64,000 nucleotides of DNA, from NCBI RefSeq assembly GCF_001614315.2, contig NZ_LVEG02000005.1:62001-126000 (forward strand), written 5' to 3'. The translations under genes and the position numbers were made by a program. Shown here piece by piece: positions 1 to 64,000 of this stretch; position 1 is the stretch's first letter, and every line of letters begins with the position of its first letter. Origin of the DNA: Halofilum ochraceum (lineage in GTDB: Bacteria > Pseudomonadota > Gammaproteobacteria > XJ16 > Halofilaceae). Below the pieces are notes generated by a model. It saw nothing but the letters and a program-made list of their open reading frames with translations, was not told where the DNA came from and did no database searches.

Positions 1-2
1 AC

Positions 3-3000
3 AGCGACCGTTTCCTGCAGCCCGTTCGGGAGGCCGGTTACGACGCGGTCATAACGCCGGAAGGTACCGAGGTCGCCGTACTCGACCAGTCCGTGATCGA
101 GGAACAGGACCGCACCCCCGCCAATCTGCAGGGGAGTCAGCAGCAGTCGCAGTCCGAGCTGGTCGACGACGAATCCGAGCTGCAGGACCGCACCCGCGCC
201 AACATGGCCGGCGAGTCGCCGGAACGCGCCACGCTCATTGCGCTGCGCGATGCGCTGGAAGCCGCGACCGACACCATGAACGAGGGCGGGATGCCCGGCG
301 AGTTCGCCCGCGAGGCGGACGATCTGGCCGAGCGCATCACCAATGCGACCGACAACGACCGCGATCTGACGCAACTGCAGCAGGACGCGGCGGCGTCGAT
401 CCGTGACTGGCTCGACCGGGGCGGCATGGACGATGATCTCGCCAACTACCTGCGGGGCATCGAGCAGGCGATCCGCGCGAGCGCCGAGCTGCCGGGAAGC
501 CAGCAGTCCCGATCCGAGCAGCTCGCCACGGACATTGCGGCCATGCTCCCGAACCGGGTTGGTCGCGCGGCCACCGGCATGAAGGCGATCGGCTCGACCG
601 AGCTGTTCGAAATGGCCAACCGCACCTACGGCGGCACCCGGGCCGAGGGCGCCTACACCAGCCGGGACGCCTACGACGCGCTGGAAACGGGCGTGAACCT
701 GTACCTGCGCGGCCGTGATGATCTCGCGCCCGATGGCAACGCCGAGGCCGCGGCGGAGAATATCCGCCAGATTGACGCGATCATCCAGGCGCTGCCGTCG
801 CAGACCCGGCGCAGCGAGGGGCAGACGCAGCTCCAGCAGTTCTCGACCCCGCCGACGCACGCGCACGCGGCCGCATGGGTGGCAAATCTCGCCGAGCGGG
901 ACGTGGTGCTGGAACCCTCGGCCGGCACCGGGAGTCTGATCGCTCCGGCGCAGGCCGCCGACGCGCGGGTAATCGCCAATGAGTACGACCCCGGCCGCGC
1001 CGAGCTGCTTGAACGCTTCAACACGACGGTCCACCGCGAGGACGCGCAGCACATCAACGCGACGCTGCCGCGCGATATTCAGCCGTCCGTCGTGCTCATG
1101 AATCCCCCGTTTTCGTCGAACCTCAAGCGCCCGGGCAAGAAGGATCTGCAGGTTGGCGCCCGCCACGTCGAGGAGGCCATGCGCCGCCTGCAGCCCGGCG
1201 GGCGGCTGGTGGCGATTCTCGGCCGGGGGATGCGCCCGGATGCCGCCTCGCAGCAGGTACAGCGTTTCTGGCAGCGGATCGGCGAGCAGTACAACGTGCG
1301 CGCGAATGTCGGCATCAGCGGGCAGGCGTACAAGCAATACGGGACCACGTTCGACAACCGCATCGTGGTCATGGACAACACCGCGCCGGACGGCCAGAAT
1401 CCAGTAACAGGCGACGTCGAGAGCGTCGACGAGCTGCCGGCGCTCCTGGAGGAGGTCCGCAATGACCGGCCTGAAAGCACTGAACCGCAAGCCGGTGCAC
1501 GAAGCGGCGGCGCGCGCCTACCGCAAGCTGACCGGGGAGCCGCCCAGGGCGGTGGATCTGGCCGGACTGGCGCTGGCGGAGTGGGCACTGGATCAGCCCC
1601 CGGCCGTTCACGGACTCAGCGAGGCGAACGCGGAGATTCTTCTGGACGAGGTCAGGGACCGGATGATGCACGCGACGCCGCAGGAACAGCACGAGTTTCT
1701 GACGAGCGCGGCACCGGACGACCCGAAGGGACGGACGATACCGGAGCCGTTTCGCCTGCACCGGATGGAACCGATCGGAGTGGTGCGCGAGCTGGTGGAC
1801 GTACTGCATCACAAGCTGGCCGCGATGGCGACGGGGACGTATCCGATGTAGACGCGGTCACGGTCGAGTCGGCGGATTCGACGAGCACCGAAGCCAACCA
1901 GGAAACCGAGCTTACCGACGACACGTTCGAGAGCTACCGCCCCCGGGCGACGTTCAGCTCCGCCAAAGAGCACCCCGCGAAGCTGTCCGAGTCCGCGGCG
2001 ATGGCGTCGGTCAAGGCGCCGAAGATCGAGCGGCAGCCGCGCATCCCCTCGGAGATCGTCGAGTCCGGCCGCCTGTCGAATATCCAGCTCGAAGCGGTCG
2101 CGCTGGCCGGCCAGTCCCATGACCAGCAGCTCGCCGACGGCACCCGCCGGGGCTTCTATATCGGTGACGGTACCGGCGTCGGCAAGGGCGCCGAGATCGC
2201 CGGCATCATCCTCGACAACTTCAAGCGCGGCCGGCAGAAGGCCGTGTGGGTGTCGGAGAATCAGAAGCTCTACAAGGATGCCCAGCGCGACGCGGATTGG
2301 GCCGGCCTCGGCAAGGATCAGATTTTCTCCCAGGGCGACGTGAAGGGCCCGATCAAGGGCGACAAGGGCGTCGCGTTCACCACCTACCACCTGCTTCGCT
2401 CCAAGGGGCAGGACTCGCGCGACGCCGACGGCAACATCGTCAAGGGCGAGCGCCGGATCGACCAGCTCATTGAATGGCTGGGCGAGGACTTCGATGGCGT
2501 GATCGCCTTCGACGAGTCGCACAACATGGCCAACGGCCTCGACGAGGAAGGCGAGCGCGGTGTGCAGAAGGCGTCGCAGGCCGCACTCGCCGGGATCGAG
2601 CTGCAGGACCGGCTCCCCGACGCGCGCGTGGTGTACGTCTCCGCGACCGGCGCCACGGAGGTCCGCAATCTGGCCTACGCCAAGCGCCTCGGCCTGTGGG
2701 GGCAGGACACCGCGTTCCCCGACGTCAACACGTTCGTCGAGTCGATCGACAACGGCGGCGTGGCGGCAATGGAGATCGTTGCCAAGGATCTCAAATCCCT
2801 GGGCCTCTATACCTCGCGCTCGCTGTCCTACGACGACGTCAGCTACGGCGGGCTCGTCCACGAGCTGACCGAGGAGCAGAACGACGCCTACCGGACGCTG
2901 GCGCGCGCGTGGCAGAACGTCATGCAGCGCGTGGACGCGGCGCTGGCCGACACGGAGAACAACGGCGAGGGCGCGGCCGACGGGCAATCCAAGGCGCGGG

Positions 3001-6000
3001 CCCGCTCCGCGTTTTGGGGCGCGCACCAGCGGTTCTTCAATCAGGTCATTACGGCCATGAAGGGCCCGTCGATCATCTCGGACGTGGAGCAGCAGCTCGA
3101 AAACGGCCACTCCGCCGTGCTGCAGCTCGTGTCCACGAACGAGGCGACGCAGGAGCGCCGGCTGGCGCAGGCCGAGAAGGAGGGGCTGTCGCTCGACGAC
3201 GTCGACGTGACGCCGCTCGATATTCTCATGCAGTACCTCTACAACAGCTTCCCGACCACCAAGTACGAGAAAACGATCGACGAAAACGGCAACGAGAAAA
3301 GCGTTCCCGTAACCGACTCGAACGGCAACCCGGTCGAGGACCCCGGCAAGGTCGCGGAGCGCGATTCGCTCATGGAGGAAATGGGCAGTCTCGACGTGCC
3401 GGAAGGCATCCTGGAACAGCTCATTGACCACTTCGGCACCGACGCGGTCGCGGAAGTCACCGGCCGCTCCCGGCGACTGGTCCGGGGCAAGAAGGGCCGC
3501 GAGATCCAGAAGCGGACCAAGAAGAACGTCAACGCCGAGATCGACGAGTTCAACAAGGGCAAGCGCCGCATCCTGATCTTCTCCGACGCGGGCGGTACCG
3601 GTGCGAGCTACCACGCCGACAACCGCATCGAGAACCGGCAGAAGCGCTACCACTACCTCGTCCAGCCGGGGTGGCGGGCCGACAAGGCGGTGCAGGGCTT
3701 CGGCCGCACGCACCGCTCGAATCAGGCCGTGGCGCCGCACTACGTCCTCGCCTCGACCAACCTGCAGGCGGAAAAGCGCTTCCTGTCGTCGATCGCCCGC
3801 CGGCTGGATCAGCTCGGCGCGCTGACCAAGGGCCAGCGCGACGCGGCCGGCGGTGGCGTGGTGAGCAGCGAGGCCAGTCTCGAGAACCGCTTTGCGAGCA
3901 ACGCGGTCCTCACGATGATCTTCGACGCGCAGCAGGGTAACGCCGGCATCGTGAACCGCCCCGTCCTCGAAAACGAGATGGGCTTCCACCTGTGGGACGA
4001 GGACGGCAAGCTGCAGGAATCGAAACTGCCGAGCGTGCCGCAGTTCCTCAACCGCCTCCTGTCGCTGGAGCCGGAGCGCATGGACGAGGTGTTCCACGAG
4101 TTCGACCGCCGGTTCAAGGCGAATATCGAATACGCCCGCCAGCAGGGCCAGCTCGACACCGGCATGGAAACCCTGCGCGCGGATTCGATCCAGAAGGTCT
4201 ACGAGCAGGAATCGCAGCTCGGCGACCGTCCGGGCGCCCTGCGCTACGTGGAGCTGGAAACCCGGCGCGAGGCGAAGCTCACGCACTACGAGGATCTGCC
4301 GTTCGACCGTGACGGCCTGTTCTTCGGCCGCAACAAGAGCAGCGGCTACCTGTACGCGTTCGTGCCGACCGCGACCACGACCGATCCCAAGACCGGCGCG
4401 CTGGTGAAGCAGTACCGGCGGATCGGGCCGACCGGCGCGGACTATCTGCCGCAGGCCAAGTACCGCGAGAAATACGAAACCGCGAGCGATTCGGACGCGG
4501 AGCTGCGGGCCGCCTGGCAGCAGCGCGTCGACGCGGCCCCGAATCAGGTCAAGAGTTCCCGGCATCTGATCGTCGGCGCCCTGTTGCCGGTGTGGGATCG
4601 CCTGCCGACCGACAACCAGCGCGTGCTCCGGGTCCAGACGGACGACGGCGAGCGCCTCCTCGGCCGTGAGCTGCCCGCGAAACAGGTCCGCGAAACCCTG
4701 TCGCAGCTCGGTTTCGACCGGCCGGCACAGGACCTTTCCCCGGCGGCCGTGCGCGAGGCGATCATGGATCGCGGGGCGCCCGTGAAGCTCACCAACGGCT
4801 GGCAGCTCGAACGCCGCCGGGTGGACAACGAGCAGCGCATGGAAGTGAAGGGCCCGCGGGGCTCCGAAGTGCAGCAGCTCAAGCAGCTCGGCGCCACCAC
4901 CGAAATCATCGCCCACAAGACGCGGGTGTTCATCCCCACGGCGAAGGCCGAAACGGTCCTCGGCGAGCTGTTCCAGTCGAAGCCGCCGCAGGAAATCGTC
5001 GAGGAGCAGTCGGCCGACGACGAGGCGGACGGGGCGCGCTTCTCCCGCAGCGGTGAACGGCCGGCGAACCCGCAGGGCAGCGAGGCCGGCATCAACGTGG
5101 ACGAGGCCCGCAGCGCCGCCGCGCGCCTCATGCGCGACTGGAAGGAGCGGCCCGCCACCTACGTCCGCCAGTCCGAGAACGAGCTGCCGGCCGATCTGCG
5201 CCAGGAAATCGACAGTGCCGGCGCCCGGGGCGAGGTCCGCGGCGTTTTCTGGAAGGGGCGCGTCTACCTCGTCGCCGACAACATCCCCTCGCAGCGCGCA
5301 CTCGAGGAAACGGTCCTCCATGAAGTGATCGGCCACTACGGCCTGCGCCGCGCGATCGGCAAGGACATCAAGCCGCTGCTTCGCCAGGTCTGGATGCAGT
5401 ACGGCCGCTCCGGCCTCGCCGACATTGCCCAGCGGCAGGGACTCGACCTGTCGAAGCCGGACCATCAGCTCATCGCGGCCGAGGAAAAGCTCGCCGAAAT
5501 GGCCGAGTCCGGCGCGAAGCCGAACCTGTTGCAGCGCCTCGCCGCGAAGATCCGCGACTGGCTCCGGCGGATGGGCTTCTCGCTGCGCCTCACCGATTCC
5601 GAGCTGTTGGCGCTCGTGGCACGGGCGCGTGACTTCGTCCAGCGCGGGCGGCGCGTGAGCGGTCAGGACAGCGTCCTCGACGAGGCCCGGGCCAAGTACA
5701 GCCGCGAATACGGCGAGGCCGGGGCCGGCGCCGACGCGTCGATGTTCTCGCGTCATTCCCGGTCGGGCAACGACGAAAAACCGCGCATGTACGCCCGGGC
5801 CCCCGACGGCTCGCTGGCCGGCGTGGCCGAGTACAGCCAGGGCAAGTGGCATGTATGGCTCAAGCGCGACGCCAGCGGCCGGCTGTTCGACGACGGGCCG
5901 CGCACCCACACCGAGGAAACGATCGGGGCGGCCCGCAAGCGGTTCACGGGGGCCGGTCTGGAAGTGACCGTGTCCATGCCGAGGGTCGAGCGTCAGAAAA

Positions 6001-8666
6001 GCGAACCGTTGTTCTCCGACGGCTTCGATATGCCCGCGGCCGGGACCTTCGACTACATTCGCTACAACCTGCAGGACAAGTACGTCGACCTTCTCAAGGC
6101 GCAGGGCGCGATCGAGCAGTACACGGGCGCGGAGATACCGGACGATCTGAACGCCTACATGAAGGAGTCGCTGTACCACGGCCGCGCGGATGATCGCGTC
6201 AACCGCTTCCGCGAGGAGCACGTCGATCCGCTGGTCGAGTCCATGCGGGACAACGGCGTGACGATGGACGAGCTGGACGAGTACCTGTACGCCCGCCACG
6301 CCCCCGAGCGCAATGCCGCCATGTCGGAGATCAACCCCGAGCTGCAGGAGGGCGAGGGCTCCGGCATGACCGATGCCGAGGCCGCGGCCGTCATGGAGCG
6401 CATCCGCGAGGAAGGCCGCATGGAAGTGATGGAGTCGCTCGCCGCGCGGGTGGATGCCATCGTCGAAATGCAGCGCGGCATCCTTGTGTTCGAGGGGCTG
6501 GAGCGGGCCGAAACGGTGCAGGCCTGGCGGAACAAGTACGACCACTACGTGCCGCTGCGCGGCTTTGCCGAGGTATCGGAGGACGCGCAGGCGATGGCGT
6601 CGTCGCAGGACGCGCGCGGCAAGGGCTTCAATCTGGCCGGCGGCCGGCAGAAGTCCGCGATGGGCCGTCGCTCCCGCTCCGACAGCCCGCTCACGCACGT
6701 CCTCGCCAACTACGAAGCGGCGGCCGTGCGGGCCGAGAAGGCCCACGTCGGGCGCGCGCTCATGCGGCTGATCCAGGCGAACCCGAACCCGCGGCTGTGG
6801 GAGGTCGACAAGGTCGAAATCGAGCGCCGGATCAACCCGCAGACGGGCCTCGTTGAATCGCGTGTGAAGCCGTCCTGGACGAACGACGACAACGAGCTCG
6901 TGGTCAAGGTGGCCGGCGAGGATCACCGGATCACGCTCCACGGCGACCAGGGCCTGCGGATCGCCTCCGCGATGAAGAACCTCGGCGCGGATCAGATCAA
7001 CGTGATCGTGCGGGCCGGGGCATGGCTCAACCGCTGGCTGTCGTGGACCCGCACGGGCGCCAACCCCGAGTTCATCATCTCCAACTTCATGCGCGACCTG
7101 CAGACGGCCGGCATCAACCTGGCCGGCACCAAGGCCGACGATATGAAGTGGCGGATACTCAAAGACGTCCGCCAGGCCCGCAAGGGCATCCGCGACGAGC
7201 AGAAGGGCGGCAACAGCGAATGGGCGAAGCGCTACCGCGAGTTCAAGCGCATGGGCGCCAAGACGGGCTGGGTGGACACCTACGCCTCGACCGATGATGC
7301 GAAGAAGGCGCTGGAGAAGCGGATCAAGCGGGCCCGGCGCAGCGGCGCCCACCCCGGGGAAATGCTGCAGGCCGCGCTCGATTTCACCGAGAACGTGAAT
7401 ATCTCGGTCGAGAACGCTGTCCGCCTGTCCGCGTTCGAGAACGCGCGGCGCAGTGGTGTCAGCGAGCAGCAGGCCGCGTCGATCGCCAAGGAGCTGACGG
7501 TCAACTTCAACCGGAAAGGCCACTACGGCACGGTGATGAACGCGGCCTATCTGTTCTACAACGCCGGCCTGCAGGGAACGACGCGGATGCTCCAGGCGCT
7601 CGGCTCCAAAAAGGTGCGGAAGATCGCCTATTCGATCGTCGGCGTATCGGCCGCTGTGGCGATGGGCAACCGCATTTGGGGCGGCGAGGACGAGGACGGC
7701 ATCCCGTACTACGACAAGCTGCCCGACTGGCTCAAGAGCCGCTACTTCGTGGTCATGCTGCCCGGCACCGAAGGGCAGTACGTCAGCGTCCCGCTGCCCT
7801 ACGGCTATAACATCATGCATGTGATGGGGCAGGAGTTCGCCGCGGCGACGGAGCAGGCCCTGGGGATGCGGAACGACTACGACGCATCCGACAGTTCGCT
7901 TCGCGTCATGGCCACGTCGTTCGAGTCGTTCAACCCGCTCGGCTCCGAGGCGACGCCGGCACAGTTCATCACGCCCACGGTGCTCGATCCGGCCGCGCAG
8001 GTATGGGAGAACCGCGACTGGTCCGGCCGGCGGATCTACCCGACGGGCAATCCGTTCGATCGGTCGCCGGACCCGGACAGCCACCAGTCGTGGTCGACGA
8101 CGCCGGACCTGTTCAAGACGATCGCCCAGGGCATGAACGATGCCACGGGCGGAACGGCCGTGACGCCGGGCTGGTTCGACGTTCACCCCGAATCGCTGGA
8201 GCGCTTCTACGAGTTCGGCGTCGGCGGCCTCGGCACCTTCATCAGCGACAGTTTCGTGAATATCCCGACCAAGCTGGCGAAGGGGCAGGACATTCAGACC
8301 TATGAGATCCCGTTCCTGAGCAAGCTCTACGGCGAGTCCGGTTTCCGCACGACACGCGACGGCTACTATGACGCGCTGCGGCGGATCGGCGAGGCGGAGG
8401 ACGAGCTGGAAGGCGCCCGCAAGCGCAAGACCGATCGCACGGTCGGGGAAGTGGAGCGCGAGTACCGGCCGGAGCTGCAGATCCGCGGGATGGCCAAGAG
8501 CGCGGAGAAGAAGCTGAAAAGCCTCAATGACCGGATCGAGAATATCCGCAAGTCGAAGGCATACGACTCACGCGCCAAGAGCAAGCGGATCGAGAACCTG
8601 CGCGAGCGCAAGGAGGACGTCATGCTCGAGTTCAGCCGCGCGTACCGGCAGGCGCAGCAGTATTAG
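3..8666 (+). CDS. Giant polyvalent protein of a phage or conjugative element (methyltransferase + Strawberry-notch-type helicase), 5' partial
   Basis: The frame is open from base 3, so the gene starts upstream; the GTG at 93 is only the first in-window start. At least 2887 residues are visible. Domains by base position: an N6-adenine methyltransferase at about 840-1380 (EPSAGTG at about 910, NPPF at 1101-1112); a Gly/Arg/Asp-rich stretch at about 1440-1950; a Strawberry-notch-like helicase at about 2070-3900 (GDGTGVGKG at 2164-2190, DESH near 2511, QGFGRTHRSNQ near 3690); an HEVIGH zincin-like motif at 5319-5336; a C-terminal region after about 7045 (NPEFIISNFMRDL) like large-polyvalent-protein modules, ending in a charged coiled coil. 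Such proteins are known to be carried by phages and conjugative elements and are thought to protect or establish incoming DNA. The role here is inferred from domains. Confidence 0.85.
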   Translation, partial: SDRFLQPVREAGYDAVITPEGTEVAVLDQSVIEEQDRTPANLQGSQQQSQSELVDDESELQDRTRANMAGESPERATLIALRDALEAATDTMNEGGMPGEFAREADDLAERITNATDNDRDLTQLQQDAAASIRDWLDRGGMDDDLANYLRGIEQAIRASAELPGSQQSRSEQLATDIAAMLPNRVGRAATGMKAIGSTELFEMANRTYGGTRAEGAYTSRDAYDALETGVNLYLRGRDDLAPDGNAEAAAENIRQIDAIIQALPSQTRRSEGQTQLQQFSTPPTHAHAAAWVANLAERDVVLEPSAGTGSLIAPAQAADARVIANEYDPGRAELLERFNTTVHREDAQHINATLPRDIQPSVVLMNPPFSSNLKRPGKKDLQVGARHVEEAMRRLQPGGRLVAILGRGMRPDAASQQVQRFWQRIGEQYNVRANVGISGQAYKQYGTTFDNRIVVMDNTAPDGQNPVTGDVESVDELPALLEEVRNDRPESTEPQAGARSGGARLPQADRGAAQGGGSGRTGAGGVGTGSAPGRSRTQRGERGDSSGRGQGPDDARDAAGTARVSDERGTGRPEGTDDTGAVSPAPDGTDRSGARAGGRTASQAGRDGDGDVSDVDAVTVESADSTSTEANQETELTDDTFESYRPRATFSSAKEHPAKLSESAAMASVKAPKIERQPRIPSEIVESGRLSNIQLEAVALAGQSHDQQLADGTRRGFYIGDGTGVGKGAEIAGIILDNFKRGRQKAVWVSENQKLYKDAQRDADWAGLGKDQIFSQGDVKGPIKGDKGVAFTTYHLLRSKGQDSRDADGNIVKGERRIDQLIEWLGEDFDGVIAFDESHNMANGLDEEGERGVQKASQAALAGIELQDRLPDARVVYVSATGATEVRNLAYAKRLGLWGQDTAFPDVNTFVESIDNGGVAAMEIVAKDLKSLGLYTSRSLSYDDVSYGGLVHELTEEQNDAYRTLARAWQNVMQRVDAALADTENNGEGAADGQSKARARSAFWGAHQRFFNQVITAMKGPSIISDVEQQLENGHSAVLQLVSTNEATQERRLAQAEKEGLSLDDVDVTPLDILMQYLYNSFPTTKYEKTIDENGNEKSVPVTDSNGNPVEDPGKVAERDSLMEEMGSLDVPEGILEQLIDHFGTDAVAEVTGRSRRLVRGKKGREIQKRTKKNVNAEIDEFNKGKRRILIFSDAGGTGASYHADNRIENRQKRYHYLVQPGWRADKAVQGFGRTHRSNQAVAPHYVLASTNLQAEKRFLSSIARRLDQLGALTKGQRDAAGGGVVSSEASLENRFASNAVLTMIFDAQQGNAGIVNRPVLENEMGFHLWDEDGKLQESKLPSVPQFLNRLLSLEPERMDEVFHEFDRRFKANIEYARQQGQLDTGMETLRADSIQKVYEQESQLGDRPGALRYVELETRREAKLTHYEDLPFDRDGLFFGRNKSSGYLYAFVPTATTTDPKTGALVKQYRRIGPTGADYLPQAKYREKYETASDSDAELRAAWQQRVDAAPNQVKSSRHLIVGALLPVWDRLPTDNQRVLRVQTDDGERLLGRELPAKQVRETLSQLGFDRPAQDLSPAAVREAIMDRGAPVKLTNGWQLERRRVDNEQRMEVKGPRGSEVQQLKQLGATTEIIAHKTRVFIPTAKAETVLGELFQSKPPQEIVEEQSADDEADGARFSRSGERPANPQGSEAGINVDEARSAAARLMRDWKERPATYVRQSENELPADLRQEIDSAGARGEVRGVFWKGRVYLVADNIPSQRALEETVLHEVIGHYGLRRAIGKDIKPLLRQVWMQYGRSGLADIAQRQGLDLSKPDHQLIAAEEKLAEMAESGAKPNLLQRLAAKIRDWLRRMGFSLRLTDSELLALVARARDFVQRGRRVSGQDSVLDEARAKYSREYGEAGAGADASMFSRHSRSGNDEKPRMYARAPDGSLAGVAEYSQGKWHVWLKRDASGRLFDDGPRTHTEETIGAARKRFTGAGLEVTVSMPRVERQKSEPLFSDGFDMPAAGTFDYIRYNLQDKYVDLLKAQGAIEQYTGAEIPDDLNAYMKESLYHGRADDRVNRFREEHVDPLVESMRDNGVTMDELDEYLYARHAPERNAAMSEINPELQEGEGSGMTDAEAAAVMERIREEGRMEVMESLAARVDAIVEMQRGILVFEGLERAETVQAWRNKYDHYVPLRGFAEVSEDAQAMASSQDARGKGFNLAGGRQKSAMGRRSRSDSPLTHVLANYEAAAVRAEKAHVGRALMRLIQANPNPRLWEVDKVEIERRINPQTGLVESRVKPSWTNDDNELVVKVAGEDHRITLHGDQGLRIASAMKNLGADQINVIVRAGAWLNRWLSWTRTGANPEFIISNFMRDLQTAGINLAGTKADDMKWRILKDVRQARKGIRDEQKGGNSEWAKRYREFKRMGAKTGWVDTYASTDDAKKALEKRIKRARRSGAHPGEMLQAALDFTENVNISVENAVRLSAFENARRSGVSEQQAASIAKELTVNFNRKGHYGTVMNAAYLFYNAGLQGTTRMLQALGSKKVRKIAYSIVGVSAAVAMGNRIWGGEDEDGIPYYDKLPDWLKSRYFVVMLPGTEGQYVSVPLPYGYNIMHVMGQEFAAATEQALGMRNDYDASDSSLRVMATSFESFNPLGSEATPAQFITPTVLDPAAQVWENRDWSGRRIYPTGNPFDRSPDPDSHQSWSTTPDLFKTIAQGMNDATGGTAVTPGWFDVHPESLERFYEFGVGGLGTFISDSFVNIPTKLAKGQDIQTYEIPFLSKLYGESGFRTTRDGYYDALRRIGEAEDELEGARKRKTDRTVGEVEREYRPELQIRGMAKSAEKKLKSLNDRIENIRKSKAYDSRAKSKRIENLRERKEDVMLEFSRAYRQAQQY
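1462..1851 (+). CDS. Nested gene in a second frame inside the polyvalent gene; unknown function
   Basis: This 129-residue frame starts at an ATG placed 5 bases after GGAGGAGGT (1448-1456), one of the best Shine-Dalgarno sequences in the window. I counted third codon positions: 108 of 130 codons end in G or C here, against 58 of 130 for the enclosing frame over the same bases. A nearby stretch of the enclosing gene (2160-2279) has 36 of 40. The enclosing frame is low-complexity Gly/Arg/Asp/Ser here, while this product looks globular and helical (EAAARAYRKLTGEPP, NAEILLDEVRDRM, GVVRELVDVLHHKL). It is probably a real small gene of the element, over which the two flanking domains became fused in another frame. 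I do not recognise the family. Confidence 0.6.
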   Translation: MTGLKALNRKPVHEAAARAYRKLTGEPPRAVDLAGLALAEWALDQPPAVHGLSEANAEILLDEVRDRMMHATPQEQHEFLTSAAPDDPKGRTIPEPFRLHRMEPIGVVRELVDVLHHKLAAMATGTYPM

Positions 8667-8980
8667 CGGTTGATCTTCCGGCAGATCCAGATGGCGGGCG
8701 GGCCGGCGACCATCACGAAGGTGTAGAGCACGCCGGGGATGCCGGACAGCAGGAACAGCAGCACGAGCGGGGCGAGCCGGGACGCCGCCTCGCTGCCGAT
8801 CAGGGCGTCAACGGGACTGGTTCCCATGCCCTGCAGGCCGCGCGCGTAGTCGTAGAGGTAGTCGGCCACGATGAACAGGTCGGCGAGCGTGGCCAGCGCG
8901 GCGAGAATCACGAGCGGGCCGTACAGCAGGCACCGCTCGTGCGTGCTGGCCCACCGCCAGATTCGCGCGATCTCAACCAC
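8663..8980 (-). CDS. Small membrane protein, hypothetical
   Basis: A 105-residue protein with two long hydrophobic stretches (about residues 18-45 and 68-98) and a basic C-terminus (CRKINR), so probably an inner-membrane protein with two or three spans. It starts at GTG 8980, which overlaps the stop of the upstream small membrane gene (GTGGTTGA), so the two are translationally coupled. Its stop codon overlaps the end of the convergent polyvalent gene by 4 bases. It lies between the polyvalent gene and tRNA-Arg, so it most likely belongs to the integrated element. A holin or superinfection role is possible, but nothing in the sequence shows it. Confidence 0.6.
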   Translation of the reverse strand: MVEIARIWRWASTHERCLLYGPLVILAALATLADLFIVADYLYDYARGLQGMGTSPVDALIGSEAASRLAPLVLLFLLSGIPGVLYTFVMVAGPPAIWICRKINR

Positions 8981-9230
8981 GCACCAGCCCCTTCATGCGG
9001 GATGATTCCGGGCGGACCTTCCGGCCGAGCGCGCGCAGCCCCCATCCGACCCCCGCAGTCACCGCACCGAACACGACCATCATCAGCCCCGGGCCGGGAT
9101 TGCCCGCGTCGACCACGAAGCCGCCGGGAACCGTGGCCGCGTAGGCGCCGACGAACGCGTAGGCCCCGCCGACCAGCAGCAGCGTCCAGGCTAGCAATCC
9201 GATCAGGGCGGCGACGATCTTTCGTGGCAT
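8973..9230 (-). CDS. Small membrane protein, hypothetical
   Basis: An 85-residue protein starting MPRKIVAAL. ATG 9230 is chosen over the in-frame start at 9287 because GGAGAG sits about 8 bases before it and the extension is low-quality basic sequence. There are two hydrophobic segments: roughly residues 5-30 (IGLLAWTLLLVGGAYAFVGAY) and 45-65 (GPGLMMVVFGAVTAGVGWGL). The tail is basic. The stop overlaps the start of the next small membrane gene. Transcription runs away from tRNA-Arg into the element. No family is recognised. Confidence 0.6.
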   Translation of the reverse strand: MPRKIVAALIGLLAWTLLLVGGAYAFVGAYAATVPGGFVVDAGNPGPGLMMVVFGAVTAGVGWGLRALGRKVRPESSRMKGLVRG

Positions 9231-9335
9231 CGGCACTCTCCGTAAGGCTTTATGCGAGGATAGGTGACAGCGCCATCGCCATGCCACCCTCGGTACCCCT
9301 CACGCGCGCATCGAACGACCGCTGAATGAGTAATC

Positions 9336-9364
9336 TGTGGGACAGATGGGCATTTGTGGGACAG
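9336..9364. repeat. Pair of 10-bp direct repeats beside the tRNA gene
   Basis: TGTGGGACAG occurs at 9336-9345 and again at 9355-9364, 19 bases apart start to start (about two helical turns), only 57 bases from the 3' end of tRNA-Arg. Short direct repeats on the element side of a tRNA attachment site are where tyrosine-recombinase arm-type sites usually lie. No integrase gene is in the window, so the role is inferred from position only. Confidence 0.35.
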
Positions 9365-9420
9365 CAGCACGATCCGTGCTGAATCTGCGGCGCGTAAGTG
9401 ACTGAAAACGGGAGGGAATT

Positions 9421-9497
9421 TGGCGCGCCCGGGAGGATTCGAACCCCCGACCTCATGGTTCGTAGCCATGCGCTCTATCCAACTGAGCTACGGGCGC
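9421..9497 (-). tRNA. tRNA-Arg (anticodon ACG)
   Basis: The minus strand folds as a full cloverleaf. The acceptor stem is GCGCCCG with CGGGCGC, followed by discriminator G and an encoded CCA at 9423-9421. The D arm is GCTCAGTTGGATAGAGC. The anticodon stem is CATGG/CCATG around loop CTACGAA, giving anticodon ACG. The T arm contains GGTTCGAATCC. The gene has its own promoter just upstream. Its 3' end faces the mobile-element genes, the usual orientation when a tRNA 3' end serves as the integration site. Confidence 0.95.
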
Positions 9498-9513
9498 CTG
9501 TCGAGAAAGCGGG

Positions 9514-9542
9514 ATTATCCCGGCGAGGGGCGGTTGGGTCAA
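9514..9542 (-). promoter_or_regulatory. Sigma-70 promoter of tRNA-Arg
   Basis: On the minus strand TTGACC (9542-9537), a 17-base spacer and GATAAT (9519-9514) give a near-consensus promoter. The expected start point is about ten bases before the mature tRNA 5' end at 9497. It lies in the 54-base gap after the stop of the MnmC(o)-like gene, so the tRNA is transcribed independently. Confidence 0.75.
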
Positions 9543-9551
9543 GGTGGTTGG

Positions 9552-10655
9552 TTATTTCAGATTGGCATCGGTGGGATGGCCGTCGCGGCGGTTTTCCGGG
9601 GAGAGAAAACGCAGGAGCGGATGGCGGTGGCCATCGATGGCATTGGCGAGGAGCTGGGCGGCCAGGGGTGTCGTCAGCAGGCCGTGGGCGCCGTGGCCGG
9701 CGGTGATCCAGAGATTGTCGGCGAGGCGGCCGACGAGGGGGATCCGGTTGGGTGTGGTGGCGCGGAAGCCGACGAACCGGTCGATCGCTTCGGGGATTTC
9801 GGCGAGCCCGAGACACCGCTGAGCGAATGCGAGGTTGGTCTGGTCGTCTTCGGCGCGTGGCGCCGGGTCGGTGTCGCCGCGTTGGAGAGTGGCGCCGACC
9901 CAATGGGTTCCACCGATTGCGGGCGTGATGTAACCGCCACCCGATATCGGTACCCGCAAGCCGGCGCTCGCGGCGGTCGCGCGGAACGCGGTGGCCTGCC
10001 CGCGGGCGGGGAGCAGCCAGCGGCGGCTCTCTGGCCACAGCCGCGTGCAGGCGGTGCCGGCCGCTATGATCGCGGTTGTGGCCGTGGCAAGTGGCTCGCC
10101 GGCAGCGCTCTGCGCGGTCCAGCCATCCTCGTGCGCCACCAGCCGTTCGACACGCCCGCCACGGGTATGGATCGAGCCGGCATGCAGTGACCGCAACGCG
10201 TTGGCCAGCCGGTCGGGCTGGATGCACGCGCCGCGGCGATGCAGCACGCCATCGGAGGGTGGTTCGATACCGATCGCCGCCCGGGCGTCGGCCGGTGTGA
10301 CGTGGCGCGCGTCCGGGTCATCGGGTGGGACGCGCCGGTGTCTGGCCCGATCGCGTTCGTTGCCCGGCAGCAGCAGGGTGCCGCGCGCGGTCCGGCCACA
10401 GTCGAATCCGGCCCGCTCGAGGTGGGCGAGCCAGCTCTCGGTTACGTTCAGGCCGCGGCGGCGCAGGCGGGTCAGTGGATCGGTCGCGCCGCCGATGGTG
10501 GCCGCCATGACGGCGGCGGGGATGTCCGAGGCGCGGTCGGCGTCATCGTCGGCGATCAGGGTGACGCGCCAGCCGCGCCGGGCGAGTACGGCGGCCGCGG
10601 CGCTGCCGGCCAGGCCGCCGCCGATGATCAGGGCGGTCCGGGGCCGCCGGCTCAC
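9552..10655 (-). CDS. Stand-alone MnmC C-terminal-type FAD-dependent oxidoreductase
   Basis: A 367-residue flavoprotein of the DAO fold. The N-terminus has the dinucleotide-binding motif [12 protein letters not shown]. Several blocks match the oxidoreductase half of MnmC as I remember it: [33 protein letters not shown] followed by EDDQ, the [12 protein letters not shown] block, and [15 protein letters not shown]. In MnmC this half converts cmnm5(s2)U34 to nm5(s2)U34 in tRNA. The methyltransferase half is absent here, so this is a single-domain MnmC(o)-like protein; a glycine-oxidase-like amine oxidase is the alternative. The GTG start at 10655 overlaps the ispG stop (GTGA), so it is coupled to ispG. 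Confidence 0.7.
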
Positions 10656-11896
10656 GCCGGGGTGTCGCTGTGCCCGTAATTGCGCTCGACGTAGTCCTCG
10701 ACAATCGCCTCGAACTCTTCGGCGATATGGTCGCCCTTGAGCGTGACCGTCTTTTCGCCGTCCACGTACACGGGCGCCACCGGGCGCTCCCCGGTGCCGG
10801 GGAGGCTGATGCCGATATGGGCGTTGCGGCTTTCGCCGGGACCATTGACCACGCAGCCCATGACAGCGACACGCATCTCCTCGACCCCGGGATAGACATC
10901 CTTCCATTCGGGCATCTTGCGGCGCAGATGGCCCTGGATGTCTTCCGCGAGCTGCTGGAAGTAGGTGCTGGTGGTGCGCCCGCAGCCGGGGCAGGCGATG
11001 ACGCTCGGGACGAACGCCCGCAAGCCGAGGCTCTGCAGGATGTGCTGGGCCACCTCGACCTCGCGGGTGCGCGGGCCGCCGGGTTCCGGCGTGAGGGAGA
11101 TGCGGATGGTGTCGCCGATGCCCTCCTGCAGGAGCACGGACAGCGCCGCCGTCGATGCGACGATCCCCTTGCTGCCGGTGCCGGCCTCGGTCAGGCCCAG
11201 GTGCAGGGCCCATTCACCGCGCGCGGCGAGATCGCGATAGACCGCGATCAGGTCCTGGACGCCGCTCATCTTGCAGGACAGCACGATCCGGTGCCGGGGC
11301 AGGCCCAGTTCCTCGGCGCGCAGGGCGCTGCCGATGGCGGATTCGACGACGGCCTCGCGGTTGATCAGCGTCAGATCGCGCGGTTCGTCACGCCGCTGGT
11401 TTTCGTCGAGCAGGCGCGCCATCAGGTCCTGGTCGAGACTGCCCCAGTTGACCCCGATGCGCACGGGCTTGTCGTAGTGACAGGCGAACTCGATCATCTG
11501 CGCGAACTGCTCGTCGCGGCGCTTGCCCTTGCCGACGTTGCCCGGATTGATCCGGAACTTGGACAGCGCCTCCGCGCAGGCCGGGTGGTTCGACAGCAGT
11601 TTGTGTCCGTTGAAATGGAAATCGCCGACCAACGGGGTGCGGCATCCGGCCGCGTCGAGGCGTTCACGGATATGCGGTACCGCCGCCGCGGCGGGGTCAC
11701 TGTTGACCGTGATCCGCACGATCTCGGAGCCCGCTTCGGCCAGTTCGAGCACCTGTTGGACGGTCGCTTCGATGTCGGCCGTATCGGTATTGGTCATCGA
11801 CTGCACGACGACCGGGTGGTCGCCGCCAACCGTGACGTCGCCGACCGGGACGCCCACGGTGGGGTGTCTCCGGATGGGGTTGAGGGGGTCGCTCAT
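10652..11896 (-). CDS. ispG: 4-hydroxy-3-methylbut-2-en-1-yl diphosphate synthase
   Basis: IspG (GcpE), 414 residues, converts methylerythritol cyclodiphosphate to HMBPP in the MEP isoprenoid pathway, using a [4Fe-4S] cluster and flavodoxin. Visible features are the N-terminal TIM-barrel opening ([18 protein letters not shown]), the GVNWGSLD block, the cluster motif CPGCGRTT in the C-terminal half, and [11 protein letters not shown]. The length is slightly above the usual ~370 of E. coli. The start has GGAGG just upstream. It is divergent from hrcA, and its stop overlaps the start of the MnmC(o)-like gene. Confidence 0.95.
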
Positions 11897-11996
11897 CGCG
11901 CCTCCGGTGTTCGGGCATGGCCCGTCGGGGCGCGTATTCTAGCGCGCCGGCCGTGTCCGCACATAGGCCATCGTGGCAATCATGGATAGTGGCGTA

Positions 11997-12023
11997 TTGG
12001 CACTCGCCCACCGGGAGTGCCAA
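11997..12023 (+). promoter_or_regulatory. CIRCE operator (HrcA binding site) upstream of hrcA
   Basis: A perfect inverted repeat with TTGGCACTC at 11997-12005, a 9-base spacer at 12006-12014 and GAGTGCCAA at 12015-12023. The CIRCE consensus is TTAGCACTC-N9-GAGTGCTAA, so there is one symmetric change per arm and the spacing is exact. It sits 29 bases before the hrcA start, implying autoregulation. A possible -10 (TAGAAT, 12041-12046) lies only 7 bases before the ATG, with a weak -35 overlapping the right arm. Confidence 0.93.
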
Positions 12024-12052
12024 CGCTCGGGGTCGTTCGGTAGAATGCCGGC

Positions 12053-13120
12053 ATGGTATCCAGCGATCACACCAGCCCGCTGAACGAGCGCAGCCGTCAT
12101 CTGCTCCAGGTACTGGTCGAGCAGCACATCCGCGCCGGCGAGCCGATCGGATCGCGCAGCCTGGCCCGCGCCTCCGGACTCGGTCTGAGTGCCGCGACGA
12201 TCCGCAACGTGATGTTCGACCTCGAGGAGCAGGGTTACATCCGCGCGCCCCATACGTCGGCCGGTCGCGTACCGACGGAACGCGGCTACCGGCTGTTCGT
12301 GGATCATCTGCTGGGGATGAAGCCCACGGGGCAGATCTCCGCGGCCGAGCTGCGCGAGCAGCTCCAGCTGGATGCCGACGATGCGCCGCAGGATCTGGTC
12401 GAGTCGGTTTCCTCGTTCCTGTCGGGGTTCACCAGCATGGCCGGCGTCGTGACCCTGCCCCGACGCGAGGTGTCAAAGCTGCGCTATATCGAGTTCCTGC
12501 CGCTCGGTGAGCAGCGGGTGCTGGTGATCCTCGTGGTCAATGATCACGAAGTCCAGAACCGGGTGATCCACACGGATCGCGATTACAGCCGCTCGGAGCT
12601 CGAGCGGGCCACCAATTATCTCAACCGGCAGTTCGGCGGCCGCGACCTGAACGATGTGCGTGCCTCGCTGCAGCGCGAACTGCGGGCCGCGCGCCGCGAG
12701 CTGGATCGCATGATGGATGCGGTCGTGGACATGGCCGGCAAGGCATTCTCGCCGGACACCCGCGACCGGGATGGAGCGAATTTCGTCCTCGCGGGCGAGA
12801 CCAATCTCATGAATTTCGAGGAGCTCTCGGACGTCGACAAGCTCAAGTCGCTGTTCGAGACCTTCAACCGCAAACGCGATCTCTACGATCTGCTGGAGCG
12901 CTGCTCGCAGGCGGATGGCCTGCAGATCTACATCGGCCGCGAATCCGGCTACGAGGTGCTCGACGACCTCAGCATCGTGGCCGCGCCGTACTCCCAGGGC
13001 AGCGACATCGTGGGCGTGCTCGGCGTGATCGGTCCCACCCGCATGGAATACGACCGGGTCATCTCGGTGGTCGACGTGACCTCCCGACTGCTCGGCGCGG
13101 CCTTGAATTCCCGTTCGTGA
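12053..13120 (+). CDS. hrcA: Heat-inducible transcriptional repressor HrcA
   Basis: HrcA, 355 residues, represses class I heat-shock genes by binding CIRCE. The N-terminal winged helix is typical (LNERSRHLLQVLVEQHIR, GSRSLARASGL, LSAATIRNVM, HTSAGRVPTERGYRLFVD), followed by the GAF-like core and the C-terminal GVLGVIGPTRMEYDRVI. A CIRCE element lies immediately upstream. No Shine-Dalgarno sequence is obvious before the ATG; with TAGAAT 7 bases upstream the mRNA may be nearly leaderless. The 3' end of the gene carries the sigma-32 promoter for grpE. Confidence 0.96.
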   Translation: MVSSDHTSPLNERSRHLLQVLVEQHIRAGEPIGSRSLARASGLGLSAATIRNVMFDLEEQGYIRAPHTSAGRVPTERGYRLFVDHLLGMKPTGQISAAELREQLQLDADDAPQDLVESVSSFLSGFTSMAGVVTLPRREVSKLRYIEFLPLGEQRVLVILVVNDHEVQNRVIHTDRDYSRSELERATNYLNRQFGGRDLNDVRASLQRELRAARRELDRMMDAVVDMAGKAFSPDTRDRDGANFVLAGETNLMNFEELSDVDKLKSLFETFNRKRDLYDLLERCSQADGLQIYIGRESGYEVLDDLSIVAAPYSQGSDIVGVLGVIGPTRMEYDRVISVVDVTSRLLGAALNSRS

Positions 13121-13129
13121 GCCCCATAT
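13102..13129 (+). promoter_or_regulatory. Sigma-32 (RpoH) promoter for grpE
   Basis: CTTGAAT (13102-13108), a 13-base spacer and CCCCATAT (13122-13129) match the heat-shock consensus CTTGAAA-N13-CCCCATNT almost fully. The -35 lies inside the last codons of hrcA and the -10 just after its stop. The grpE start is about 100 bases downstream. Confidence 0.85.
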
Positions 13130-13229
13130 GGGCCTGAGTCACGTGGTGCGCCGCGTCCTGTCCCGGTGCATGGCCGGGGTTTGTGTCGGCGGCGCCCGAT
13201 CGGTTTGGAAGCAGTAACGGAGGCGCAGC

Positions 13230-13862
13230 ATGTCCAACGAGCAGTCCGCGGAACAGCGGGAGACGGAGCGGGACGCCCGCGAAGAGACCCGGGAGCAGGG
13301 TGAGGGCGAAACCGACGCCCCGGACGCCCCCGAGGAGACGACCACCGGGGAGCAGGAGACGGAATCCGCCGCCGCGAGCGATGACCCGCAAGCCGAAATC
13401 GAGCGCCTGCGCGCCGAGCTTGAGCAGGCCGAGGCGCGCGCGGACGAGAACTGGCAACGCGTGCTGCGCACGGAAGCGGAGAAAGAGAATGTCCGCAAAC
13501 GGGCGCAGAAAGACGCCGACACCGCGCGCAAGCAGGCGGTCGAGAAAATGGCCAACGAACTGCTGGGTGTTCGTGACAGCCTCGAACTCGGGGTCGATGC
13601 CGCCCAGCAGGACGAGGCCGATATCGCCAAGGTGCGCGAGGGCACCGAACTGACCCTGCGCATGCTCGGTCAGGCCATGGAGAAGTTCGACATCGTCGAG
13701 ATCAATCCCCTCGGTGAGAAGTTCGATCCGGATTACCACCAGGCGATGTCGATGCAGGAAGTCGAAGGCTACGAGAGCAACACCGTGTACCAGGTGATGC
13801 AGAAGGGTTATCGCCTCGAAGATCGGCTGCTCCGCCCCGCATTGGTGATGGTCGCCAAATAG
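13230..13862 (+). CDS. grpE: Nucleotide exchange factor GrpE
   Basis: GrpE, 210 residues, releases ADP from DnaK in the cytoplasmic Hsp70 cycle. The N-terminal ~55 residues are strongly acidic and disordered (Glu/Asp/Thr-rich). The long coiled coil follows (EIERLRAELEQAEARADENWQR), then the dimerisation helices and the C-terminal beta domain (GEKFDPDYHQAMSM, VYQVMQKGYRLEDRLLRPALV). The start is preceded by GGAGG. The unusually acidic tail fits a halophilic host. It has its own sigma-32 promoter and lies directly before dnaK. Confidence 0.95.
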   Translation: MSNEQSAEQRETERDAREETREQGEGETDAPDAPEETTTGEQETESAAASDDPQAEIERLRAELEQAEARADENWQRVLRTEAEKENVRKRAQKDADTARKQAVEKMANELLGVRDSLELGVDAAQQDEADIAKVREGTELTLRMLGQAMEKFDIVEINPLGEKFDPDYHQAMSMQEVEGYESNTVYQVMQKGYRLEDRLLRPALVMVAK

Positions 13863-13866
13863 ACCG

Positions 13867-13894
13867 CTTGAAATGGGGCCAGCCGACCCCAAGT
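13867..13894 (+). promoter_or_regulatory. Sigma-32 (RpoH) promoter for dnaK
   Basis: CTTGAAA (13867-13873), a 13-base spacer and CCCCAAGT (13887-13894) fit the sigma-32 consensus, with the same spacing as the grpE promoter. It begins 4 bases after the grpE stop, and the dnaK start follows about 60 bases later. The TGGGG at 13874 can pair with CCCCA at 13887, so a small hairpin overlaps the promoter. Confidence 0.82.
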
Positions 13895-13954
13895 TCGGTG
13901 ACAGACGGCGCAGCGCCGTAAACAGAATTTCGCAGAGCTGGAGGAAGCAACATC

Positions 13955-15883
<1,929 letters not shown>

Positions 15884-15888
15884 TTCGG

Positions 15889-15908
15889 CGGCCCGCTCCG
15901 GCGGGCCG
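15889..15908 (+). terminator. Hairpin after dnaK, possible weak terminator
   Basis: CGGCCCGC (15889-15896), loop TCCG and GCGGGCCG (15901-15908) form a perfect 8-bp GC stem 6 bases after the dnaK stop. Only a poor T-rich tail follows (TTACGTTGGTTG), so it may attenuate or stabilise the message rather than end it; dnaJ lies 116 bases further on. Confidence 0.5.
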
Positions 15909-16023
15909 TTACGTTGGTTGTCGCCGGGACGTCCCGGCCGGTCGGTGACCGGTCGCGGACGTTTCCGTTTGTGCGATCGGTCGGCGGGCAACGGCCGGTG
16001 ACCACAGGGGAGGATCCTGGATC

Positions 16024-17154
16024 ATGTCCAAGCGGGATTATTACGAAGTACTCGGGGTCGGGAAGAACGCCAGCGATACCGAGATCAAGAAGGCGTATCG
16101 CAAACTGGCGCAGAAGTATCATCCTGACCGCAATCCCGACGACGAGGAAGCGCTGGAGAAGTTCCGCGAGGCGAAAGAGGCCGCGGAAGTCCTGTCCGAT
16201 TCCCAGAAGCGTGCCGCCTACGATCAGTTCGGTCATGCCGGCGTGGATGGCAGTGCCGGCGGCTTCGGCGGTGGAGGCGGCGGCGGCTTCGGCGGCGCCG
16301 ACTTCTCCGACATTTTCGGCGATATGTTCGGCGACATCTTCGGCGGTGGACGCCGCCGCGGTCGTGGCGCGGACCTTCGCTATAACCTCGAGATCAGCCT
16401 CGAGGACGCCGTCCAGGGCACGGAAACGGAAATCCGCATTCCGACCCTGGTGGAATGCGAAAGCTGCAATGGCTCGGGCGCGAAGCCCGGCTCGACCCCG
16501 AAGACCTGCGGGACCTGTCGTGGTATCGGTCAGGTCCGGATGCAGCAGGGCTTTTTCTCGATCCAGCAGACCTGCCCGACCTGTCAGGGCAGCGGCCAGC
16601 AGATCGACGATCCCTGTGGCCAGTGCCGCGGCAGCGGGCGCACGGAAGAGGAGAAGACCCTCTCGGTGAAGGTGCCGGCCGGCGTCGACACCGGCGATCG
16701 CATCCGTTTGTCCGGTGAAGGCGAGCCCGGCGAGAGCGGGGCCCCGGCGGGCGATCTCTACGTCGAGGTACGGGTCAAGCCGCATCCGATTTTCGAGCGC
16801 GACGGCGCCAATCTGATCTGCGATGTACCGCTCGATATCGCGACCGCCGCGCTGGGCGGCGAGGTGGATGTGCCGACGCTGGACGGGCGCGTGAAGCTCA
16901 AGATCCCGGCGGGGACGCAGTCCGAACGGGTCTTCCGGCTGCGCGGGAAGGGCGTGAAGCCGGTCCGCGGCGGCGCCAAGGGCGATGTGCTCTGCCGTGC
17001 ACGGGTCGAAACGCCGGTGAACCTCACCAACCGCCAGAAGGAAATCCTGGAAGAACTCCAGGCGAGCTTCGAAGATGATACGCGCAAGCACAGTCCGCGC
17101 CAGAACAGCTGGCTGGACGGGGTGAAGAAATTCTTCGAAGATATCGGGCTCTGA
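16024..17154 (+). CDS. dnaJ: Co-chaperone DnaJ (Hsp40)
   Basis: DnaJ, 376 residues. The J domain carries YHPDRNPDD with the HPD triad. A Gly/Phe region ([13 protein letters not shown]) follows, then four zinc-finger repeats ([32 protein letters not shown]), and then the client-binding C-terminal domains. It stimulates DnaK ATPase and delivers clients. GGGGAGG lies 10 bases before the start. It is followed by dapB after 30 bases. Confidence 0.97.
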
Positions 17155-17184
17155 TCGCCTGAACACCACGGACGCGAGGCATCG

Positions 17185-17985
17185 ATGACCCGAGTCGCGA
17201 TTAACGGTGCAGCCGGTCGTATGGGCCGGAATCTGCTGGCCGCCTGCCTGGAACATCCGGAGCTCGAGGTCAGCGCGGCGCTCGAGCATTCGGGGCAGGC
17301 GGCGCTGGGGCAGGATGCCGGCGTACTGGCGGGGGGCGACCCGATCGGGGTTGTCGTCACCGACGACGTCGCCACGGCGCGGTTCGATGTCGTGATCGAT
17401 TTCACCCGGCCCGAGGGGACGCTCGCGATGATTACGCACTGCCTGGAACGGCAGGTGCCCATCGTGATCGGGACCACGGGCCTGTCCCCGGAGCAGCGTG
17501 CCGAGGTCGCCACGGCAGGCCACTACATTCCCGTCCTGATCGCTCCCAATACCGGTGTCGGCATCAATCTCCTCTCGGGGTTGGTGGAACAGGCGGCCCG
17601 GGCGCTGGGACCGGAATACGACGCCGAGGTGATCGAGGCCCATCACCGGCACAAGGTCGATGCCCCGTCGGGGACGGCCCTCTACCTGGGCGAGGCGATC
17701 GCCACCGGCCGCGGCGACAAACTGGCCGATCGGGCGGTCTATGCGCGTGAGGGCCACACGGGCGAGCGGGAGACCGGCGAGATCGGGTTCTCGACCATCC
17801 GCGGCGGCGATATCGTGGGTGAGCACACCGTGTTGTTCGCTGGCCCCGGCGAGCGCATCGAAATCACGCACCGGGCATCCAGCCGCATGCTGTTTGCACG
17901 GGGCGCGGTCCGGGCGGCTGCCTGGATGGCCGCGCAGCGTCCGGGCCTTTACGATATGCAGGACGTGCTCGGCCTGACCCGTTGA
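17185..17985 (+). CDS. dapB: 4-hydroxy-tetrahydrodipicolinate reductase
   Basis: DapB, 266 residues, NAD(P)H-dependent, in the lysine and diaminopimelate pathway. The N-terminus has the Rossmann motif INGAAGRMGRNL. The active-site block EAHHRHKVDAPSGTA carries the catalytic His and Lys, and IGTTGLSPEQ is also typical. GAGG lies 6 bases before ATG. In many gammaproteobacteria dapB follows dnaJ and precedes carAB; here it is followed by fabD, so the local order is rearranged. Confidence 0.96.
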   Translation: MTRVAINGAAGRMGRNLLAACLEHPELEVSAALEHSGQAALGQDAGVLAGGDPIGVVVTDDVATARFDVVIDFTRPEGTLAMITHCLERQVPIVIGTTGLSPEQRAEVATAGHYIPVLIAPNTGVGINLLSGLVEQAARALGPEYDAEVIEAHHRHKVDAPSGTALYLGEAIATGRGDKLADRAVYAREGHTGERETGEIGFSTIRGGDIVGEHTVLFAGPGERIEITHRASSRMLFARGAVRAAAWMAAQRPGLYDMQDVLGLTR

Positions 17986-18036
17986 GCCCCATCGCAACGC
18001 TCCCCTGAAATCAAGAATTCAATACGGAGGACCAGC

Positions 18037-18984
18037 GTGAGTCGTATTGCAGCCGTTTTCCCGGGCCAGGGCTCACAGAGCGTCGGCATGCTGGCCGCGC
18101 TCTCCGAGCAGTGGCCCGAGGTCGGACAGACCTTTCAGGAGGCATCCGAGGCGCTCGGTTATGACCTTGAGGCCATTGTTCGGGACAACCCCGAGGATCG
18201 CCTCAATCAGACCGAATATACTCAGCCTGCAATGCTCGCGGCCGACGTTGCGGTCGCGCGCGTCTGGTCGGCGGCGGGGGGCCCGGAACCGGCCCGCGCC
18301 GCGGGCCACAGCCTTGGTGAGTACGCCGCGCTCGTGCAGGCGGGCGCGCTGGGCTTCGCGGATGCGATTCGGCTGGTAGCCGAGCGCGCCCGGCTCATGC
18401 AGAATGCCGTGCCAGCGGGCGAGGGCGGTATGGCCGCGCTGCTCGGGCTTGACGGCGATCGCGTGGCCGAGATCTGCGAGCATCTGCAGACGGAGCGTAT
18501 TGTCGAGCCGGTGAACTTCAACGCCCCGGGGCAGGTCGTGATTGCCGGACATGCCGACGCGGTGGCCCAGGCGATCGAGGCGGCGCGCGAGGCCGGCGCG
18601 AAGCGTGCGGTCGAGCTGCCGGTGTCGGTACCGTCGCACAGCAGCCTCATGAAGGACGCCGCGGCGAGCCTCGGCGAGTACATGGCCGATATCGAATTCG
18701 CTGCACCCGGCATGCCGGTCGTCCACAACGTCGACGCCGCGGAGCACGCGGATGTGGACGGGATCCGTGAGGCGCTGCGGCGACAACTGTACAATCCCGT
18801 CCGCTGGACGGAGTCGGTGCAGGCCCTGCGTGACGCCGGAGCGGAAGTCTTCGTCGAACTCGGGCCCGGCAAGGTACTGACCGGTCTGGCAAGACGGATC
18901 GATCGGTCTATGACGGCTTTTGCGGTCGAGGATCCGGCAAGCCTGGAAAAGGCACTTGATTACTGCAGGGAGAACGGAGCATGA
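18037..18984 (+). CDS. fabD: Malonyl-CoA-ACP transacylase
   Basis: FabD, 315 residues, loads malonyl groups onto ACP for fatty-acid synthesis. It has the N-terminal FPGQGSQ motif, the nucleophile Ser in GHSLGEYAAL, the catalytic His in VPSHSSLM, and NFNAPGQVVIAG. The start is GTG with CGGAGGACC upstream. The stop overlaps the fabG start (ATGA). Confidence 0.96.
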   Translation: MSRIAAVFPGQGSQSVGMLAALSEQWPEVGQTFQEASEALGYDLEAIVRDNPEDRLNQTEYTQPAMLAADVAVARVWSAAGGPEPARAAGHSLGEYAALVQAGALGFADAIRLVAERARLMQNAVPAGEGGMAALLGLDGDRVAEICEHLQTERIVEPVNFNAPGQVVIAGHADAVAQAIEAAREAGAKRAVELPVSVPSHSSLMKDAAASLGEYMADIEFAAPGMPVVHNVDAAEHADVDGIREALRRQLYNPVRWTESVQALRDAGAEVFVELGPGKVLTGLARRIDRSMTAFAVEDPASLEKALDYCRENGA

Positions 18985-19724
18985 GCCTTGATGGCGATGT
19001 AGCGCTGGTCACCGGCGCGAGCCGCGGGATCGGCCAGGCGATCGCGCAGGAGCTGGGACGCCAGGGCGCGACCGTGATCGGCACCGCGACCAGCGAATCC
19101 GGCGCCGCGGCGATCGGCGAGAGCCTGGAGAGCGCGGGCATCCGCGGCGCCGGCCGGGCCCTCGATGTGCGCGACAGTGCCGGCGTCGACGCGCTGGTGA
19201 AGTCCATCGCGGCGGAGTTCGGGCCGATCACGGTGCTGGTGAACAACGCCGGGATCACGCGCGACAATCTCCTGATGCGCATGAAGGATGCCGAGTGGGA
19301 AGAAGTGATCGACACGAACCTCGGATCGATCTACCGTGTTGCGCGGTCCTGTATCCGCGGCATGATGAAGGCGCGGCGGGGCCGGATCGTGAATGTGGCC
19401 TCGGTGGTCGCGGCCACCGGCAATGCCGGACAGGCGAATTACGCGGCCGCGAAGGCCGGCATGGTGGGCTTCACCAAGTCGCTCGCGCAGGAAATCGGCA
19501 GCCGCGGTATCACTGTCAACTGCGTCGCCCCTGGCTTCATAGACACGGACATGACACGCTCGCTGCCGGAGGCGTCGCGCGCATCATTGCTGGAGGAGAT
19601 CGCGGTGGAACGCTTCGGAACGCCGCAGGAGGTCGCGCACGCGTGTGCGTTCCTGGCGTCGCCGGAGGCCTCCTACATCACCGGGCACACATTGCACGTG
19701 AACGGTGGGCTGTACATGTCGTGA
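18981..19724 (+). CDS. fabG: 3-oxoacyl-ACP reductase
   Basis: FabG, 247 residues, NADPH-dependent short-chain dehydrogenase of fatty-acid elongation. It shows TGASRGIG (cofactor binding), NNAG, and the catalytic Ser-Tyr-Lys set (NVASVVAATG, then YAAAK). The C-terminal HTLHVNGGLYMS is typical of FabG. The start overlaps the fabD stop by 4 bases. Confidence 0.96.
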   Translation: MSLDGDVALVTGASRGIGQAIAQELGRQGATVIGTATSESGAAAIGESLESAGIRGAGRALDVRDSAGVDALVKSIAAEFGPITVLVNNAGITRDNLLMRMKDAEWEEVIDTNLGSIYRVARSCIRGMMKARRGRIVNVASVVAATGNAGQANYAAAKAGMVGFTKSLAQEIGSRGITVNCVAPGFIDTDMTRSLPEASRASLLEEIAVERFGTPQEVAHACAFLASPEASYITGHTLHVNGGLYMS

Positions 19725-19750
19725 CAGCGTTGCGTTGAGACGCTGTCGAG

Positions 19751-19812
19751 ATATGTTTTGTAACTTATTGATAATAAAAATCCGTTCAGCGTATTCACTA
19801 TGAACTGAACGG
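19751..19812. promoter_or_regulatory. AT-rich leader with inverted repeat before acpP
   Basis: An AT-rich island in an otherwise GC-rich region, between fabG and acpP. It contains TTGATA (19768-19773) and an inverted repeat of CCGTTCAG (19782-19789) with CTGAACGG (19805-19812). It probably holds a separate acpP promoter, as acpP needs high expression. The hairpin has its A/T tract on the left, so it has terminator polarity only for the minus strand, where no gene is seen. Confidence 0.4.
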
Positions 19813-19905
19813 TATCGAAGCGGGTAGATAGGCAGGGGTGATTCCCCTACAATACGCCGCACAATCAAGGGCTGCACCACCTGGATTTCGGAGGACCAAC
19901 CCGAC

Positions 19906-20142
19906 ATGAGCAGTGTTGAAGAACGCGTCAAGAAGATCGTCGTCGAGCAACTCGGCGTCAAAGAAGAAGAAGTGACCAATGCCGCCTCGTTCGTCGATGA
20001 TCTGGGCGCGGATTCGCTCGACACCGTCGAGCTGGTCATGGCACTCGAGGAAGAGTTCGAGTGCGAAATCCCGGACGAGGAAGCCGAGAAGATCACGACC
20101 GTCCAGCAGGCGATCGATTACATCAACAACAATCTCGGCTGA
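19906..20142 (+). CDS. acpP: Acyl carrier protein
   Basis: AcpP, 78 residues, very acidic four-helix carrier. The phosphopantetheine Ser is in [14 protein letters not shown], and the tail ends DYINNNL. The start has CGGAGGACC about 8 bases upstream. It lies in the fab cluster between fabG and fabF, with a 181-base gap before it that probably carries its own promoter. Confidence 0.98.
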
Positions 20143-20299
20143 ACGGGCCTGACGACGGCCGGCCGGCTGATCCCTTCGCGATGCAGCATGGATCACGAAG
20201 GGGCTGCCGGGCGGCCGGACGGGATGTTTCGCCGGTCCGGGCTCGGGGTTCTGCCTGAAGGGCAGCCGGCGGCGTCAGAGTTCTGCCGGAACGCAGGGG

Positions 20300-21547
20300 A
20301 TGAGCACCTTGAGCAAAAGGCGCGTAGTGGTTACCGGACTCGGCGCGGTGTCGCCGGTGGGCAACACCGTCGAGACTTCGTGGGAATCCATCCTGGCGGG
20401 TCGTTCCGGGGCCGCACCGATATCATCGTTCGATGTATCGTCCTACAGTGTCCGGTTCTCGGCGTCGGTGAAGGACTTCGACGTCTCCGAATACCTGTCC
20501 CCGAAGGACGCGCGGAAGATGGGGCTGTTCATCCACTACGGGATGGCGGCCGGTATTCAGGCGATCCAGGACGCGGGTATCGAGGTGACCGACGAGAACC
20601 GGGATCGGATCGGTGTTTCGATCGGTTCCGGCATCGGCGGGCTGCCCGAGATCGAACATTCGGTCGACGTCCTGCAGGAGGGCGGTCCGCGCAAGCTGTC
20701 ACCGTTCTTCGTGCCTGCCACGATCATCAACATGATCTCCGGCAATCTGTCCATCCGCTACGGGTTCCAGGGGCCGAACATCTCCATCGTGACGGCGTGC
20801 ACGACCGGCACGCATAATATCGGCGATGCCGCACGTTTCATCGAATACGGTGATGCCGATGTCATGATCGCCGGCGGTGCGGAAAATGCCACCTCACCGC
20901 TGGGGCTCGCGGGCTTCGCCGCCGCGCGCGCCCTGTCGACCCGCAACGATGACCCGGAGCATGCGAGTCGCCCGTGGGATCGCGGCCGCGACGGGTTCGT
21001 GCTGGGCGACGGCGCGGGTGTCCTCGTGCTTGAGGAGTACGAGCACGCGAAGGCGCGCGGTGCACGGATTTACGCGGAGGTCTCCGGCTACGGCATGAGC
21101 GCCGACGCGCATCACATGACCCAGCCGGCCGCCAATGGTGATGGGGCGTATCGTTGCATGCGCAACGCACTGGTCAACGCCGGCATGAATCCGGATCAGG
21201 TCGATTACGTGAACGCGCACGGGACCTCGACCCAGGTCGGTGATGTCGCCGAGGTTCAGGCGCTGAAGAGCGTATTCGGTGATCATGCGGCGGCACTTGC
21301 GGTCAGTTCCACCAAGTCCATGACCGGACACCTCCTCGGTGCCGCCGGTGGTCTGGAGGCGGTCTTCTCAATCCTGGCGATCCGCGATCAGGTCGCACCG
21401 CCGACGATCAACCTCGACGACCCGGACGAGGGCTGCGATCTCGATTTCGTGCCCCATGAGGCGCGATCGATGAAGATCGGCAGCGTGCTCTCGAACTCGT
21501 TCGGATTCGGCGGGACCAACGGCACGCTGGTGTTCCGTCAGGTCTGA
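20300..21547 (+). CDS. fabF: 3-oxoacyl-ACP synthase II
   Basis: FabF, 415 residues, condenses acyl-ACP with malonyl-ACP. The catalytic Cys is in [11 protein letters not shown], the two catalytic His residues are in [11 protein letters not shown] and [13 protein letters not shown], and GFGGTNGTL is at the C-terminus. The ATG has AGGGG just before it; a TTG three codons later is possible but less likely. It precedes pabC by 23 bases. Confidence 0.97.
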
Positions 21548-21570
21548 CGGCGCGCGGTGCCGCACCGCCC

Positions 21571-22401
21571 TTGAGCTCTCCAGACACCCCCCGGATCCTT
21601 GTCAACGGCAGGGAAGGCGTATCGGTCGACGTGACCGATCGCGGCTTTGCGCTGGGGGATGGGCTGTTCGAAACCATTGCCGTCAGGGATGGGGCGCCGC
21701 GGTTCTGGCAGGCGCACGCGGATCGCCTGCTGGATGGATGCCGGCGACTGTCCATTCCGGCTCCATCGATAGACGGACTCGCGCATGAACTGGAACGCGT
21801 CAGGGGGGATGCGCCATCGGGTACGGCCCGCATCACGATTACCCGCGGACCCGGTCCGCGCGGTTATGCGCCGCCGCCTGAACCGACCCCGACACGCGTC
21901 GTAGGGTTCTATCCAGCGGCGACTGCAGCCGCACGCAAGCCACGGTTTACGCTGCGCTGGTGCCATACACGCCTGGCATTACAGCCGGCGCTTGCGGGCC
22001 TCAAGCACCTCAACCGCCTTGAACAGGTGCTCGCACGGGCCGAGTGGACCGATCCGGCGATCGATGAGGGCATCATGCTGGCCACGGATGGACGCGTGGT
22101 GGAGTGCGTGATGTCGAACCTGTTCCTCGTAAAAGATCATACGCTCGTTACGCCGGCCCTTGATGAATGTGGTGTCAGCGGGGTCATGCGTCGACAGGTC
22201 CTGGAGACGGCCGGGCGCGAAGGGATCGAAATCCAGGTGCGACGGGTGGAGCCGGATGAGGTGAAGCGGTCTACCGCGGTTTTTGTCACCAACGCGGTGC
22301 GCGGGATTGTGACAGTCGAGCGGATCGATGATCTGCAGTACAGTGCGGACGAACCGGTCGTGCGCCATCTGAGGGATTGTCTGGAGGCGGTTGATGGCTA
22401 G
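21571..22401 (+). CDS. pabC: Aminodeoxychorismate lyase (class IV aminotransferase fold)
   Basis: PabC, 276 residues, makes p-aminobenzoate and pyruvate from aminodeoxychorismate for folate synthesis, using PLP. Visible are RGFALGDGLFETI near residue 25, the PLP Lys in LKHLNRLEQVLAR, and the phosphate-binding GVSGVMRRQVL. The only reasonable start in frame is TTG at 21571. The end overlaps the mltG start (ATGGCTAG). The position between fabF and mltG is the conserved gammaproteobacterial one. Confidence 0.93.
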   Translation: MSSPDTPRILVNGREGVSVDVTDRGFALGDGLFETIAVRDGAPRFWQAHADRLLDGCRRLSIPAPSIDGLAHELERVRGDAPSGTARITITRGPGPRGYAPPPEPTPTRVVGFYPAATAAARKPRFTLRWCHTRLALQPALAGLKHLNRLEQVLARAEWTDPAIDEGIMLATDGRVVECVMSNLFLVKDHTLVTPALDECGVSGVMRRQVLETAGREGIEIQVRRVEPDEVKRSTAVFVTNAVRGIVTVERIDDLQYSADEPVVRHLRDCLEAVDG

Positions 22402-23461
22402 ACGTCGCAGGAAGACCTGGCTGGCGGGATTGTTCGTGTTGGTGGTTTCCGTTGGCGGCGGCGTAACGGCGGCCGACTTTTTCCGGTTCCTGCACAGCCC
22501 GGTCAATCTCGATCCCGATGCGGAACTCGTGTTCATGATTGATCCTGGTACGCCCGTCCGGCGGATCGCGGAACGTCTTGCGGCGCGTGATGTGATCGAT
22601 CGCCCGTTGTATTTCCGGGCGACCGCGCGTTTCACCGGCGATGCCCGGCGGATCCAGGCCGGTGAGTATGTGCTTGAACCTGGCACCACCCCGTACCGGA
22701 TGCTGGAAAAATTCGTACGGGGAGACGTGAAGCAGTATCGATTGGCCGTGATCCCGGGCTGGACCTTCGATGAGGTGCTGGCGGCGCTGGAGAAGCATGA
22801 CGCCATCGCGCATACGCTGGAGGGCCTGTCGCCGGAGGAGATCATGGCGGAACTGGGCTATCCCGAGCAGCACCCCGAGGGCCGGTTTTTTCCGGACACC
22901 TATCAGTTTCCGCGCGGACGCAAGGACCGCGAGCTGCTCGCGCGGGCCTATGAGCGGATGGAGAAAGTACTTGCCGAGGAGTGGAAGGATCGCACCGAGG
23001 GGCTGCCACTGGAGAGCCCCTACGAGGCACTGATCCTGGCCTCGATCGTGGAACGCGAGACGGGTGTGCCGGAAGAACGCGCCCGGATCGCGGGCGTGTT
23101 CGTGGAACGCCTGGAGCGCGGCATGCGCCTGCAGACGGACCCGACGGTGATCTACGGCATGGGGGATGAATACGAGGGCGACATCCGTTATCGCGATCTG
23201 CGTGAAGACACGCCGTACAATACCTATACGCGCAGCGGGCTGACGCCCACGCCGATCGCGATGCCCTCCCGTGCGGCCATCCACGCCGCTCTTCATCCCG
23301 ACCGCCGTGGGGATCTTTACTTCGTTTCCACCGGTGATGGCCGCCACGTCTTCTCCGAGACCCTGGAAGAGCACAACAAAGCAGTCGTGAAGTACCAGCT
23401 CGACGGCGATGCCTCGCGTCTGCGCGGGAACAATCAGGGCGATGGGGCCGGGGACGAATGA
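22394..23461 (+). CDS. mltG: Endolytic peptidoglycan transglycosylase MltG
   Basis: MltG (YceG), 355 residues, cuts nascent glycan strands at the inner membrane. It has one N-terminal membrane span (about residues 8-28), a LysM-like region (PGTPVRRIAERLAARDVI), the catalytic Glu in SIVERETGVPEER, and the conserved TYTRSGLTPTPIAMP block. ATG 22394 is preceded by GGAGG and overlaps the pabC stop. Confidence 0.95.
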   Translation: MARRRRKTWLAGLFVLVVSVGGGVTAADFFRFLHSPVNLDPDAELVFMIDPGTPVRRIAERLAARDVIDRPLYFRATARFTGDARRIQAGEYVLEPGTTPYRMLEKFVRGDVKQYRLAVIPGWTFDEVLAALEKHDAIAHTLEGLSPEEIMAELGYPEQHPEGRFFPDTYQFPRGRKDRELLARAYERMEKVLAEEWKDRTEGLPLESPYEALILASIVERETGVPEERARIAGVFVERLERGMRLQTDPTVIYGMGDEYEGDIRYRDLREDTPYNTYTRSGLTPTPIAMPSRAAIHAALHPDRRGDLYFVSTGDGRHVFSETLEEHNKAVVKYQLDGDASRLRGNNQGDGAGDE

Positions 23462-23504
23462 GGCGCTGCTCGCGGGAACCGATCACCGCGTACTGGAATG
23501 TATC

Positions 23505-24128
23505 GTGAACGCCGACAAGCGATTTATCACGCTGGAAGGGATCGAGGGCGTCGGGAAGTCGACCCATGTCGACGCGGTGGTCGAAGCACTTCGCGGGCAA
23601 GGGGAGGCCGCAGTGCGTACCCGGGAGCCGGGTGGCTCCCCGGTCGCCGACCGGATCCGTTCGCTGCTGCTCGATCCGGATGGTGACGCACCACTGGCCG
23701 AGACGGAACTGCTGCTGTTGTTCGCGGCCCGCTCGGAACACCTCGCGCGCGTGATCCAGCCGGCGCTGGATGCCGGCCAATACGTGGTCTGTGACCGCTT
23801 TACCGATGCCACCTATGCCTACCAGGGAGGTGGACGGGGTTTGTCGTCCGCGCGCATCGGCGTGCTCGAGGCCTGGGTGCAGGGCGACCTGCGCCCCGGC
23901 CGCACGATACTGCTCGATGCGCCGGTGCCGGTGGCGCTGGAACGCGCCCGCGGCCGCGGCGCGGCCGACCGCTTCGAGCGCGAAACGGGGGCGTTCTTCG
24001 AGCGCGCGCGGGAAGTCTACCTGCAGCGGGCACAGGACGACCCCGATCGTTTCCGCGTCATCGATGCCACTGGCCCGGTGGAACAGGTTCGCGAGCAGGT
24101 GGTGGCCGCGCTGCTGGAGGACCTGTGA
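23505..24128 (+). CDS. tmk: Thymidylate kinase
   Basis: Tmk, 207 residues from GTG 23505, phosphorylates dTMP. The P-loop is EGIEGVGKST, the DRF motif is in CDRFTDATYAYQGGGRG, and the LID has RGRGAADRFERE. The upstream in-frame ATGs (23409, 23442) would add sequence not normally present and overlap mltG. GGAATG precedes the GTG, and the resulting length fits the family (~210). Confidence 0.93.
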   Translation: MNADKRFITLEGIEGVGKSTHVDAVVEALRGQGEAAVRTREPGGSPVADRIRSLLLDPDGDAPLAETELLLLFAARSEHLARVIQPALDAGQYVVCDRFTDATYAYQGGGRGLSSARIGVLEAWVQGDLRPGRTILLDAPVPVALERARGRGAADRFERETGAFFERAREVYLQRAQDDPDRFRVIDATGPVEQVREQVVAALLEDL

Positions 24129-25108
24129 GCGCTCTGGCCGTCGCGCCATGGCAGGCCGCGCGCTGGGAGCGCGTGCAGGGCCTGCGCAGCGCGGGCCGGT
24201 TACCGCACGCGCTGCTGATCAGCGGGCCCGGCGGCACCGGTGAAGGCCTGTTCGCGGATGCCCTGATGCAGGCCCTTTTGTGTACATCGACATCCGCCGA
24301 AACGCCTTGCGGTACCTGCAGCGCATGTCGTGAGTACACGGCGGGTACCCATCCGGACGCGGTCCGGATCGAACCGGAAGAGGCGGGCAAGGCCATCGGG
24401 GTCGACCGGATCCGCGAACTCACGGGGCGTCTGAATCTCACCAGTGGCGGCCGTTCCAAGGTGGCCCGTATCGAGCCCGCCGAGTCGATGACCCTGGCCG
24501 CCGCGAACAGCCTCCTGAAAACCCTGGAAGAGCCGCCGGGCGACAGCGTGCTGCTGCTGGTCAGCGAGCGACCGGCACGGCTGCCGGCGACCGTGCGCAG
24601 CCGCTGTCAGCGGATCACCTTCGGTCTGCCCGACCGCGAGAGCGCGCTCAACTGGCTGCGGAGCCAGCCGGAAATGGAGCAGCCGGAATACTGGCTCGAC
24701 CGCGCGGGCGGCGCGCCGCTGCGGGCGCTGGAAATGGCCGCGGAAGGATTTGACGAGACGCCCCTGGTGTCGGCGCTGGTGCAGGCGCTGGGCGAAGGCC
24801 GGATCGAACGCGGCGCCATCGAGGCCGGGAGCGCGCATCCCCTGGCGCGGAGTGTTCCCGTGCTGGCCACCGCCGTCGAGGACATGATCCGCCTGCGGTT
24901 CGCATCGGACCCGCCATTGCGCATGCCGCTGGAGCGTGAGCGCTTGGGCAGGGCCGCGTCGAAAGTGGACGTGCGCGCGCTGTTTGATTACCTTGATGAA
25001 CTGAGACGCTCGATTCCGGGGCCGAGCAGTGCGCTGCGGGCCGACATCCAGTGGCACGGACTGCTTGCCGATGCCGCGGAAACCGGTCGCGGCCGATACA
25101 ACCGATAG
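24125..25108 (+). CDS. holB: DNA polymerase III subunit delta-prime
   Basis: HolB, 327 residues, part of the clamp loader. It has an AAA+ core with the degenerate P-loop ISGPGGTGEG, a zinc-binding block (TPCGTCSACREY), the SRC motif (VRSRCQRITF) and sensor region NSLLKTLEEPPG. The GTG start overlaps the tmk stop (GTGA). Gene order tmk-holB-pilZ is conserved in gammaproteobacteria. Confidence 0.95.
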   Translation: MSALAVAPWQAARWERVQGLRSAGRLPHALLISGPGGTGEGLFADALMQALLCTSTSAETPCGTCSACREYTAGTHPDAVRIEPEEAGKAIGVDRIRELTGRLNLTSGGRSKVARIEPAESMTLAAANSLLKTLEEPPGDSVLLLVSERPARLPATVRSRCQRITFGLPDRESALNWLRSQPEMEQPEYWLDRAGGAPLRALEMAAEGFDETPLVSALVQALGEGRIERGAIEAGSAHPLARSVPVLATAVEDMIRLRFASDPPLRMPLERERLGRAASKVDVRALFDYLDELRRSIPGPSSALRADIQWHGLLADAAETGRGRYNR

Positions 25109-25120
25109 ACGGGGGAGCCG

Positions 25121-25480
25121 ATGGCAGCACAGCAGGGCGGCGGTGGTCGTCAGGGCATCATGTCCCTGACCATCAAGGACAAGGGCGCGCTTTATGCGGC
25201 CTATATGCCGTTCGTGAAGAACGGCGGCCTGTTCATCCCGACCAACAAGTCCTACAGCTTCGGCGACGAGGTCTTCATGCTGCTTACGCTCATGGATGAC
25301 AAAGAGCGCCTGCCGGTCGCCGGCAAGATCATCTGGATCACGCCGCAGGGGGCACAGGGGAACAAGACCGTCGGCATCGGCGTCCAGTTCTCCGACCAGG
25401 ACAACGGCGCCACCCGCAAAAAGATCGAAACCTACCTCGCCGGCGCCCTCAACGCCGACCGCCCGACGCATACCATGTAG
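25121..25480 (+). CDS. pilZ: Type IV pilus PilZ-domain protein
   Basis: A 119-residue PilZ protein of the type that accompanies holB. It contains NGGLFIPTNKSYSFGDEV, PVAGKIIWITPQGAQG and GIGVQF. This class usually lacks the arginine-rich c-di-GMP motif and acts in type IV pilus assembly; I see no RxxxR here. GGGGGAG precedes the ATG. It is the last gene of the plus-strand run before the repeat complex. Confidence 0.92.
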   Translation: MAAQQGGGGRQGIMSLTIKDKGALYAAYMPFVKNGGLFIPTNKSYSFGDEVFMLLTLMDDKERLPVAGKIIWITPQGAQGNKTVGIGVQFSDQDNGATRKKIETYLAGALNADRPTHTM

Positions 25481-25510
25481 TGGTTCGTGTCGTTGGGTGG
25501 AATGCGTTGT

Positions 25511-25845
25511 AGAACCACGAATGAACACGAATAAACACGAATGGTTCTTGGGGTAACCAACGCCCTGTGGAGCTTCGCTGTCCGGGTGTGTGGGCGTTGA
25601 AACGGTATTAAAGAACCACAGATGGACACAGATAAAACCGTTTCTATTCAGACCGCCGGGGCCGAATAAACGACTCGATCTCCCGATTCACTCGGGTTCG
25701 CCGTATTCGCCTTTATCTGTGTCCATCTGTGTTCATCTGTGGTTCAAAATCAGCGCTGGATGCTGCAACGAAACATCAGCGAGCTCCAAATGCGGTTGGT
25801 TACCCCAAGAACCATTCGTGTTCATTCGTGTTCATTCGTGGTTCC
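25511..25845. repeat. Nested decamer inverted-repeat complex between convergent genes
   Basis: This fills the gene-free stretch 25481-25867. The outer left arm (25511-25561) has three ~10-base units ending ACGAAT, then GGTTCTTGGGGTAACCAAC. The outer right arm (25796-25845) is its near-perfect reverse complement, with ATTCGTGTTC units. The inner left arm (25611-25638) has units of the type CACAGATGGA, and the inner right arm (25712-25745) has TTTATCTGTG, TCCATCTGTG and TTCATCTGTG. The two pairs differ in sequence but share layout: both open with GAACCAC and both have 10-base periodicity. There is no coding sequence. It may act as a bidirectional terminator or a mobile repeat. Confidence 0.85.
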
Positions 25846-25867
25846 GGTTTTAAAGCCCAGCGACCAG

Positions 25868-27835
25868 CTACCCACCTTGACCGGAATGCTGTTCCCGATA
25901 GTGCAGCGGCCCGCCGGTGAAGGGTGCGAAGCCGGTGCCGAAGATGGTGCCGGCGTCGACCAGGTCGCCGTCGGCGACGATCCCCTCGTCGCGGGCGCGC
26001 TCGGCCTCGTCGAGGAGGGGTTCGATCAGGTCCTTGCCGAGGCGATCCAGTTCGGCTGAATCCAGCGAGATGCGGCCACGATCCGGTTTGCCTTTCTTGT
26101 CGTAGACGTAGAAGCCACGGCCGCTCTTGCGACCGAGGGTGCCGCCGTCGACCATGGAACGCATCGAGGCCGGCACTTCCAGTCCCAGTGGTTCGGCCAT
26201 CACGTCGACGGCGGCCACGCAGACGTCGAGGCCGACCGAATCCGCCAATTCGAGTGGGCCCATGGGCATGCCGAAGCGTTTGGCCGCCTCATCCAGCGAT
26301 TCACGCTGCGTACCGCGCGCATACAGCGTCGCCGCCTTGATCATGTAGGGCATCAGGACCCGGTTCACGAGGAACCCGGGGGCGCTCTTCACGCGCAGCG
26401 GGAGCTTGTCGGCGCTCGCGATCAGCGCCTGCCCGCGGTCCAGATTCGTGCTGTCGCTCTGGGTGCCCGCGACGATCTCGACCAGCGGCATCTTGGCCAC
26501 CGGGTTGAAGAAATGCAGACCGATCAGCCGGCCGGGCTGCTGCAGGCCCTCGGCCAGTTGCTCGAGCGGCAGACTGGACGTATTGGTGGCCAGGATCGCG
26601 TCCTCGCGCATACGTGGCTCGAGTTCCCGATAGAGCCCCTGCTTGGCATCGAGATCCTCGATGATCGCCTCGATGATGATATCGGCACCTTCGACACCTC
26701 GGTTGCGCGGATCCGGAGTGAGGCAGTCGAGTGCGGCGGTCACCCGCTCAGGACGTTTCAGGCGCTTCTGGAACAGGGAGCGGGCGCGTTTGAGGGTCGA
26801 AGCAATCGCCTTGTCGCGTTCGTCGAAGAGCGTTACCCGGCAACCGTTCAGCGCGAGCCAGGCAGCGATGTCACCACCCATGGTCCCGGCACCGATGACA
26901 TGGACCCGCCGGGGGACCGCGACATCGCTCGAACGGGCCTCACGCTTGAGTCGATCCTGCAGCAGGAAGACGCGGATCAGGTTACCGGCCGTGGGCCCTT
27001 CGATCAGGCGCGTCAGCGAGGTCCGTTCCGCCTTGATGCGGCGTGGGGCGGAGTCACCGCCGTGGCGGGCCCAGAGATCCAGCATCGCGTACGGTGCCGG
27101 GTAGTGTTCGGGACGGGCGCGCTGTTTGACCTGGCGCTGCATGATCGGTTTCAGCGCATAGCGGCCGGGCAGGCTGCCCGCGAGGCGCTGCCACCATTTG
27201 GGGCGATGCCGGCCCGGGTCCCGTCGGATCAGATCGCGCGTCGCATCAACGAGCTGCCACGGCGAGAGCGCGAAATCCACGAGCCCCATGCGCTGCGCTG
27301 CCCGGCCTTCCAGTGTCCGCCCGGACAGCATGAGATCGAGCGCGCCCGGGGCGCCGATCAGATCGGGCAGGCGCACGGTGCCGCCGAAGCCGGGGTGGAT
27401 GCCCAGCCGGACCTCTGGCAGGCCCAGGCGCGTGGCCGGATCGCGGTCTGCGACCCGGTAACGGCAGGCGAGCGCCAGTTCGAGACCGCCGCCCAGGCAG
27501 AAGCCGCGGATCAGTGCGACGGTCGGAGCCGTCATCGCCTCGATCCGGTCCATTACGCGCTGGCCCCGTTCGATCAGGGCGTCCGCTTCGGCGGCGTTGC
27601 TGATCGCCCCGAGTTCCTGCACGTTGGCGCCGGCGATGAAGCCCGACTTGGCGGACTGGAACACGATGCCTTTCGGCCGTTCACCGCTGTCGAGATCGTC
27701 GAGCGCGGCCTCCAGTTCCGTAAGAACCTCGGTCGAGAGCGAATTGGCGGCCTCACCCTTAACGTCGAGTGTCACCCATGCGATGCCGTCGGCATCGCGC
27801 TCGATCGTGCAATGCTGCAGTTTCGTGCCGCTCAT
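25868..27835 (-). CDS. Fatty-acid oxidation alpha subunit (enoyl-CoA hydratase / 3-hydroxyacyl-CoA dehydrogenase)
   Basis: A 655-residue FadB/FadJ-type bifunctional enzyme, shorter than the usual 710-730. The N-terminal hydratase half has the oxyanion block GFCLGGGLELALACRYRVA and the catalytic Glu region LPEVRLGIHPGFGG. The dehydrogenase half starts near residue 310 (VIGAGTMGGDIAAWLA), with the catalytic His in LHFFNPVAKMPLVEIV. The ATG at 27835 overlaps the upstream thiolase stop (ATGA) and has GGAGG 7 bases before it. With the thiolase it completes a beta-oxidation cycle. FadJ-like is more likely than FadB because the thiolase is long and FadI-like. Confidence 0.92.
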   Translation of the reverse strand: MSGTKLQHCTIERDADGIAWVTLDVKGEAANSLSTEVLTELEAALDDLDSGERPKGIVFQSAKSGFIAGANVQELGAISNAAEADALIERGQRVMDRIEAMTAPTVALIRGFCLGGGLELALACRYRVADRDPATRLGLPEVRLGIHPGFGGTVRLPDLIGAPGALDLMLSGRTLEGRAAQRMGLVDFALSPWQLVDATRDLIRRDPGRHRPKWWQRLAGSLPGRYALKPIMQRQVKQRARPEHYPAPYAMLDLWARHGGDSAPRRIKAERTSLTRLIEGPTAGNLIRVFLLQDRLKREARSSDVAVPRRVHVIGAGTMGGDIAAWLALNGCRVTLFDERDKAIASTLKRARSLFQKRLKRPERVTAALDCLTPDPRNRGVEGADIIIEAIIEDLDAKQGLYRELEPRMREDAILATNTSSLPLEQLAEGLQQPGRLIGLHFFNPVAKMPLVEIVAGTQSDSTNLDRGQALIASADKLPLRVKSAPGFLVNRVLMPYMIKAATLYARGTQRESLDEAAKRFGMPMGPLELADSVGLDVCVAAVDVMAEPLGLEVPASMRSMVDGGTLGRKSGRGFYVYDKKGKPDRGRISLDSAELDRLGKDLIEPLLDEAERARDEGIVADGDLVDAGTIFGTGFAPFTGGPLHYREQHSGQGG

Positions 27836-29157
27836 GCCGACGCCTCCGGATTCTCGATCAACATCGCACCGCCCTGGCCGCCGCCGATGCATTGCGTGGC
27901 CACGCCACGGCGCCCGCCGAAGCGACGCAGGACGTGCGCGAGGTGCAGGGTGATTCGGGCACCGCTGGTGCCCACCGGGTGCCCGAGGCTGATCCCGCCG
28001 CCGTCGACGTTGAGCCGTTCGGGATCCACATCGCCCCAGGGTTTCGATAGCCCGAGGTGTTCGCGGCAGTAACTGCGGTCACGCCACGCCGCTGTGCAGG
28101 CGAGCACCTGGGCGGCGAAGGCCTCGTTCAGTTCCCAGTAGTCGACACTGCCGAGCGCGAAGCGATGCCGTCGCAGCATCGGGGTGACGGCATGGACCGG
28201 GCCCAGCCCCATCTGGGCGGGATCGAGTCCGGCCCATTCGCTGTCGACGATCCGGGCGAGAACCGGCAGGCCGTGTTTCTCGACGGCCTCTTCCGAGGCG
28301 AGCATGACGGCGCAGGCCCCATCGGTCACCTGCGCGCTGTTACCCGCCGTGACCTTGCCGTACGGTTTTTCGAATACGGGCTTGAGCCGGGCAAGATCTT
28401 CAACGGTACTTTCGCGCCGAACGCCGTCGTCCATGTCGTACGCCCGACCGTCGAGACCATGCAACGGTTCCAGTTCGGTCAGCAGATCATCGTCCTGGGC
28501 CTGCGCGAGGCGTTGATGGCTGCGGCAGGCGTATTCATCCATCTCCGCGCGGGTGATGCCGAAGCGCCAGGCGATGTTCTCCGCTGTCTGGCCCATCGAC
28601 ATGCCGCTGACGGGGTCGGTCAGGCCTTTGAGCAGCGCGACCACGGGCTTGAGCATCCCCGGACGAAGCCGCCCGAGCTGTTTCGCTTTGGCAACGGGCG
28701 TCTTCGCCCGGTTGAAGTCGGCCAGCCATTCAACGAAACGGGGATCGAACAGCAGCGGCGCGTGGCTCATGGCCTCGGTACCGCCGGCGAGTACGAGTTC
28801 AGAACGCCCCGCCTGAATGTCATGCAGCCCACAATCGAGCGCCTGCATACCGGAGCCGCAGTTGCGCTGGACGCTCCAGGCGGGTACCCGGTGACCGCAA
28901 CCGAGGCGCAACGCAATAATCCGGGCGATATTGGCCTCGTCCGCAGCCGGGCCGGCGCATCCGAAAATGACCTGATCAAGGGCATCCGGCTCGAATGGCA
29001 TCCGCAGCAGTAGCTGGCGGCCAGCCGCTACGCCCAGGTCTGCCGCGCTGAAGGCATTGGGTTTGCCGCGGAATTTGAGGAATGGTGTGCGACTCCCATC
29101 GACGATATAGACGGGCCGCGTGGGGCTTTTGGGTGAGGCGTTTCCGGATCGAACCAA
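27832..29157 (-). CDS. Acetyl-CoA C-acyltransferase (thiolase, FadI-like)
   Basis: A thiolase of about 441 residues. The acyl-accepting Cys is in QRNCGSGMQALDCG; the C-terminal His and Cys are in GGGISLGHPVGTSGAR and ATQCIGGGQGGAM. The length is nearer FadI (~436) than FadA (~390). The TTG at 29157 is preferred because GAGGGAG lies 8 bases upstream; a GTG at 29184 in frame is the alternative. A TAGAAT -10 candidate sits at 29210-29205. It is translationally coupled to the alpha subunit. Confidence 0.92.
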   Translation of the reverse strand: MVRSGNASPKSPTRPVYIVDGSRTPFLKFRGKPNAFSAADLGVAAGRQLLLRMPFEPDALDQVIFGCAGPAADEANIARIIALRLGCGHRVPAWSVQRNCGSGMQALDCGLHDIQAGRSELVLAGGTEAMSHAPLLFDPRFVEWLADFNRAKTPVAKAKQLGRLRPGMLKPVVALLKGLTDPVSGMSMGQTAENIAWRFGITRAEMDEYACRSHQRLAQAQDDDLLTELEPLHGLDGRAYDMDDGVRRESTVEDLARLKPVFEKPYGKVTAGNSAQVTDGACAVMLASEEAVEKHGLPVLARIVDSEWAGLDPAQMGLGPVHAVTPMLRRHRFALGSVDYWELNEAFAAQVLACTAAWRDRSYCREHLGLSKPWGDVDPERLNVDGGGISLGHPVGTSGARITLHLAHVLRRFGGRRGVATQCIGGGQGGAMLIENPEASA

Positions 29158-29258
29158 GTACCGACTCCCTCGCGGCCTGACCACCGCTCATCGCAGGATG
29201 CTCGATTCTAGCAGCCCATCCCGTGTTCGCCATGGGCTTGTGCGGGCGACCGCATTGG

Positions 29259-30005
29259 CTACTGCGATCGGACGCGCTCACGCTGGGCTTTGCGACGGCG
29301 CAACCAATGCCGCAGTACGAGCAGGGTGGCGACGAGGCCGAGGCCGAGCGCGAGCGCGACCGCGATGCGTAGTGGGTCCGGCTGTCTCGCCGCGGCCGCC
29401 AGACTATCCAGAAACGCGATCAGCACGATCATGCCCGGAGCCATCCCCGCGAGAGTGCCCGCGAGGAATGAGGCAATGCGGATATGCGAAGTACCGGCAG
29501 CCATGCTGACGACAGTGAAATGGGCCACTGGGACCATCCGGAGCAAGGCGATGGTCAGGAAACCGTGGTGGCCGATCCGCCGCGACAGGTTGTGAACCCG
29601 GGTTCCGGCAAGCTGCTCGACGTGGCGGTGCCCGAGGCGGCGGCCGATAAGGAAACTGACACCAGCACTTGCGGTTGACGCCAGCAGGGCATACACGAAG
29701 CCGAGCACGGGCCCGAAAGCGACGGCGGTGAGGACCACCATCAGGGTGACCGGCAGCATGAGCAGCCCACCAGCGATAAAAACCGCGAGCACCGCCAGCG
29801 GAGCCCACGGCTCGTGCCGGAAGCGCGCAAGCCACGCCCCGATCTCCCGCGGCTCGAGGAGTTCACGCAGGGGCGACCACATCCAGATCCCCGCGCACAG
29901 GAGCAGGACCAACAGTACCAGGGCCCAGCGCAATAATCGCCTCCTTGCCGAGTCGGCACCATCGCGCGGCAGTATCGAGGGCGGGAGCGACCGCGGAGGC
30001 TTCAT
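29259..30005 (-). CDS. TVP38/TMEM64 family (DedA-superfamily) membrane protein
   Basis: A 248-residue integral membrane protein. The N-terminal 20 residues are basic and cytoplasmic; about five to six spans follow. The VTT-domain signature includes GGLLMLPVTLMVVLTAVAFGP, then a re-entrant-type GVSFLIGRRLG, then FLTIALLRMVPVAHFTVVSMAAG. Members are thought to scramble or transport lipids, but the substrate here cannot be told. It is followed downstream by the thiolase gene with a 101-base gap, so a separate unit is likely. No clear Shine-Dalgarno precedes ATG 30005. Confidence 0.82.
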   Translation of the reverse strand: MKPPRSLPPSILPRDGADSARRRLLRWALVLLVLLLCAGIWMWSPLRELLEPREIGAWLARFRHEPWAPLAVLAVFIAGGLLMLPVTLMVVLTAVAFGPVLGFVYALLASTASAGVSFLIGRRLGHRHVEQLAGTRVHNLSRRIGHHGFLTIALLRMVPVAHFTVVSMAAGTSHIRIASFLAGTLAGMAPGMIVLIAFLDSLAAAARQPDPLRIAVALALGLGLVATLLVLRHWLRRRKAQRERVRSQ

Positions 30006-30645
30006 CGCGCGATGGATCCAGGGGCGCGCGATCCGGCCGCCCGGAGGATTCGGGCGCGGGGGCGGAGATCGCCGCGCGCCAGACGCGGTATCAGGGACGC
30101 CGGCATGCGGGCAGACTTCAGAGGCGCTGTAGTCCAGTGTGTATCGGAGTGAGTGGTCGTGAAGACGTTCATGGGAAGATGGTAACGGTTTCCGGAGGCA
30201 CTCCGCGTATCCTTGTCTTCATGCCGACCGTACTGCGTTAGCGGTTCAGCTCGGGGGATGATCCCGTGCATTCAGCCGCGCTCAGTGACCGCAAAATATA
30301 ACGCGCAAATGAGTCGGGCGGGTGTCAGCAGGCGGGCTACGCTTTGCCTTCGGCTTGCAGCCATGTCCGATTCGAGCGGATGCTTCCATCGGGACCGGGA
30401 CACGGGTCCGACAGCCGGTGGCAGCAGGGTGGTCCGCCGGCATGACATTGCAACCCGTCGGGGAAGATAATAGAGTCAAACCCGGCATTGCGCATGAACA
30501 AGAACATACAACCCACCGCGTGGACGCGGATTTCGCCCGCGGACCCCGTGTGCTGACAGGTCTGTCGCGGCATGTGCTCGGGGGAGCACGACCCGGCCGG
30601 GTACGGAGCCTGCGGTACACTACATGCCGGAGAGAGTGGCAATCG
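30006..30645. other. 640-base intergenic region, no gene seen
   Basis: This stretch separates the divergent TVP38 gene and the 30646 gene. Frames exist but have no native codon bias or recognisable product; the one that extends the 30646 gene upstream to 30322 is of this kind. The only regulatory candidate I find is the promoter at 30442-30471. The rest shows nothing I can name. Confidence 0.5.
30442..30471 (+). promoter_or_regulatory. Candidate sigma-70 promoter for the 30646 gene set
   Basis: ATGACA (30442-30447), an 18-base spacer and GATAAT (30466-30471). Both hexamers differ from consensus at one position. The start point would be near 30478, giving a leader of about 168 bases before the ATG at 30646. 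Confidence 0.5.
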
Positions 30646-31173
30646 ATGAGTGAACTTGTCCCGCTGAGCAACCTCGTTGCCGCATTGCAGGCGGCTACTG
30701 ACGCCGGGAAATCCGGGGCGTTTTTCATCACCACGGATCAGCAGCACTCCGCCATGGTGACGCTCTCTGGCGGGACGATAACCGGTGTCAAATTCCGCAA
30801 CACGCGCGGTTACGATGCAGCCACATCCCTTTCAAAGGTCGGTCAGCTCAAATACCAGTCCGCTGCCGAGCCCACCGAATTGCCCGGTGAAACACCGCTC
30901 AATACCAGCGCCGTGCTCGAGATACTCACGACCGGCGACAGCAGTGCGGCCTACAGCGAGAGCGCCGCACCCGCGATCGATGTCGATGCCGTTCGCCAGC
31001 GCTACATATCGGCAATCGGCCCGATCGGCGGCGCACTGTTCGATGAGGCGGTGGAGGATCTCGGTGACGAGTTGAGTAAGCCGGCCGGCGTCCGTCAGTT
31101 GATCGAACGTCTCGTCGAGCAGATCGATGACGAAGCCGAGGCGGCCAGTTTTCGTAACGACGTCGGCGGCTGA
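30646..31173 (+). CDS. PATAN/DUF4388-like cytoplasmic signalling protein
   Basis: A 175-residue soluble protein. Residues 1-95 (LSNLVAALQAATDAGKSGAF, MVTLSGGTITGVKF, GYDAATSL) resemble the PATAN/DUF4388 fold found in regulators of bacterial signalling and motility. Residues 110-170 (YISAIGPIGGALFDEAVEDL, VRQLIERLVEQI) resemble a helical module that often follows in effector proteins (DUF8082-like, from memory). GGAGAGAG precedes ATG 30646; the longer in-frame extension to 30322 has no coding character. It is followed in the same direction by a HAMP membrane protein and a binding protein, suggesting one sensory unit. The fold assignment is tentative. Confidence 0.6.
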   Translation: MSELVPLSNLVAALQAATDAGKSGAFFITTDQQHSAMVTLSGGTITGVKFRNTRGYDAATSLSKVGQLKYQSAAEPTELPGETPLNTSAVLEILTTGDSSAAYSESAAPAIDVDAVRQRYISAIGPIGGALFDEAVEDLGDELSKPAGVRQLIERLVEQIDDEAEAASFRNDVGG

Positions 31174-31271
31174 TTCGCGCCGACTCCTATTCAACAACCA
31201 CAATCAATAACGACACGAACGGGCGCGGATCTGAACGCCCCGTGAGGGTACGACGGGAGGAAGGGCCTGAC

Positions 31272-32015
31272 ATGGCGAAAAAAGAGCAGAAGGGGAAACA
31301 GAAGAAAGTCTCCTGGTACCGAAGCGTCCAGACCAAAATCCTGGTCACGCTGCTGGTCGTCACGACTCTGATCCTCGGTGGTTTCGCGATCTATAACCTG
31401 ACCGAGGCGCGATCCCGTCTCGAGAGCGAGCTCCAGCGGGTCGCCGAGACCACGGTGCAGCGGCTTTCCCAGCAGGTAATTGGTCCCATGTGGTCGCTGA
31501 ATGACGACCAGCTGATCGAGTCGATCGAGGCCGCCATGCTCGAGCGGCGCGTCTATTCCGTGATCATCCGTGAGGAAGACCGCGAGTCGATTTATATCGG
31601 CCGCCGTCGCGATGACGACTGGAATATCGTCCCTGCCGACAGCGACCCCGAAGGCGATTTCATCCTCAGCAAGACGACGCTGTTGCATGAGGGCGAAGAG
31701 ATGATCGGCGTGCTCGAGGTGTATGTGAGCCGGCGGTTCCTGCAGGCACAGTTCAATGAACTGGTCATGACGGAAATCCGGCGTGCGGCGATCCTCGATC
31801 TCGCGCTGATTATCGTCACCCTGCTGCTGCTGCGGCGCCTCCTGGTGCGCCCGATCCGCGAACTGACGGACGCCTCGGAACGGATCAGCGCAGGGCAGCT
31901 GAATACGAAGATCGATATCCGCTCCAAAGACGAAATCGGTATGCTCGCGGGTGCCATCAACAAACTGCAGACAAGTCTGCGGATCGCGATGGAACGGATG
32001 AAGAAAAGCGGCTGA
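31272..32015 (+). CDS. Membrane sensor with HAMP domain and no output domain
   Basis: A 247-residue protein. A basic N-terminus is followed by a first span at about residues 20-40 (TKILVTLLVVTTLILGGFAIY), a periplasmic sensor of about 120 residues with a coiled entry helix, a second span at about 165-185, and a HAMP domain (LVRPIRELTDASERISAGQ, DIRSKDEIGMLAGAINKL). It ends right after HAMP, with no kinase, cyclase or methyl-accepting domain. It may signal through a partner such as the PATAN-like protein upstream. The ATG has GGGAGGAAGGG upstream. Confidence 0.82.
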   Translation: MAKKEQKGKQKKVSWYRSVQTKILVTLLVVTTLILGGFAIYNLTEARSRLESELQRVAETTVQRLSQQVIGPMWSLNDDQLIESIEAAMLERRVYSVIIREEDRESIYIGRRRDDDWNIVPADSDPEGDFILSKTTLLHEGEEMIGVLEVYVSRRFLQAQFNELVMTEIRRAAILDLALIIVTLLLLRRLLVRPIRELTDASERISAGQLNTKIDIRSKDEIGMLAGAINKLQTSLRIAMERMKKSG

Positions 32016-32064
32016 TCGGTGAACGCGTACCGGCAAACCCGGTTATGCGGATACGACGGGGCAT

Positions 32065-32823
32065 ATGATGTTGAAGCAAAACAGGGCCGCCATGCTCGGC
32101 CTCATCGTGGGTGGCCTCCTCCTCGTGGCGGCCACCGGGGTCCATGCACGTCAAGTGACGATGTGCACGCTGAACTGGGAACCGTATTACGGTGAGGAAC
32201 TGCCCCGCGAGGGTTTCTTCACGGACATCGTTCGTACGGCGTTCGAGCGCGGGGGGCATTCGGCGCAGACCGAATTCATGCCGTGGGCGCGCGCCATGCT
32301 GGAGGTGAAACAGGGCGACCGTGATGTGCTGCTCGGGGCGTACTACAACGAGGAACGCGCCGAGACCTACATCGCGAGCGATCCTATTTTCACCGACGAA
32401 GTCGGTATCGTGGCGCACGAGGACCTCGGGCTCACGGAATTCGACTCACTGCGTGAACTGTCGGATTATACGATCGGGTACGGTCGTGGCTATTCGGTCA
32501 GCGAAGAATTCGACAGCGCGGAGTATCTCGACAAGGAGCCGGAGGAGAGCCAGGTCCTGAACCTGCGCAAACTCTTCGCCGGGCGAATCGACCTCATTGC
32601 CGGCAGTTTCGCGAGCATCCGGTATGTCGCGAATCGGGAAGGGCATGATGTGGATGAGCTGGTGTTTCTGGAGCCGACCCTGAAAGAAAACACGCTGCAC
32701 ATCATGATCTCGCGCGCGATTGATGACGGCGACGAATTGATGGCGGATTTCCATGATGGGTTGTCCGAAATCCGCTCGGACGGGACGTACGATCGCATCC
32801 TCGAAGAGATGGGATACAAGTGA
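32065..32823 (+). CDS. Periplasmic solute-binding protein, SBP_bac_3 type
   Basis: A 252-residue exported protein. The signal peptide is about residues 8-28 (AAMLGLIVGGLLLVAATGVHA, cleaved after HA). The mature part has the amino-acid-binding-protein layout: TMCTLNWEPYYG, FFTDIVRTAFE, the hinge-like PWARAMLEVKQGDRDVLLG, and the C-terminal SDGTYDRILEEMGY. No permease or ATPase is adjacent; instead it follows a HAMP sensor. A role as a ligand-presenting partner of that sensor is an inference; a stray transporter component is the alternative. Confidence 0.8.
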   Translation: MMLKQNRAAMLGLIVGGLLLVAATGVHARQVTMCTLNWEPYYGEELPREGFFTDIVRTAFERGGHSAQTEFMPWARAMLEVKQGDRDVLLGAYYNEERAETYIASDPIFTDEVGIVAHEDLGLTEFDSLRELSDYTIGYGRGYSVSEEFDSAEYLDKEPEESQVLNLRKLFAGRIDLIAGSFASIRYVANREGHDVDELVFLEPTLKENTLHIMISRAIDDGDELMADFHDGLSEIRSDGTYDRILEEMGYK

Positions 32824-32952
32824 TCCGGCGCGCCCGGATTCGATAACCCCGGGTACCGCCGTCAACCGGATTGCAGCCGGGGAGTGAACTCCGGCGACAG
32901 CGTTGGAAACCCTCTCGCGGACGCGCGCCCTGGTTTATCGTATTGCCGCGAT

Positions 32953-33405
32953 TCAGTGGTGGCGTTGCGCGGGGTCGTTGAGCGTGGTGAGCTGTTCCCT
33001 CAGAGCGCAGAGGTCCCCGTGCACGGTCACCTCGACGATGCGTCCATGCGCCGTGCGGAAAAGCGCAACGCATTCGTGACGGACCTGCTGCCCCGTCGGG
33101 GGACAGCCCAGCACTTCACCTACGTGGGTGCCGGTCCATGCAATCCGGGCAGCCGCGCGGTCGCGGTCCACGATCACCTCCTGTATTTCCATGCGCAGAT
33201 CGCGGAACGCGCCGGTGAACATTTCGGCGTAGCGTTCGAGACCGCGTGGTCCGTCCGCGGTGGTCCCGAGTGTCCCGCGGATAATCGCATGCGGACCGAC
33301 GATCCGCTCTGCGGCACCATAGTTGCGACTGTTCCAGAATTGGTCATAGAAGCGGCGCACGAGTTTACGGGTCGTGTCCGCAGTGGTTTTGCGTCCGGGG
33401 TACAT
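32953..33405 (-). CDS. SnoaL-like ester cyclase family protein
   Basis: A 150-residue NTF2-fold protein. RRFYDQFWNSRNYGAAERIVGP, RGTLGTTADGPRGLERYAEMF and the ARIAWTGTHVGEVLGCPPTG region are typical of SnoaL-like polyketide-cyclase homologues. The ATG at 33405 is chosen because GGAGG lies 6 bases upstream; a TTG two codons earlier is the longer reading. The substrate is unknown. It stands alone between convergent and co-directional genes. Confidence 0.78.
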   Translation of the reverse strand: MYPGRKTTADTTRKLVRRFYDQFWNSRNYGAAERIVGPHAIIRGTLGTTADGPRGLERYAEMFTGAFRDLRMEIQEVIVDRDRAAARIAWTGTHVGEVLGCPPTGQQVRHECVALFRTAHGRIVEVTVHGDLCALREQLTTLNDPAQRHH

Positions 33406-33559
33406 GCGCAACCTCCATTCCAGCCCTTCGTTGACGGGCTGATATTGATCCGCGTGCTGGCCAGTATGCCGTATGGTTCCGGGCGTCCGCGACGTCGATG
33501 ATCACCGGGTACGGGGGCTGCGCCAGCCGTGTCGATGCAGAGAGTATAGCCGCTCGGGG

Positions 33560-34183
33560 TCAGTCCGAGGGGAACTCGCGATCCAATGATCCTTCCAGGT
33601 GACGCAGCACGGAGCGCAGTCCCTGATCCCGGACGCCCAGGCGCTCCAGGCCGGCCACCGTTTCGCGGACATATTCCGGATTGGCGCCGCTTGCGCCCTG
33701 GGCCCCGAGGATGTGGTCTGCCGCATGCTCGGGCCTCAGTAAACCGGCGTACTGTTCGTGGTTCCGGTCGAGGACGAAGGTCAGTGCGGTAAATCGGCCC
33801 CCGTCGCAGGCGACCTTCACCAGACGCGGGATGTACACGTTGGTCACCATTTCCCGCTCCCACAGGTACTCGGCCGCGGCGCGCTTATTGCCCTCGGCGA
33901 CCTCGAACATGCATCCGAGACAGGAACCGCCGCGATCGAGCCCGAGCACGAGACCGGGACGGTCGGGTGTGCCCCGGTGATGGAATGACCATACCCGAAG
34001 GGCCCTGTGGAATCCGTGAATTCGCGCACGGTGTGAGGAGCGGTAGTCGAATCCGGGACGCCACAGGAGTGAGCCGTAGCCGAACACGTAGAGCGGACCG
34101 GACGGCAACTGGTCGATCCGTTCAATCTCACCGGCCGTGGTCATCGGCGTACCTGGAATCTCCGGGCTGAGGTAATTGCTCAT
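33560..34183 (-). CDS. ChaC-like gamma-glutamylcyclotransferase
   Basis: A 207-residue protein of the ChaC family, which releases 5-oxoproline from glutathione. The signature VFGYGSLLWRPGFDY lies near residue 32, and the catalytic Glu is in EYLWEREM. RVWSFHHRGTPDRPGLVLGLD is also conserved. The start may instead be the ATG 13 codons downstream; neither has a strong Shine-Dalgarno. It is divergent from the betaine-type binding protein gene. Confidence 0.88.
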   Translation of the reverse strand: MSNYLSPEIPGTPMTTAGEIERIDQLPSGPLYVFGYGSLLWRPGFDYRSSHRARIHGFHRALRVWSFHHRGTPDRPGLVLGLDRGGSCLGCMFEVAEGNKRAAAEYLWEREMVTNVYIPRLVKVACDGGRFTALTFVLDRNHEQYAGLLRPEHAADHILGAQGASGANPEYVRETVAGLERLGVRDQGLRSVLRHLEGSLDREFPSD

Positions 34184-34512
34184 GCGCCATGATAACGCAT
34201 GTGTCGGTTTGCGGCGGCGTGTGCGGCGGGCCCATGATGGCCCGTGCGATGCCGTGCCGGGTCAAGTTACGCCGTGCGCTCGGCCAGGCGGGACATGTCA
34301 AAGAATCGGCGAAAAATGACAAAACCCGCCCGCAGCTGTCGCGGAGTATGCATTGCCTGACCGGCGCGGGCGCACAATGCTCAAGGACCGGTCATCGCGC
34401 GTGGCCCGAGTGCCTGAGCGTGGTATTCGCCGTCCCGGATGGACGTATTTCGGGACGACCGCCGTAGCGGTCCGGTGATACGACCGCAAACCTCAGAGGA
34501 GGAACACCGAGT
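34184..34512. other. 329-base gap between divergent genes
   Basis: This is the shared upstream region of the ChaC-like gene and the 34513 binding protein. I see AGAGGAGG as the ribosome binding site of the latter, and GCATTG/CAATGC flanking a GC-rich segment around 34350-34380. I find no gene and no convincing promoter hexamers. Confidence 0.4.
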
Positions 34513-35454
34513 ATGAATCGAATCAGAGTCTCCATCGCGGCTGCAGCCGCCATAGCAATCTCCCTGATCACGGCGACAGCGACCGCCGCTGACGACGCAC
34601 CCACGATCCGTTTCGGTACGCCCACGTGGCCGGGTGTGACGGTCAAGACTGAAGTCGCCGCACAGCTCATCGAGACGATGGGTTACGGCATCAAGCAGAC
34701 GAATTCCAGCCCGGCGTTCGCCTACAACGCCCTCAAGTCAGACGATCTGGATGTCTTCTTCGGTGGCTGGATGCCGACCCAGAAGAACATGGCGGATCCG
34801 TTGATCGAGGAAGGCTCCGTGAAGGTGATGGCGACCAATATTTCGGACGCGATCATGGGGATCGCCGTCCCGGAATACGTCCATGAGGCCGGGGTCGAGA
34901 CCGAGGCCGATCTCGATGAGTTCCGGGACCGTTTCAACGGCAAGATCTACGGCATCGAGGCCGGCAGTGGTTTCAATGAGTCGATCAGTAATGCCATCAG
35001 CAATGACCGCCACGGTCTCGGCGACTGGGAAATGGTGCCCTCCAGCACGAGCGGGATGCTCAGCCAGGTCGGCCGCTCGATCGACCGGGAGGAGTGGATC
35101 GTTTTCCTCGGCTGGGAGCCGCACTGGATGAATGTCGCGTATGACATCCACTATCTCGGTGCGGTCGGCGGTCGCGAAATCGCCGATACGCGCAGCGACG
35201 TGCTCACGGTCGCCAACCCGCGGCTGGTCGAGAAGGAACCGGAAATCGCGCGGTTTCTCGAGCAGTATGTCGTGAGCAAGGATGACCAGTCCGAGTGGGT
35301 CCTGGAGTACAGCTATAACGACCGGAAGTCCGAGGACGTGGCCGCCGAGTGGATCGGCGCGAACATGGACACGGTCGCGAAGTGGCTGGACGGCGTGAAA
35401 ACCCGTAATGGCGAAGCCGCGATCGACGCGGTGCGCGCCGCCTACGCTGACTGA
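34513..35454 (+). CDS. Periplasmic glycine betaine/carnitine-type binding protein (ProX/OpuAC family), orphan
   Basis: A 313-residue protein with a signal peptide (about residues 1-26, cleaved after TATAADD-like small residues). The OpuAC fold is clear: FGTPTWPGVTVKTEVAAQL, the DVFFGGWMPTQ motif with an aromatic of the quaternary-ammonium cage, YGIEAGSGFN, and IVFLGWEPHWMN with two more Trp residues. AGAGGAGG lies upstream. No permease or ATPase gene is adjacent. In Pseudomonas, orphan binding proteins such as CaiX serve a shared core transporter; the nearby carnitine-type genes suggest the same here. Confidence 0.87.
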   Translation: MNRIRVSIAAAAAIAISLITATATAADDAPTIRFGTPTWPGVTVKTEVAAQLIETMGYGIKQTNSSPAFAYNALKSDDLDVFFGGWMPTQKNMADPLIEEGSVKVMATNISDAIMGIAVPEYVHEAGVETEADLDEFRDRFNGKIYGIEAGSGFNESISNAISNDRHGLGDWEMVPSSTSGMLSQVGRSIDREEWIVFLGWEPHWMNVAYDIHYLGAVGGREIADTRSDVLTVANPRLVEKEPEIARFLEQYVVSKDDQSEWVLEYSYNDRKSEDVAAEWIGANMDTVAKWLDGVKTRNGEAAIDAVRAAYAD

Positions 35455-35507
35455 CCCGTGCCTTGATGGTCCGGGTTACCTGCCTGGGGCAGGTGATCGA
35501 GCCGGCA

Positions 35508-35542
35508 CCGCGCCGCTGATCGCGGCGCGGCGCCGGGTTTTT
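35508..35542 (+). terminator. Probable terminator after the betaine-type binding protein
   Basis: CCGCGCCGC (35508-35516), loop TGATC and GCGGCGCGG (35522-35530) form a perfect 9-bp stem 54 bases after the stop codon. A run of five T residues (35538-35542) follows after 7 bases. The gap before the T run makes it imperfect. Confidence 0.55.
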
Positions 35543-35710
35543 GCCCGCCGGTTTTCCCGAAGGTATTGTCCCGTGCCGGGCGATGCCTTCGCGAAGACCG
35601 GCCCGGCGGGGCGTTGACGGCGTCATACGGCACCGCAATGTCGCCGCTTACCCGGTGTCGCAGGCAGTCGAGGCATCGGGATGGCCTGGAATCGGCAGAC
35701 GGAGAATGCG

Positions 35711-37675
35711 ATGAGTGAAGCCAGCGAGATCCTCCGCACACCATCCGCTTCGGATCTGCGCGACAGCCACATGGCGCGCTACATGCGCTGGCTCGGCGAA
35801 TGTGGCTACGGTGATTTTGACGATTACGCCTCGCTGTATGAATGGTCCATTTCCGAGCCGGAGCGATTCTGGGCGACCGTGTGGAACTGGACCGGCGTGA
35901 TCGCGCACCGGGATGCGGAATGCGTGCTGGCGGACCGCTCGATGCCCGGTGCGCGCTGGTTCCCCGGCGCGCGCCTCAACTATGCGGAAAACCTGCTGCG
36001 CGAAGCGCTTCACGGGGATCCGCAGCGGATGGCGGTGTACGCCGTATCGGAGACCCGCGAGACGCGGCGGGTCACGTATGGCGAACTGTTGTCGGACGTC
36101 GCGGCATTCCGGGCGTGGCTCGAGGCGCAGGGAGTGGGGCCGGGTGATCGGGTCGCCGGCGTCGTCGCCCACGGTCCGGAGGCGATCGTGGCCATGCTTG
36201 CGACGACCGCACTCGGCGCGATCTGGTCCTCGGCATCACCGGATTTCGGGGTAAGCGCGATCGTCGACCGGTTCGGTCAGATCGAGCCGAAGGTGCTGGT
36301 CACCGTCAATGGTTACGGCTACAACGGCAAGGTCTACGACCGCGCCGAGGCCATCGATGAACTCATCGAGCGACTCCCGACGGCGGAGCGCACCGTGGTC
36401 GTGCCGCAACTGCCCGGCGGTGCGATGCCGACGACCGATCATGTCACCTGGGACGCCGCGCTGGCCGCCCACTCCGGCGCGGAGCCGGCGTTCGAGCCGA
36501 TGGCATTCGACGACCCCGCATTCATTCTCTATTCATCCGGCACGACGGGGGTGCCCAAGTGCATCGTTCATGGCGGCGGCGGCACGCTGCTGCAGCACGC
36601 CAAGGAACTCATCATCCACGGAGACATCCGGCGCGACGATGTCTTCTTCTATTTCACCACCACCGGCTGGATGATGTGGAACTGGCAGGTCTCCGCGCTC
36701 ATGACGGGGGCGGAGCTGGTCGTGTTCGATGGTGCACCGGCGTATCCATCGCTGGACGTCTGCTGGCAGCTGGCGGCGGAACGGGGTGTCACGCATTTCG
36801 GTACCAGCGCGAAATTCATCGGTGCCTGCCGCAACAAAGAACTGTCCCCCGGGTCAACCAGCGACCTGTCGGCCCTGCGCGTCATCTTCTCGACCGGGTC
36901 GCCGCTGCTGCCCGAGGATTTCGACTGGGGCCGCGAGCATGTCGGACGCGACGTCCTGCTGGCTTCGATCTCCGGCGGGACGGATATCGTGTCGTGTTTC
37001 GTGGGGGGCTGTCCGCTGTTGCCCGTGCGCCGTGGTGAGATCCAGTGCCGCATGCTCGGCATGGACGTACAGGCGTGGAATGATGCCGGTGAACCCGTGG
37101 TCGGCGAAAAGGGTGAACTCGTCTGTCGTCAGCCCGCACCATCGATGCCGGTCATGTTCTGGAACGATCCGGATGGCGAGCGCTACCGACGGGCGTATTT
37201 TGATACGTTCCCCGGCGTCTGGGCGCATGGTGATTTCATCACGATCACCGAAAGCGGCGGCGTGATCATCCATGGCCGCTCGGACGCGACGCTCAACCCG
37301 GGCGGCATCCGCATCGGCACCGCGGAAATCTATCGCCAGGTCGAAACGATGGATGAAGTCGCGGACAGTATCGTAGCCGGGCAGGCATGGGAGGACGACG
37401 AGCGCATCGTGCTGCTGGTGGTGCTGAACCCCGGTTACGAACTGGATCAGGATCTGCTCCAGCGCATGCGTTCGCGCATCCGGGAGGGGGCCAGCCCGCG
37501 CCACGTGCCGGCCCGGATCGCGTCCGTGGATGAGGTGCCTTACACGCGCAGCGGCAAAAAGGTGGAACTCGCCGTATCGAGCGTCCTGCGCGGCGATCCG
37601 GTCGGTAATCGCGACGCCCTCGCGAACCCCGACAGCCTCGACCGCATCGCCGAAATCGAGGAACTGTTCGTATAA
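35711..37675 (+). CDS. Acetoacetyl-CoA synthetase
   Basis: A 654-residue adenylate-forming enzyme that activates acetoacetate. The P-loop-like motif [15 protein letters not shown], the AACS-type block [15 protein letters not shown], the [14 protein letters not shown] hinge region and the C-terminal catalytic Lys in [10 protein letters not shown] are all present. ATG 35711 has GGAG 8 bases upstream; an ATG at 35681 is the longer alternative. It is followed after 10 bases by a GbdR/CdhR-like regulator. Carnitine breakdown through 3-dehydrocarnitine yields acetoacetate in known pathways, so this enzyme fits the neighbourhood. Confidence 0.93.
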
Positions 37676-37685
37676 ACTGTTCGCC

Positions 37686-38654
37686 ATGACAGAGCATCCG
37701 ACGAGTACCGGGACCCGCGAGATCGGTTTTCTCCTGATCCCGGAGTTCTCGATGATGGCTTTCTTCGCCGCGATCGAGCCGTTGCGGATTGCCAACCGCT
37801 GCAGTGGCCAGGCGCTCTACAGCTGGTCGATCTGGTCCGAGGACGGTGAACCGGTCGCCGCCAGTAATGGCATGACCCTTTTGACCGACGACGCCATCGG
37901 CGATCAGGTGGCGGCGCCCACCGTTTTCGTGTGCAGCTCTTTCAACCACGAAAGCCATACGTCGGCACCGATTATTCAGTGGCTCCGGCGCCTGGCGGGG
38001 CAGGGCGTCGTGCTCGGCGGAATCGATACCGGTGCATTTCTGCTCGCGCGCGCCGGTCTGCTGGAAGGCCATACGGTTACGCTGCACTGGGAGAGCATCC
38101 CGGGCTTCCGCGAGCTCTATCCCGGCATCGAGACGACCACCGAACTGTATGAGGTCGACCGGCGCCGCCTGACTTCGTCGGGCGGCACGGCCACGATGGA
38201 TCTCATGCTGCGTTTCATTGCCGAGGAGCATGGTACGGACCTCGCGACGGCGGTGTCCGAGCAGCTGATCCACCAGCGCGTGCGCAGCAAAAGCGACCAT
38301 CAGCGCATGAACCTGGCGGCACGACTGGACGTCCACAACCCCACGCTTGTACGAGCGGTTGAATTCATGGGACGCAATATCGAGTCACCGGTACCGGTCG
38401 GTGGGGTGGCGGCGCACTGTGGTATCTCCCAGCGTCAGCTGGAGCGGCTGTTCGCCGAACAGCTCGGTGCCGGGCCGAACGCCTATTATGTCCGCCTCCG
38501 TCTCGAGAACGCTCGTGAACTCCTGCACGACACCGATCGCAGCGTACTCGAGGTTGCGCTCGCCTGTGGATTCGGTTCCTGCGCGAGTCTGTCCCGGGCC
38601 TATCGGCGGCAGTACGGCATCCCGCCGAGCCGCGACCGGAAATGGACGGCGTGA
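37686..38654 (+). CDS. GATase1-like/AraC transcriptional regulator (GbdR/CdhR type)
   Basis: A 322-residue regulator. Residues 10-190 form a DJ-1/PfpI-like domain (FLLIPEFSMMAFFAAIEPLR, LGGIDTGAFLLARAGLL); the usual nucleophile Cys is not seen, as expected for a sensor. Residues 220-315 form the AraC helix-turn-helix pair (VGGVAAHCGISQRQLERLF, VLEVALACGFGSCASLSRAYRRQYG). GbdR and CdhR of Pseudomonas have this build and respond to dimethylglycine/betaine and carnitine. It follows acetoacetyl-CoA synthetase and is convergent with the CoA-ligase/dehydrogenase/hydratase operon, which it probably controls. Confidence 0.88.
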   Translation: MTEHPTSTGTREIGFLLIPEFSMMAFFAAIEPLRIANRCSGQALYSWSIWSEDGEPVAASNGMTLLTDDAIGDQVAAPTVFVCSSFNHESHTSAPIIQWLRRLAGQGVVLGGIDTGAFLLARAGLLEGHTVTLHWESIPGFRELYPGIETTTELYEVDRRRLTSSGGTATMDLMLRFIAEEHGTDLATAVSEQLIHQRVRSKSDHQRMNLAARLDVHNPTLVRAVEFMGRNIESPVPVGGVAAHCGISQRQLERLFAEQLGAGPNAYYVRLRLENARELLHDTDRSVLEVALACGFGSCASLSRAYRRQYGIPPSRDRKWTA

Positions 38655-38681
38655 CGCGGCGCCGCCCGTGAACTCGAGCCG

Positions 38682-40832
38682 TCAGGTCGACTCGGGCGCG
38701 GGGGGTTCCGGATCGACGAGTCGGACGAGGGCATCGGCCGCGACCGCACCCAGCCCCGCCGGCCGCACCAGCAACGGGTTCACGTCGAGTTCGGCGATAC
38801 CGTCCGCATGGGCTTCGGTGAACCGGCCAATAGCGGCACAGGCTTCCACGGCGGCATCGATGTCGCCACCTTCTCGGCCCCGGTAACCCGCGAGGACGCG
38901 TCCCACCGCGAGCGACTCGATGGCCCGGCGGATATCCGACTGCTCCGCGGGCAGGAGGAGGGTACGGGTATCGCGCACGAGTTCGGCCAGGATGCCCCCG
39001 CTGCCGACGACCAGCACGGGTCCGGCGACCGGATCGCGTACCACTCCGACAATCAGTTCGGCGACCGCATCGGGCACCGCTTCTTCGACCAGCCATCGCT
39101 TGCCCGCGTGACCCGCGGCGCGCAGGCGCGTGGCCATGGCCTCGGCGCTCGCCAGGAGCTGGTCCTGATCCGCGATACCCAGTGCGACGGCCCCGAGCTC
39201 GGTCTTGTGCCCGATGTCACGCCCGACCGCCTTGAGGACCAGCGGATACTCGAGTGACTCCGCGGCGTCCGCGAGGCCGGCCCGATCGGTCGTGCGCCCG
39301 CGGGGAATACGCAGCCCGTACTGGGCGAGCCGACGCTTGCTCTCGGCTTCATCCAGTGACTGTGCCGCTGTTATCGACGGCGCCGCGGCGAGTGGGCCGT
39401 CCCATGCCGGTTGTTCGAGCAGGGCGGTCCGTCGCTTTGTCCAGTTCGCCCCGTGCGCGAGCGCCCGGATGCCCTCGTCCAGGCCCTGCAGTGGCGTCAC
39501 GCCGGCCGCGAGGCAGGCTTCCCGCGCGGATGCGGGCAACGCCTCGGGCAGGGTCGACAACACCGTCGCCGGCGCCCCGGTACGCCCCTGCGCGAGAAGA
39601 AAACCGTCCAGCGCGCTGCGCCAGTTGTCCGGCCGTGCCCGCCCGGTCGGTGGAAAGTCGAGCACCAGGATCGCGGCGTCGTACCGGTCGCCGAGGACCG
39701 TCTCGAAGCCGGCGGCGGCCGCCTCGGTATCACCCCAGATGCGCGTGTTGTAATCGAGCGGATTGCCGACGCTGGTCGGCTGGATCCGGAACGCGTCGGC
39801 GATCCGCTGCACCGGCTGCGGCGGGGGGCACGTAAGCCCGGCAGCGCTCAGGCGATCGCCCATGAGCGCGGCTTCGCCACCGGAGCAGGACAGCGAGATC
39901 ACCTCGTTGCCGTGCAGCGGTCCGGTAACGCTGAACAGCTTGAGCGTCTCGATAAGCTCCGCGAGCGATCCCGCGCGGCGGATACCGAGGCGGTCGAACA
40001 GGGCGTCGTAGACGCTGTCGGAGCCTGTCAGCGCGGCCGTGTGGCTCTGCGACGCGCGCGCCCCCTCGGCCGATGCGCCGACCTTGATCGCGACGATCGG
40101 TTTTCCGGCCCCAAGCGCACGCCGCGCGGCGCGCGCGAAACGCCCGACATCGCGCAGGCCCTCGACGAACAGACCGATCGCGTGAATGCGTGGATCGTCG
40201 AGCAGGGCCTCGATGAAGTCCTCGACACCGAGCTGGGCCTGATTGCCCGTGCCGATGACATAGCCGAATGGCGCGGAGCGTTGCTGGAAGGTCGCGCTGA
40301 GTGCGACGTTGCCGCTCTGGCTGATCAGCGCAAACCCGGATTCGGCCGGATCCGCGCCGTGATCGTCCGGCCACAGCGCGACGCGGTCGAGGCAGTTGAT
40401 GATGCCGTGGCAGTTCGGCCCGACGAGGGCCACATCGCCGGCGGCCTCCACCAGGCGCTTTTCCAGATCGGCGATGCCGTCTTCGGCGAACCCGGCGGCG
40501 AAACAGATGCCGCCCCCGGCGCCACGGGCGTTCAGTGCGGCAAACACCTCGGGGCAATGGGCGGCCGGTACCGCGACCACGGCGGCATCGGGGCCCGTGG
40601 GCAGATCGGCGACCGAGGCGTAACAGGGCCGGCCCTCCATCGACTCGCGCTTCGGGTTCACGGGCCAGATGTCGCCCTGGAAGCCGATATGGTCGAGCTG
40701 GCGGACCGTTTCGACGGCGGCGGCACCACCGATCACCGCGATCTGGCGTGGCCGCAGCAGACGGCCGAGATTGCGGCGTCGGAGGTCCGCGCGCTCGCCG
40801 GCGCCGGTTGCATCAACCGCTTCCATCGTCAT
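38682..40832 (-). CDS. NDP-forming acyl-CoA synthetase (acetate-CoA ligase family)
   Basis: A 716-residue fused alpha-beta ligase. The order is a CoA-binding Rossmann domain (about 25-150, ALVGPNCHGIIN), succinyl-CoA-ligase-like domains with ISQSGNVALS and the phospho-His region SHTAALTGSD (about 275), then an ATP-grasp domain from about residue 480 (YPLVLKAVGRDIGHKTELGAV, ELDVNPLLV). It makes acyl-CoA with release of ADP or GDP and phosphate. The start follows the dehydrogenase stop directly, so it is in an operon with a CaiD-like hydratase. It probably activates gamma-butyrobetaine or a related betaine; the substrate is inferred. Confidence 0.87.
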   Translation of the reverse strand: MTMEAVDATGAGERADLRRRNLGRLLRPRQIAVIGGAAAVETVRQLDHIGFQGDIWPVNPKRESMEGRPCYASVADLPTGPDAAVVAVPAAHCPEVFAALNARGAGGGICFAAGFAEDGIADLEKRLVEAAGDVALVGPNCHGIINCLDRVALWPDDHGADPAESGFALISQSGNVALSATFQQRSAPFGYVIGTGNQAQLGVEDFIEALLDDPRIHAIGLFVEGLRDVGRFARAARRALGAGKPIVAIKVGASAEGARASQSHTAALTGSDSVYDALFDRLGIRRAGSLAELIETLKLFSVTGPLHGNEVISLSCSGGEAALMGDRLSAAGLTCPPPQPVQRIADAFRIQPTSVGNPLDYNTRIWGDTEAAAAGFETVLGDRYDAAILVLDFPPTGRARPDNWRSALDGFLLAQGRTGAPATVLSTLPEALPASAREACLAAGVTPLQGLDEGIRALAHGANWTKRRTALLEQPAWDGPLAAAPSITAAQSLDEAESKRRLAQYGLRIPRGRTTDRAGLADAAESLEYPLVLKAVGRDIGHKTELGAVALGIADQDQLLASAEAMATRLRAAGHAGKRWLVEEAVPDAVAELIVGVVRDPVAGPVLVVGSGGILAELVRDTRTLLLPAEQSDIRRAIESLAVGRVLAGYRGREGGDIDAAVEACAAIGRFTEAHADGIAELDVNPLLVRPAGLGAVAADALVRLVDPEPPAPEST

Positions 40833-41996
40833 TCAGCCGCCGTGCGCACGCAGCAGATCGCGCGAGATGATGTGGCGCTGGATCTCGCTCGTGCCGTCCC
40901 AGATGCGCTCGATGCGGGCATCGCGCCAGAAGCGTTCGAGCGGCAGTTCGTCCATCAGCCCCATACCGCCGAAGATCTGGATGCACTCGTCGGTGACCCG
41001 CGCCAGCATCTCCGAGGCATAGAGCTTCGCCTTGGCGGCGTCCGAATCGGTCATCCGGTCCTGGTCATGCAGCCAGGCCGCGCGCAGACAGAGCATTTCG
41101 GCGGCATCGATCTCCGTCGCCATGTCGGCCAGCTTGAAGCCGATTCCCTGGAAACGGCCGATCGACTGGCCGAACTGCTTGCGCGAGGCGGCCCATTCGA
41201 CGGCCATTTCGTGAGCCCGCCGCGCGCGCCCGATACAGGTCGCGCCCACGGTCAGCCGGCTGGCGGAGAGCCAGGTTCCCGCCAGATCGAAACCGCGGTG
41301 CACCTCGCCGAGCACCTGCGAGCCCGGTATCCGGCAGTTGTCGAATTCGAGAATCGAATTGTGGTAGCCGTGATGGGATACGGAGTTGTAGCCCGGGCGG
41401 ACAGTCATGCCGGGCGTGTCGTGATCGACCAGGAACACGGTGATCTTCTTGCGTTTGCCGCGGCCCTGGACTTCCTCTTCACCGGTCGCGGCGAACAGGA
41501 TCGTGAAGTCGGCCACATCCGCGTGGCTGATGAAGTGCTTGGTGCCGTTGATGACCCAGTCATCACCATCCGGCTCGGCCCGCGTCGCCATGCCCCGCAG
41601 ATCCGATCCGGCCCCCGGCTCGGTCATCGCCAGGCACTCGATGCGTTCACCGCGGATTGTCGGATAGAGATAACGTTCGGCCTGCTCGTCGTTGCATGCA
41701 CGCAGGATGTTGCTGGGGCGGTGCACCAGCATCTGCAGGGCGAACGAAGTGCGGCCCAGTTCCCGTTCGACCATGGTCATGGTCAGTGCATCGAGGCCAC
41801 CGCCGCCGATTTCCTCCGGCATGTTCGCCGCATAGAAGCCATGCTCGATGGATTTCGCGCGGATCGCTTCGGCGACCTCCGCCGGCACCTCGCCACGGCG
41901 CTCGACCTCGTTCTCGTGGGGATAGCATTCCTCTTCCACGAAGCGGCGAACGCTGTCGACGATCATGTTCTGTTCGGTGGTCGGTTCGAAATCCAT
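40833..41996 (-). CDS. Acyl-CoA dehydrogenase (probable gamma-butyrobetainyl-CoA type)
   Basis: A 387-residue FAD enzyme with the acyl-CoA dehydrogenase fold: MPEEIGGGGLDALTM, LAMTEPGAGSDLRGMATRA, and QIFGGMGLMDELPLERFWRD near the C-terminus. At the place of the usual catalytic Glu (in YEGTSEIQ-type motifs) it has IWDGTSEIQ, an Asp; the base may be elsewhere, as in some subfamilies. It lies 3 bases after the CaiD-like gene and abuts the CoA ligase, so it probably forms crotonobetainyl-CoA from gamma-butyrobetainyl-CoA. The substrate is inferred from the neighbours. Confidence 0.87.
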   Translation of the reverse strand: MDFEPTTEQNMIVDSVRRFVEEECYPHENEVERRGEVPAEVAEAIRAKSIEHGFYAANMPEEIGGGGLDALTMTMVERELGRTSFALQMLVHRPSNILRACNDEQAERYLYPTIRGERIECLAMTEPGAGSDLRGMATRAEPDGDDWVINGTKHFISHADVADFTILFAATGEEEVQGRGKRKKITVFLVDHDTPGMTVRPGYNSVSHHGYHNSILEFDNCRIPGSQVLGEVHRGFDLAGTWLSASRLTVGATCIGRARRAHEMAVEWAASRKQFGQSIGRFQGIGFKLADMATEIDAAEMLCLRAAWLHDQDRMTDSDAAKAKLYASEMLARVTDECIQIFGGMGLMDELPLERFWRDARIERIWDGTSEIQRHIISRDLLRAHGG

Positions 41997-41999
41997 GGC

Positions 42000-42803
42000 T
42001 TATTTCCCCCGGAAATGCGCCTGGCGCTTCTCGGCGAACGCGGCGACGCCTTCCTTCGCATCCTCGCTCTGCAGGACCTTCGGGAAATTCTCGAACTCCG
42101 CTTCGCGCATGTAGGAGAACGTGTCCTTTACCGACATCGATTCGGTCTCGCGCAGGATCTCCTTGATCGCCTGGACGGCCAGCGGTGCGCCGGCGGCGAT
42201 GGTGTCCGCCCATTCGCGCGCGGTCGGCATGAGCTGATCGGACGACACAACACGGTTGATCATGCCGTAGTGCATCGCCTCGTCGACTTCCATGCGGCGC
42301 CCCAGCAGGAGCATTTCCATGGCGATGTTGTAGGGCAGGCGCTTGGGTACGCGCTGCAGACCGCCGGAGTCGGGCACGATCCCCAGCGGGACCTCCGGCA
42401 GCGCGAAATACGCATGATCCGCACACACGATGAGATCGCAGGCGATCGCGAGTTCCAGACCGCCACCGATGGCCAGGCCGTTGACCGCGGCGATAACGGG
42501 CTTATTGAGGTCCCAGAGTTCGGTGATGCCGGCGAAGCTTCCCGGGCCGTAATCCGTATGCCACCAGAGTCCGACCTCTTCGTCTTCGCCCGAGGCCGCG
42601 GCCTTGAGATCCCAGCCCGCGGAGAAGGCCTTGTCGCCGGCGGCGGTGACGATGCCGACCCGCAGTTCCGGGTCGTCGCGGAGTTCGCAGAAGGCATTGC
42701 CCAGGGCGACCGACGTGGCACGATCGATCGCGTTGACCTTCGGGCGGTTCAGCGTGATTTCCATTACGGCGCCGCGGCGCTCGACTTGTACGGCGTCACT
42801 CAT
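42000..42803 (-). CDS. Carnitinyl-CoA dehydratase / crotonobetainyl-CoA hydratase, CaiD-like
   Basis: A 267-residue crotonase. It resembles E. coli CaiD closely at several blocks: LEITL-type opening EITLNRPKVNAID, KAFSAGWDLKAAASGE, the oxyanion block AIGGGLELAIACDLIVCAD, LPEVPLGIVPDSGGLQRVPK and FAEKRQAHFRGK. CaiD adds water to crotonobetainyl-CoA to make L-carnitinyl-CoA. It is the first gene of a tight operon with the dehydrogenase and the ligase. GGGAG lies before ATG. A generic enoyl-CoA hydratase is the alternative, but the similarity is specific. Confidence 0.87.
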   Translation of the reverse strand: MSDAVQVERRGAVMEITLNRPKVNAIDRATSVALGNAFCELRDDPELRVGIVTAAGDKAFSAGWDLKAAASGEDEEVGLWWHTDYGPGSFAGITELWDLNKPVIAAVNGLAIGGGLELAIACDLIVCADHAYFALPEVPLGIVPDSGGLQRVPKRLPYNIAMEMLLLGRRMEVDEAMHYGMINRVVSSDQLMPTAREWADTIAAGAPLAVQAIKEILRETESMSVKDTFSYMREAEFENFPKVLQSEDAKEGVAAFAEKRQAHFRGK

Positions 42804-42959
42804 GAGTCATCTCCCGATTCAATGGGCCGGGTATACCGGTGTGCGCAAGGCATTTCGTATGCTTGATAACGGGTTCGATCCTCGCGGAATCGGATGGCGA
42901 CGCTTTGCCGAAATCCGCCATGATATTGGCTGTGCCCGCCAACTCCGCGGTCGAACCAC

Positions 42960-44192
42960 TCAATCGCCCGGGTTGCCCCAGGCGGCGTCCCGGATCGGTC
43001 GCCAGACGATGGCGCCGAGGACCAGCAGGGCCGAGGCCGCCGCCATGACGATGATGAAACCATTGGGGCCGATCCAGTCCATCGCGCCACCTACCGCCGG
43101 CGGCCCGACGATACTCCCGAGGCAATAGGCGATCACGAGGGTCGAATTGGCCTTGGCGAGCGTCGTCCCGCGGAACGATTCGCCGAGCAGGGCGAGCGCC
43201 AGGGTGTAGAAGGCGACGGTCGTCCCTCCCCAGAGAAACAGCACCGTCCACAGCAGCAGCGTCAGGTCCAGAACATATGGCAGCAGCAGGACCGTCAGGG
43301 ATCCGCCGATTCCGCACAGGACGATGCTTGCGCTGCGTCCGATGCGATCCGAGAGCCATCCGATCGGCAACTGCAGAATCACCGCGCCGAGCGTCGCGAT
43401 GGCGAGGAGTTCCACGGAGGCCCCCTCGGCCAGCCCGAACCGGATGCCGTACAGCGGGAGCAGGGCGAGCGCGGCATTGTCGACAAAACCGGAGATGAAC
43501 GAGGCCAGCATGACTACCGGGGCGAGCCGCAGGACGCTCATGGTGGTCTGCCCCTGCTCGTGCTCCATGGCCGGTGCGGCGCCGCGGATATACAGCAATG
43601 GGATCGCCGCGATCAGGACCAGCGCGGCCGACACGGCGAACGGCAGCAGGCCATCCACACCCAGCCAGCGCACGATCATGGGGCCGATCGCGAAACCGAG
43701 TCCGAACAGGGCCGAGTAGACGCCGGCCACGAACCCCCGGTTGTGGTCGGAGGAGAACCGGTTGATGCAGGTCTCACTGATCACCCAGTGGAGGGACATA
43801 CCGATGCCGATCACGAAGCGGAGCAAAAACCAGAGCCCGGCGTGCTGGTAGAACGCGGCGGCGAGAATGCCGCCGGCACTGAGCAGGATGCCGATCATCA
43901 TCACCGGCACGACACCGAAGCGCACCAGCAGAAACGGGACCAACGGGGCCGCGATCAATGTCGCGCCCACGCCGAGCGAAGTGTTCAACCCGACAAGCGC
44001 GGTATTGAGGCCCATGCGGTCCAGCAACACGGAGAACAGCGGCCCCGTGATCCCCAGCGTGATCCCCACGGCGGTAATACTCGCCAGCATCGCGAATACA
44101 AGCCGGCGCCCGGAGGGCCCCGACGTGGCGGGTATCTCGGCCTCCACATCGGAAAGCCGGGATATCGTTTCACTCGTGTTTTCGCTGGACAT
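42960..44192 (-). CDS. MFS transporter
   Basis: A 410-residue major-facilitator protein with about 12 spans and a soluble N-terminus of 28 residues. The loop 2-3 type motif is weak; GWLSDRIGRSASIVLCG between spans 8 and 9 is the clear MFS signature. VISETCINRFSSDHNRGFVAGVYS is typical of the YcaD-like branch. It has its own 155-base upstream gap on the operon side and ends before the CaiD-like gene. The substrate is unknown; a carnitine or betaine derivative is a guess from position. Confidence 0.85.
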   Translation of the reverse strand: MSSENTSETISRLSDVEAEIPATSGPSGRRLVFAMLASITAVGITLGITGPLFSVLLDRMGLNTALVGLNTSLGVGATLIAAPLVPFLLVRFGVVPVMMIGILLSAGGILAAAFYQHAGLWFLLRFVIGIGMSLHWVISETCINRFSSDHNRGFVAGVYSALFGLGFAIGPMIVRWLGVDGLLPFAVSAALVLIAAIPLLYIRGAAPAMEHEQGQTTMSVLRLAPVVMLASFISGFVDNAALALLPLYGIRFGLAEGASVELLAIATLGAVILQLPIGWLSDRIGRSASIVLCGIGGSLTVLLLPYVLDLTLLLWTVLFLWGGTTVAFYTLALALLGESFRGTTLAKANSTLVIAYCLGSIVGPPAVGGAMDWIGPNGFIIVMAAASALLVLGAIVWRPIRDAAWGNPGD

Positions 44193-44256
44193 GCGGAACC
44201 GGTGGCTGCAGGGGAAAGGATCAGTCAGAGGAGAACGGCGTGCCGGCGGGTGCCGG

Positions 44257-45414
44257 TCACGCCTGGCGTCGTGGCAGATCGATGAATCGATGCGGGACCA
44301 CGCGCGCGACCTCGTCCGATCGCAGCAGCCTCAGTTCACGCCGAAAGTGGACTTCGGCCTGGAGTTTCGTGCCGTTGATCGCCCAGGGCGCCTCGACCAG
44401 CGCCAGCGCGATGCTCTTCTTGAGCAGCGGTGACCAGATCGCCGCGGTGGTCTCGCCCACGGCCCGCTTGCCGGAATAGAGCACAGAATCGACGGCCGGG
44501 CGCCGCCCCGGGAGTTCCAGCCCGACGAGCCGCAGTCGCGGGCCCGCGCCTTCCTTCTGCGCAAGCAGTGCGCGCCGGCCGTTGAAGTGGTCCTTGCGGA
44601 AGTCGATGGCCCAGGACAGTCCGAGCTCGAACGGCGAGCGTTTCTCCGAAAGATCGACCGTCGTGCGGGCATCCGGGTATTCGCTGTGCACCTGGATATG
44701 ACCCGCCTCGACCCGGGCTATGTTCAGCGCGATCGAGCCGATCGGCGTGATGCCGCGGCTGCCGGCGGCGGCTTCGAGCCGCTTCCACAGTGCGACGGCG
44801 TCTTCGGACCGGACCCAGAGTTCGTAGCCGAGATCCCCGGTGAAACCGGTCCGCGTCACGGTCACGGGGAGGTCCTGCAGTTGCGTACGCACGAGCCCGA
44901 AATAGCGCAGGTCCTCGACCTCCGTAATCCCGGCGCGAAGCAGAAGGTCGCGCGCCAGGGGGCCCTGCAGCGAGAGCGCGGCGATCTCTTCGGTCGCATC
45001 TTCAATGCGCACGTCCAGGCCCTCGGCGGTCGCAAGGAACCACGTGAGATTGTGCTCGGCGCAGTTGATCTGGAACTCGGTTTCCGTGAAACGGAATACG
45101 GTGCCGTCCTCGATGATATGGCCGGCACCATTGCACCACGGCGTGTAGAAACATCGCCCCGGGCGGCAGCGATCGATATCGCGGGTGATGAGGCGGTTGA
45201 TGAAACGCGCGGCATCCGGGCCTTCGATGCGGTATTTCAGCATCGGCGTAATGTCGTAGGCGGTGACGCTGTTGCGGATCGCCGCGTATTCCTGACCCTC
45301 GTTGTAGAAACGCGTGGCGGTCGCATAGCCCTGCCAGCGTTCCCACTCCTCGGTGTGATTCAGCGGCGCCAGGATCTCGTGAAACGGCGTTTTCTCCAGT
45401 ACCGGTCCGATCAT
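44257..45414 (-). CDS. GcvT-like tetrahydrofolate-dependent aminomethyltransferase
   Basis: A 385-residue protein of the GcvT/DmdA fold. Recognisable are AYDITPMLKYRIEGPDAARF, the folate-site block GHIIEDGTVFR with its Asp, TGFTGDLGYELWV, and the C-terminal barrel (VGLELPGRRP). Family members move a one-carbon unit from an N- or S-methylated substrate to tetrahydrofolate. ATG 45414 overlaps the stop of the flavoprotein upstream (ATGA) and has GGGAGG before it. The pairing with two flavoproteins suggests capture of methyl groups freed from an N-methyl compound. Confidence 0.87.
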   Translation of the reverse strand: MIGPVLEKTPFHEILAPLNHTEEWERWQGYATATRFYNEGQEYAAIRNSVTAYDITPMLKYRIEGPDAARFINRLITRDIDRCRPGRCFYTPWCNGAGHIIEDGTVFRFTETEFQINCAEHNLTWFLATAEGLDVRIEDATEEIAALSLQGPLARDLLLRAGITEVEDLRYFGLVRTQLQDLPVTVTRTGFTGDLGYELWVRSEDAVALWKRLEAAAGSRGITPIGSIALNIARVEAGHIQVHSEYPDARTTVDLSEKRSPFELGLSWAIDFRKDHFNGRRALLAQKEGAGPRLRLVGLELPGRRPAVDSVLYSGKRAVGETTAAIWSPLLKKSIALALVEAPWAINGTKLQAEVHFRRELRLLRSDEVARVVPHRFIDLPRRQA

Positions 45415-46991
45415 GCCGCGCGCCTCCCGTTGCGGCGGTCGCGCAGAACGGCGCGCGCCGCGTTGATCCCGTTCGTTCCCGTAACACCGCCGCCCGGGTG
45501 AGTACCGGCGCCACACAGGTAGAGGCCCTCGATCGGCGCGCGGTACTGGGCGAATCCGGGCACCGGGCGGACCATGAAGAACTGGTCCAGCGCGATATCA
45601 CCGTGGTGCCAGTGGCCGCCCCGCATCCCGAAGCGCGCTTCGATCTCGCGTGGCCCCCAGGCCTCGCGCGCGAGCACCGTCTGCGCGAACCCGGGCGCGT
45701 GCCGTTCGATCATCGCGGTGATCGTCTGGCCCATCTCGTCCGGATCAAGCGACTCGCTGTAAGGTGCGTAGGCCACGTTGACGGACATGACGTGTTGCCC
45801 CGCGGGCGCGCACTCCGGGTCGTCCAGCGACGGGATGGTGATCTCCAGCGCCGGCTCCGGTACGGCTTCGCCGTATTTCACGTGGTCGAAAGCGCGCTCG
45901 ACATAGCCGATCGAGGGGGCGATCACCCAGCGCAGCGGTCCACCCGACGCCGGCTGTGGCAGATGGGGCAGACGATCCAGCGCGAAGCCGACCTTGCCGG
46001 TGGTGCCTTTCGTCCGGATGGCGCGGATCTCACGGCGGAAGTCCGCGTCGAGGTGGTCGGCATCGACGAGTTCGCTGCAGGTCGTGACCGGGTCGGCATT
46101 GGATACGACCACCGGGCTGTCGATCGCGCTGCCATCCGCGAGTTCGACCCCGCGGGTCACACCGGCTTCGACCCGGATCGACTGGACGGCCACACCCGTT
46201 CGGATCTCCACGCCGGCGGCCCGGGCCGCTTCGAGCAGGGCTTCCACGGGCCGGCGCGGACGGCCGCCGTTGGCCGCGGCGGATCGCGCCCGGGGGGACA
46301 TATGCCCCGCGAGGCGATGCAGCAGGGTGAAAACCGTATTCGGCGAGCGCGGACCATGGTCGGTGCCCAGTACGGCGTCCAGGGCCAGCGCGCCCATGAG
46401 TGCGTCGGTTTCGAAATGATCCTCGAGCAGGTCGGCCACGTTCATGGTGATGACCTGCAGCAGATCGCGCATCTGCTGACGGCCGCGGCGCCGGATCGAC
46501 CAGCCGAGACGGCCGAGCGTGAGCAGATTGCGGCGATCGGCAAAATCGAGACGGGGCGCTTCACTCGCCAGCAGAGGACGCAGTGCATCCGTATGCGCGC
46601 GCAGCCGCCGCTGGAAATCCGGCCAGGCCTCGGCGTCACTGGCGGAGTGCTCGCGGAGCCCGGCGGCGGTCGTATCGGCATCCGGATGGAGCACGACGCT
46701 GCCCCCGTCGGGCAGCAGCGAGACCGTCGTCGCTTCGTTGATGGGCGTGCCGAGACCATAACGACCGAGTTTGAGTTCGCGTATGGCCCGCCGATCGAAC
46801 GCCGGCAGCATGTGCGCGAGTGCGGGCAGGCGAAAGCCCGGATGGATTTCGTATCCCCGCGCCGCGCCACCAGGCTGTTCATTCGCTTCCAGGACGACCA
46901 CGCGCATGCCCGAATGCGCCAACCGCGTGGCCGCTACGAGGCCGTTGTGTCCGCCGCCGATCAGGACGGCATCCGCTTTGGTGTCATTCAT
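45411..46991 (-). CDS. PYROXD2-like NAD(P)/FAD-dependent oxidoreductase (copy B)
   Basis: A 526-residue flavoprotein of the phytoene-desaturase/PYROXD2 superfamily. The N-terminal Rossmann motif is IGGGHNGLVAATRLAHSG with the ribose-binding Glu in VVVLEA. The conserved C-terminal block is RPVPGFAQYRAP followed by GLYLCGAGTHPGGGVTG. No transmembrane or signal sequence is seen. It is paralogous to the gene just upstream and overlaps it by 4 bases, and it overlaps the GcvT-like gene by 4 bases. The substrate is unknown; carotenoid chemistry is unlikely because no other carotenoid genes are near. Confidence 0.85.
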   Translation of the reverse strand: MNDTKADAVLIGGGHNGLVAATRLAHSGMRVVVLEANEQPGGAARGYEIHPGFRLPALAHMLPAFDRRAIRELKLGRYGLGTPINEATTVSLLPDGGSVVLHPDADTTAAGLREHSASDAEAWPDFQRRLRAHTDALRPLLASEAPRLDFADRRNLLTLGRLGWSIRRRGRQQMRDLLQVITMNVADLLEDHFETDALMGALALDAVLGTDHGPRSPNTVFTLLHRLAGHMSPRARSAAANGGRPRRPVEALLEAARAAGVEIRTGVAVQSIRVEAGVTRGVELADGSAIDSPVVVSNADPVTTCSELVDADHLDADFRREIRAIRTKGTTGKVGFALDRLPHLPQPASGGPLRWVIAPSIGYVERAFDHVKYGEAVPEPALEITIPSLDDPECAPAGQHVMSVNVAYAPYSESLDPDEMGQTITAMIERHAPGFAQTVLAREAWGPREIEARFGMRGGHWHHGDIALDQFFMVRPVPGFAQYRAPIEGLYLCGAGTHPGGGVTGTNGINAARAVLRDRRNGRRAA

Positions 46992-48586
46992 GCCGCCACC
47001 TTCTTGCGCAGATCCGCGAGAATCTCCTGGGCCGCGTTATAACCGGGCGCGCCCATTACGCCGCCGCCTGGATGTGTGGAGGAGCCGCACATGTAGAAGC
47101 CGCCGAGCGGGCCGCGATACTGGGCGTACCCCGGTACCGGCCGGTTGAACAGGAGCTGATCCAGGGTGAGTTCGCCGTGGAAAATGTTGCCCTCGGTCAG
47201 TCCGACTTCCTGTTCCAGTTCGTGCGGGGTGCGGACCTCCAGATCAACGATCGAGTCGCGGAATCCGGGGGCGTGATCCTCGATCGTCGACAGAACCGTA
47301 TCGCCGAACGCATCGCGTTTTTCCGGAGTCCACTCCCCGTCGGCCAGTCTGGGCGGCACGTACTGCACGAACACGGTCATCATGTGTCCGTCCTCCGGGG
47401 CGACCGTCGGGTCGATCAGCGATGGGATGGAGATGTCGAGAAAAGGTTTGCGCGACCAGGTTCCGCTCTTCCAGTCGTCATACCCGCGTTCGAGGTACTC
47501 CATGTTCGGGGAGACGGTGATCGTCCCCTGGTTCAGTTCCGGGAGGTCGTTCGGGATCGCCTCGAAATTCGGCGCGCGGTCGAGCGCGATGTTCACTTTT
47601 CCGGAGGAGCCGCGGATCCGGTAACGCTCGATGTCCTCGCGGAAGCGCTGTGGCAGCTTGTCCTTTGGCATGAGCTTGAGCCAGGTCCGTTTGGGATCGA
47701 GGCTCGATATCACCGAACGCGCGTGGATCTCTTCTCCATTCGCCAGCGCCACACCGGTGACGTCGTCACCCGAAGTCAGGAACTCGACGATCTCCGCGTC
47801 GGTCCGGATCTCGCCGCCATGCTCACGGACGGCACCGGCCAGGGCCGCACTGATGGAGCCCATGCCGCCGCGCGCGTAACCCCATGCGCCGATGTTGCCG
47901 TCCACATCGCCCATGAAGTGGTGCAGCAGCACATAGGCGGTGCCGGGGCTATAAGGGCCCAGCGCGGTGCCGATGATCGCACTGCCGGCCATCGCACCCT
48001 TGAGCAGGTCCGATTCGAAGTAGCGGTCGAGGAACGCCGCGCTGCTGGCCGTCCACAGGCGCAGCGTGTCATACATCGCGTCTTCGCCCATGGCGGCGAA
48101 GCGCTTGCCCAGGCGGGCGAGATCGGCGATATCCCGCATCCGGCCGATGGTCGGGTCCGGGGGGCTCTCGAGCAGCATCGGCCGGATGAAACGGCACTGA
48201 CGCAGGATGTCGGCGGCGAAGATGTCGTAGGCCTCGGCGTCGCGCGGGGAATGGCGGGCCACCTCGCGGCGCGTGCGATCGTGATCGGAGAACATGCCCA
48301 GATAGTCGCCGTTGTTGCCGAGATTGACGGCGCCCTCGAAGGGCAGGATCTGCAGACCATGTTTCGCCAGCTGGAGGTCGCGGATGATCTCGGGCCGGAA
48401 CAGGCTGCAGACATACGAGCATGAGGTGAAGGTATACCCGTTTCCGCGCTCATCACTGTATGCGGCGCCACCGATCTGCGAGCGGCGCTCGAGGACCAGC
48501 ACTTTCAATCCTGCCCGGGCGAGATAGGCGGCGGTTACGAGGCCGTTGTGGCCGGCCCCTGCGATGATTGCGTCATAACGGCTCAT
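46988..48586 (-). CDS. PYROXD2-like NAD(P)/FAD-dependent oxidoreductase (copy A)
   Basis: A 532-residue paralogue of the next gene. The Rossmann motif is AGAGHNGLVTAAYLARAGLK, followed by VLVLER. The C-terminal FAD block is RPVPGYAQYRGP and GFYMCGSSTHPGGGVMG. First gene of a three-gene operon (two flavoproteins and a GcvT-like protein) joined by 4-base overlaps. It is divergent from a BetI-like TetR gene, with a TTGATTGA palindrome in the 171-base gap. Two non-identical copies suggest a heteromer or two successive oxidations. Confidence 0.85.
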   Translation of the reverse strand: MSRYDAIIAGAGHNGLVTAAYLARAGLKVLVLERRSQIGGAAYSDERGNGYTFTSCSYVCSLFRPEIIRDLQLAKHGLQILPFEGAVNLGNNGDYLGMFSDHDRTRREVARHSPRDAEAYDIFAADILRQCRFIRPMLLESPPDPTIGRMRDIADLARLGKRFAAMGEDAMYDTLRLWTASSAAFLDRYFESDLLKGAMAGSAIIGTALGPYSPGTAYVLLHHFMGDVDGNIGAWGYARGGMGSISAALAGAVREHGGEIRTDAEIVEFLTSGDDVTGVALANGEEIHARSVISSLDPKRTWLKLMPKDKLPQRFREDIERYRIRGSSGKVNIALDRAPNFEAIPNDLPELNQGTITVSPNMEYLERGYDDWKSGTWSRKPFLDISIPSLIDPTVAPEDGHMMTVFVQYVPPRLADGEWTPEKRDAFGDTVLSTIEDHAPGFRDSIVDLEVRTPHELEQEVGLTEGNIFHGELTLDQLLFNRPVPGYAQYRGPLGGFYMCGSSTHPGGGVMGAPGYNAAQEILADLRKKVAA

Positions 48587-48650
48587 AAGGTCGATTCCGG
48601 ACTGCGATTGGCCGGATTCTGGCGAAGGGGAATCCCGCTGTCCAGTCCAA

Positions 48651-48672
48651 ATTGATTGACTTATCGATCAAT
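48651..48672. promoter_or_regulatory. Probable TetR/BetI-type operator
   Basis: TTGATTGA (48652-48659), a 4-base centre and TCGATCAA (48664-48671) form an inverted repeat with one mismatch, extended by flanking AA and TT. It lies in the divergent region between the flavoprotein operon and the BetI-like gene, so it fits autoregulation. The same half-site occurs at 60571. Confidence 0.6.
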
Positions 48673-48757
48673 TCCCGGCATTTTGAATGACGTAGGCTAT
48701 TGTGTGGACAGGAAAATCGATCTATTCTTGGCCGACCAAAAATCCCGGGAGAACAGG

Positions 48758-49396
48758 GTGGCAAACGCCGAAAAAGCGGTCTCCGCTGACCGCAGGGACG
48801 TGCGCAGGCAACAGCTGATCGAGGCGACCATCAGCGTCATCGGCCGCAAGGGGTATGCCGGCACACGTCTCGCCGATGTCGCGAGCCAGGCGAAGGTGAG
48901 CTATGGGGTCGTCGGTTTCTATTTCCGCACCAAGGAGGATCTGCTGCTGGCGACACTCCAGTGGCTGGCGGACGAGTACACCAACGTGTGGCGCGAGGCG
49001 GTCGAAAAGGCGGGACCCTCGCCAGTGGCACGTCTGCGCGCGATCATCGATGCCGACTTTTCCCCGCGGATCGCCAGCGAAAAGAAGATCGCGGTCTGGT
49101 ATGCGTTCTGGGCCGAAGGCCGAACGCGCCCCAAGTACCGCAATCTGTGTGCGCAGCTGTACAACGATTACCACTGGCAGGTGCGCACGATCATCGAGGA
49201 GATCATCGAACAGGGCGGTCACGAGGACGTCGACGCGCACCAGGTGACCGTCGCTCTCAACGCGATGACGGATGGGATGTGGCTCGACCTGCAGATTCAG
49301 CCGCGCGATTTTGATCGCGAGGAGGCCAAGAAGGCGATCGAGATGTTTCTGGGCAAGGTGTTCCCGGCCGAGTTTGGTGATCGGGAAGGATCATAG
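48758..49396 (+). CDS. TetR/AcrR family regulator, BetI-like
   Basis: A 212-residue regulator from GTG 48758, chosen because GGGAGAAC precedes it and the family normally begins shortly before the helix-turn-helix. The DNA-binding part is RRQQLIEATISVIGRKGYAGT, then LADVASQAKVSYGVVGFYFRTKEDLL. The ligand domain resembles BetI at KIAVWYAFWAEG and NAMTDGMWLDLQI. BetI senses choline; the ligand here is unknown. A palindrome of TTGATTGA half-sites lies upstream, and related ones lie before the transporter and Rieske genes. Confidence 0.87.
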   Translation: MANAEKAVSADRRDVRRQQLIEATISVIGRKGYAGTRLADVASQAKVSYGVVGFYFRTKEDLLLATLQWLADEYTNVWREAVEKAGPSPVARLRAIIDADFSPRIASEKKIAVWYAFWAEGRTRPKYRNLCAQLYNDYHWQVRTIIEEIIEQGGHEDVDAHQVTVALNAMTDGMWLDLQIQPRDFDREEAKKAIEMFLGKVFPAEFGDREGS

Positions 49397-49406
49397 CCGG
49401 TATGCA

Positions 49407-49492
49407 GCGATCGCGACTAAGCTCGCTCCCCAATAGCTGCCACACCGGGATCGATAGTCGAATGCTGCAGGAACGAGCTTGCTCGCGATCGC
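49407..49492. repeat. Pair of inverted REP-like repeats
   Basis: GCGATCGCGACTAAGCTCGC (from 49407) and the reverse-complement-like GGAACGAGCTTGCTCGCGAT (from 49470) agree at about 20 of 23 positions. Each copy is itself partly palindromic. The layout, two inverted short GC-rich copies in an intergenic gap, is that of REP doublets (REPIN/BIME). It separates the regulator and the aldehyde dehydrogenase gene. Confidence 0.72.
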
Positions 49493-49580
49493 TCTACGGC
49501 GGTACGCGCCGGAGACCGGTCGCCGGCGCCTTTTAAACGCTCGGCAACGAATTTTCTTCCGGAATGTTACGGAGACCCGA

Positions 49581-51101
49581 ATGAACCTGACTGACGCGCG
49601 CTCACTGAGCGCAAAAGACTGGCATGCCCGCGCCGAAGCACTGGTACCGGAAGGCCGCCATTTCATCGACGGCGTGTTCGTGGATTCCAGTGATGGACGA
49701 ACCTTCGACGACGTGAATCCGGCGACCGGCGCACTCGTCGCCAGGGTCGCGCGCGGCGGCCAGGCGGATGTCGATCGCGCCGTCGCCTCAGGGCTCGAGC
49801 ACTTCCGCTCGGGCGTGTGGTCGCGTATGGCGCCGCGCGAGCGCATGAACATCCTGTACCGCTACGCCGAACTGCTCGAGGCGCATGCCGCGGAGTTCGC
49901 GCTGCTCGATGTGCTCGACATGGGCAAGCCGGTCCAGGACATGCTGTCAGCGGATATTCCCGCGAGCGTCGAGTGCTTCCAGTACTTCGGCGAGGCGATC
50001 GACAAGATCGAAGGCACGGTCACCAATACCGCCGACGATGCCCTGCATTACATCCTGCGTCAGCCGCTCGGTGTGGTCGGCTGTATCGTTCCGTGGAATT
50101 ACCCGCTGATGATGGCCGCGTGGAAGGTCGCGCCCGCGCTCGCCGCCGGCAACAGCGTGGTCCTGAAACCGGCCGAGCAGTCGCCGCTGAGCTGCGGCCT
50201 GCTGGCTCGTCTGTTCATTGAAGCCGGCGGCCCGCCGGGCGTGTTCAACGTCGTTCAGGGATACGGCGAAGAGGCTGGTGCGCCGCTGGCGCTGCACAAC
50301 GATGTCGCCAAGATCGGCTTCACCGGATCGGTCGAGATCGGCAAACAGATGCTGATCTACGCCGGCCAGTCGAACATGAAGCGGGTCACGACCGAGTGCG
50401 GCGGGAAAACGCCCCAGATCATCATGGGCGATGTCGAGGACATCGACCGGGCGGTCCAGTATGCGGTCAACGGTATTTTCGGCAATCAGGGCGAGGTCTG
50501 TAACGCGGGCTCGCGCCTGCTGGTGGACCGGCGCATCGCCGAGGACTTTTCGCAGCGCTTCACGGCGCTCGCGCAGACCGCGTTCGTGGCGGGGGATCCG
50601 CTCGACCCGGCAACCACGCTGGGTGCGATGGTCAACACCGAACAGCAGAAGCGGGTGCTCGAATATATCGACATTGGCCGCGGCGAGGGTGCGGAGGTCG
50701 CCATGGGCGGCGGCGTCCCCTCGGGCTGGGATCATGGGGCCTATGTCGAGCCCACCCTGTTCACCGGGGTGAACAATGACATGCGCATCGCCCGTGAGGA
50801 GATCTTCGGCCCGGTCGGCGCGGTCATCCCGTTCGATACGCCGGAGGAGGCGGTACAGATCGCCAATGACTCGATCTACGGGCTCGCGGCGGGTATCTGG
50901 ACGGGCAACGTCGGCACCGCGCATCGCCTCGCCCGAGATATCGAGGCCGGCGTGATCTGGGTCAACTGCTTCGATCATGGCGATATGACGCAGCCCTGGG
51001 GTGGGTACAAGCAGTCCGGCAACGGCCGTGACAAATGCTTCGAGAGCATTGTCGCCCACACCCAGAGCAAGTCCGTCTGGGTCGATATCGCTCAGTACTG
51101 A
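49581..51101 (+). CDS. Aldehyde dehydrogenase, PuuC/aminoaldehyde type
   Basis: A 506-residue NAD(P)+-dependent aldehyde dehydrogenase. The catalytic Glu is in VTTECGGKTPQII and the catalytic Cys in GNQGEVCNAGSRLLV; the NAD-binding turn is GFTGSVEIGK. It is closest in pattern to PuuC/KauB-type enzymes for aminoaldehydes; 4-trimethylaminobutyraldehyde is a plausible substrate next to gamma-butyrobetaine genes. ATG 49581 has GGAG 7 bases upstream, and an in-frame extension to 49479 runs through the REP copy, so it is rejected. It is followed by the kinase/phospho-lyase fusion. Confidence 0.9.
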   Translation: MNLTDARSLSAKDWHARAEALVPEGRHFIDGVFVDSSDGRTFDDVNPATGALVARVARGGQADVDRAVASGLEHFRSGVWSRMAPRERMNILYRYAELLEAHAAEFALLDVLDMGKPVQDMLSADIPASVECFQYFGEAIDKIEGTVTNTADDALHYILRQPLGVVGCIVPWNYPLMMAAWKVAPALAAGNSVVLKPAEQSPLSCGLLARLFIEAGGPPGVFNVVQGYGEEAGAPLALHNDVAKIGFTGSVEIGKQMLIYAGQSNMKRVTTECGGKTPQIIMGDVEDIDRAVQYAVNGIFGNQGEVCNAGSRLLVDRRIAEDFSQRFTALAQTAFVAGDPLDPATTLGAMVNTEQQKRVLEYIDIGRGEGAEVAMGGGVPSGWDHGAYVEPTLFTGVNNDMRIAREEIFGPVGAVIPFDTPEEAVQIANDSIYGLAAGIWTGNVGTAHRLARDIEAGVIWVNCFDHGDMTQPWGGYKQSGNGRDKCFESIVAHTQSKSVWVDIAQY

Positions 51102-51111
51102 GCGGGTTCCG

Positions 51112-51136
51112 CCCCGGTGCCGCAACGGCGCCGGGG
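51112..51136. other. Strong hairpin between the aldehyde dehydrogenase and fusion genes
   Basis: CCCCGGTGCCG (51112-51122), loop CAA and CGGCGCCGGGG (51126-51136) form an 11-bp stem with one T-G pair. No T run follows, so it is not an intrinsic terminator; it may be a stability or processing element within the message. It would bury the GTG at 51117, favouring the ATG at 51153 as start of the next gene. Confidence 0.55.
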
Positions 51137-51152
51137 TGATCGGCTGCAGGCA

Positions 51153-53498
51153 ATGAAATCGGACAATGGTCCCCTGTTCGTGCATTCCGCACGGCCGAAT
51201 CTGCCGGTCGAGCGGGTTGCCGCGATCCTGCAGGCCGAGTGGGGGATCAGCGGCGAGCTGGCCGATGTCGGCGGCGATCGGGACCAGAACCTGGTGGTCA
51301 CGACGCCAGCGGGCACGAGCTGGCTCGTCAAGATCGGTCAGCCCGGTGAAGTACATGGCGTGCTGGACATGCAGCTCGCCGCGTTGCGCCATGCCGCGCA
51401 TCAGGACCCCGGCCTCGGCATCCCGCCCGTAATCCCCAAATGTGACGGCGAATACCTCCATGCGCTGCCAGCGGACGGTGGCGGGGCCGGGTGGTTGCGG
51501 GTATTCGGCTATGTCGCCGGGAAACCGATCGGTACCCGACCGCGCCCGGCGGCACTCCTGCGCGGCGTCGGTGGAACCATGGCGCGTCTGGACCGGGCGC
51601 TGGCCGGTTTCTTCCATCCATACGCCGGGCACGACCTGCTTTGGGATGTCCGTCAGATCCCGGCTCTGCGCCCCTGCGCGCTCGATATCGACGACGCGCG
51701 ACAGCGCGATCGGATTCTGCAGATATTCGACGAATTCACGGAGCACGTTCTCCCGCGGCTCGGCGGATTGCGCTCTCAGGTCATTCACGGCGACGCGACC
51801 GCCGAAAACGTCCTGGTGGCCGACGATCGGTCCGCCATAGCCGGCATCATCGATTTCGGTGATGTCATGCACGGACCGCTCGTGCAGGAGCTGGCCGTAG
51901 CCATGGCGGACACGACATCCGGCCTCGACACGCCGTGGCAAGGGGCGTCTCACGTCGCCGCGGGTTTCGATGAACGGTTGCCGCTTGAAGACGAAGAGCT
52001 CGCGCTGTTGTGGGACCTCGCGCGGGCACGTCTCGCCCTGACGGTTTCGGTTCTCGCCTCGCGCACCGTGCACCGCGCCGAAGGAGCGGGGTCGATGGAA
52101 TCCGACATGACCGCCTACCAGGACCAGCTCAAAGCGTTCGATGCAGTCGGGCATAACCGGGCATTCCGGGATCTGCGGCGCACGCTGCGGTTGCCCGAGC
52201 CAATGGCCGTCACTGGGTCGGGTACGGACACCGAGACCGACCGGCTCGTCGCGCGGCGCGAGGAGCGGCTGATGCCGGGCCTTGCGCTGTTCTATCCCGA
52301 GGCGCCGCTCCACGCCGTGCGCGGGGAGGGCATGTGGTTGTTCGACGCAGATGGCACGCCGCACCTCGACTGCTACAACAACGTGCCCCATGTCGGCCAC
52401 TGCCATCCGCATGTCGGCAATGCGGTCGCGCGGCAGACCCGGACCCTGAACACCAATACGCGCTACCTGTACGACAGCGTCCTCGAATACGCCGACCGCC
52501 TGGCCGAACGCTTCCCCGGAGAACTCGGCAGCGTCATGTTCGTCAACTCGGGCAGCGAGGCGAACGATCTCGCCTGGCGGATGGCGCGGGCATGGAGCGG
52601 GCAGGGCGGCGCGCTGGTCACAGCCGGTGCCTACCATGGCGTCACGGAGGCCATCGCGGCGCTCTCTCCTTATGAAGCGGGAAACGGCGCCCCCCACCCC
52701 CACGTCGCTTGGATTTCGCCGCCGGGCGGCGCTGCGCAGGCGTCGTCGAGGGGGGATGGCGGTTATGCCGTCGACATCGATCGCGCGATCGATCGACTCG
52801 CGGCGTCCGGTTACGGGGTCGCGGCGACCATGATCGATCCCACGCTCGCCTCGGATGGCATCCTCGACGCACCGGCCGGTTGGTTGAATACGGTCTTTGC
52901 ACGCGTGCGCGGGGCGGGTGGTCTGTGCATCGCCGATGAAGTGCAGGCCGGATTCGGTCGTCTTGGGACGGCATGGGGATTCGAGGCCCATGGCGCCGTA
53001 CCGGACATCGTCACGCTGGGGAAACCGGCGGCCAACGGTTATCCGTTGGGTGCGGTCGTCACGACGCCGGCGATCATGAGGGTCTTCGCCGAGCGGACGG
53101 ATTTCTTTTCCACCTTCGGCGGCAATCCCGTCGCCTGCAACGCCGGCCTGGCGGTGCTTGACGTGCTGGATCGAGAGGGGCTGTGGGCCGCGGCGGCAGA
53201 GGTCGGCGGCTACCTTCGGGATCGGCTGGCCGCGCTCGGGACCCGGCACGAGACCATCGGCGAGGTGCGCGGGCGAGGCCTCTTCCTCGGGGTGGAACTC
53301 GTGACCGATCGCGACAGCCGGCAGCCGGCGCCGAAGGCGACCGCCCGGGTCGCCCTGGCGATGCGGCGGGCGGGGGTTCTCGTCGGCGTCGAGGGCCCGC
53401 ACGCGAACGTCCTCAAGATCCGTCCGCCGATCGTGTGCAAACACACGCATGCCGATCTGCTTGTGGATGCGCTTGATCGGGCGCTGGAATCGGGCTGA
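51153..53498 (+). CDS. Fusion of APH/hydroxylysine-kinase-like kinase and class III PLP enzyme (phospho-lyase type)
   Basis: A 781-residue two-domain protein. Residues 1-340 are an aminoglycoside-phosphotransferase-fold kinase with the catalytic loop HGDATAENVLV and metal motif IIDFGD. Residues 365-781 are a class III aminotransferase fold: NSGSEANDLAWRMARAW, the PLP Asp in CIADEVQAGFGRLG, the Lys in VTLGKPAANGYPLG, and STFGGNPVACNAGLAVL. In animals a separate kinase and a PLP phospho-lyase degrade 5-hydroxylysine (or phosphoethanolamine) by phosphorylation and elimination to an aldehyde and ammonia; this fusion would do both steps. The aldehyde dehydrogenase just upstream could take the aldehyde. 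The substrate is unknown. Confidence 0.83.
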   Translation: MKSDNGPLFVHSARPNLPVERVAAILQAEWGISGELADVGGDRDQNLVVTTPAGTSWLVKIGQPGEVHGVLDMQLAALRHAAHQDPGLGIPPVIPKCDGEYLHALPADGGGAGWLRVFGYVAGKPIGTRPRPAALLRGVGGTMARLDRALAGFFHPYAGHDLLWDVRQIPALRPCALDIDDARQRDRILQIFDEFTEHVLPRLGGLRSQVIHGDATAENVLVADDRSAIAGIIDFGDVMHGPLVQELAVAMADTTSGLDTPWQGASHVAAGFDERLPLEDEELALLWDLARARLALTVSVLASRTVHRAEGAGSMESDMTAYQDQLKAFDAVGHNRAFRDLRRTLRLPEPMAVTGSGTDTETDRLVARREERLMPGLALFYPEAPLHAVRGEGMWLFDADGTPHLDCYNNVPHVGHCHPHVGNAVARQTRTLNTNTRYLYDSVLEYADRLAERFPGELGSVMFVNSGSEANDLAWRMARAWSGQGGALVTAGAYHGVTEAIAALSPYEAGNGAPHPHVAWISPPGGAAQASSRGDGGYAVDIDRAIDRLAASGYGVAATMIDPTLASDGILDAPAGWLNTVFARVRGAGGLCIADEVQAGFGRLGTAWGFEAHGAVPDIVTLGKPAANGYPLGAVVTTPAIMRVFAERTDFFSTFGGNPVACNAGLAVLDVLDREGLWAAAAEVGGYLRDRLAALGTRHETIGEVRGRGLFLGVELVTDRDSRQPAPKATARVALAMRRAGVLVGVEGPHANVLKIRPPIVCKHTHADLLVDALDRALESG

Positions 53499-53533
53499 AC
53501 TCCGGGCCCGCGCCAGGCGGTTATTCCCTGCGA

Positions 53534-55579
53534 TCAGGCGCCCTGCGCTTCGCGCCGGACCGCTGGTACAGAAGCCAGGCCAAGTTCGCGCCCGATGCGA
53601 TGCCCGGCATGGATGGCCGTGGCTATGATCCCGGGCGCCTCGCAGTCCCCGGCCCGGATGAGCGTCTCGGTGCCCGCCCGTTCCAGTTCTTCCGCACGTG
53701 CGCGCAGGTTGTGGTACAGGATGTCGCTCGGTTCGCGCGAAGTCACCGGCACGACCGAACGCGCCGTGATCCGCTGCTCGTCGCCCGTTACCTCACAGAC
53801 AGCGATCACGGCCTCGCCGTCAAATCCCGCCACTCGGTGGCCGGTTACGATCGTGACGCCGAGCTGCAGCAGGGTGCGGTGGGTCTGTTCCTGCTCGAGC
53901 GTATGCTCAAGCCAGGGAGCGGGCCGGCTCGCGGGCGTGACATATGTGACCGCCAGCCCTTCGGTCGCCAGCTTCTGCGCGAGCACGGATGCCATGTAGT
54001 AGTGGTCGTCGTCGAAGATGAGGACCGGCCCCGTGGGCAAGTCGCCATCCATCACCGCATCCGGGGTGCTCACGCCTGGATGCTCGAATCCCGGTACCGG
54101 GAGCGGGTGCACACGGCCCGTACCGTCAGCGCGCCAGGCCGATCCGGTCGCGACGAGCACGTGCCGGGCGCCGAACTCGAGGACGTCGTCCGGCCTCATC
54201 CGGCTGTCGAGATAGAGGTCGATGTTGGTCATGGCGCGGATCTGGTTCACTCGGTAGTCGCGGACCCGTGCCCACTCCGCGAGCCCGGGGAGCCGACTCT
54301 CGCGCGTGACGCGCCCACCGGCCTCGCGGGTGGCCTCGGCAATGGTGACGGCGAAGCCCCGCAGGCCGAGGATGCGCGCGGCCTCCAGCCCGGCGGGTCC
54401 GGCGCCCACGATCAGGACCGTGTCGCCGTCATTGTCCCGCTCGACGCGTTCCGGGTGCCAACCGCGGCGCCATTCCTCGCCCATGGTCGGGTTCTGGGTG
54501 CACCGGATCGGAACGGAGCGTTCGTCGCTCGCATAGCAGATATTGCAGCCAATGCACTCGCGGATGTCGTCGGAGCGCCCGGTGCGGATCTTTGCCGGCA
54601 GGAAGGGGTCTGCGATGGAGGGGCGGGCGGCACCAATCAGGTCCTGGGCGCCGCGGCGGATGGGACCGACCATCGCGTCCGGGGAGGTGAAGCGGCCGAC
54701 GGTGACGACGGGTTTGCCGGTGATTTCCCGCACCTGTGCCGCGTGTCCCTCGAGCGTGCCGGGAGGGGTGAACATGGAAGAGCCCATTTCGTGCGCGTAA
54801 TCGCCGATCGTCACGTCCCAGAGGTCAGGCAGGTGCGCAAGCATCCGTATCGCATCCATCGCCTCATCGGCGCCCATGTGGACCTCGCCGTGGCCGTCGG
54901 CCGAGAACCGGATGGCCACCGCCATCTGGTTGCCGGCCTCCTCACGCGCGTCCTCGAGCAACTCCCGCACCAAACGCACCCGGTTCTCGAGTGAACCGCC
55001 GTACTCGTCACTCCGCTGGTTGTGGGCACGCGACATCATCTGGGTCAGCAGGTAGCCGTGGCACGGGTACACGTAGACGATGTCGAACCCGGATTCTCTC
55101 GCGCGGCGCACGGCGAGACGGTGCTGTCGGCGGAATGCCCGGATGTCGTCGAGGTCCATCGCGCGCGACTGGACCGGGTCGAGAACGGCGGGCATGGACC
55201 GGACTGCGGGTGAAGGCACTCGGGTCAGCAGATTGGGTGTTCCTATGCCACCCGCCCAGAGCTCGACGCCGGCGAGGCTGCCGTGAGCGTGCACGGCGTC
55301 GGTGATCAGCCGCATGCGGCCTATGTCATCGCTATCCCAGAGAGCCGCCGTGTTGTGCGGTGATTCATCCGAGGACGGATCGATGGAGCAGTATTCCGTG
55401 CACACGATTCCCCAACCGCCGGCAGCCTTCATCCCCCGCATGGCGGCAAGGGATCGGGGATACCGGTAGCCCATGCCCGTGCAGTGAGGGACCTGGTAAA
55501 AGCGGTTGGGCGCGGTTACGGGTCCGATCTGGACCGGTTCGAAGAGGATGTCGTGGCGTGGATCAGGGCCATCCGCCAT
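53534..55579 (-). CDS. Trimethylamine-dehydrogenase-like flavoprotein (FMN, [4Fe-4S])
   Basis: A 681-residue protein collinear with trimethylamine dehydrogenase. The N-terminal barrel has NRFYQVPHCTGMG, with the Cys that forms 6-S-cysteinyl-FMN, and TEYCSID, matching Tyr60 of the cation bowl. The iron-sulfur Cys set is ECIGCNICYASDERSVPIRC. The C-terminal half has VLIVGAGPAGLEAARIL. The two Trp residues that complete the bowl in the known enzyme are not at the corresponding places, so the substrate is probably another N-methyl amine such as dimethylglycine. GAGGGAG lies 10 bases before ATG 55579. It follows a PotA-type gene. Confidence 0.87.
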   Translation of the reverse strand: MADGPDPRHDILFEPVQIGPVTAPNRFYQVPHCTGMGYRYPRSLAAMRGMKAAGGWGIVCTEYCSIDPSSDESPHNTAALWDSDDIGRMRLITDAVHAHGSLAGVELWAGGIGTPNLLTRVPSPAVRSMPAVLDPVQSRAMDLDDIRAFRRQHRLAVRRARESGFDIVYVYPCHGYLLTQMMSRAHNQRSDEYGGSLENRVRLVRELLEDAREEAGNQMAVAIRFSADGHGEVHMGADEAMDAIRMLAHLPDLWDVTIGDYAHEMGSSMFTPPGTLEGHAAQVREITGKPVVTVGRFTSPDAMVGPIRRGAQDLIGAARPSIADPFLPAKIRTGRSDDIRECIGCNICYASDERSVPIRCTQNPTMGEEWRRGWHPERVERDNDGDTVLIVGAGPAGLEAARILGLRGFAVTIAEATREAGGRVTRESRLPGLAEWARVRDYRVNQIRAMTNIDLYLDSRMRPDDVLEFGARHVLVATGSAWRADGTGRVHPLPVPGFEHPGVSTPDAVMDGDLPTGPVLIFDDDHYYMASVLAQKLATEGLAVTYVTPASRPAPWLEHTLEQEQTHRTLLQLGVTIVTGHRVAGFDGEAVIAVCEVTGDEQRITARSVVPVTSREPSDILYHNLRARAEELERAGTETLIRAGDCEAPGIIATAIHAGHRIGRELGLASVPAVRREAQGA

Positions 55580-55707
55580 GGCGGGGCACTCCCTCGTGAC
55601 AGACGAGCAGGGCGTTGATCCCGCACGCCCATCCACCGCGCGTCATGGCACACGGCGAAGTGGTCCGCGCGGGCGGAATGGAACGGCTTTTCAGCGCCAC
55701 CCGGGTG

Positions 55708-55727
55708 CAGGGCGGGGGCGCGCCCTG
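55708..55727. other. Hairpin in the gap between the ABC ATPase and TMADH-like genes
   Basis: CAGGGCG (55708-55714), loop GGGGCG and CGCCCTG (55721-55727) form a 7-bp stem in the 156-base gap. There is no T run on either side. It may lower or stabilise expression of the last gene of the minus-strand run. Confidence 0.35.
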
Positions 55728-55735
55728 GTGGTGTT

Positions 55736-56938
55736 TCAGGCGCGGGCCTGTTTCACGCTCGCTGTCGGGCTGCGGTCGTCCTGCGCAACGGATTCGTGCT
55801 CCACGTCCGTCTTGCGTGCCGTGGGCGGCGCGCCGCGTCCTTCGGGGCGGTCGCGCAGCACCCGCAGGGCCTCGGGCGGCAGTTCGGCGCAGACCTCGCT
55901 GCCAACGGCGAACATTTCCTGCTCGCCCGTGTTCTGGATCTCCACCTCGATGGTGCAGCCGATATCGAGTTTCACTACGACCTGGAAGGCGCTGCCGATA
56001 TAAATCGAGCGCTCGATCCGACCCGAGGTCCGGTTGCACCCGTCGCTGGCGGTGCCGGGCTTGCCGAGGCGCACGCGCTCGGGGCGGATCATCACTTTGC
56101 TCGCGCCGCTGATCTCGCTGCTGCCCAGCGCGGCGAGGAACTCCGTGCCGCCTACGTCGACTCGGCAGTTGCCGCTTCCATCGCTCCCGCGGGCGACGCC
56201 GTCCATGAGATTGGATGCGCCCAGGAAATCCGCGACGAATGCCGTTTCAGGCGTTTCGTAAATCTCGCGGGGAGGACCCATCTGCTCGACATGGCCGTCG
56301 TTCATGACCGCGATCCGGTCGCTCATGGTGAGCGCCTCGTCCTGGTCGTGCGTGACGTAAATGAACGTGATGCCGACCTGCTCCTGCAGCGATTTGAGTT
56401 CGATCTGCAGCTGGCGGCGTAGTTTGGCGTCGAGCGCACCCAGCGGTTCGTCGAGCAGGAGTCCGGCCGGTTTCAGCACCAGCGCCCGCGCGAGCGCGAC
56501 CCGCTGCTGCTGCCCACCCGAGAGCTCGGAGGGCCGGCGGTCGCCCAGGTCGCCAAGCATGACGAGTTCCAGCGCTTCATTGGCCCGGCGTTTCACTTCG
56601 TCCTTGCTGATGCGTCCACGCCGTAGTCCGAACGCGACGTTGTCGAATACGTTCAGATGCGGGAACAGCGCATAGTTCTGGAACACCGTGTTGACGGGGC
56701 GTTTATGGGGCAGAGAGTGCACCATATCCACCCCATCCAGCACGATTTTGCCCGTGTCCGGTTGTTCGAATCCGGCGATCATCCGCAGGGTTGTCGTTTT
56801 GCCGCACCCGGATGGACCGAGCATCGAGAAGAACTCACCGCTCGGGATATCCATATTGATACCGTCGACCGCCGTATGGGCGCCGAACCGTTTGGTGAGG
56901 TCGAGCAACTCGATCGTGCCGTTCGTGCCCTGAGTCAT
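55736..56938 (-). CDS. ABC transporter ATP-binding protein, PotA type
   Basis: A 400-residue ATPase. Walker A is GPSGCGKTT, the signature is ELSGGQQQRVALARAL, Walker B is GLLLDEPLGALD, and the switch His is in YVTHDQDEA. The C-terminal TOBE domain (MIRPERVRLG) is typical of PotA/spermidine-type importers, and about 35 extra residues follow at the end. GGGGGA lies 9 bases upstream. It is the last transporter gene in the order binding protein, permease, permease, ATPase. Confidence 0.93.
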   Translation of the reverse strand: MTQGTNGTIELLDLTKRFGAHTAVDGINMDIPSGEFFSMLGPSGCGKTTTLRMIAGFEQPDTGKIVLDGVDMVHSLPHKRPVNTVFQNYALFPHLNVFDNVAFGLRRGRISKDEVKRRANEALELVMLGDLGDRRPSELSGGQQQRVALARALVLKPAGLLLDEPLGALDAKLRRQLQIELKSLQEQVGITFIYVTHDQDEALTMSDRIAVMNDGHVEQMGPPREIYETPETAFVADFLGASNLMDGVARGSDGSGNCRVDVGGTEFLAALGSSEISGASKVMIRPERVRLGKPGTASDGCNRTSGRIERSIYIGSAFQVVVKLDIGCTIEVEIQNTGEQEMFAVGSEVCAELPPEALRVLRDRPEGRGAPPTARKTDVEHESVAQDDRSPTASVKQARA

Positions 56939-56975
56939 TCGATTGGGTCCCCCTTGTGACGGGAATGTCCGTCGT

Positions 56976-57923
56976 TCAATTGAAATCCACCGATCCCATC
57001 TTCGTGAATTCGCCCCCGGCCTGACCCTTGACCCGCTCGCCGCGAGTCAACAGGCGGTAAATCCCGAAGGCGAGGATAATCGCGCCCAGGGTCAGATAGA
57101 CCATGATCGCGGCCACCGCGTTGATGGAGGGCAGGGGCGCCGAACGGGTCGCGCTGTACACCTTGATCGGTACCGTATCGCAGCCGGCACCACAGGACAG
57201 CCACTGCGCGATCACGAAGTTGTCGATCGATATGGCGAATACGATCATCATACTGGCGAGAATCGCCGGCAGCATCAGCGGGAAGAGCACCAGCCGCAGG
57301 GAGTCCCAGGGCGAAGCCCCGAGATCCGCGGCGGCCTCTTCGTACTGCGCGCCAATGGACATCAGGCGTCCGCGCACGACGATCACGACATAGGAGATCG
57401 AGAAGGTGACCTGGCCGATGACCTGCGCGGTCGTGCTCGGGTTCACGAACACGTAGACGTACTGGAAAACCAGATAGAGCGATACGCCCATGACGATCTC
57501 GGGCGTGATCAGCGGGAACAGCATCAGGAAGTTGGCTGGCCGTTTGCCGTACCCCCGCCAGCGCGCCAGCCCGAGTGCCAGCAGAACACCGATCGGCGTC
57601 GCGATCAGCATATCGAGGCCAGCGAGCTTGAGACTCTGCCAAAGGGCCGCCTGGAGGCCGGGGTCGTGCAGGACCGAGTTCACCGGGTCGCCCCAGTACC
57701 AGCGGGTCGCGTCGAATCCCTGCCATACGGAAATCGATCGTCCCTCATTGAAGGAAAACATGATGGCGACGACCACAGGCACGATGGTCCAGATCATGTA
57801 CAGCCAGGTGATCGTCATCAGCGCACGCGGTTTGCCATGCGGATTGCGCACGAGGCCATTCAGGCGATGAAGGATCCCGGCGAACACCCCGCGGCGTGGT
57901 GCGGTATCGACCATCGTGTTCAT
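56976..57923 (-). CDS. ABC transporter permease, PotC type
   Basis: A 315-residue permease with about six spans. The ATPase-contact loop is EEAAADLGASPWDSLRLVLFPLM. The first span follows a basic N-terminal 35 residues. ATG 57923 overlaps the stop of the upstream permease (ATGA). It pairs with the PotB-type permease of the same transporter. Confidence 0.9.
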   Translation of the reverse strand: MNTMVDTAPRRGVFAGILHRLNGLVRNPHGKPRALMTITWLYMIWTIVPVVVAIMFSFNEGRSISVWQGFDATRWYWGDPVNSVLHDPGLQAALWQSLKLAGLDMLIATPIGVLLALGLARWRGYGKRPANFLMLFPLITPEIVMGVSLYLVFQYVYVFVNPSTTAQVIGQVTFSISYVVIVVRGRLMSIGAQYEEAAADLGASPWDSLRLVLFPLMLPAILASMMIVFAISIDNFVIAQWLSCGAGCDTVPIKVYSATRSAPLPSINAVAAIMVYLTLGAIILAFGIYRLLTRGERVKGQAGGEFTKMGSVDFN

Positions 57924-58807
57924 TGAAGATCCTTCTGCGCCTTGGCGACGCTGTAGAGATAGTAGGCCATCAGGATCGAGAGGAAGATCGCCAGTACCAC
58001 CGTGAGCGTCGCGCCCACATCCGGTTGCGGCCCGCCATGGAAATACAGGTAAATCTGGTTGCCGAGCATCGATGTGCTTGGTGAGGAAGAAACCAGGTTC
58101 GGCGTGTAGTAGTCGCCGAACATCGGCAGCGTAATGATCACGCAGCCCCCGAGTATGCCCATCTTGGACATCGGCAGGGTCACCCGGAAGAACGTCTGTC
58201 GGGCCGTCATGCCGAGATCCCGGGCGGCCTCGAGCAGGCTTTTGTCGATACGATCCAGAGCCGCGACGAGCGGCAGGATCATGTAGGGGATATAGCCATA
58301 GATCAGGGCGAAGATGACCGTTCCATCGTGCCCTCCGAGCCAGTTGGGCGGACTCTCGTCGATCCCGCTCCAGATCAGGAACGAATTGATGAATCCATCC
58401 GGGGCGAGCAGGCCCACCCAGGCGAGCATCCGCATCAGGTAGCTGACCCAGAACGGCAGCACCAGGAGCACCAGGAGCAGCACCTTGGTGCGCCTGGCGT
58501 GCCGCGAGATGTAGTAGGCCACGGGGTAGGCGATCAGCAGGCTGATACTGACCGCGAAGGCGATGTACGTAGTCGTGCGGACAAACACGGTCCAGTACCG
58601 CTCGCCCGGAAGGAATTGGGCGAGAATTTCCCGGGTGTTGTCGAAATTCCAGTCCAGCGGATTCCATATGGGAATCGGATTCTGGAAGATCGGATCGACC
58701 GTCCCGAACGCCACGGCAATGACGGCGTAAAAGGGCAGGACGAACAACAGCACCAGCCAGAGCACGCCGGGAAAAGCGCACGCCTTCCACAACCACCGTG
58801 GATACAT
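57920..58807 (-). CDS. ABC transporter permease, PotB type
   Basis: A 295-residue permease with about six spans (first LWLVLLFVLPFYAVIAVAFG). The coupling loop is LEAARDLGMTARQTFFRVTLPMS, and FGDYYTPNLV is typical of PotB. GGGGAG lies upstream of the ATG. It is 36 bases after the binding-protein gene and overlaps the second permease gene. Confidence 0.9.
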   Translation of the reverse strand: MYPRWLWKACAFPGVLWLVLLFVLPFYAVIAVAFGTVDPIFQNPIPIWNPLDWNFDNTREILAQFLPGERYWTVFVRTTTYIAFAVSISLLIAYPVAYYISRHARRTKVLLLVLLVLPFWVSYLMRMLAWVGLLAPDGFINSFLIWSGIDESPPNWLGGHDGTVIFALIYGYIPYMILPLVAALDRIDKSLLEAARDLGMTARQTFFRVTLPMSKMGILGGCVIITLPMFGDYYTPNLVSSSPSTSMLGNQIYLYFHGGPQPDVGATLTVVLAIFLSILMAYYLYSVAKAQKDLQ

Positions 58808-58844
58808 CTACATCTCCCCTGGATCAGACCCGATGCGCGCTCGT

Positions 58845-60134
58845 TCAGGCCCCGGAAACGAAACGGGCGTACGCGTCCTGCCACATCCGCTGGCCTTCCG
58901 AGGTCAGCGTCATGTACTGCAGGGAATCCGGGCCCAGATCCTCCGGTTGCGAGATGCAGGTGCTGAGGTGCTTCGGAATCGTGCCGTCGTCGATCAGCTT
59001 CTGCGGCGTGACCGAATTGATCGGCGGCTGATAGCCGGTGAAGTTGACGAAGTTCGACAGCGCGTTCTTCGAGTCCAGGATGTGGTTCATCCACAGATGC
59101 GCCAAGACGGGCTTCTGACTCATTTTCGGGATCGCCCAGCAATCGTTCTGGATCGGTCCCATACCCCGCGGCGCCTTCCAGTACTGGATCGAATCGGCCG
59201 TCTGGCCTTCCGGCAGGTACCACCAGACGTTCATCAGCGGATCGCCCGACCAGGACTGATGCAGCCAGCTCTTGCCCTGCGCGAGGGTCTGGTACTGGGT
59301 CAGATTGACCTGCGGGTTACAGATATCAACCAGGGCCTTGAGGTCCTCGAGCGCCTGATCGATGTCGTCCGGATTCTCCGTGTTCAGGTTGTATTTGCCC
59401 CGATACATCATGGCCAGACCGATCGACTCACGCGGCGAATTGATAACGCCGGTATAGCCGGTGTACTCCTGCGCTTTCCAGAAGATCGACCACGGGTTAT
59501 CCATGTTCGGGATGTCTTCGCTGATCTTGTCGCCGCGGTAGCCGATGCCGGTGGTGTACACCGCGTACGGGACGGTATACCGCGAGCCCCGGTCATAGAA
59601 CGGGCTGTGCAGCTCCGGCCAGACGTTCTCCTCGAGGTTGGGAATGTAGCTGTGGTTGATCGGCTGCAAGAGCTTGCCCGCCGTAACCTGGGTCAGGCGG
59701 TCGGGCGTAAGCTCGGTCACGTCGACTTCGACATCGTTGTTGGCCAGCTTTGTGACGCACTGGTCCATGTTCGCGAACGTCGTCAACTGCACATCGACGT
59801 CATACTTCGCGCCGAAATCATCGAGAATCGATTTGTACAGATAATCCGCGTAGTTGAAAACGGTGAAGGTGCCGCTCTCGGGTTTCAGGCCGTCGGCGAT
59901 CGGACTGCCGTTCATCGGCAGTGTGACGGGATCCCCGGGACGTGCCAGCGGCAGACCCCCGGGCCCTTCAGCGCCCCAGGCGACGCGCGAGACGAGCGGG
60001 GACACCGCGACGCCCAGACCACTGGCGATGATCGCCTTGAGGGCCTGGCGGCGCGACATCCCGTGTTTTTGCAACTCGTCGACTGCGCGGTCGAGTCTCT
60101 TGTTCTGACCGTGGTCGTTGTTCTCTTCGCTCAT
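58845..60134 (-). CDS. Periplasmic binding protein, PotD/PotF family, Tat-type signal
   Basis: A 429-residue binding protein starting at ATG 60134 (GGAGG 8 bases upstream). About 25 hydrophilic residues are followed by SRRQALK and a hydrophobic segment (AIIASGLGVAVSPLV) ending near AWGAEG; this is a twin-arginine signal. The mature protein has the polyamine-binding layout: FTVFNYADYLYKSILDDFG, the hinge LTPDRLTQV, YAVYTTGIGY, and PRGMGPIQNDCWAIPK. Polyamine-type transporters also carry other amines, so the substrate need not be a polyamine. It is first in its operon. Confidence 0.9.
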   Translation of the reverse strand: MSEENNDHGQNKRLDRAVDELQKHGMSRRQALKAIIASGLGVAVSPLVSRVAWGAEGPGGLPLARPGDPVTLPMNGSPIADGLKPESGTFTVFNYADYLYKSILDDFGAKYDVDVQLTTFANMDQCVTKLANNDVEVDVTELTPDRLTQVTAGKLLQPINHSYIPNLEENVWPELHSPFYDRGSRYTVPYAVYTTGIGYRGDKISEDIPNMDNPWSIFWKAQEYTGYTGVINSPRESIGLAMMYRGKYNLNTENPDDIDQALEDLKALVDICNPQVNLTQYQTLAQGKSWLHQSWSGDPLMNVWWYLPEGQTADSIQYWKAPRGMGPIQNDCWAIPKMSQKPVLAHLWMNHILDSKNALSNFVNFTGYQPPINSVTPQKLIDDGTIPKHLSTCISQPEDLGPDSLQYMTLTSEGQRMWQDAYARFVSGA

Positions 60135-60295
60135 GAGCGTTACCTCCGCTTGATTATCGTGCCGCATGGCACGCAGTTGGGCCCGTTCGGTCAAGCCGGA
60201 CAGGCCGCCCGGCTACCATGCCGGATCGAGGGTGATCGAGACCCTGAAGCCGTGCCGGAACAGCCGGTTGCCCAATTCACAGGGCGTCGCGCCGT

Positions 60296-60315
60296 GTGAT
60301 TGATTAATCAACCAA
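60296..60315. promoter_or_regulatory. Possible TetR/BetI-type operator before the transporter operon
   Basis: TTGATTAATCAA is a perfect 12-bp palindrome at 60300-60311. Read with the spacing of the 48652 site it is GTGATTGA, TTAA, TCAACCAA, so the outer half-sites are partly kept. It lies about 165 bases before the binding-protein start. Confidence 0.5.
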
Positions 60316-60570
60316 TACCGCAATGGGGGGCCAGCGTCAAATCCGGCCAGTGTGAAAAGGGCCTCGAAAACATTCGCCGGGCGCGCTCGTTGCCTTGTCC
60401 GTCGCGGCCTCTGGCAGGATTCCCGGGGAGTTGCATTCGGGTAAATCGGGCGCGCCAAGTCGCGATCTGCACGGGACCGACGGATGGGCGTAGCAGGGGT
60501 GTACGCGGGACGGGAGAGATGCGCGGGACAGGGAAAAACGTTCATGGGGGAGGGTCGGCGCCACCGGGAG

Positions 60571-60586
60571 TTGATTGATCAATCAA
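60571..60586. promoter_or_regulatory. Perfect 16-bp palindrome before the Rieske gene, probable regulator site
   Basis: TTGATTGATCAATCAA is a perfect palindrome 129 bases before the Rieske oxygenase start. Its half-site TTGATTGA is identical to the left half of the site before the BetI-like gene, but without the 4-base centre. The gene-free stretch 60135-60715 otherwise shows only short leaders. Confidence 0.6.
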
Positions 60587-60715
60587 TTTTTCCATGGCAT
60601 GCTTGAAATCAACTGCCGCAATCCGCTCTGCTTTCCAGCGGCGGGTCAGGGCCGATCCCCGCGGGAAACATCAGGGCTCGGCGAGCAGTACGACCGTAAA
60701 TCGGGAGCAACGATC

Positions 60716-61969
60716 ATGAAGGGCACGATGAGCAGGATCCATACCGATGCGAGCCGCGGCTACTATCCGGTACGCGACGAACCGGCGCGCTCGTTGCCGG
60801 CCTGGGTGTACTCGGACCCCGAGTTCCTGCAGCTGGAAGTAGAACGCGTGCTCATGCCGTCATGGCAGATCGTATGTCACCAGAACGATATCCCGGAACC
60901 GGGCGATTACCGGGTGCTGGACATCCTGCGCGAAAGCGTGGTGGTGATCCGCGACACCGATCACTCGATCAAGGCGTTTCACAACTTCTGCCGGCATCGC
61001 GGATCGCGGCTGCTTTACGGCAGCGGGCGGCTCAAACGCCCGGCCATCACCTGTCCGTATCACGGCTGGACGTACGGGACCGACGGTACTCTGCGGGGCG
61101 TCCCGCAGGAAGAGGCCTTCCCGGGGCTCGACAAGAGCTGCCTGAGCCTCAAGCCGGTGGAGCTCGATATCTTCCTCGGCCTGGTGTTCATCCGCCTCAA
61201 GGACAACGGTGGGCCGGGGCTGGAGACGCTCTGGGCACCCTACAGGGAAGCCATGGACCAGTATCGCATCCCCGAGATGGAGGCGATCACCGAGATCGAT
61301 GAGACCGAGTGGCCCTGCGACTGGAAGGTCGCGGTCGACAACAATCTCGAGTGCTACCACATCATGATGGGGCACCCGGGCCTGAATCGCATGTTTGGCC
61401 TGCAGCCCATGAACATGGATCTGCAGGACACCGGGGTCTCGAGCACCGTCAGTCAATTCAAGGACACCTATTCGTCCGTATGGACGGAGCGCACCTATCA
61501 GGAGCGGATCGGTGATGTAGCAACCCATCTGTCCGAGGACCGCCGTCGTGCGTGGGCCTTCTATACGATGCAGCCGAATCTGGGTCTGGACCTATATCCG
61601 GACTCGATCGACTTTTTCCAGATCCTTCCGGTGGGACCGGAGCGGTGCGTGGCCCGCTACTGCGTGTATGCACTCCCCGACTCGCGCCCGGAAATGCGGA
61701 AACTGCGCAAGCTCAACATGCGGATCAGCGGCAAAGTCATGGAAGAAGACGATGCCCTGTGCCGGCGGGTTTCCGACGGGATCCATTCGTCGGCCTACGA
61801 GCCGGGCCCGTTGTCGGTCTATGAGGATACGCTCAAACAGTTCCATGACCTGATCCGTGCCGAGCTTCCGGTCGTGGATCTGCCGCAGAAACCGCATGGC
61901 CGGCCGCTGGCCGATATCAACGATGAATTGGTCGAGGAGCGGGCGCAGGAGATGAATCAGTCCGGGTGA
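60716..61969 (+). CDS. Rieske [2Fe-2S] oxygenase alpha subunit (quaternary-ammonium oxygenase type)
   Basis: A 417-residue oxygenase. The Rieske centre is CRHRGSRLL and CPYHGWTYG (about residues 90-120). The mononuclear iron motif is VDNNLECYHIMMGHPGL, with a Glu where the ring-hydroxylating enzymes have the bridging Asp; Glu is typical of GbcA/CntA/stachydrine-type demethylases as I recall them. Such enzymes hydroxylate an N-methyl or adjacent carbon and release formaldehyde or an amine. No reductase gene is adjacent in the window. ATG 60716 has GGGAG 10 bases upstream; longer in-frame starts run through the palindrome at 60571. Confidence 0.88.
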   Translation: MKGTMSRIHTDASRGYYPVRDEPARSLPAWVYSDPEFLQLEVERVLMPSWQIVCHQNDIPEPGDYRVLDILRESVVVIRDTDHSIKAFHNFCRHRGSRLLYGSGRLKRPAITCPYHGWTYGTDGTLRGVPQEEAFPGLDKSCLSLKPVELDIFLGLVFIRLKDNGGPGLETLWAPYREAMDQYRIPEMEAITEIDETEWPCDWKVAVDNNLECYHIMMGHPGLNRMFGLQPMNMDLQDTGVSSTVSQFKDTYSSVWTERTYQERIGDVATHLSEDRRRAWAFYTMQPNLGLDLYPDSIDFFQILPVGPERCVARYCVYALPDSRPEMRKLRKLNMRISGKVMEEDDALCRRVSDGIHSSAYEPGPLSVYEDTLKQFHDLIRAELPVVDLPQKPHGRPLADINDELVEERAQEMNQSG

Positions 61970-62095
61970 CCGATAACTTCGGAGGCCGGCACCCTCAGCG
62001 GTGTCGGTTTTCCTCCCCCGAAATCTGCCCGTGAGCCGGGCAGCCCGGCCGCGGACATTTCGGTGACGGCGGCCGTCAGAATGAGGAATCAGGGC

Positions 62096-63535
62096 ATGCA
62101 AGACGAGACGATCCGCAGCACCGGACAGGTTGCCGTACACGATGGCGGCACCGGCGATACGGATACGGGCGCGCTCCGTGCCGGTGACAATCAGGTAGTG
62201 CATCCGTGGGAAGCGCTGGCCGATTACGGGCATAACGAACGTACCGTCATCTCGCACTCGGAAGGAATCTACCTGTACGACACGGAAGGCAACCGGCTGC
62301 TGGATGGCCCCGGCGGGATGTGGTGCGTGAATGTGGGCCACGGACGCCGGGAAATCGCCGATGCGGCGGCAACCCAGATGATGGACATGGGCTATGTCAG
62401 CCCGTGGTCGCTGACCAGCGGGCCGGCGGCACGTCTCGGTGAACGTCTGGCGAAACTGGCGCCGGGTGACCTGAACAACGTGTTCTTCACCACCGGCGGC
62501 TCGACGGCCGTCGACTCGGCGCTGCGATTCGTGCAGTTCCGCAACAACATTCTCGGTCGTCCGGAGAAGAAGCACATCATCACGCGCATGGACGCGTATC
62601 ACGGCAGTACGTACCTGTCCGCTTCCGTATCGGGCAAGGGCCGTGACAAGAGCTGGTTCGATTACGAGACCGATACGATCGATTTCCTGTCGTCGCCGAA
62701 TCCCTATCGACGTCCGGCGGGCATGAGCGTGGAAGAGTTCCGCGATGAGAAGGTAGCGGAGCTGGAGCAGCGGATCCTGGATATCGGCCCCGAGAAGGTC
62801 GCCGCGTTCATCGCGGAACCGATTCTCGCCTCCGGCGGCGTGATCGTCCCGCCGGAGGGGTATCACCGCATGTGCGCCGAGGTCTGCCGCCGGCACGATG
62901 TCCTGTACATTTCCGATGAAGTGGTGACCGCGTTCGGACGTCTGGGGCATATGTTTTCCAGCGAAGCCGTGTTCGATGTCGTTCCCGACATCATCACGAT
63001 CGCCAAGGGCCTGACCTCCGGCTACGTCCCCATGGGCGGGGTACTCATCGCCGATCATCTGCTTGAGGGGATCAGTGGTCAGCGCTCGAAAGAGGCGATC
63101 TTCTCCAACGGTTTCACCTACTCGGGGCACCCGGTGTCGTGCGCCGCCGCGATGGCCAATATCGACATCCTGGAGCGCGAAGACCTGCCTGGGCACGTGC
63201 GTTCGATCGCCCCGTATTTCCAGGAACGGCTGGCCGAGCTCCGGGATTTGCCGATCGTCGGCGATGTTCGTGGCATGGGACTGGTCGGGTGTGTCGAGTG
63301 TGAGATCAGCGACGACACCCAGGACGCGCTGGAACTCGATTACGCGATCGGTAATCGCATCGATGCGCATTGCCAGGAACTCGGGCTGCTGGTGCGCCCG
63401 TTCGTCAATATGTGCGTGATGTCGCCGCCGTTGACCATCACCCGGGAGCAGGTCGATGAACTGGTCGATAATCTTCGGCTGGGGATCGAGCGGGCGATGG
63501 TGGACCTGCGCAACGAGGGCATCTGGAAAGGCTGA
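62096..63535 (+). CDS. Class III aminotransferase (omega-amine type)
   Basis: A 479-residue PLP enzyme of the SpuC-like omega-aminotransferase group. It has GPGGMWCVNVGHGRREI, TTGGSTAVDSALRFV, YHGSTYLSASVSG, the PLP Asp in ISDEVVTAFGRLGH, and the Lys in IAKGLTSGYVPMGG. The start is uncertain: ATG 62081 and GTG 62063 are in frame, and GAGGAA before 62096 supports the latter. It moves an amino group from an amine, often a diamine or omega-amino acid, to pyruvate. It follows the Rieske gene by 126 bases in the same direction. Confidence 0.88.
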   Translation: MQDETIRSTGQVAVHDGGTGDTDTGALRAGDNQVVHPWEALADYGHNERTVISHSEGIYLYDTEGNRLLDGPGGMWCVNVGHGRREIADAAATQMMDMGYVSPWSLTSGPAARLGERLAKLAPGDLNNVFFTTGGSTAVDSALRFVQFRNNILGRPEKKHIITRMDAYHGSTYLSASVSGKGRDKSWFDYETDTIDFLSSPNPYRRPAGMSVEEFRDEKVAELEQRILDIGPEKVAAFIAEPILASGGVIVPPEGYHRMCAEVCRRHDVLYISDEVVTAFGRLGHMFSSEAVFDVVPDIITIAKGLTSGYVPMGGVLIADHLLEGISGQRSKEAIFSNGFTYSGHPVSCAAAMANIDILEREDLPGHVRSIAPYFQERLAELRDLPIVGDVRGMGLVGCVECEISDDTQDALELDYAIGNRIDAHCQELGLLVRPFVNMCVMSPPLTITREQVDELVDNLRLGIERAMVDLRNEGIWKG

Positions 63536-63565
63536 TGGGGCCATCAGAACGCGAGGGAGACGACC

Positions 63566-64000
63566 ATGGCATCCGTTGAAGACGGCGAAGCCGAATATAC
63601 CGACGAGTCGATCAGCTTTCTGGAGACACTCTGGGGCGAGGGCTACCTCTCGCCTGGCGGCCCGGATGAGGTCCGTGCGGTGCTCGAGGGCATCGACCTC
63701 ACCGGCAAGCGGGTACTCGATATCGGCTGCGGTTCGGGCGGTATCACGCGTTCACTGGCGGCCGATTACGGTGCCGCCCAGGTGGTAGGAATCGATGTGG
63801 AAGCGCCGGTGCTGGAGCAGGCCCGGCGTCGGGCGAAGGACGACGATATCTCCGACCGGGTCGATTTCATCCAGGTGGAACCGGGCCCGCTCCCGTTCGC
63901 GGACGGGGAGTTCGATATCGTGTTCAGCAAGGACTCGATGATCCATATCCCGGACAAAGAGTCGCTGTTCGCGGACATCATGCGGATACTGGTCCCGGGT
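63566..64000 (+). CDS. SAM-dependent methyltransferase, 3' partial (cut by window end)
   Basis: A start at ATG 63566 with GAGGGAGA upstream opens a frame of 145 codons that runs off the right edge. The SAM motif is VLDIGCGSGGI, followed by the acidic motif VVGIDVE, and motif post-I/II EFDIVFSKDSMIHIPDKE. The segment GYLSPGGPDEVRAVLEG before motif I resembles phosphoethanolamine-methyltransferase-like enzymes. A methyltransferase next to demethylating enzymes is unexpected. Substrate unknown. Confidence 0.85.
   Translation, partial: MASVEDGEAEYTDESISFLETLWGEGYLSPGGPDEVRAVLEGIDLTGKRVLDIGCGSGGITRSLAADYGAAQVVGIDVEAPVLEQARRRAKDDDISDRVDFIQVEPGPLPFADGEFDIVFSKDSMIHIPDKESLFADIMRILVPG

Follow-up and report, generated by a model that had tools for sequence, protein, structure and literature searches.

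The giant gene and its prophage setting

The window, that is, the whole 64,000-nucleotide stretch of DNA analysed here, opens inside a giant gene on the plus strand. The initial annotation had described a frame open for more than 8.6 kb; the frame is indeed open, but its true length is larger, as the whole gene comprises 14,781 nt (4,926 codons without a stop) and starts at C5:55886, about 6.1 kb upstream of the window. The following features were located (positions in the window):

3..8666, plus strand: enclosing giant polyvalent-protein gene, part inside the window (open frame)
813..1457, plus strand: DNA methyltransferase domain of the enclosing protein (weak Pfam MTS match, PHROG methyltransferase matches, alignment with relatives)
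1450..1456, plus strand: Shine-Dalgarno sequence AGGAGGT of the nested gene (sequence; motif kept across relatives)
1458..1910, plus strand: low-complexity Gly/Arg/Glu/Thr-rich linker, overprinted by the nested gene (translation, composition)
1462..1851, plus strand: nested overprinted gene, 129 aa, in the +1 frame relative to the enclosing gene (same-frame homologues, selection, AlphaFold2)
1968..4169, plus strand: Strawberry-notch-type helicase, AAA_34 and Helicase_C_4 (Pfam E = 9.6e-108 and 1.4e-78)
7710..8318, plus strand: LPD38, a phage polyvalent-protein module (Pfam E = 2.5e-35)
8663..8980, minus strand: small gene without a family match, the first of two after the giant gene (gene call; synteny with BcepIL02 gp71)
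8973..9287, minus strand: second small gene (gene call; synteny with BcepIL02 gp72)
9421..9497, minus strand: tRNA-Arg (acg), the likely attachment site bounding the prophage (ARAGORN)

The name "polyvalent protein" had been rightly given to the host gene product, which carries LPD38, inorganic pyrophosphatase and methyltransferase/helicase modules. The methyltransferase corresponds to residues 271-485 of the part of the giant protein encoded in the window; its Pfam MTS match lies below the gathering score, and the assignment is supported by PHROGs. Fusion of this domain to an SF2 helicase makes up a DarB-like dyad (Pfam, PHROGs). Upstream of the window, the giant protein shows an inorganic pyrophosphatase match plus a GGDEF match.

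The giant gene sits in a phage virion-morphogenesis module, preceded by genes for a terminase, a portal, a major head protein, an internal virion protein, a tail fibre and small virion proteins, in the same gene order as in BcepIL02. In this Bcep22-like podovirus, the DarB-like gene is likewise followed by two small minus-strand genes. A DarB-like protein is present in the virion of JC1 (PMC9144972). By analogy with JC1 gp69 and P1 DarB, the enclosing protein may be present in the virion and ejected.

A nested reading frame with its own start signal

The linker contains an open reading frame (ORF) of 129 codons at 1462-1851, which begins with ATG, lies +1 relative to the frame open from 3 to 8666, and is present as the initial annotation had described it. 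The codon counts given there (83% G/C at third positions against 45% in the enclosing frame, and about 90% nearby) were exact: over 1462-1851, the nested frame had a G/C content at third positions (GC3) of 0.829, compared to 0.450 for the enclosing frame, while enclosing-frame values on the two sides of the overlap were 0.874 and 0.910. Within the 64-kb window, the enclosing-frame GC3 minima were all located at 1383-1593, compared to a median of 0.907. Translation of the enclosing frame also bore out the low complexity previously ascribed to its product at the overlap, in the form of the Gly/Arg/Glu/Thr-rich linker.

The Shine-Dalgarno (SD) sequence, formerly described as near-perfect, is in fact perfect. 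AGGAGGT at 1450-1456 is a full match placed 5 nt upstream of the nested ATG, and the same nucleotides double as codons for part of the enclosing peptide LLEEVRNDR. Among the sense-strand out-of-frame ORFs of at least 60 aa in the 14,781-nt gene, only the nested ORF is preceded by an SD run of at least 5. Openness alone is weak evidence at the window locus because the gene is so GC-rich: when the enclosing codons were synonymously reshuffled at this locus alone, the +1 frame stayed open in 71% of trials.

A second, shallower GC3 dip (0.66-0.71) was observed in the giant gene from about 3,263 to 2,780 nt upstream of window base 1. It has no good SD-led ORF and lies near the GGDEF match. Within the phage polyvalent protein, the GGDEF diguanylate cyclase match was found at residues 892-958 (E = 1.4e-12; L003).

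Conservation and distribution of the nested gene

Relatives were collected by the helicase alone, so that the nested ORF played no part in their selection. An ORF in the same relative frame, within the methyltransferase-helicase interval, was present in all 95 phage-type loci first collected, a count that includes near relatives and some partial metagenomic contigs and that reduces to 75 non-redundant loci (nested identity under 80%). In nearly all of them, the nested start falls within an enclosing peptide of the LLEGIRNDR form and is preceded by an SD sequence. The family consensus reads N..PLNQ.AK..L....PDP..LY.LQL..WGL. A profile of the family matched 120 loci at E < 1e-3, including loci outside the profile build and some contigs in duplicate; all 120 matches were in the +1 frame and none in the other frames. 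When 398 genomes of the phylum were searched by profile, the window was re-found, together with one unrelated genome that shows the same nested arrangement.

Homologues of the nested product thus occur throughout the phage clade, and the absence of homologues that had been named as grounds for refuting the gene does not hold. The confirmation proposed at the same time, namely homologues encoded by stand-alone genes, was not obtained, all matches in the searched genomes and records being nested.

Conjugative-plasmid and alphaproteobacterial versions of the methyltransferase-helicase protein have a shorter linker and lack the nested gene. In the helicase tree, the plasmid forms without it fall on one side of a branch with a support of 100, and the gene is present in 77 of the 80 phage rows, the exceptions being L120, L141 and the borderline case L086. 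Since a few phages (L120, L141/L143) do without it, the nested gene is dispensable or replaceable in some of them.

Mean column identity in alignments of the nested protein was 18-30%, and the nested ORFs of five loci (L010, L014, L064, L066 and L102) were missed by the profile. The latter suggests fast evolution, which would also fit an anti-defence role. Distances between nested proteins correlated with those between methyltransferases (r = 0.45) and between helicases (r = 0.37) about as the latter two did with each other (0.42), and none of 2,000 permutations reached these values. By these sequence comparisons, the nested gene travels with its host gene.

Two further arrangements were recorded. 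On a metagenomic contig (L012), an atpC-like host gene and a tRNA-Arg (acg) at 4440-4516 directly precede the nested gene (4645-5016), and a methyltransferase is absent from the upstream sequence. A tRNA-Arg (acg) is likewise found at the end of the window prophage. The contig is either chimeric or shows an attachment site inside the giant gene. In the giant gene of Bacteroides phage BS-TP4, an 80-aa +1 ORF preceded by an SD run of at least 4 directly follows the methyltransferase (L162, 3812-4051); this arrangement, here in a cultured phage, may be related to that of the window.

Selection acts on both frames

Same-length windows elsewhere in the same genes were fully open in the +1 frame in 174 of 8,031 cases, compared to 75 of 75 non-redundant loci for the nested ORF of the linker. 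We regard this comparative evidence, drawn from sequence, as decisive for the nested ORF. Relatives that are AT-rich retain the ORF though their +2 frame is full of stops. An SD run of at least 5 precedes 47 of the 75 nested starts and 134 of 5,823 control ATGs of that frame, a contrast that is somewhat inflated because the nested starts were picked partly by their SD.

In alignable pairs, mismatches in the overlap were distributed over enclosing codon positions 1, 2 and 3 as 0.284, 0.199 and 0.171, whereas both flanks showed the normal pattern (0.149, 0.090 and 0.347; 0.159, 0.096 and 0.358). As enclosing position 1 is the nested third position, the peak in the overlap is what a gene in the nested frame would produce. 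In line with this, in eight pairs that share no members, changes that are synonymous in the enclosing frame and nonsynonymous in the nested frame occurred at 0.186, compared to 0.400 for the reverse class and a synonymous rate of 0.473 in the flanks (all raw proportions, uncorrected for multiple hits). These values indicate that the nested protein is constrained while the linker residues are nearly free. Purifying selection in the overlap thus falls mainly on the nested frame, the opposite of the selection confined to the enclosing frame that had been named as a possible refutation.

The enclosing frame was nevertheless free of stops in 75 of 75 loci, where 2.0 would be expected when the synonymous codons of the nested proteins are reshuffled; therefore, both frames appear to be read. 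The initial annotation had left a choice between translation of both frames and a fusion of two genes across a third, and its first half is supported by this result; the second is considered below as a matter of origin. Both frames of one DNA are thus kept by selection. On these sequence data, the nested gene is almost certainly real and provided with its own initiation, and conservation of the SD and ATG suggests that both products are made in the cell. Entry by a programmed frameshift was also considered and is disfavoured, as 16 of the 75 loci have an in-frame stop one codon ahead of the nested start.

The nested product

AlphaFold2 modelled the nested product of the window with a pLDDT of 89.5 and a pTM of 0.84 (50-sequence alignment), and that of locus L083 with values of 81.9 and 0.78. 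Both models predict a compact all-helical protein. Over the 75 loci, the enclosing reading of the same DNA contains 18.7% Gly and 21% hydrophobic residues. The nested products are mostly acidic (median pI 4.97, 83% below 6), the pI in the window being 6.1.

The searches used did not link the nested family to any entry of Pfam, PHROGs, NCBIfam or PADLOC. Single-sequence searches with the nested product found no family, no plasmid match and no viral contig, and its only phage match, to a virion RNA polymerase, was insignificant (E = 0.09). Among 26 members, one matched DUF7160 weakly (E = 0.0028) and one gave a weak match to a tail assembly chaperone family (E = 0.065). Fold searches of the libraries used gave no match at E <= 0.001 and no convincing structural relative; the best VIA-align Z values, 3.0 and 3.5, are uninformative for helical bundles. 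Neither fold nor sequence thus yielded a match that names a function.

Further overprinted families in cultured phages

Two other families of +1 ORFs were found in low-complexity linkers of DarB-like giant proteins of cultured phages. Members of family 2 (120-131 aa, MYQVP..WN..A) overprint a linker that precedes the methyltransferase and are encoded by Serratia phage Parlo, Klebsiella phage ZX1, Pseudomonas phage Skulduggery, Ruegeria phage 45A6 and Vibrio phages 1.232.O and D274. Those of family 3 (107-112 aa) occur in Burkholderia phages BcepIL02, BcepMigl, JC1, DC1 and CSP3. Nested ORFs of the two families were located as follows:

L163, 608-994: family 2
L164, 593-979: family 2
L165, 605-991: family 2
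L167, 626-985: family 2
L168, 623-1015: family 2
L170 (BcepIL02), 11296-11616: family 3
L171 (BcepMigl), 13628-13948: family 3
L173 (JC1), 4181-4516: family 3

The selection signature of family 2 was the same as that of the nested family of the window (family 1), with nested-nonsynonymous changes at 0.17-0.26 and nested-synonymous changes at 0.51-0.57; profiles of the two families showed no similarity. In family 3, GC3 was 0.87-0.92 in the nested frame against 0.43-0.44 in the enclosing one, and BcepIL02 and BcepMigl carry a perfect AGGAGGT. Between JC1 and BcepIL02, mismatches peaked at enclosing position 1 in the overlap (0.219) and at position 3 in the flanks (0.220), though the two classes of change differed modestly (0.249 vs. 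0.157). Family 3 has no evident resemblance to families 1 and 2 and appears to be unrelated to them, as judged by sequence appearance. In the record tables viewed for the hosts of families 2 and 3, the giant CDS was the sole annotation at the locus.

The JC1 giant gene has another +1 ORF behind a GGAGG (L173, 2507-2692; 62 aa), whose GC3 is 0.81, compared to 0.45 for the enclosing frame. In the BcepIL02 giant gene, GC3 also falls to 0.54-0.57 at about 10381-10740 (L170), a second such stretch that the ORF found there does not account for.

Interdomain linkers of giant virion-delivered phage proteins may be a recurrent nursery for overprinted genes, in which at least three unrelated, conserved +1 helper families of independent origin supply the small partners that P1 encodes separately and that had been missing in these phages. 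We advance this idea tentatively, at somewhat less than even odds.

A proposed helper of the giant protein and its alternatives

We propose that the podovirus-like prophage produces a single long late mRNA, which is translated in two frames. Ribosomes coming from the upstream start would synthesize the 4,926-aa virion-type polyvalent protein, with the overlap as a flexible methyltransferase-helicase linker, and others would start at the internal AGGAGGT-ATG and produce a separate 129-aa helical protein. Because separate initiation spares ribosomes the passage through thousands of codons, the small protein would be more abundant than the giant one. The small protein may then act as a dedicated helper that keeps the giant protein soluble or inactive, or that loads it into the capsid. 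Taken as a whole, dual coding with a helper role is the best explanation of the data, and we give it a probability of about 0.45.

In P1, DarB is the last to be loaded into the capsid; Ulx "aids DarB localization", and its addition is promoted by DdrB (PMC9024508). The authors who described JC1 noted that homologues of these helpers had not been identified in Bcep22-like phages (PMC9144972). The specific suggestion that the nested protein assists the virion antirestriction protein encoded with it, as Ulx/DdrB do in P1, is plausible although the odds are slightly against it. It is based on the obligate shared location, joint inheritance, confinement to phage forms and the P1 precedent; among possible roles, that of a helper seems the most likely because the gene is always inside the dyad, is inherited with it and is absent from the unpackaged plasmid versions.

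One alternative concerns the origin of the arrangement and leaves today's mechanism as in the explanation above: a methyltransferase gene, a small gene and a helicase gene would have been fused by read-through, the linker being the younger reading. We consider this history conceivable, with roughly one chance in three. Native codon usage in the nested frame and a predicted folded product, next to a disordered and nearly unconstrained enclosing reading, are consistent with it. However, neither a stand-alone small gene nor a split arrangement was found in the genomes and records searched, and the locus in which a tRNA precedes the nested gene without a methyltransferase (L012) is a single metagenomic contig. 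Further, codon usage is no guide to the order of events, because the bias of a linker can be imposed by either frame, depending on which is constrained.

It is rather unlikely that the nested product, although real and translated, acts independently of the giant protein, for instance as a small acidic anti-defence protein encoded at a convenient protected site. Its mostly acidic composition and fast evolution (column identity 18-30%) agree with such a role, and polyvalent proteins are themselves anti-host weapons (PMC5512222). However, an independent gene should sometimes move, and this one was never seen outside the dyad in the genomes searched; in addition, the pI of the window's own product is 6.1, and no PADLOC, Pfam or PHROG family was matched.

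A homing or selfish insertion carrying an out-of-frame gene, in the style of the ShiLan domain, would follow the same logic of a stop-free in-frame insertion that hides a gene in a phage methylase (PMC11855218). This is very improbable: the gene is near-universal in the clade rather than disjunct and its distances follow those of the host gene, the predicted fold is all-helical, and no endonuclease family was matched among 26 members, though a divergent domain could be missed. We rejected a homing element on the basis of distribution and co-inheritance with the host gene. The least probable reading is that there is no gene, and that a GC-rich low-complexity linker merely lacks stops in the +1 frame, with codon bias as a by-product of composition, which would suit the result of synonymous reshuffling at the window alone but conflicts with the AT-rich relatives that keep the ORF despite +2 stops, and with the homologous sequence, SD, start site, selection and confidently predicted fold.

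Significance

The claim that an annotation reporting only the giant protein misses a gene is supported, as the nested gene is conserved and no searched database annotates it. Gene finders suppress genes nested in longer ones, which explains how a family of about 130 residues came to have no Pfam, PHROG or NCBIfam model that the searches could detect. This family spans a broad phage clade of about 100 related phages, with hosts from Pseudomonadota to Bacillota by contig titles, and a whole class of phage proteins appears to have been missed so far. It may supply the missing helpers of virion antirestriction proteins in such phages, a question that is directly testable since families 2 and 3 occur in cultured phages. 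With one frame nearly free in sequence but kept open and the other under selection, the locus also offers a clean natural case for the tolerance of dual coding, where a disordered linker needs little beyond the absence of stops.

Comparison with known systems

In lambda-type Rz/Rz1 pairs, a small phage gene lies wholly within another in a different frame, and both are translated. The products are spanins, i.e., lysis proteins, and Rz1 is a lipoprotein. The nested family has no relation to Rz/Rz1 in sequence or context. Embedded Rz/Rz1 spanin genes have also been named for JC1 (PMC9144972).

Overlapping genes, including those hidden in phage methylases such as ShiLan, were already known (PMC11855218); what is new, by the searches used and the open-access literature, is the protein family. 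As in ShiLan, a gene is hidden in another frame of a stop-free in-frame stretch of a phage methyltransferase gene, and the enclosing reading is poorly structured while the hidden one is well structured. However, ShiLan is a mobile homing endonuclease of disjunct distribution with a GTG start, for which leaderless initiation has been discussed, whereas the nested family is non-mobile, near-universal in its clade, predicted to be all-helical and provided with an ATG and a strong SD. In addition, it lies between domains, while ShiLan lies inside the methylase core.

The enclosing protein belongs to the polyvalent class with a methylase-helicase dyad surveyed by Iyer et al. in 2017 (PMC5512222). 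There, LPD38 is described as phage-type and Strawberry-notch versions as occurring "in a few instances"; a text search of this survey found no report of a nested gene.

The P1 Dar system (PMC9024508) shares with the window a giant methyltransferase-helicase protein of the virion type and, in P1, this protein has partners for its addition to the capsid. The helicase of the window is of the Strawberry-notch type, unlike that of P1 DarB. One of the +1 ORFs of at least 60 aa in P1 darB is 76 aa long and has an SD run of 5. Ulx and DdrB are encoded by separate annotated genes in P1, whereas the helper candidate of the window is nested, and we propose its likeness to Ulx as a functional analogy.
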